NCBI GenBank assembly: GCA_001799975.1
Contig: MGUQ01000030.1
Coordinates: forward strand, 5,480 to 19,291
Reading direction: 5' to 3'
DNA: 13,812 nucleotides
DNA from: Elusimicrobia bacterium RIFCSPLOWO2_01_FULL_54_10
GTDB taxonomy: Bacteria; Elusimicrobiota; Elusimicrobia; 2-02-FULL-39-32
Below, piece by piece: positions 1 through 13,812 of the stretch (positions within the stretch are counted from its first letter, which is position 1; every line of letters begins with the position of its first letter). Under the pieces are notes generated by a model. The model did no database searches. It saw only the letters and a list, made by a program, of their open reading frames with translations, and had not been told where the DNA came from. The translations under genes were made by a program, and so were the position numbers.

Positions 1-100
1 GGTTGATGCCGTTGACAAGCGTCAAGGCCGCCAGAAGCGGCAGTAAAACGCCTAAGTCAGCGAACGCTCCGGTGAGATTGCCCCAATGCTTTGCTTTCAT
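1..100 (-). CDS. MOT1-type molybdate/sulfate transporter, N-terminal fragment
   Basis: Only the first 33 codons are in the window; the gene continues past the left edge. The start is ATG at 100, preceded by a strong ribosome binding site (GGGGAGGGCC directly before it). The visible residues begin MKAKHWGNLTGAFADLG and continue into a hydrophobic stretch, LLPLLAALTLVNGIN. The order G-x-x-x-DLG, then PL, then LVNG is what I know from the first membrane segment of the MOT1 (MFS_MOT1) molybdate/sulfate transporter family. The gene overlaps the end of moaCB by 44 bases in another frame and is last in the Moco operon, where molybdate uptake makes sense. Family assignment rests on a short segment, so another polytopic transporter is possible, but the start, ribosome binding site and context agree. 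Confidence 0.72.
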   Translation of the reverse strand, partial: MKAKHWGNLTGAFADLGVLLPLLAALTLVNGIN

Positions 101-1043
101 GGCCCTCCCCTGAAATCATGCGGAAGATGTGATCGAACGCTGGAATCAAAAGATTTAAATTTTCGGAAACAGCTGCCGGTTTTCCCGGCAGATTGACGAT
201 CAAAGTCTTGCTTTTGAGGCCGGCCACAGCCCGGGAAAGAAATGAAGAGGTTGGATGTTTGGCGAAAGACTGCGCGCGGAGCATTTCGGCTATTCCGGGG
301 ATTTTGCGGTCAATCACGCGTTCAGTGGCTTCGGGCGCCACGTCCCGATGGGACAGGCCTGTGCCGCCCAGAGTCAAAATTAAATCGGGCGCCAGATTCT
401 CGCAAAAATTCAGAAGTCTCTCGGCAATGAGGTCTAGCTCGTCCGGAATAATTTCGCAGTGCGCCAGCTCAAAACCAATTTTTTTCAGAGCCTCTCGCGC
501 AACGGGCCCGCTCAAATCCTGATAAATTCCACGACTGGCGCGGTCGCTTAAAGTGAGGATCACCGCCCGCTTGCCTGAAAGCCCGTCCAGATGATGCCCG
601 CTTTTGCCTCCGGTTTTTGCTTCCAACCTGACTTCATCAATCACCATGGACGGATCCATGGACTTGCACATGTCATAGAGCGTCAGGGCGGCCACCGTGC
701 AGGCCACAAGAGCTTCCATTTCCGGCCCCGTGGCGGCGATGGCCTCAACCCGAGAAACAATTTTTACTCCGGCCTCCAGAACAGAAATGTCCACGCTGAT
801 GTCACCGGCACTCAGGGAATGGCAAAGCGGAATCAAATGAGGGGTTAGTTTTGCCGCCTGAATTCCCGCCACCTGAGCCACGGTCAGGGCGTCCCCTTTG
901 GGCAGGCGCTTACTTTTCAAAGCCTCCAAAGTAGTGGCGGAGGCGCGCAAAAAACAGGAGGCCTTTGCGCTTCTCAAAGTCTCGGGCTTGGCTGTGACCC
1001 CGACCATCTTGGGCCGGCCGTTGGCATCAATATGAGAAAACAA
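57..1043 (-). CDS. moaCB: MoaC-MoaB fusion, molybdenum cofactor biosynthesis
   Basis: Bifunctional cytoplasmic Moco enzyme of 328 residues. Residues 1-155 are MoaC, which with MoaA converts GTP to cyclic pyranopterin monophosphate. Visible MoaC motifs are KGD (49-51), AGIQAAK (59-65), LIPLCH (69-74), GPEMEAL (106-112), LYDMCK (122-127) and KSGGKSG-like KTGGKSG (143-149). Residues 158-312 are a MoaB/MogA domain, the molybdopterin adenylyltransferase fold, with LSDRAS (165-170), LGGTG (225-229), RDV (233-235) and LPGKP (285-289). I chose TTG at 1043 because MoaC proteins begin right at this point (MFSHIDANG), and a GGGAGG sits 10 bases upstream. The frame stays open to 1250, but that part is out-of-frame moaE sequence. 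It overlaps moaE by 17 bases and the next transporter gene by 44. The fusion supplies the MogA/MoaB step locally; MoeA is not seen here. Confidence 0.93.
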   Translation of the reverse strand: MFSHIDANGRPKMVGVTAKPETLRSAKASCFLRASATTLEALKSKRLPKGDALTVAQVAGIQAAKLTPHLIPLCHSLSAGDISVDISVLEAGVKIVSRVEAIAATGPEMEALVACTVAALTLYDMCKSMDPSMVIDEVRLEAKTGGKSGHHLDGLSGKRAVILTLSDRASRGIYQDLSGPVAREALKKIGFELAHCEIIPDELDLIAERLLNFCENLAPDLILTLGGTGLSHRDVAPEATERVIDRKIPGIAEMLRAQSFAKHPTSSFLSRAVAGLKSKTLIVNLPGKPAAVSENLNLLIPAFDHIFRMISGEGHESKALGQSHRSVR

Positions 1044-1437
1044 GTTTTTCCGCCTCCCGCGAAATAAATTCCTTTTTCCAGATGGGGGAGATTTCTTTGA
1101 CGCGGTCAATCGCGTAGCCGCAGGCCGCCAATGCTTCGGCCCGGTGCGGCGCGGAAGCGGCAACCAAGACGGCAATTTCACCGATTGAAAGCATCCCAAC
1201 GCGGTGGATAATGGACAGGTCCGATATTTTCCAAAGAACCTTCGCTTCAAGATTGATCTTTTTAAAACTTTTCAACGCCATCGGCTCATAGGCTTCGTAA
1301 CGGATTTTTCTCACCGGTTTTCCCTGGGAATGATTGCGCACAGTCCCCATAAAAGTCGCCGTTGCCCCATTCTCCGGGCTGGAAATTTGGGAGAGAACCC
1401 AAGGCACGTCAATGGGCGAATCGATAATCAAAAACAT
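1027..1437 (-). CDS. moaE: Molybdopterin synthase catalytic subunit MoaE
   Basis: Large subunit of molybdopterin synthase (136 residues), which inserts two sulfurs carried by thiocarboxylated MoaD into cyclic pyranopterin monophosphate. Family landmarks seen: FMGTVRNHSQG with R34, the YEAYEPMA segment (48-55), HR at 79-80 in the IIHRVG strand, SAPHRAEAL with H98 and R99, and the catalytic lysine region DRVKEISPIWKKE (K114, K121/K122). The ATG at 1437 lies two bases after the moaD stop, and the last two glycine codons of moaD (GGAGGT) serve as its ribosome binding site. Full length, no oddity. Its 3' end overlaps the moaCB start. Confidence 0.95.
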   Translation of the reverse strand: MFLIIDSPIDVPWVLSQISSPENGATATFMGTVRNHSQGKPVRKIRYEAYEPMALKSFKKINLEAKVLWKISDLSIIHRVGMLSIGEIAVLVAASAPHRAEALAACGYAIDRVKEISPIWKKEFISREAEKLVFSY

Positions 1438-1438
1438 G

Positions 1439-1678
1439 TTAACCTCCGCTCACAGGCGGAATCCAGGCAATTTCCTCATCGCCTTTCAGGCGGTAATCCA
1501 ACGCCTTCAATTCAAGGTTAACAGCCCATCGCCCGGGAACTTGCTCAAATTCTGGATATTCCCTGCCGATGAGGCGATTCAGTTCCAGAAGCGTGCAGTT
1601 TTCGGGCACATAAAACTCCATCTCATCCTTTTGAAACATCTCCCGAAACGAGGCAAAAAGTTTAATGGTGACGTTCAT
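1439..1678 (-). CDS. moaD: Molybdopterin synthase sulfur carrier MoaD
   Basis: Ubiquitin-fold sulfur carrier of 79 residues for molybdopterin synthase. It starts MNVTIKLFASFRE, typical of MoaD, and ends in the required SGG tail, whose last glycine is adenylated and thiocarboxylated in the family. I place the start at ATG 1678 because homologues start there. An in-frame ATG at 1696 would add MRAGGG and overlap the moaA stop, but its GGAGG abuts the start codon with no spacer. Translation is probably coupled to moaA, which ends 15 bases upstream. No MoeB-type activating enzyme is in the window. Confidence 0.92.
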   Translation of the reverse strand: MNVTIKLFASFREMFQKDEMEFYVPENCTLLELNRLIGREYPEFEQVPGRWAVNLELKALDYRLKGDEEIAWIPPVSGG

Positions 1679-1692
1679 CCCACCACCCGCCC

Positions 1693-2679
1693 TCATCCTC
1701 CCACTTGAGACATCCGCAGATTCCCGCTGACATAATGATCCGGCCGGATAAAATGCTCGTCCGGCTTGATCGTGAGAGCGTCGCGGATGATTTGCTTTAA
1801 TTCCGTGTCATCGGCGCCGCCCTGCAAAGCGGCCCGCAAATCGGCGGAGTCCGGCCCGTGCAGGCAGGTTTTCAACGCTCCGCGCGCCGTCAACCGAATC
1901 CGGTTGCAGGAGCCGCAGAAATGATTGGAGACGGGGCTGATAAATCCGATCTTGCCCAGCCCCTCTTCGATGGGGAAAACTTTTGCGACTCCGGAACAGG
2001 GTTCCTCGGCTCCCAAAGTCACAACCCTTTCGATCCTCATCTTGATCTCATCCGCGGAAACGAAGGAGTCCGGGTCCGCTCCCGCAGTCCCCTCAAAGTT
2101 GTTGGCGGTGGGCATCAGCTCCAAAAAACGGACTTCGACGGGAGCCCTTTTGGCAAAAAGCGCGAACTCCTCCACTTCGTCTAGGTTCCATTCCCGCATC
2201 ACGACCATGTTGATTTTAACGGGCTCGAGGCCCGCATCCACGGTGTCCCAAATCCCTCTCAAGACTCGGTCAAGGGCGGCCATGCCCGTGATTTTATGAA
2301 ACCGCTCTGCCTGGAAAGTGTCCAGGCTGATGTTGACCCGTTTTAAGCCCGCCGCGACTAAAGATTGAACCCGGTGGCTGAGCAGAACGCCGTTGGTCGT
2401 CAGAGAGACGTCCTCAATGCCCAAACGAATAATTTCCGAGAGGATTTCTTCCAATTCAGGTCGGAGGAGCGGCTCCCCTCCCGTGAGCCTGATTTTTGTC
2501 ATTCCCATATCCCTAAAAACTTTCAACAAACGCTTCAGCTCCTCCAAATCCAGAAGGCTGTCTTTGGGAAAAAACCGAATGCCGGTGTTCGGCATGCAGT
2601 AACGGCAGCGCAAGTTACAGCGGTCCGTCAAAGAGACCCGCAAATAAGAAACGCGCCGCCGCAGCCCGTCTTCGGTCAT
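1693..2679 (-). CDS. moaA: GTP 3',8-cyclase MoaA, radical SAM
   Basis: Radical SAM enzyme of 328 residues that carries out the first Moco step on GTP together with MoaC. The N-terminal cluster motif is C21-x3-C25-x2-C28 in DRCNLRCRYC, followed by the SAM-binding GGEP (67-70). The second, substrate-side cluster is C255-x2-C258-x13-C272 in CGSC...KTC. The protein ends in RMSQVGG, keeping the C-terminal Gly-Gly tail known to matter for MoaA function. ATG at 2679 shares one base with the stop of the upstream P-II gene (TAATG), so the two are translationally coupled. All hallmark residues are present. Confidence 0.97.
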   Translation of the reverse strand: MTEDGLRRRVSYLRVSLTDRCNLRCRYCMPNTGIRFFPKDSLLDLEELKRLLKVFRDMGMTKIRLTGGEPLLRPELEEILSEIIRLGIEDVSLTTNGVLLSHRVQSLVAAGLKRVNISLDTFQAERFHKITGMAALDRVLRGIWDTVDAGLEPVKINMVVMREWNLDEVEEFALFAKRAPVEVRFLELMPTANNFEGTAGADPDSFVSADEIKMRIERVVTLGAEEPCSGVAKVFPIEEGLGKIGFISPVSNHFCGSCNRIRLTARGALKTCLHGPDSADLRAALQGGADDTELKQIIRDALTIKPDEHFIRPDHYVSGNLRMSQVGG

Positions 2680-2996
2680 TAGAGCCCTGTTTTTCCGGTC
2701 CGAATGGTGGAAACCTGCTCCACCGTCGAAATAAAAATTTTCCCGTCTCCGAAATTTCCGGTTTTGGCCGCTTGAGCGATGGCTCCGGAAGCTTTTTCCA
2801 CCATGGGATCTTCCACCACCACCATGATCATGGTTTTGGCCAATTCGTCATAGACGGCGGTTCCGACCTGAATGCCCTTTTGCTTTCCCCTGCCGAAGAC
2901 ATCCATCTTCGTCACGGAAGGGAACCCCGCGCTTTCCAGCCCCTTGACCACATCTTCTTCCTTTTCCGGCCGTATAATCGCTCGAATCATTTTCAT
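2679..2996 (-). CDS. P-II family nitrogen regulator, NifI1-like
   Basis: P-II signal protein of 105 residues, normally a trimer that senses 2-oxoglutarate, ADP and ATP and binds target enzymes or transporters. It starts MKMIRAIIRPEK and carries the P-II B-loop signature TGNFGDGKIFI (79-89) and the C-terminal IRTGKTG. The T-loop region (KMDVFGRGKQKGIQVG at 30-45, then VYDELAKT at 48-55) matches the NifI1 subgroup, known from nif clusters, rather than GlnB/GlnK. The GlnB uridylylation tyrosine context is missing. A perfect AGGAGG site precedes ATG 2996, and the nirA stop is 11 bases upstream. With no nif genes in the window, the likely targets are NarK, NirA or the molybdoenzyme (inference). 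A second, NifI2-like protein opens the operon. Confidence 0.93.
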   Translation of the reverse strand: MKMIRAIIRPEKEEDVVKGLESAGFPSVTKMDVFGRGKQKGIQVGTAVYDELAKTMIMVVVEDPMVEKASGAIAQAAKTGNFGDGKIFISTVEQVSTIRTGKTGL

Positions 2997-3007
2997 ATGT
3001 TCCTCCT

Positions 3008-4594
3008 TTAATCTAAACAGCTTTCAGCGGGAATCATCACAACTCTTTGTTCCGCTTCCACGTCCCGGCGCACTTTTTTAAGCAAAGTCATGTTGCGCAG
3101 GATGGGTTCCAAAACATCCGGCAAAATGTCGCAGGGCACCAGCTCCATGATCTTTTCCGCGGGCCTGGCGTCCTTGCCGGTCTTGCCGCCCACAAAAACA
3201 TGCACCGCGTCCACAATCTTACCGTCGATGTTCGCTTTGATCCCTTGAAACCCGATGTCCGCCGTGTGGTGATTGCCGCAGCCCGCGGCACAGCCCGACC
3301 AACGCATGCGGACATTCCCGGTCTTTTCTTTTCCCAGCCGCTTTTCCAAATTCTCCGTGACTTTCACCGCAATTCCCTTGGTTTCGATCAACGCCAGACT
3401 GCAATAATCGATGCCCACGCAGGAAACCAGGCCCCGGAACAGGGGAGTGGGATTGGGAGGAAGTTGAGTGAGGAGTGGCTCATCTAGCAAAGGCTTGAGG
3501 TTTTTCTGCGGAACGTTGACCAGAATCATGTTTTGCTGAGGCGTGATGCGGATTTCGGAGCTCCCGTAAACTTCAGACAAGCGCGCGATTTCGTGAAGTT
3601 GTTTGGCGCTCACGCGCCCCACGGAAATAGAGAGCCCCACGGCATTAAGTCCAGGCTGTTTTTGGGCGGTGACCCCCAAGTGGTCCGTCTCAACTTCTTT
3701 TCGCAAATCGGTTCCCGCGCGCTCAAGCTTGCCGCCAAAGCGCCGGGTCCAACGGGCCTCAAGTTCCGCCCTGAATTTTTCCATGCCCCACGCTTCCAGG
3801 AGAAATGCCAGGCGGGCTTTGGTTCTTTCCGCCCTGAAACCATGATCCCTGAAAATCAAAGGAATTTCGGAACAAAGACTTACGGCGTCTTCAGGAGGAA
3901 CGAAAACGTCGAGAACGGTCGCGTTGTAAAAACCTCCGGAGCCCATCTTTCCGCCGACAAAAACATTAAAGCCGTTGATGACGGAGCCGTTGATTACCTT
4001 TGAGGCGGGCACGAGGCCTATGTCCTGCGATTCCGGATGCGTGCAATTTTCCAGGCAACCTGTCAGAGTTACATTCATCTTGCGCGGCAGGTTGGTATAG
4101 TCCTTGTTATTGAGAAAGACATTTGTAAAATCTACCGCGAGGGGATAAGCGTCAAGCGATTCGTTGGGGGTCAGTCCCGCCAAAGCGCAGGTGTTGACGC
4201 CGCGGATGTTGTCCAGGCCCGTTTGCAGACTGTTCAAATCCACATCTTCAAGCTCTTTTAGTATTTGGGGGACGGATTCGATCCGAATGGCGCGGAGCTC
4301 AATCTGCTGGCGCGTGGTGATGTCCAAAACCTCGTTGCCCAGGCGTTCGGAAATTTGGGCAAGAGCGTGAAATTGCTTTGCCGTCGCTCTCCCGCCCGTG
4401 ATGCGGACCCTCATCATAAAGAAACCCGGAGTTTTTTTGCGCAGAAAAGTCCCGATCCACTTAAGGCGCTCGGCATTTTGAGGCGAAAGATTGGCATAGC
4501 CGTTGGCCGCCAGAGTTTCGATTTCCTGGAGAATGTCCAGGCCGTCTTTTTCCGCCTTGATTTTTTCTATTGGGTTCGTCCCCGGGGAAAACAT
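3008..4594 (-). CDS. nirA: Siroheme nitrite reductase, ferredoxin type (NirA-like)
   Basis: Cytoplasmic siroheme and [4Fe-4S] enzyme of 528 residues in the nitrite/sulfite reductase family, reducing nitrite to ammonium with six electrons, in this subclass usually from ferredoxin. Two pseudo-repeats are visible. An N-terminal ferrodoxin-like half has MRVRITGG (61-68) and DITTRQQIELRAI (91-103). The C-terminal half carries the cluster ligands C392-x5-C398 (CVGIDYCSLALIETK) and C435-x3-C439 (RWSGCAAGCGNHH). Length matches NirA, and there are no FAD or NADH domains as in NirB. It starts at ATG 4594, sharing one base with the narK stop (TGATG). A sulfite reductase role cannot be excluded from sequence alone, but the nitrate transporter and P-II neighbours favour nitrite. 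No ferredoxin gene is in the window. Confidence 0.9.
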   Translation of the reverse strand: MFSPGTNPIEKIKAEKDGLDILQEIETLAANGYANLSPQNAERLKWIGTFLRKKTPGFFMMRVRITGGRATAKQFHALAQISERLGNEVLDITTRQQIELRAIRIESVPQILKELEDVDLNSLQTGLDNIRGVNTCALAGLTPNESLDAYPLAVDFTNVFLNNKDYTNLPRKMNVTLTGCLENCTHPESQDIGLVPASKVINGSVINGFNVFVGGKMGSGGFYNATVLDVFVPPEDAVSLCSEIPLIFRDHGFRAERTKARLAFLLEAWGMEKFRAELEARWTRRFGGKLERAGTDLRKEVETDHLGVTAQKQPGLNAVGLSISVGRVSAKQLHEIARLSEVYGSSEIRITPQQNMILVNVPQKNLKPLLDEPLLTQLPPNPTPLFRGLVSCVGIDYCSLALIETKGIAVKVTENLEKRLGKEKTGNVRMRWSGCAAGCGNHHTADIGFQGIKANIDGKIVDAVHVFVGGKTGKDARPAEKIMELVPCDILPDVLEPILRNMTLLKKVRRDVEAEQRVVMIPAESCLD

Positions 4595-5892
4595 CAGTAC
4601 ATCTCCATGACGGGAATGACAGGAAACATGAGAACCCTGACTTCTTCCATCGGCAACGCTTTTCCATCCGCATCAATCCAGTCCTCCACCCAATGCTTTT
4701 GTCTCATCTGAAAGACTGCAAAAGCAAATAATGTCAAAATCCCAAAGCTCAGGAACCCCAAGGCAAAACTGCCCGTGGCCTGTTTTGAGATGCCCATTGC
4801 ATTTGGGATAAAGGCGCCGCCCAAAGCTCCGATTTCACCAATCAGACTTGAAGCCACGGCCGTTGCCAAAGGAAACCGCAAGGGCACCAACTGAAAAACT
4901 GAGCCATTGCCCGCGCCAAGACCGGCGAAAATGATCAAAAGGATCGCGGTGCAGCCATAAATCCCTGGAAGAAAGGCGCACGCAATAGACCCCGCTAAAA
5001 CAATGAAAAATACCGGTCTCAAGGCCTTGATGCCTCCGACCGAATCGGCAAAATAACCGCCTAATATTCTGGCCACACTGCCCATCAGCACAACCAAAGT
5101 TGCAAATTGCCCCGCTTTGATTTTGCTCACCCCAAATTGGTCATGGAAAAATGTGGGCATGAAATTTGCCAGACCGATGAAACCTCCGAAAGTGACGACG
5201 TAAATGAGATTGAACGTCCAGGAATCCTTGTCGATCAAAACCCGGAGATAGTCATTCAAACTTTTCTTATCCTGAGTGGGAGGCTCTTTTGCAAAAATCA
5301 AAAGAATAAGGAGCGCGGCAAGCATGGGAATGACAGCCAAACCATAAACCGCGTTCCAGCCGTATCTCTGCGCCAGCGGCGGGCCAAACAGTGTCGCAAG
5401 GACCGTGCCGCTATTGCCGGCCCCGGAAATTCCCATGGCTAACCCTTTGTATTCAGGCGGATAAGACCCCGAACCCAGGGAAAGCGCAACCCCAAAACTT
5501 GCGCCCGCAATTCCCAGCAAAACACCCATCACCAAAACTTCATGATAGGTGCTTACAAACAACCAGCCATAGATCAAAGCAAGACTTGTCAAAGACATTT
5601 CCATGATCGCGGCGGATTTGCGTCCGATAATTTCCGCCAAGACTCCCAAAGGAAAACGCATCAGAGCTCCAGACATAATGGGAATCGAAACCATCAAACC
5701 TTTCTGCGCTGGCGTTAGATGGAATTGTTCGCTGATAAATGGGGCCATGGCTCCATTCAAAACCCAAACGGCGAAGCAAACGTCAAAATACAGAAAAGCA
5801 CTGAGGAGCGTCGGCAAATGCCCGGCTTTGGCAAATTTGGCCAGTCTGCTTTTTACGTTATCAAAGTTCATGAAGCTTGAGGTGTTTCTCAT
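4594..5892 (-). CDS. narK: NarK/NasA-type nitrate/nitrite transporter, MFS
   Basis: Inner-membrane major facilitator of 432 residues with about 12 hydrophobic segments. Nitrate/nitrite-porter features are the first nitrate signature region GISGAGNSGTVLATLFGPPLA (split around 153-173) and the second, GLGAGNGSVFQLVP (about 324-337), whose G-x-GNG core is diagnostic of the NNP family. The membrane segment before the central loop ends in AKEPPTQDKKS. ATG 5892 overlaps the stop of the upstream molybdoenzyme gene by four bases (ATGA). The C-terminal tail (WVEDWIDADGKALP) is cytoplasmic and polar. In this operon it should bring in nitrate and/or nitrite for reduction to ammonium. A P-II protein next door could gate it, as shown for cyanobacterial nitrate uptake (inference). 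Confidence 0.92.
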   Translation of the reverse strand: MRNTSSFMNFDNVKSRLAKFAKAGHLPTLLSAFLYFDVCFAVWVLNGAMAPFISEQFHLTPAQKGLMVSIPIMSGALMRFPLGVLAEIIGRKSAAIMEMSLTSLALIYGWLFVSTYHEVLVMGVLLGIAGASFGVALSLGSGSYPPEYKGLAMGISGAGNSGTVLATLFGPPLAQRYGWNAVYGLAVIPMLAALLILLIFAKEPPTQDKKSLNDYLRVLIDKDSWTFNLIYVVTFGGFIGLANFMPTFFHDQFGVSKIKAGQFATLVVLMGSVARILGGYFADSVGGIKALRPVFFIVLAGSIACAFLPGIYGCTAILLIIFAGLGAGNGSVFQLVPLRFPLATAVASSLIGEIGALGGAFIPNAMGISKQATGSFALGFLSFGILTLFAFAVFQMRQKHWVEDWIDADGKALPMEEVRVLMFPVIPVMEMY

Positions 5893-6560
5893 TGCGATTC
5901 CTCGCTCGTCGGATGGCGTTCCTGATGAACCACTCTGCCTTCCAGAGGCCCGAGCCCGTATTTATTTTTCCAGGCCGGAGCCAATTTGCCGGTCTTGGAT
6001 TGCGCCAATAAAATTTTTATCCCCAAAGGATCGTTTTGAAAAGAACGGATGCCGGAGAGCCACTTGACGCTCTTGTATCCCTGGAGAAACGGGACCGCCA
6101 GACGCACGGGCCCGCCGTGCTCGTGGCTTAAGGCGTCTCCATTCATGCCATAAATCACCAAAGACCTCTCGTCCATCGCCTCTTTCCGGGTCAAAGACTC
6201 GAAATAGTTTTTGTCCCGGGAATAGAAAGCGTAATAGCGGTTCTCTTTCCCGGCCATTCCCAGAAATTCCAAAACATTTTTCAGTTTCCAGCCTTCCCAG
6301 CGCACCACCTCCGCCCAGTTGAAAATCTGGCAAATGAGGGGCATGCGGGTCTTGAGTTTGGAAACTTTCTGCAAATCATCCCAGGAAAAATTGCGCGTCT
6401 TGCAATCCAGCCCGCAAACGGAAATTTTCACCTGTTCTTTGGAGATGGGCTTGGGCATTTCGTACAGGCTAATCAGTGGAACAGCCCTTTTCGCGCTGAA
6501 ATCCAGCACGGAAAAATGCTCTTTGAATTTGGGATATCGGACGTCCGGGCGGTCCGGCAC
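5889..6560 (-). CDS. Small cytoplasmic SUOX-fold molybdoenzyme, candidate nitrate reductase
   Basis: Single-domain protein of 223 residues from the sulfite-oxidase-fold molybdopterin family (MsrP/YedY, YuiH, sulfite oxidase, eukaryotic nitrate reductase). C77 in RMPLICQIFNWAEVVRWEGW aligns with the molybdenum-ligand cysteine. Further landmarks are YGMNGDALSHEHGGPVRL (137-154) and KSVKWLSGI (163-171). There is no signal peptide or twin-arginine motif, no haem b5 or FAD domain, and no dimerisation domain, so it should act in the cytoplasm with a separate electron donor. A cysteine pair (C49, C53) sits in the first strand region. The GTG start at 6560 shares a base with the preceding stop (TAGTG) and has an upstream GGAGG. 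It lies between P-II and NarK/NirA in a Moco operon, so nitrate reduction is plausible but not proven. A YuiH-like oxidoreductase of unknown substrate is the alternative. Confidence 0.85.
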   Translation of the reverse strand: MPDRPDVRYPKFKEHFSVLDFSAKRAVPLISLYEMPKPISKEQVKISVCGLDCKTRNFSWDDLQKVSKLKTRMPLICQIFNWAEVVRWEGWKLKNVLEFLGMAGKENRYYAFYSRDKNYFESLTRKEAMDERSLVIYGMNGDALSHEHGGPVRLAVPFLQGYKSVKWLSGIRSFQNDPLGIKILLAQSKTGKLAPAWKNKYGLGPLEGRVVHQERHPTSEESQ

Positions 6561-6907
6561 TAGACTAAAACCTCCGAGCCCTTCTCCCCGGTACGTACCC
6601 GCTCAACCATTTCCAGAGGGCAAACGAAAATTTTCCCGTCTCCGATTTCTCCGGTCCTGTTGCTTTCGGTCAGAAGGCCGATGACCTTTTCCACGTCTTC
6701 AACGGGAACAAACAAAGTGACCATTCTTTTGGGAAGAAAACAAATTCCCTCAATGACTTCTCTGGATTTGGACAAATACTGCAGGCCTTTTTGCCGCCCG
6801 CGTCCATAAACCCTGTGAACCGTGAACGCGTTGTAGCCTTCTTCCAAAAGCCTGGCTTTGGTCTTGGGCCACTGGTTGGGCCGGATGATGGCGATAATTT
6901 CTTTCAT
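6560..6907 (-). CDS. P-II family nitrogen regulator, NifI2-like
   Basis: P-II protein of 115 residues and first gene of the operon. It begins MKEIIAIIRPN and has RVYGRGRQKGLQY (32-44), a T-loop about six residues longer than in the partner protein, LPKRMVTLFVP (58-68), the B-loop signature TGEIGDGKIFV (85-95) and RVRTGEKG (103-110). The longer T-loop and the LPKRM segment are characters I associate with NifI2, the partner of NifI1 in nitrogenase control. I chose ATG 6907, which matches P-II N-termini and has GGAGGG ten bases upstream. A second in-frame ATG at 6964 with its own strong GGGAGGAG site would add 19 residues. The two P-II proteins may form a mixed complex acting on this operon's enzymes (inference). 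Confidence 0.9.
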   Translation of the reverse strand: MKEIIAIIRPNQWPKTKARLLEEGYNAFTVHRVYGRGRQKGLQYLSKSREVIEGICFLPKRMVTLFVPVEDVEKVIGLLTESNRTGEIGDGKIFVCPLEMVERVRTGEKGSEVLV

Positions 6908-6940
6908 GATTCCCTCCGGTGTCTCAATTTGAATTCTGAC

Positions 6941-6996
6941 ACAAATAAAAAAGGCGTTCTTCATAATTCTCCTCCCGGAGATTCGAAGAACGCCTT
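6941..6996 (-). terminator. Leader intrinsic terminator (attenuator) of the nitrate operon
   Basis: Read on the minus strand, AAGGCGTTCTTC (6996-6985) pairs perfectly over 12 bp with GAAGAACGCCTT (6962-6951), separated by a 22-base loop, and is followed by TTTTATTTG. This is a textbook intrinsic terminator placed 44 bases before the first structural gene, inside the leader, so it would stop transcription of the whole operon unless overridden. The loop contains a GGGAGGAG ribosome binding site, and the ATG at 6964 sits at the base of the 3' arm. Confidence 0.82.
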
Positions 6997-7002
6997 CGTT
7001 CT
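6987..7002 (-). promoter_or_regulatory. Candidate antiterminator hairpin overlapping the terminator
   Basis: On the minus strand AGAACG-AAGG-CGTTCT is a self-complementary 6-bp hairpin (or 5 bp with hexaloop GAAGGC). Its 3' arm is part of the 5' arm of the intrinsic terminator, so the two structures exclude each other. It follows the hairpin at 7008-7037 after a five-base linker. The arrangement of two hairpins, the second overlapping a terminator, is that of ANTAR-controlled leaders. The second loop lacks the A at position 1 expected there. Confidence 0.5.
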
Positions 7003-7007
7003 GTGCC

Positions 7008-7037
7008 GCGCCTGAGTTCCGCTATGAACCTAGGCGC
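7008..7037 (-). promoter_or_regulatory. Leader hairpin with ATAGCG hexaloop
   Basis: On the minus strand GCGCCT (7037-7032) pairs with AGGCGC (7013-7008). After one A/C mismatch an inner stem GGTTC/GAACT closes a six-base loop, ATAGCG. A at loop position 1 and G at position 4 are the conserved bases of ANTAR-binding hexaloops known from nas leaders. If transcription begins near 7033 the outermost bases would be missing but the inner stem and loop remain. As DNA it could instead be an operator, since the arms form a long inverted repeat. Confidence 0.5.
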
Positions 7038-7039
7038 TT

Positions 7040-7048
7040 ATTATAGCA
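7040..7048 (-). promoter_or_regulatory. Candidate extended -10 promoter of the nitrate operon
   Basis: On the minus strand TGCTATAAT is a perfect extended -10 element (TG-N-TATAAT). No good -35 is seen at the usual distance, which fits an activator-dependent or extended -10 promoter. The predicted start near 7033 gives a leader of about 125 bases containing the attenuator. Other AT-rich -10-like stretches lie just upstream, for example near 7056-7061. Confidence 0.5.
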
Positions 7049-7057
7049 CAAGAAAAC

Positions 7058-7063
7058 TATAAT
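7058..7063 (+). promoter_or_regulatory. Candidate -10 box of the LysR-type gene
   Basis: TATAAT lies 43 bases before the start codon at 7106. The matching -35 position (7035-7040) reads CGCTTA and is poor. It overlaps the dyad, consistent with autoregulation (inference). Confidence 0.35.
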
Positions 7064-7076
7064 TATTTTGAAATAT

Positions 7077-7100
7077 TATTATTATTTAGTATTATTATTT
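7077..7100 (+). repeat. 11-bp AT-only direct repeat before the LysR start
   Basis: TATTATTATTT occurs at 7077-7087 and again at 7090-7100, centred 13 bp apart, in a run with almost no G or C just before the start codon. It occupies the place where a ribosome binding site would be expected, and none is visible. It may serve as UP-element-like DNA or a protein binding site, or merely be low-complexity sequence. Confidence 0.5.
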
Positions 7101-7105
7101 GTAAT

Positions 7106-7990
7106 ATGCTGATCGAGACCCTCAAAGTGTTCTGCGACGCGGTGGACTTGAAAAGCTTCTCCAAGGCGGCAGAAGCCAATTACGTCACCCAATCTTCCGT
7201 GAGCCAGCAGATCAAAAAGCTGGAGAAGGAGTGGAAGGCGGCGCTGATTGAGCGCGCCAACCGCGACATGGCCCTGACGCGGGAAGGCGAGATTGTGTAC
7301 AAGGAAGCCAAGAGCGTGCTTAAGCATTATGAGGCCATCGGGCAAACCCTGGGAAAGACCCCCCAGACGGTCAACGGCACGGTGCGCCTGGCCGCGATCC
7401 TGGGCGTGGGCCTCCATGAACTCCCTCCCTATATCAAGCAATTCATTCATCAATATCCCCAGGTGGACGTGCGCCTGGACTACATGTACCACGACAAGGT
7501 CTATGAAAGCGTGCTCAAGAAAAGAGCGGATTTGGGAGTTGTGGCCTTCCCCACTCCCAGGATCGGCATCCGCATCCTGCCTTTCCGGAACGACCCGCTC
7601 GCCATCGTCTGCCACCCGCGGCATCCGTTGGCCCGGAAAAAATCAATCGAAATATCAAAAATCAACGGGTTAAACTTCGTCACCTTCCAAACCGGATATC
7701 CCACCGGAGACGCGGTGGAGGAATTCTTAAGGTCGCGCCGCGTAACGGTCAAGACGATCATGCGCTTTAACAACATCGAAATGATCAAGGGCGCGGTGGA
7801 GATTGACGCGGGCATCTCGATTCTTCCGGTGGTGTCCGTTCAAAACGAGCTTAAGCACCGGACGCTTAAGGCGGTTAAGATTGCGGGGAAACCTCTGATG
7901 CGCACCCTGGGCATCATTTTAAGGGGAGAAAGCGTCCTGCCCGAAGCGGCCTTAAAATTTGTGGAGATTCTGCGCCAGGGGAGGAACTGA
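7106..7990 (+). CDS. LysR-type transcriptional regulator, divergent to nitrate operon
   Basis: DNA-binding regulator of 294 residues. The winged helix-turn-helix occupies roughly residues 1-60, with LKSFSKAAEANYVTQSSVSQ (15-34) followed by QIKKLEKEW and LTREGEIVY (58-66). The rest is a periplasmic-binding-protein-like effector domain starting at about residue 90 (GTVRLAAILG). Divergent placement with an AT-rich shared promoter makes it the likely regulator of the nitrate operon, as NtcB or Cbl/CysB relatives are elsewhere; the effector is unknown. The ATG at 7106 has no recognisable ribosome binding site, so the mRNA may be leaderless or initiation atypical. No terminator is visible after the stop. 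Confidence 0.93.
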   Translation: MLIETLKVFCDAVDLKSFSKAAEANYVTQSSVSQQIKKLEKEWKAALIERANRDMALTREGEIVYKEAKSVLKHYEAIGQTLGKTPQTVNGTVRLAAILGVGLHELPPYIKQFIHQYPQVDVRLDYMYHDKVYESVLKKRADLGVVAFPTPRIGIRILPFRNDPLAIVCHPRHPLARKKSIEISKINGLNFVTFQTGYPTGDAVEEFLRSRRVTVKTIMRFNNIEMIKGAVEIDAGISILPVVSVQNELKHRTLKAVKIAGKPLMRTLGIILRGESVLPEAALKFVEILRQGRN

Positions 7991-8001
7991 CTGTCCGGAA
8001 T

Positions 8002-8010
8002 TGGTATACT
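8002..8010 (+). promoter_or_regulatory. Weak promoter candidate before the DUF4412-like gene
   Basis: TGGTATACT is an extended -10-like element 42 bases before the ATG at 8052, without a clear -35. A consensus TTGACA follows at 8010-8015, but its -10 position (CATATC) is poor. Either could start the 8052-10978 operon, which otherwise follows the LysR gene by 61 bases. Confidence 0.3.
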
Positions 8011-8051
8011 TGACATGACCGAACTCACCCCCCATATCAAGGAGAAAGATC

Positions 8052-8752
8052 ATGCGATTGAAACTGGGACTCATTCTGGCGTTCCTGCTGGCCGGCCAAA
8101 CCTGCTGGGCCAAGGATTTTGAAGGCATCATCAAGTATAAAATTGCCGCCAAAAAAGACGACATGACTTTCACGTACTACATCAAGGGAATGAAAACCGT
8201 GATGGAATGGGAGTCCTCCGGCAAGCGCAAATCCGACCCCCGGATGAAAACCATCGCCGATTTCAAGGCCAAGAAGGCCTACACGCTCATGCACGAGCAA
8301 AAGCAATACATGGTCATCGACATGGACCGCAAGGACATTCAGGAAAAAGTGGACAAGGCTCAGGACGAGCGCGATTTCGTCAAAACAGGCCGCAAGGAAA
8401 AAATCCTGGGCTACGCCTGCGAAGAATATATTTCAAAATACAAAGACGGCGAAACGGAAATGTGGCTGACGGATTCTCTGGGAAAAATGTCCGGCTTTTA
8501 CTGGTCGGACAAGGAAAAAGGCCGGTCCGCCTGGCAGAAGCACCTGGCGGATAAAGGGTTCATGCCTCTGCGCATCGTGGACCGCAAGACCGGAGGCAAG
8601 GAAACTCTCCGCATGGAAGCCATTCATGCCGAGGCCAAAAGTTTGTCCGCGTCCCTCTTTGAAATTCCAGGCGACTACAAAATCATGGAAATGCCAAAAA
8701 TTCCAAACATGAAAGAGCTTATGAAAGGATTCGGCCAAAAATCCGACAAAGA

Positions 8753-8756
<4 letters not shown>
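8052..8756 (+). CDS. Exported DUF4412-like protein
   Basis: Protein of 234 residues with a clear Sec signal peptide: basic MRLK, hydrophobic LGLILAFLLAG, and probable cleavage after CWA (residue 20). The mature part has the look of DUF4412 proteins: an opening FEGIIKYKI strand, then MKTVMEW (about 48-54), a central GYACEEYISKYKDGETEMWLTD-type region (117-139, the order G-x-x-C-x-x-Y then E-x-W-x-x-D), and a C-terminal FEIPGDYKIMEMP. These are periplasmic or outer-membrane-associated beta-rich proteins of unknown function. The tail is rich in methionine and lysine. AAGGAG lies seven bases before ATG 8052. Its stop overlaps the Rho-like gene by four bases (ATGA). I cannot assign a role. Confidence 0.82.
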
Positions 8757-9639
<883 letters not shown>

Positions 9640-9643
<4 letters not shown>

Positions 9644-10203
9644 AAAGCTGGGCCAAAATCAGCGGCATTTTGATGTTGGGGCTTTTATGCGGTGCCATGC
9701 CTGATAAAACTGTTTACGACTTCTCCGTCAAAAGCATCGATGGAAAAGAAATTTCCCTGAAGGACTATTCCGGCAAGGTTCTGCTGATTGTGAACACAGC
9801 CTCCGAATGCGGCTTTACGGGCCAATACAAAGATCTCGAAGCAGTGTATCAGAAGTACAAGGATAAGAGACTCGTTGTGTTGGGATTTCCGAGCAACGAT
9901 TACGGCGGGCAGGAGCCGGGCAGCAATTCGGACATCAAAAGCTTTTGCGAAATGAAATTTAAAACAACCTTCCCTCTTTTTGACAAGGGCCCCGTTTCCG
10001 GAGACGGCATCCAGCCGCTTTTCAAACACCTCACTGAAACGGCCAATCCCAAGCACGACGGAAAAATCCTCTGGAACTTTGAAAAATTCGTGGTGGATCG
10101 CGAGGGCCGTTTAATCGAGCGATATCGCTCCATCACCTCTCCCTCCAGCGGACGCGTGGCCAAAGTTCTGGAAAAAGCTCTCGCCGAACCCGCAGGACGA
10201 TAA
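9640..10203 (+). CDS. Glutathione-peroxidase-family thiol peroxidase, probably exported
   Basis: Thioredoxin-fold peroxidase of 187 residues that reduces hydrogen peroxide or lipid hydroperoxides. The cysteine tetrad is complete: C57 in NTASECGFTGQY, Q91 in GGQEPG, and W145/N146 in LWNFEKFVVD. C103 in SFCEMKF sits where thioredoxin-dependent family members carry the resolving cysteine, so thioredoxin is a likelier reductant than glutathione (family knowledge). Residues 1-19 (MKSWAKISGILMLGLLCGA) resemble a signal peptide, pointing to the periplasm; most bacterial relatives lack one. The ATG at 9640 overlaps the Rho-like stop (ATGA) and has a strong GGAGGAGG eight bases upstream. Confidence 0.92.
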
Positions 10204-10213
10204 CAAATTACGA

Positions 10214-10642
10214 ATGAGCATTAAAACAAAATGTTGGGAAGGGGATTTAAAGGGCGGCAAAGGGTCAGTGAAGCTGGGCAGCGGAGCATTCCAAGGGGCC
10301 TTTTCTTTCGCTTCGCGGTTTGAAAGCGGAACAGGCACCAATCCGGAAGAATTGATCGGCGCGGCGCACGCGGGCTGTTATTCCATGGCGCTCTCGCACA
10401 TGCTGGCCTCCAAGGGATTCACTCCCAAGAAAGTGTCCACCACGGCGGAAGTGAAACTTGAGAAAGTCGGCGACGGCTTCAAGATCACCAACATCAACCT
10501 CAAGATGGAAGCCGATGTGCCCAAGATCGACCAGAAGACCTTCATGGAAAACGCGGAAGCGGCCAAGAAGGGCTGCCCGATCTCACAGGCCCTGGCTTCC
10601 ACCAACATCACGCTCGAAGCCAAACTTCTGCAGAACGCCTGA
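10214..10642 (+). CDS. osmC: OsmC-family peroxiredoxin
   Basis: Cytoplasmic organic-hydroperoxide reductase of 142 residues, OsmC subgroup. The two redox cysteines are C55 in AAHAGCYSMAL and C121 in AKKGCPISQAL. The N-terminal part has GSGAFQGAFSFASRFE and GTNPEELIGAAHAG, both typical of OsmC. It lies 10 bases after the peroxidase gene and has no strong ribosome binding site. With the neighbouring peroxidase it makes a peroxide-defence pair. Confidence 0.94.
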   Translation: MSIKTKCWEGDLKGGKGSVKLGSGAFQGAFSFASRFESGTGTNPEELIGAAHAGCYSMALSHMLASKGFTPKKVSTTAEVKLEKVGDGFKITNINLKMEADVPKIDQKTFMENAEAAKKGCPISQALASTNITLEAKLLQNA

Positions 10643-10653
10643 TCCGGGCGTTC
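10633..10653 (+). other. Hairpin spanning the osmC stop codon
   Basis: GAACGCC pairs perfectly with GGCGTTC around a seven-base loop that contains the osmC stop codon. It lies just before ppnP and has no T-run, so it is not an intrinsic terminator. It may protect the mRNA or tune ppnP translation. Confidence 0.4.
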
Positions 10654-10660
10654 AAGATCC

Positions 10661-10978
10661 ATGGAGCAGCTTGAAAAAGTAACGCTCAAACTCAAAGCCA
10701 ACGTCTATTTCGACGGGGGCGTGGTGAGCCATACGGTCATCACGGCGGACGGTGAGCGAAAAACCGTCGGCTTGATCCGCAAGGGCGAATATCATTTCAC
10801 CACGGACGCTCCCGAACGCATGGACATCATCTCGGGCACCTGCAGAGTGAAACTGGCGGGGGAAAAAGACTGGAAAACTTATTCCGCCGGCGCGGGATTC
10901 AATGTGGCGGAAAAATCTGCTTTTGACATCGCGGTGGACACGGGGCTGGCAGAGTATCTCTGCTCGTTCCTGAACTAG
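10661..10978 (+). CDS. ppnP: Pyrimidine/purine nucleoside phosphorylase PpnP
   Basis: Small cupin-like phosphorylase of 105 residues (the YaiE family) that splits nucleosides into base and ribose 1-phosphate in the cytoplasm. Recognised from ANVYFDGGVVSH (14-25), VGLIRKGEYHFTTDAPERMDI (split at 36-56), SGTCRVKL and the ending SAFDIAVDTGLAEYLCSFL, all in the order seen in E. coli PpnP. It lies 18 bases after osmC and has only a weak ribosome binding site. Its stop codon overlaps that of the convergent ABC-F gene on the sequence CTAG. Confidence 0.92.
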   Translation: MEQLEKVTLKLKANVYFDGGVVSHTVITADGERKTVGLIRKGEYHFTTDAPERMDIISGTCRVKLAGEKDWKTYSAGAGFNVAEKSAFDIAVDTGLAEYLCSFLN

Positions 10979-12480
10979 TTCTCTTCTTCGGCTTCCTCTT
11001 CCTGCTGTTTCTTGCGCCTCTCAAAATACTCGTAATTGCCAGGATAGAGAGTCACTTTGCCGTGGTGCACGTGCACCACATGGCTGGCCAGGGCGTTCAC
11101 AAAGTATAAATCGTGGCTGATGAAGCAAAGCGTCCCTTCAAAATCCGCCAGGGCGGACACCAGAGCTTCTACGCTGTCCAAATCAAGGTGAGTGGTGGGC
11201 TCGTCCATGAGCAGCACATTGGGCGGATCCAGCAAAATCTTGACCAGTGAAAGACGGCTTTTTTCTCCGCCGCTCAACACCTTCACCTGTTTGAACACAT
11301 AATCCCCCCGAAAGAGAAAACTACCCAAAACACTGCGCACCGTCTGCTCATTTAAATCCCTCGGCACTCCGAGCGCTTCCTGGAGCACGGTTTTTTCCGG
11401 GTCAAGCGATTCCGCGCGGTGCTGGGAGAAATAGCCCACTTTCACTCCGAGCCCGAGTTTCTTTTCGCCTTTGTCGACGGGAATGGCTCCGGCAAGGATT
11501 TTAAGCAATGTGGACTTGCCCGCGCCGTTATGGCCCACAAAAGCCATCTTCCAACCGCGCTCCAGATCAAAATTAAGACCTTGATAGACTTTGATGTCGC
11601 CGTAGGATTTGTAAACGTCTTTCAGCTCGAGCGTGCGCACGCCCGTGCGCTGGGGCTGGGGAAATTTGATCTTGAGCTTCTTGGCTTCTTCAGGCAATAC
11701 AATGCGCTCCACCTTTTCCATGCGTTTGAGCATGCTCTGCGCCCGGCTGGCCGTGGAGGCCCGCGAGCGGTTACGGTTCACAAAATCCTGCATGTCCGCC
11801 AGCTCCGCCTGCTGCGCGCGGTAGGCCTGTTCCAGGCGTTCCTTGTCTTCGGCGCGCTGTCTCACATAAAATTCATAGTTGCCGCTGTAAACCTTGAGCG
11901 TCTTGTTCTCGAGGCTCACCACGGCCTTGCACACGGTGTTGATGAACTGGCGGTCGTGGGAAATGAGAAAGATGGAGCCGCGATAGGAAAGCAGGTAATT
12001 CTGGAACCACAGCATCGATTCTAAATCGAGGTGATTGGTGGGTTCGTCAAGCATGAGCAGGTTGGGCTCTTCCACCAGGAGCCGTGCCATGGCCACGCGC
12101 ATGGCCCAGCCGCCGGAGAGCGTGTTCACCTTGCGCTCAAAATCAGTTACTTTGAAACCCAAACCCATCAGAATGGCTTTGGCTTTGGCCGCCATTCTGC
12201 CGTCCGGGTCTTCCGTGTGCGCCAGGGAGTCCTCCAGCACCGTCAAGTCAGAAACAGGAGCATTCTCCTGAGGGAGATATCCGGTGGTGATGCCGCGCTT
12301 GAACTGGATCTCGCCTTCATCCGGGAATTCTTCGGATAAGAGCATTTTGAGAAACGTGGATTTGCCCGCGCCGTTGGGGCCCACCAGAGCGTAGCGGTCG
12401 CCCGCGTTGATCTGGAGATTGGCTTCTTCCAGAAGAGTCTGGAGCCCGTAAGATTTGTGGACATTTTTAACGGTAATCAT
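10975..12480 (-). CDS. ABC-F family ATPase
   Basis: Soluble protein of 501 residues with two ABC ATPase domains and no membrane segments, the layout of ABC-F ribosome-binding factors (EttA, Uup, YbiT and YheS relatives). Domain 1: Walker A GPNGAGKS (34-41), LSGGW (121-125), LMLDEPTNHLD (142-152). The interdomain linker (about 205-262) is charged and helical. Domain 2: Walker A GHNGAGKS (316-323), LSGGE (402-406), LLMDEPTTHLD (423-433). The usual DEPTNHLD signature is DEPTTHLD in domain 2, and the protein has no visible EttA-type arm insertion. The C-terminus is a short Glu/Lys tail. ATG 12480 has no clear ribosome binding site. Subfamily and substrate on the ribosome cannot be assigned by eye. 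Confidence 0.93.
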   Translation of the reverse strand: MITVKNVHKSYGLQTLLEEANLQINAGDRYALVGPNGAGKSTFLKMLLSEEFPDEGEIQFKRGITTGYLPQENAPVSDLTVLEDSLAHTEDPDGRMAAKAKAILMGLGFKVTDFERKVNTLSGGWAMRVAMARLLVEEPNLLMLDEPTNHLDLESMLWFQNYLLSYRGSIFLISHDRQFINTVCKAVVSLENKTLKVYSGNYEFYVRQRAEDKERLEQAYRAQQAELADMQDFVNRNRSRASTASRAQSMLKRMEKVERIVLPEEAKKLKIKFPQPQRTGVRTLELKDVYKSYGDIKVYQGLNFDLERGWKMAFVGHNGAGKSTLLKILAGAIPVDKGEKKLGLGVKVGYFSQHRAESLDPEKTVLQEALGVPRDLNEQTVRSVLGSFLFRGDYVFKQVKVLSGGEKSRLSLVKILLDPPNVLLMDEPTTHLDLDSVEALVSALADFEGTLCFISHDLYFVNALASHVVHVHHGKVTLYPGNYEYFERRKKQQEEEAEEEN

Positions 12481-12506
12481 AAATTATGGAATCGTAGATA
12501 ATATCA

Positions 12507-12512
12507 TATAAT
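12507..12512 (+). promoter_or_regulatory. Candidate -10 box for the small gene and msrB
   Basis: TATAAT lies 33 bases before the ATG at 12546 in an AT-rich divergent intergenic region (12481-12545). The -35 position 17 bases upstream reads TTATGG, a poor match. The predicted start near 12519 leaves a short leader with the ribosome binding site AAGGAG at 12535-12540. The same AT-rich stretch must also hold the ABC-F promoter on the other strand. Confidence 0.5.
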
Positions 12513-12545
12513 AAGAATAAGTCGTCATAAACCAAAGGAGACCCC

Positions 12546-12707
12546 ATGGCCATTATCGAGGAATCAGAATACAAAGGCAACCCCATGATCGTGATCAAGA
12601 ATTCAGCGGAAGATAAATTTCCGTTCCAGTTCGGCGTGAAAAAAGCCAAGCTGGTGCTGGAAAACATTGAAGCCGTAAGAAAATTTGTGGAAAAGCACGA
12701 TAAATAA
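12546..12707 (+). CDS. Small hypothetical protein, 53 residues
   Basis: Short cytoplasmic protein beginning [17 protein letters not shown] and ending FVEKHDK. It has an excellent ribosome binding site (AAGGAG, five bases before ATG) and a TATAAT upstream, so I think it is expressed. The sequence has a beta-strand-like start, a [14 protein letters not shown] centre (23-36) and a charged C-terminal helix ([13 protein letters not shown]). There are no cysteines, signal peptide or membrane segment. I do not recognise a named family. Its stop is four bases before the msrB GTG start, so the two are likely co-translated. Confidence 0.8.
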
Positions 12708-12711
12708 CCTC

Positions 12712-13215
12712 GTGCGGGGGTTTTCTTTTCTGCTTGTTCTCGCGCTAGGCGCCCTCAGCCCCGCAGCCCAAGCGGGGGAAAAGCCAAAGTCCAAAAAACA
12801 GGCCGTCAAGGAAGCCAAAGTGACCGACAATCTAAATAAAACAGATGCCGAGTGGAAAAAAGAATTGTCCGACGAGCAGTTCTGCATTCTGCGGCAAAAA
12901 GCCACGGAGCGCGCATTCTCCGGGAAATATAATGACCATCATGAGAAGGGAGTTTATAAGTGCGCGGCCTGCGGAGCGGAGCTTTTTGGCTCAGACACCA
13001 AGTTTGACTCCCGCTCAGGCTGGCCCAGCTATTTTGCGCCTGTTTCCAGCGGGGCGGTGACTGAAAAAACGGACAATGACCACGGCATGCAGCGCACCGA
13101 AGTGATCTGCTCGCGCTGCGGCGGCCATCTGGGCCATGTTTTTGACGACGGCCCAAAGCCCACAGGCTTGCGCTACTGCATCAACTCCGCCTCACTTAAT
13201 TTCGAAAAGAAGTGA
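12712..13215 (+). CDS. msrB: Peptide-methionine (R)-S-oxide reductase MsrB, exported
   Basis: MsrB of 167 residues that repairs methionine R-sulfoxide in proteins. The zinc site is C84/C87 (CAAC) and C133/C136 (CSRC). The catalytic cysteine is C156 in [10 protein letters not shown], with SGWPSY (102-107) and HGMQRTEV (124-131) also present. C58 in EQFCILRQ may be the resolving cysteine, since the usual second position in SGCGWPS is serine here. The N-terminus [21 protein letters not shown] is a Sec signal peptide, so the enzyme acts outside the cytoplasm. I chose GTG 12712 because it gives a clean signal peptide and directly follows the upstream stop. A TTG at 12685 in the same frame would add nine residues. 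No ribosome binding site is evident, suggesting coupling. Confidence 0.92.
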
Positions 13216-13379
13216 TCCTCTGCCTCACCTGCGCCTTTGCTCGGGTCATCAAGAGCGAGCGCAGCGTTTTTTTTCTGTGTCAGCTCTCCAAAGAAAATCC
13301 CAAGTACCGTAAATATCCGCCCCAGCCCGTCATGGAATGCGCCGGGTATGTCCGGAGCGCGACTCCAAAAACTGTTTAG
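13212..13379 (+). CDS. Small four-cysteine protein, possible zinc ribbon
   Basis: Protein of 55 residues reading [18 protein letters not shown] and onward, with C4-x2-C7, C23 (FFLCQLS) and C43 (MECAGYV), and a [11 protein letters not shown] segment (30-40). The CxxC, then FxLC, then a Pro/Tyr-rich stretch, then CxGY has the appearance of a small conserved zinc-binding family; I believe I have seen similar hypothetical proteins but cannot name one. The GTG start overlaps the msrB stop (GTGA), and its TAG overlaps the stop of the convergent rhodanese gene, so it fills the gap exactly. It was not an obvious open frame because of its short length and GTG start. A terminator-like hairpin lies inside it. 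Confidence 0.62.
13229..13274 (+). terminator. Terminator-like hairpin with eight T inside the four-cysteine gene
   Basis: CTGCGC, a two-base bulge, and TTGCTC pair with GAGCGA and GCGCAG around a ten-base loop, followed by CG and TTTTTTTT. By itself this is a good intrinsic terminator for msrB. It lies within the 13212-13379 reading frame, where the T-run encodes part of SVFFLC. Either the small gene is often cut off by premature termination or one of the two calls is wrong. Confidence 0.4.
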
Positions 13380-13812
13380 CTGCAGCCCGGACCGCAGGGA
13401 GGATCGTTCTTGCCTGATCCCCCCGGGGACTTGTTCCAAGGGAGGAACGCCAGGAGCTTGGCCATGGTGCAAAAACCGCTCACTCCCGCGAAAATAAGTC
13501 CTGCGCCCACAAAAGCCGCGACCCACCAAAGCGATGAAAACAGCCCGCCGACGAGAGCCAGCGAACCTGCAACGATCTGAACCTGCCGCATGATCGGAAT
13601 GGGGCCCCTGGAACGCTCCACCGGAAACCCCATGTTTTTCCAGGCGGCCAATCCGCCTTCGATCAGATGTATTTTCTTATATCCCCGCGTTTTAAGCGCA
13701 TCCACCGCCTGAGCTGAACGGATTCCCGTGTGGCAAAAAACGAAGAGTTCTTTGTCTCTCGGGATGCGATCCATCTCCGCGTTCAGCCGGCTCTGAGGAA
13801 CGGAGAGCGTGC
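13376..13812 (-). CDS. Rhodanese/DUF2892 membrane protein, N-terminus beyond the window
   Basis: The last 144 codons are visible; the gene begins past the right edge (the frame is open to the final base). Visible residues start TLSVPQSRLNAEM, the middle of a rhodanese domain. The active-site loop CHTGIRS follows (cysteine at visible position 26), then GGLAAWKNMGFPVERS. After it come two membrane segments of the DUF2892 type (IMRQVQIVAGSLALVGGLF, then WWVAAFVGAGLIFAGVSGF) and FCTMAKLLAFLPWN. The tail ends in CGPGCS. The same domain order is found in E. coli YgaP, an inner-membrane sulfurtransferase. The in-window ATG at 13774 is not the true start because the rhodanese fold needs the upstream part. 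Confidence 0.9.
   Translation of the reverse strand, partial: TLSVPQSRLNAEMDRIPRDKELFVFCHTGIRSAQAVDALKTRGYKKIHLIEGGLAAWKNMGFPVERSRGPIPIMRQVQIVAGSLALVGGLFSSLWWVAAFVGAGLIFAGVSGFCTMAKLLAFLPWNKSPGGSGKNDPPCGPGCS

Follow-up and report, generated by a model that had tools for sequence, protein, structure and literature searches.

A minimal SUOX-fold protein as a candidate cytoplasmic assimilatory nitrate reductase in an Elusimicrobiota nitrate operon

Results

The window (the whole 13,812-nucleotide stretch of Elusimicrobiota DNA analysed here) carries on its reverse strand an operon with the gene order P-II, SUOX, narK, nirA, P-II, moaA, moaD, moaE and moaCB. Family scans identified a P-II family protein (PII_a, 6560..6964(-); PF00543, E 1.3e-21), a NarK-family nitrate/nitrite transporter (4594..5892(-); TIGR00886, E 8.4e-73, 245.6 bits, below the cut-off of 311.7), NirA of the ferredoxin-nitrite reductase type (3008..4594(-); NF007125, E 1.2e-147, 492.5 bits, below the cut-off of 594; PF01077 and PF03460), a second P-II family protein (PII_b, 2679..2996(-); PF00543, E 1.7e-27), MoaA (1693..2679(-); TIGR02666, 349.1 bits, above the cut-off of 284.05) and a fused MoaC/MoaB (57..1250(-); NF002947, 328.8 bits, above the cut-off of 285), the true start of which is probably downstream of 1250, because family matches begin at ORF residues 68-82. 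MoaD (1439..1696(-)) was recognised by position and its C-terminal GG, and MoaE (1027..1437(-)) by position and sequence, with homologues of both at the equivalent place in two related loci (L021 and L022). These assignments bear out the transporter, NirA, two P-II proteins and Moa set of an earlier note on this DNA. A divergent LysR-type regulator (7106..7990(+)) has counterparts, 53-56% identical, at the equivalent place in L022 and in two NasA-type operons (L067 and L068), and a MOT1-type transporter ORF and MoeA lie on the same contig, outside the window.

The SUOX gene (5889..6560(-)) encodes a SUOX-fold molybdoprotein of 223 residues, the proposed assimilatory nitrate reductase, which matches PF00174 (Oxidored_molyb) with an E-value of 1.6e-27 and 96.6 bits, against a curated cut-off of 24. 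As the earlier note had described, the gene lies between P-II and narK, and it overlaps both: its GTG start lies in a TAGTG sequence and shares a single base with the stop codon of the preceding P-II gene, and its 3' end has four bases in common with the narK ORF. The cysteine singled out in that note, C77, sits in the motif CQIFNW and is the presumed Mo-ligand. Alignment of 34 homologues, assigned by their record titles to seven phyla, yielded 34 invariant columns, C77 among them, and on these grounds a chance ORF was rejected. In profile alignments, C77 falls in one column with the Cys of the sulfite oxidases from plant (1ogp) and Thermus (6y0k), and is one column apart from the Cys of MsrP. 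Residues 160-167 read QGYKSVKW, and the tail carries the conserved motif DPxGIKxLxxQS. PF00174 was the sole domain detected by the family scan, with no haem, FAD or iron-sulfur domain, and no signal peptide was apparent by eye at the N-terminus (MPDRPDVRYPKF).

An AlphaFold2 model of the protein (pLDDT 81.8) matched sulfite oxidases, MsrP and eukaryotic nitrate reductase in Foldseek and VIA searches, with PruR structures also present. The best match was chicken sulfite oxidase by Foldseek and sulfane dehydrogenase by VIA, but most rows were similar in Z and the two methods do not tell sulfite oxidase, MsrP and nitrate reductase apart.

The window protein is part of a discrete clade, characterized by the motif C-x-[IL]-F-N-W, whose hosts are Elusimicrobiota, Nitrospirota, Chloroflexota and a few other metagenome-assembled genomes (MAGs), most clade genomes being MAGs. 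Relatives were sought in genome contigs by short exact peptides, so that distant members were missed, and a scan of viral contigs found none. All 39 ORFs examined have F-N-W after the Cys and Trp at Cys+5. Small cytoplasmic SUOX proteins with a CVT-x-W motif (L018, L019 and L175), which we take to be YuiH-like, fall outside the clade with branch support of 91/97, in a tree with long-branch warnings for E. coli MsrP, L020, L057 and L018, and score 63-83 bits with the clade profile versus 280-350 for members.

Examination of flanking DNA located nirA near 29 of 36 clade loci, a nitrate transporter near 30 and P-II near 28. This tally leaves out L057 (34% identity) and L058, a 45-residue fragment whose genome is still counted in the clade set of 36; L054 and L056, found in a single MAG, may represent the two ends of the same gene. 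The homologues were therefore not found mainly in the non-nitrate contexts that the earlier note had named as evidence against its proposal, and nirA and a nitrate transporter, the co-occurrence of which it had raised, are each present at most loci though not at all. L023 has no nitrate genes over 9 kb on its upstream side and 1.3 kb on its downstream side, no transporter was present near L036, L052 and, downstream only, L034, and L045 has no NirA within 10 kb. As a control, we inspected the best 30 SUOX-fold loci in 217 Nitrospirota genomes: P-II together with NarK or NirB genes occurred at all seven clade members and at none of the 23 non-clade loci, in flanks of up to 1.5 kb, which are shorter than those of the 36-locus tally.

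Fusion to a P-II domain was observed in 14 of the 39 ORFs, one of the fusion ORFs being incomplete. Such fusions, of which L035 is an example, are found in many Nitrospirota; the P-II domain in them is C-terminal and of the PII_a type. A protein that adjoins or is fused to P-II, and whose model has PruR structures among its fold matches, could be a PruR-like pterin-binding regulator that works with P-II and performs no Mo chemistry. The Cys present in 34 of 34 aligned sequences and the clustering of Moa genes with SUOX in the window, L021, L022 and L038 argue against such a regulator, which we regard as exceedingly improbable.

Comparison with related operons indicates that the SUOX gene and a NasA-type gene replace one another. 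Two genomes of a sister genus within the same family (G102 and G053) share the block LysR/PII-NarK-NirA-PII, after which come genes for an Fe-S protein, a NasA-type MopB of 738 aa, a MobA-like protein and MoaA; neither operon has the SUOX gene. A further genome, G227, has the order PII-NirA-PII-NasA-NarK, and none of the NasA-type operons read contained a SUOX gene of the clade. NasA was assigned by Cys-Met or Cys-His at the Mo-ligand position together with operon context, because the formate dehydrogenase model TIGR01591 (Fdh) outscored NasA models for L067 and L079.

Among 245 Dehalococcoidia genomes, 34 encode NirA, and all six SUOX genomes fall within these 34. All 19 of the 31 Dehalococcoidia NirA loci that have a transporter also have a SUOX or NasA-type gene, one of them (L296) in the form of a disrupted NasA-like gene of 456 aa, scoring 504 bits, in which no ligand motif was read; of the 12 without a transporter, two have a Mo-enzyme and ten do not. 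These NirA counts exclude L247, which lies on a contig of 3.3 kb, L314-L316, which resemble sulfite reductases (33-35% identity), and an incomplete second NirA in G276. In the 217 Nitrospirota genomes, seven with SUOX and 13 with high-scoring NasA (L188-L200) show no overlap. This exclusivity is not significant by itself, and we therefore relied on synteny. Lower-scoring Nas matches in this phylum comprise the Nas-like L087 in a SUOX genome (G269) and L201, with Cys-Met, in a genome lacking clade SUOX (G380); two further SUOX genomes (G408 and G464) also have lower-scoring Nas-profile matches.

These neighbourhoods also bear on the substrate. The SUOX family includes sulfite, sulfane and methionine-sulfoxide enzymes, and with sulfite oxidase and sulfane dehydrogenase as the leading fold matches the protein could instead have as substrate a different small oxyanion or an N-oxide, such as sulfite, chlorate or an N-hydroxylated compound, its adjacency to nirA reflecting only shared regulation by nitrogen status. 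The NasA swap, the linkage to nitrate transporters and the overlap with narK make this very unlikely.

The source genome is a 79%-complete bin, and absences from it are therefore not final. On another contig it encodes an NxrA-like protein (phmmer E 1.7e-280 to Kuenenia NXR-A) with a Tat-like N-terminus, alongside an Fe-S subunit, a NarJ-like protein and an EB_dh/cytochrome c protein, with MobA adjoining NxrA. Two statements of the earlier note, that the SUOX protein is the only molybdoenzyme and that MobA is lacking, thus hold for the window but not for the genome. A complete NasA/NarB, which together with MobA the note had set as evidence against its proposal, was not found in this bin, the NXR-type protein being its only PF00384 gene. 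The NXR-type complex could itself provide nitrite, an observation that we counted against a SUOX nitrate reductase.

Across the clade, no Nas/Nap/Nar/Nxr-type MopB was recognised in 27 of 36 genomes. The presence of Nas or Nap in most carriers was rejected, since most of the PF00384 matches in 37 genomes were either Qrc-like or NuoG-type proteins that lack a Cys at the position of the Mo ligand; this set also contains several short or unaligned matches, low-scoring Qrc-like rows with unreliable alignment, and a DmsA/PhsA-like protein with Cys at that position (L144, G276). A full NasA-type gene coexists with clade SUOX in three Nitrospirota relatives (L079, L080 and L104), and an ambiguous Nas-like gene (L087), a NasA fragment (L127) and a NapA-like gene (L084) occur in one clade genome each, so that the exclusivity of SUOX and Nas is not strict. 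No Nas was found in Manganitrophus GAC4, labelled a complete genome, where the SUOX copy is split over frames and the MopB matches are two NuoG-type, one Qrc-like and one NuoG-clustered. Enrichments of Manganitrophus, which are mixed cultures, receive either nitrate or ammonia at 1 mM as their nitrogen source (PMC9040806); the sections consulted of another report contain nothing on nitrate use by Leptospirillum (PMC2607301).

No MobA match at E<=1e-5 was obtained in 11 of the 45 genomes searched, all of which carry the SUOX gene and in none of which was a bis-MGD enzyme recognised (for two of the 11, by the NasA profile only). The TIGR02665 (MobA) cut-off was passed by none of the 45 genomes and by one of 14 controls; given this rarity even in controls, matches of 26-51 bits, such as the partial 39-bit match of GAC4, were left uncounted and only the 11 match-free genomes were taken as negatives. 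The earlier argument from missing MobA consequently fails for the source genome and fits part of the clade.

Nitrite for the operon to assimilate could also come from the environment or from the organism's own NXR-type complex, working as a nitrate reductase, with NarK importing nitrite and the SUOX protein in an auxiliary role, such as the removal of sulfite, NO or oxidised methionine. The NxrA cluster in the same genome, the naming of NarK family members as nitrate/nitrite transporters and MsrP as best NCBIfam match (though at 60.8 of 207 bits) are in keeping with this. Against it, most clade genomes have no recognised enzyme of the Nxr, Nar, Nap or Nas types, five Dehalococcoidia PII-NirA-PII loci without NarK (L286-L290) are also without SUOX, and the gene of an auxiliary enzyme should accompany NasA as well, yet the NasA-type operons read had no clade SUOX gene. 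We consider an auxiliary role unlikely.

Discussion

The nitrate reductases that we know from bacteria and archaea all belong to the DMSO reductase family and use bis-MGD, and the only SUOX-type nitrate reductases that we know are large multi-domain proteins of eukaryotes. The window protein shares its family with eukaryotic assimilatory nitrate reductase (Pichia angusta, 2bih/2bii), but has neither the haem (cytochrome b5) nor the FAD/NADH domains of that chain, and is accompanied by P-II where the eukaryotic enzyme is under phosphorylation/14-3-3 control. Eukaryotic nitrate reductases have about 900 residues and a CAGNRR-type motif in place of CQIFNW. In sulfite oxidase and plant nitrate reductase, an Arg at Cys+5 is an anion ligand; the SUOX protein has Trp there, which we counted against its assignment as a nitrate reductase.

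With NasA/NarB, the window protein would share function, cytoplasmic location and operon partners (NarK, NirA and P-II), but those enzymes have an unrelated fold, a bis-MGD cofactor needing MobA, a [4Fe-4S] cluster and more than 700 residues, and no PF00384 or Fe4S4 domain was found in the window protein. MsrP (YedY), the best NCBIfam model (NF003767, far below its cut-off), is likewise a single haem-free SUOX domain with Cys close to Trp, although the window protein has one more residue between the two. MsrP is Tat-exported and partnered by MsrQ, msrQ directly following msrP in E. coli; neither a Tat signal, by eye, nor MsrQ among the identified operon genes was seen here. The CVT-x-W proteins are also single-domain proteins of about 190-220 residues, and the flanks of L175 hold no nitrate-gene neighbours. 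The bacterial sulfite dehydrogenases SorA/SorT/SoxC have the same fold, but their NCBIfam equivalog models score the window protein at 29.7-46.1 bits against cut-offs of 420-600, and export and cytochrome partners, typical of these enzymes, were not seen for it.

Encoded in the window with a nitrate transporter and an assimilatory nitrite reductase, the SUOX protein is quite probably the catalytic subunit of a cytoplasmic Mo-MPT assimilatory nitrate reductase. The features that point to this, namely fold family, conserved Cys, operon, NasA swap, P-II fusion and a local Moco set without MobA, are all read from sequence. The stripped-down SUOX nitrate reductase of the earlier note is thus well supported by context, through the operon, the loci of relatives and the NasA swap, and from this context we infer the activity. 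Nitrate would be imported by NarK, or by NrtABC in some relatives, and reduced to nitrite by the SUOX protein, with Mo-MPT ligated by Cys77; the step from nitrite to ammonium would then fall to NirA or, in Nitrospirota, to a NirB-NirA fusion. The probable electron donor is the ferredoxin that also supplies NirA, no dedicated redox partner having been seen, and the adjacent or fused P-II domain would probably gate the enzyme by nitrogen status.

We found no account of such a bacterial enzyme in the open-access literature. With somewhat less confidence, we propose that this minimal haem- and flavin-free Mo-MPT SUOX domain constitutes an undescribed class of prokaryotic nitrate reductase, replacing NasA and enabling nitrate assimilation with neither MobA nor a bis-MGD enzyme in some lineages (Nitrospirota, groundwater Elusimicrobiota), and switched by a neighbouring or C-terminally fused P-II, so that enzyme and nitrogen sensor may be one protein.

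If this is true, bacteria, besides plants and fungi, would have a SUOX-family nitrate reductase, and surveys for nasA/narB alone would overlook nitrate assimilation in SAR202, Manganitrophus-type Nitrospirota and groundwater phyla. MobA would be dispensable for some carriers, and the fusion of P-II to a nitrate reductase would connect nitrogen sensing to nitrate reduction in an unusually direct way that can be tested. With its small size and single domain, the protein would also lend itself to asking how nitrate is selected by a SUOX active site.

Genomic context of the SUOX gene

ORF calls and family scans recovered, on the minus strand of the window, the gene order P-II, SUOX, NarK, NirA, P-II, MoaA, MoaD, MoaE and MoaC/B (MoaD and MoaE being named from position and sequence), with an ORF for a MOT1-type transporter and MoeA following MoaC/B in the same direction outside the window. 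The operon described in the earlier note, with its transporter, siroheme nitrite reductase, two P-II genes and Moco genes, was thus confirmed for NarK, NirA, both P-II genes and the Moa genes. The SUOX gene (5889..6560) overlaps P-II by 1 base and NarK by 4 bases, so co-translation is likely, and a LysR-type regulator is transcribed away from the operon. Six consecutive N adjoin the window start, and just past it (L013:3945-5576, contig C30) the MOT1 ORF continues in frame into the C-terminal portion of a phosphofructokinase that precedes MoeA; this join is probably a misassembly, and possibly a genuine fusion. On the plus strand, ORFs at 9640-13215, named by eye as glutathione peroxidase, OsmC and MsrB, appear to have no connection with the nitrate operon.

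A scan of one genome per species in 84,980 species, with a method that reaches close relatives only, returned 38 loci, of which 36 were tallied after leaving out L057 (34% identity) and L058 (a 45-residue fragment). The nearest relatives (80-84% identity) are titled Elusimicrobiota, and by title the 36 loci derive from Elusimicrobia, Nitrospirota (including Troglogloeales, Manganitrophaceae and a Leptospirillum), Chloroflexota (Dehalococcoidia, SAR202), Lindowbacteria, one Acidobacteria, one Poribacteria and one Thaumarchaeota MAG. The suggested survey of co-occurrence with narK-nirA gave NirA at 29/36 loci and a nitrate transporter at 30/36 (NarK at 26; Nrt genes at L025, L039, L042 and L045); P-II is present at 28/36. 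At L039 the permease of the Nrt system scores above the TIGR01183 cut-off (236.7 vs 209.05), the ATPase falls just below its own (284.6 vs 291.8) and no model matched the NrtA-like ORF at 1e-15. Five of the seven loci without NirA lie near a contig end (L029, L035, L037, L043, L054); L045 has Nrt genes with no NirA found within 10 kb, and at L023 no nitrate genes were found over the 9 kb upstream or the 1.3 kb downstream.

The Thaumarchaeota-labelled MAG carries NirA-SUOX-NarK-MoaA on a 234-kb contig (L024, JACPSZ010000017.1) and, elsewhere in its genome, an NXR-like protein of 1163 residues (L140); either an archaeon carries the cluster or the bin is mislabelled. Several Nitrospirota loci (L026:11281-14457, L031:10630-13671 and similar) join a NirB-type N-terminal half to a NirA-type nitrite reductase in one chain of ~1010-1060 residues, perhaps an NADH-fed NirA.

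A discrete SUOX clade

Profile scores across 217 Nitrospirota genomes revealed a clean gap between 7 genomes at 290-351 bits and the rest among the matches listed, at <=95 bits. Within flanks of <=1.5 kb, P-II together with NarK or NirB was found at 7/7 clade loci and 0/23 others among the best 30 Nitrospirota SUOX-fold loci. On the inferred tree a branch with 91/97 support separates the clade (39 of 67 rows) from the remainder, subject to long-branch warnings, and the C-x-[IL]-F-N-W and QGYKSVKW motifs occur in all 39 clade ORFs examined. The outlier L057 retains QGYKSVKW and presents CRAVTW at the Cys motif. This Polyangium MAG locus scores 143 bits; its adjoining ORFs resemble ketol-acid reductoisomerase and isopropylmalate synthase, and nitrate genes were not found within 7.2 kb. 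In sulfite oxidase and plant nitrate reductase, an Arg follows the Cys in the active site. The active site of the SUOX protein appears to lack this Arg, so nitrate would be held differently.

Exchange with a NasA-type enzyme

Two genomes of a sister genus (G053 and G102; 96-98% complete) harbor a matching operon of LysR, P-II, NarK, NirA and P-II, with identities to the window operon of 56% (LysR), 64-67% (NarK), 73-75% (NirA) and 82-83% (second P-II). Neither has a SUOX match; in its place stand an Fe-S protein, a 738-residue enzyme of the DMSO-reductase family, a MobA-like protein of 217-218 residues and MoaA. The 738-residue enzyme is matched better by an Fdh model (484 bits) than by NasA models (451 and 439), with every score below cut-off; we call it a putative NasA-type enzyme because its Mo-ligand position carries the Cys-Met motif RQCMATAV and because of its operon context. 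Genome G227 presents PII-NirA-PII-NasA-NarK; its NasA scores 878 bits against the NasC model, whose cut-off is 1100. At the five Nitrospirota NasA-type loci read (L298-L302), NasA is accompanied by a NirB-type gene and a similar Fe-S partner; a clade SUOX gene was found at none of them.

Among 245 Dehalococcoidia genomes, SUOX was detected in 6 and NirA (E<=1e-60) in 34, including 6/6 SUOX genomes (Fisher 4.8e-6, descriptive since the genomes are related). A NasA-type gene lies immediately next to NirA in 14 genomes, with the Cys-Met motif in 14/14 and NarK at 13/14 (not found in L303). Loci without a Mo-enzyme consist of PII-NirA-PII (n=5, L286-L290) or lone NirA (n=5, L291-L295); NarK, NrtA, NrtB, SUOX and NasA were all not found at these ten, and L292 has a single NrtC-like ATPase. 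Across 31 loci (leaving out five rows: L247, L314-L316 and the partial second NirA of G276), all 19 with a transporter have a Mo-enzyme gene, a broken NasA-like one in L296; transporter-less loci number 2 with a Mo-enzyme gene (L303, L036) and 10 without (Fisher 1.5e-6). Genome G567 (L296, L321) holds a SUOX-type cluster plus a second NirA-NarK locus with the broken NasA-like gene, perhaps a replacement under way between the two.

Other candidate nitrate reductases

PF00384 was searched in 37 genomes holding relatives, and every hit region was retrieved. Excluding the L057 genome, a Cys-Met, Nas/Nap-like enzyme was identified in 6/36 clade genomes (G252, G254, G256, G267, G269, and a fragment in G272) and an NXR/type-II-like enzyme in 4/36 (G250, G256, G266, G280); neither was recognised by this search in 27/36, genomes of unstated completeness. 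In G278, titled a complete Manganitrophus chromosome, the four PF00384 matches are two NuoG-type proteins, one Qrc-like protein and one clustering with a NuoG. Manganitrophus enrichments, which are mixed cultures, received 1 mM nitrate or ammonia as nitrogen source, according to PMC9040806. MobA had no match at E<=1e-5 in 11/45 genomes searched. The SUOX gene is present in all 11 of these, and neither a nitrate reductase nor a formate dehydrogenase of the bis-MGD kind was recognised there (for G302 and G438, by NasA profile only, E<=1e-100). NasA would hardly be usable in such genomes.

The source genome (G000), a 1.89-Mb bin, 79% complete, has the window SUOX as its sole PF00174 gene. The suggested check for nasA, narB, napA and narG returned, in this bin, a single PF00384 gene, which is NxrA-like (1144 residues, E 1.7e-280 against Kuenenia nitrite oxidoreductase subunit A). 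The protein has a Tat-like RREFF N-terminus, and its cluster (contig C29, L012:1266-7535, on to 15226) includes an Fe-S subunit, a NarJ-like protein, an ethylbenzene-dehydrogenase (EB_dh)/cytochrome c protein, MoaC, MoaE-MoaB, a MobA-like protein and ORFs resembling, by eye, MoeA, MoaA and TatC. The reported lack of MobA therefore holds for the SUOX operon and fails for the genome. Moco genes are also clustered around NxrA, which gives G000 two such sets: a MobA-containing set beside the exported bis-MGD-type enzyme and a MobA-free set beside SUOX. The NXR-type locus makes it possible that this Elusimicrobiota bin represents a nitrite oxidiser or nitrate respirer.

P-II linkage and predicted function

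In 14/39 clade ORFs (L029 incomplete) a P-II domain lies C-terminal to the SUOX domain in a single chain, as in L026 (PF00174, 38-172; PF00543, 253-361), and in the window and SAR202 loci a separate P-II gene lies directly upstream of SUOX. The two P-II types presumably resemble the NifI1/NifI2 pair, which binds nitrogenase directly. The SUOX-P-II gene of Manganitrophus GAC4 (L052:9881-11020, CP114561.1) has two frame changes, from either sequencing error or decay; the Manganitrophaceae L035 copy is a single open frame of 371 residues.

Full-text searches of open PMC articles did not list any work on an assimilatory nitrate reductase of the SUOX type in bacteria, or on a SUOX-P-II fusion; PMC6400420 compares eukaryotic nitrate reductase with sulfite oxidases.

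The anatomy of the protein, its conservation, the NasA swap and the P-II fusion are established at the level of sequence, and they add independent context evidence, new to the earlier note, in support of the nitrate reductase role predicted there. We infer molybdenum, nitrate as substrate, the electron donor and P-II regulation. Nitrate would be imported by NarK; the SUOX protein, with Mo-MPT, would accept two electrons singly, probably from ferredoxin, and reduce it; and NirA would complete the reduction. P-II, in cis or in trans, probably shuts the enzyme off when ammonium is plentiful.
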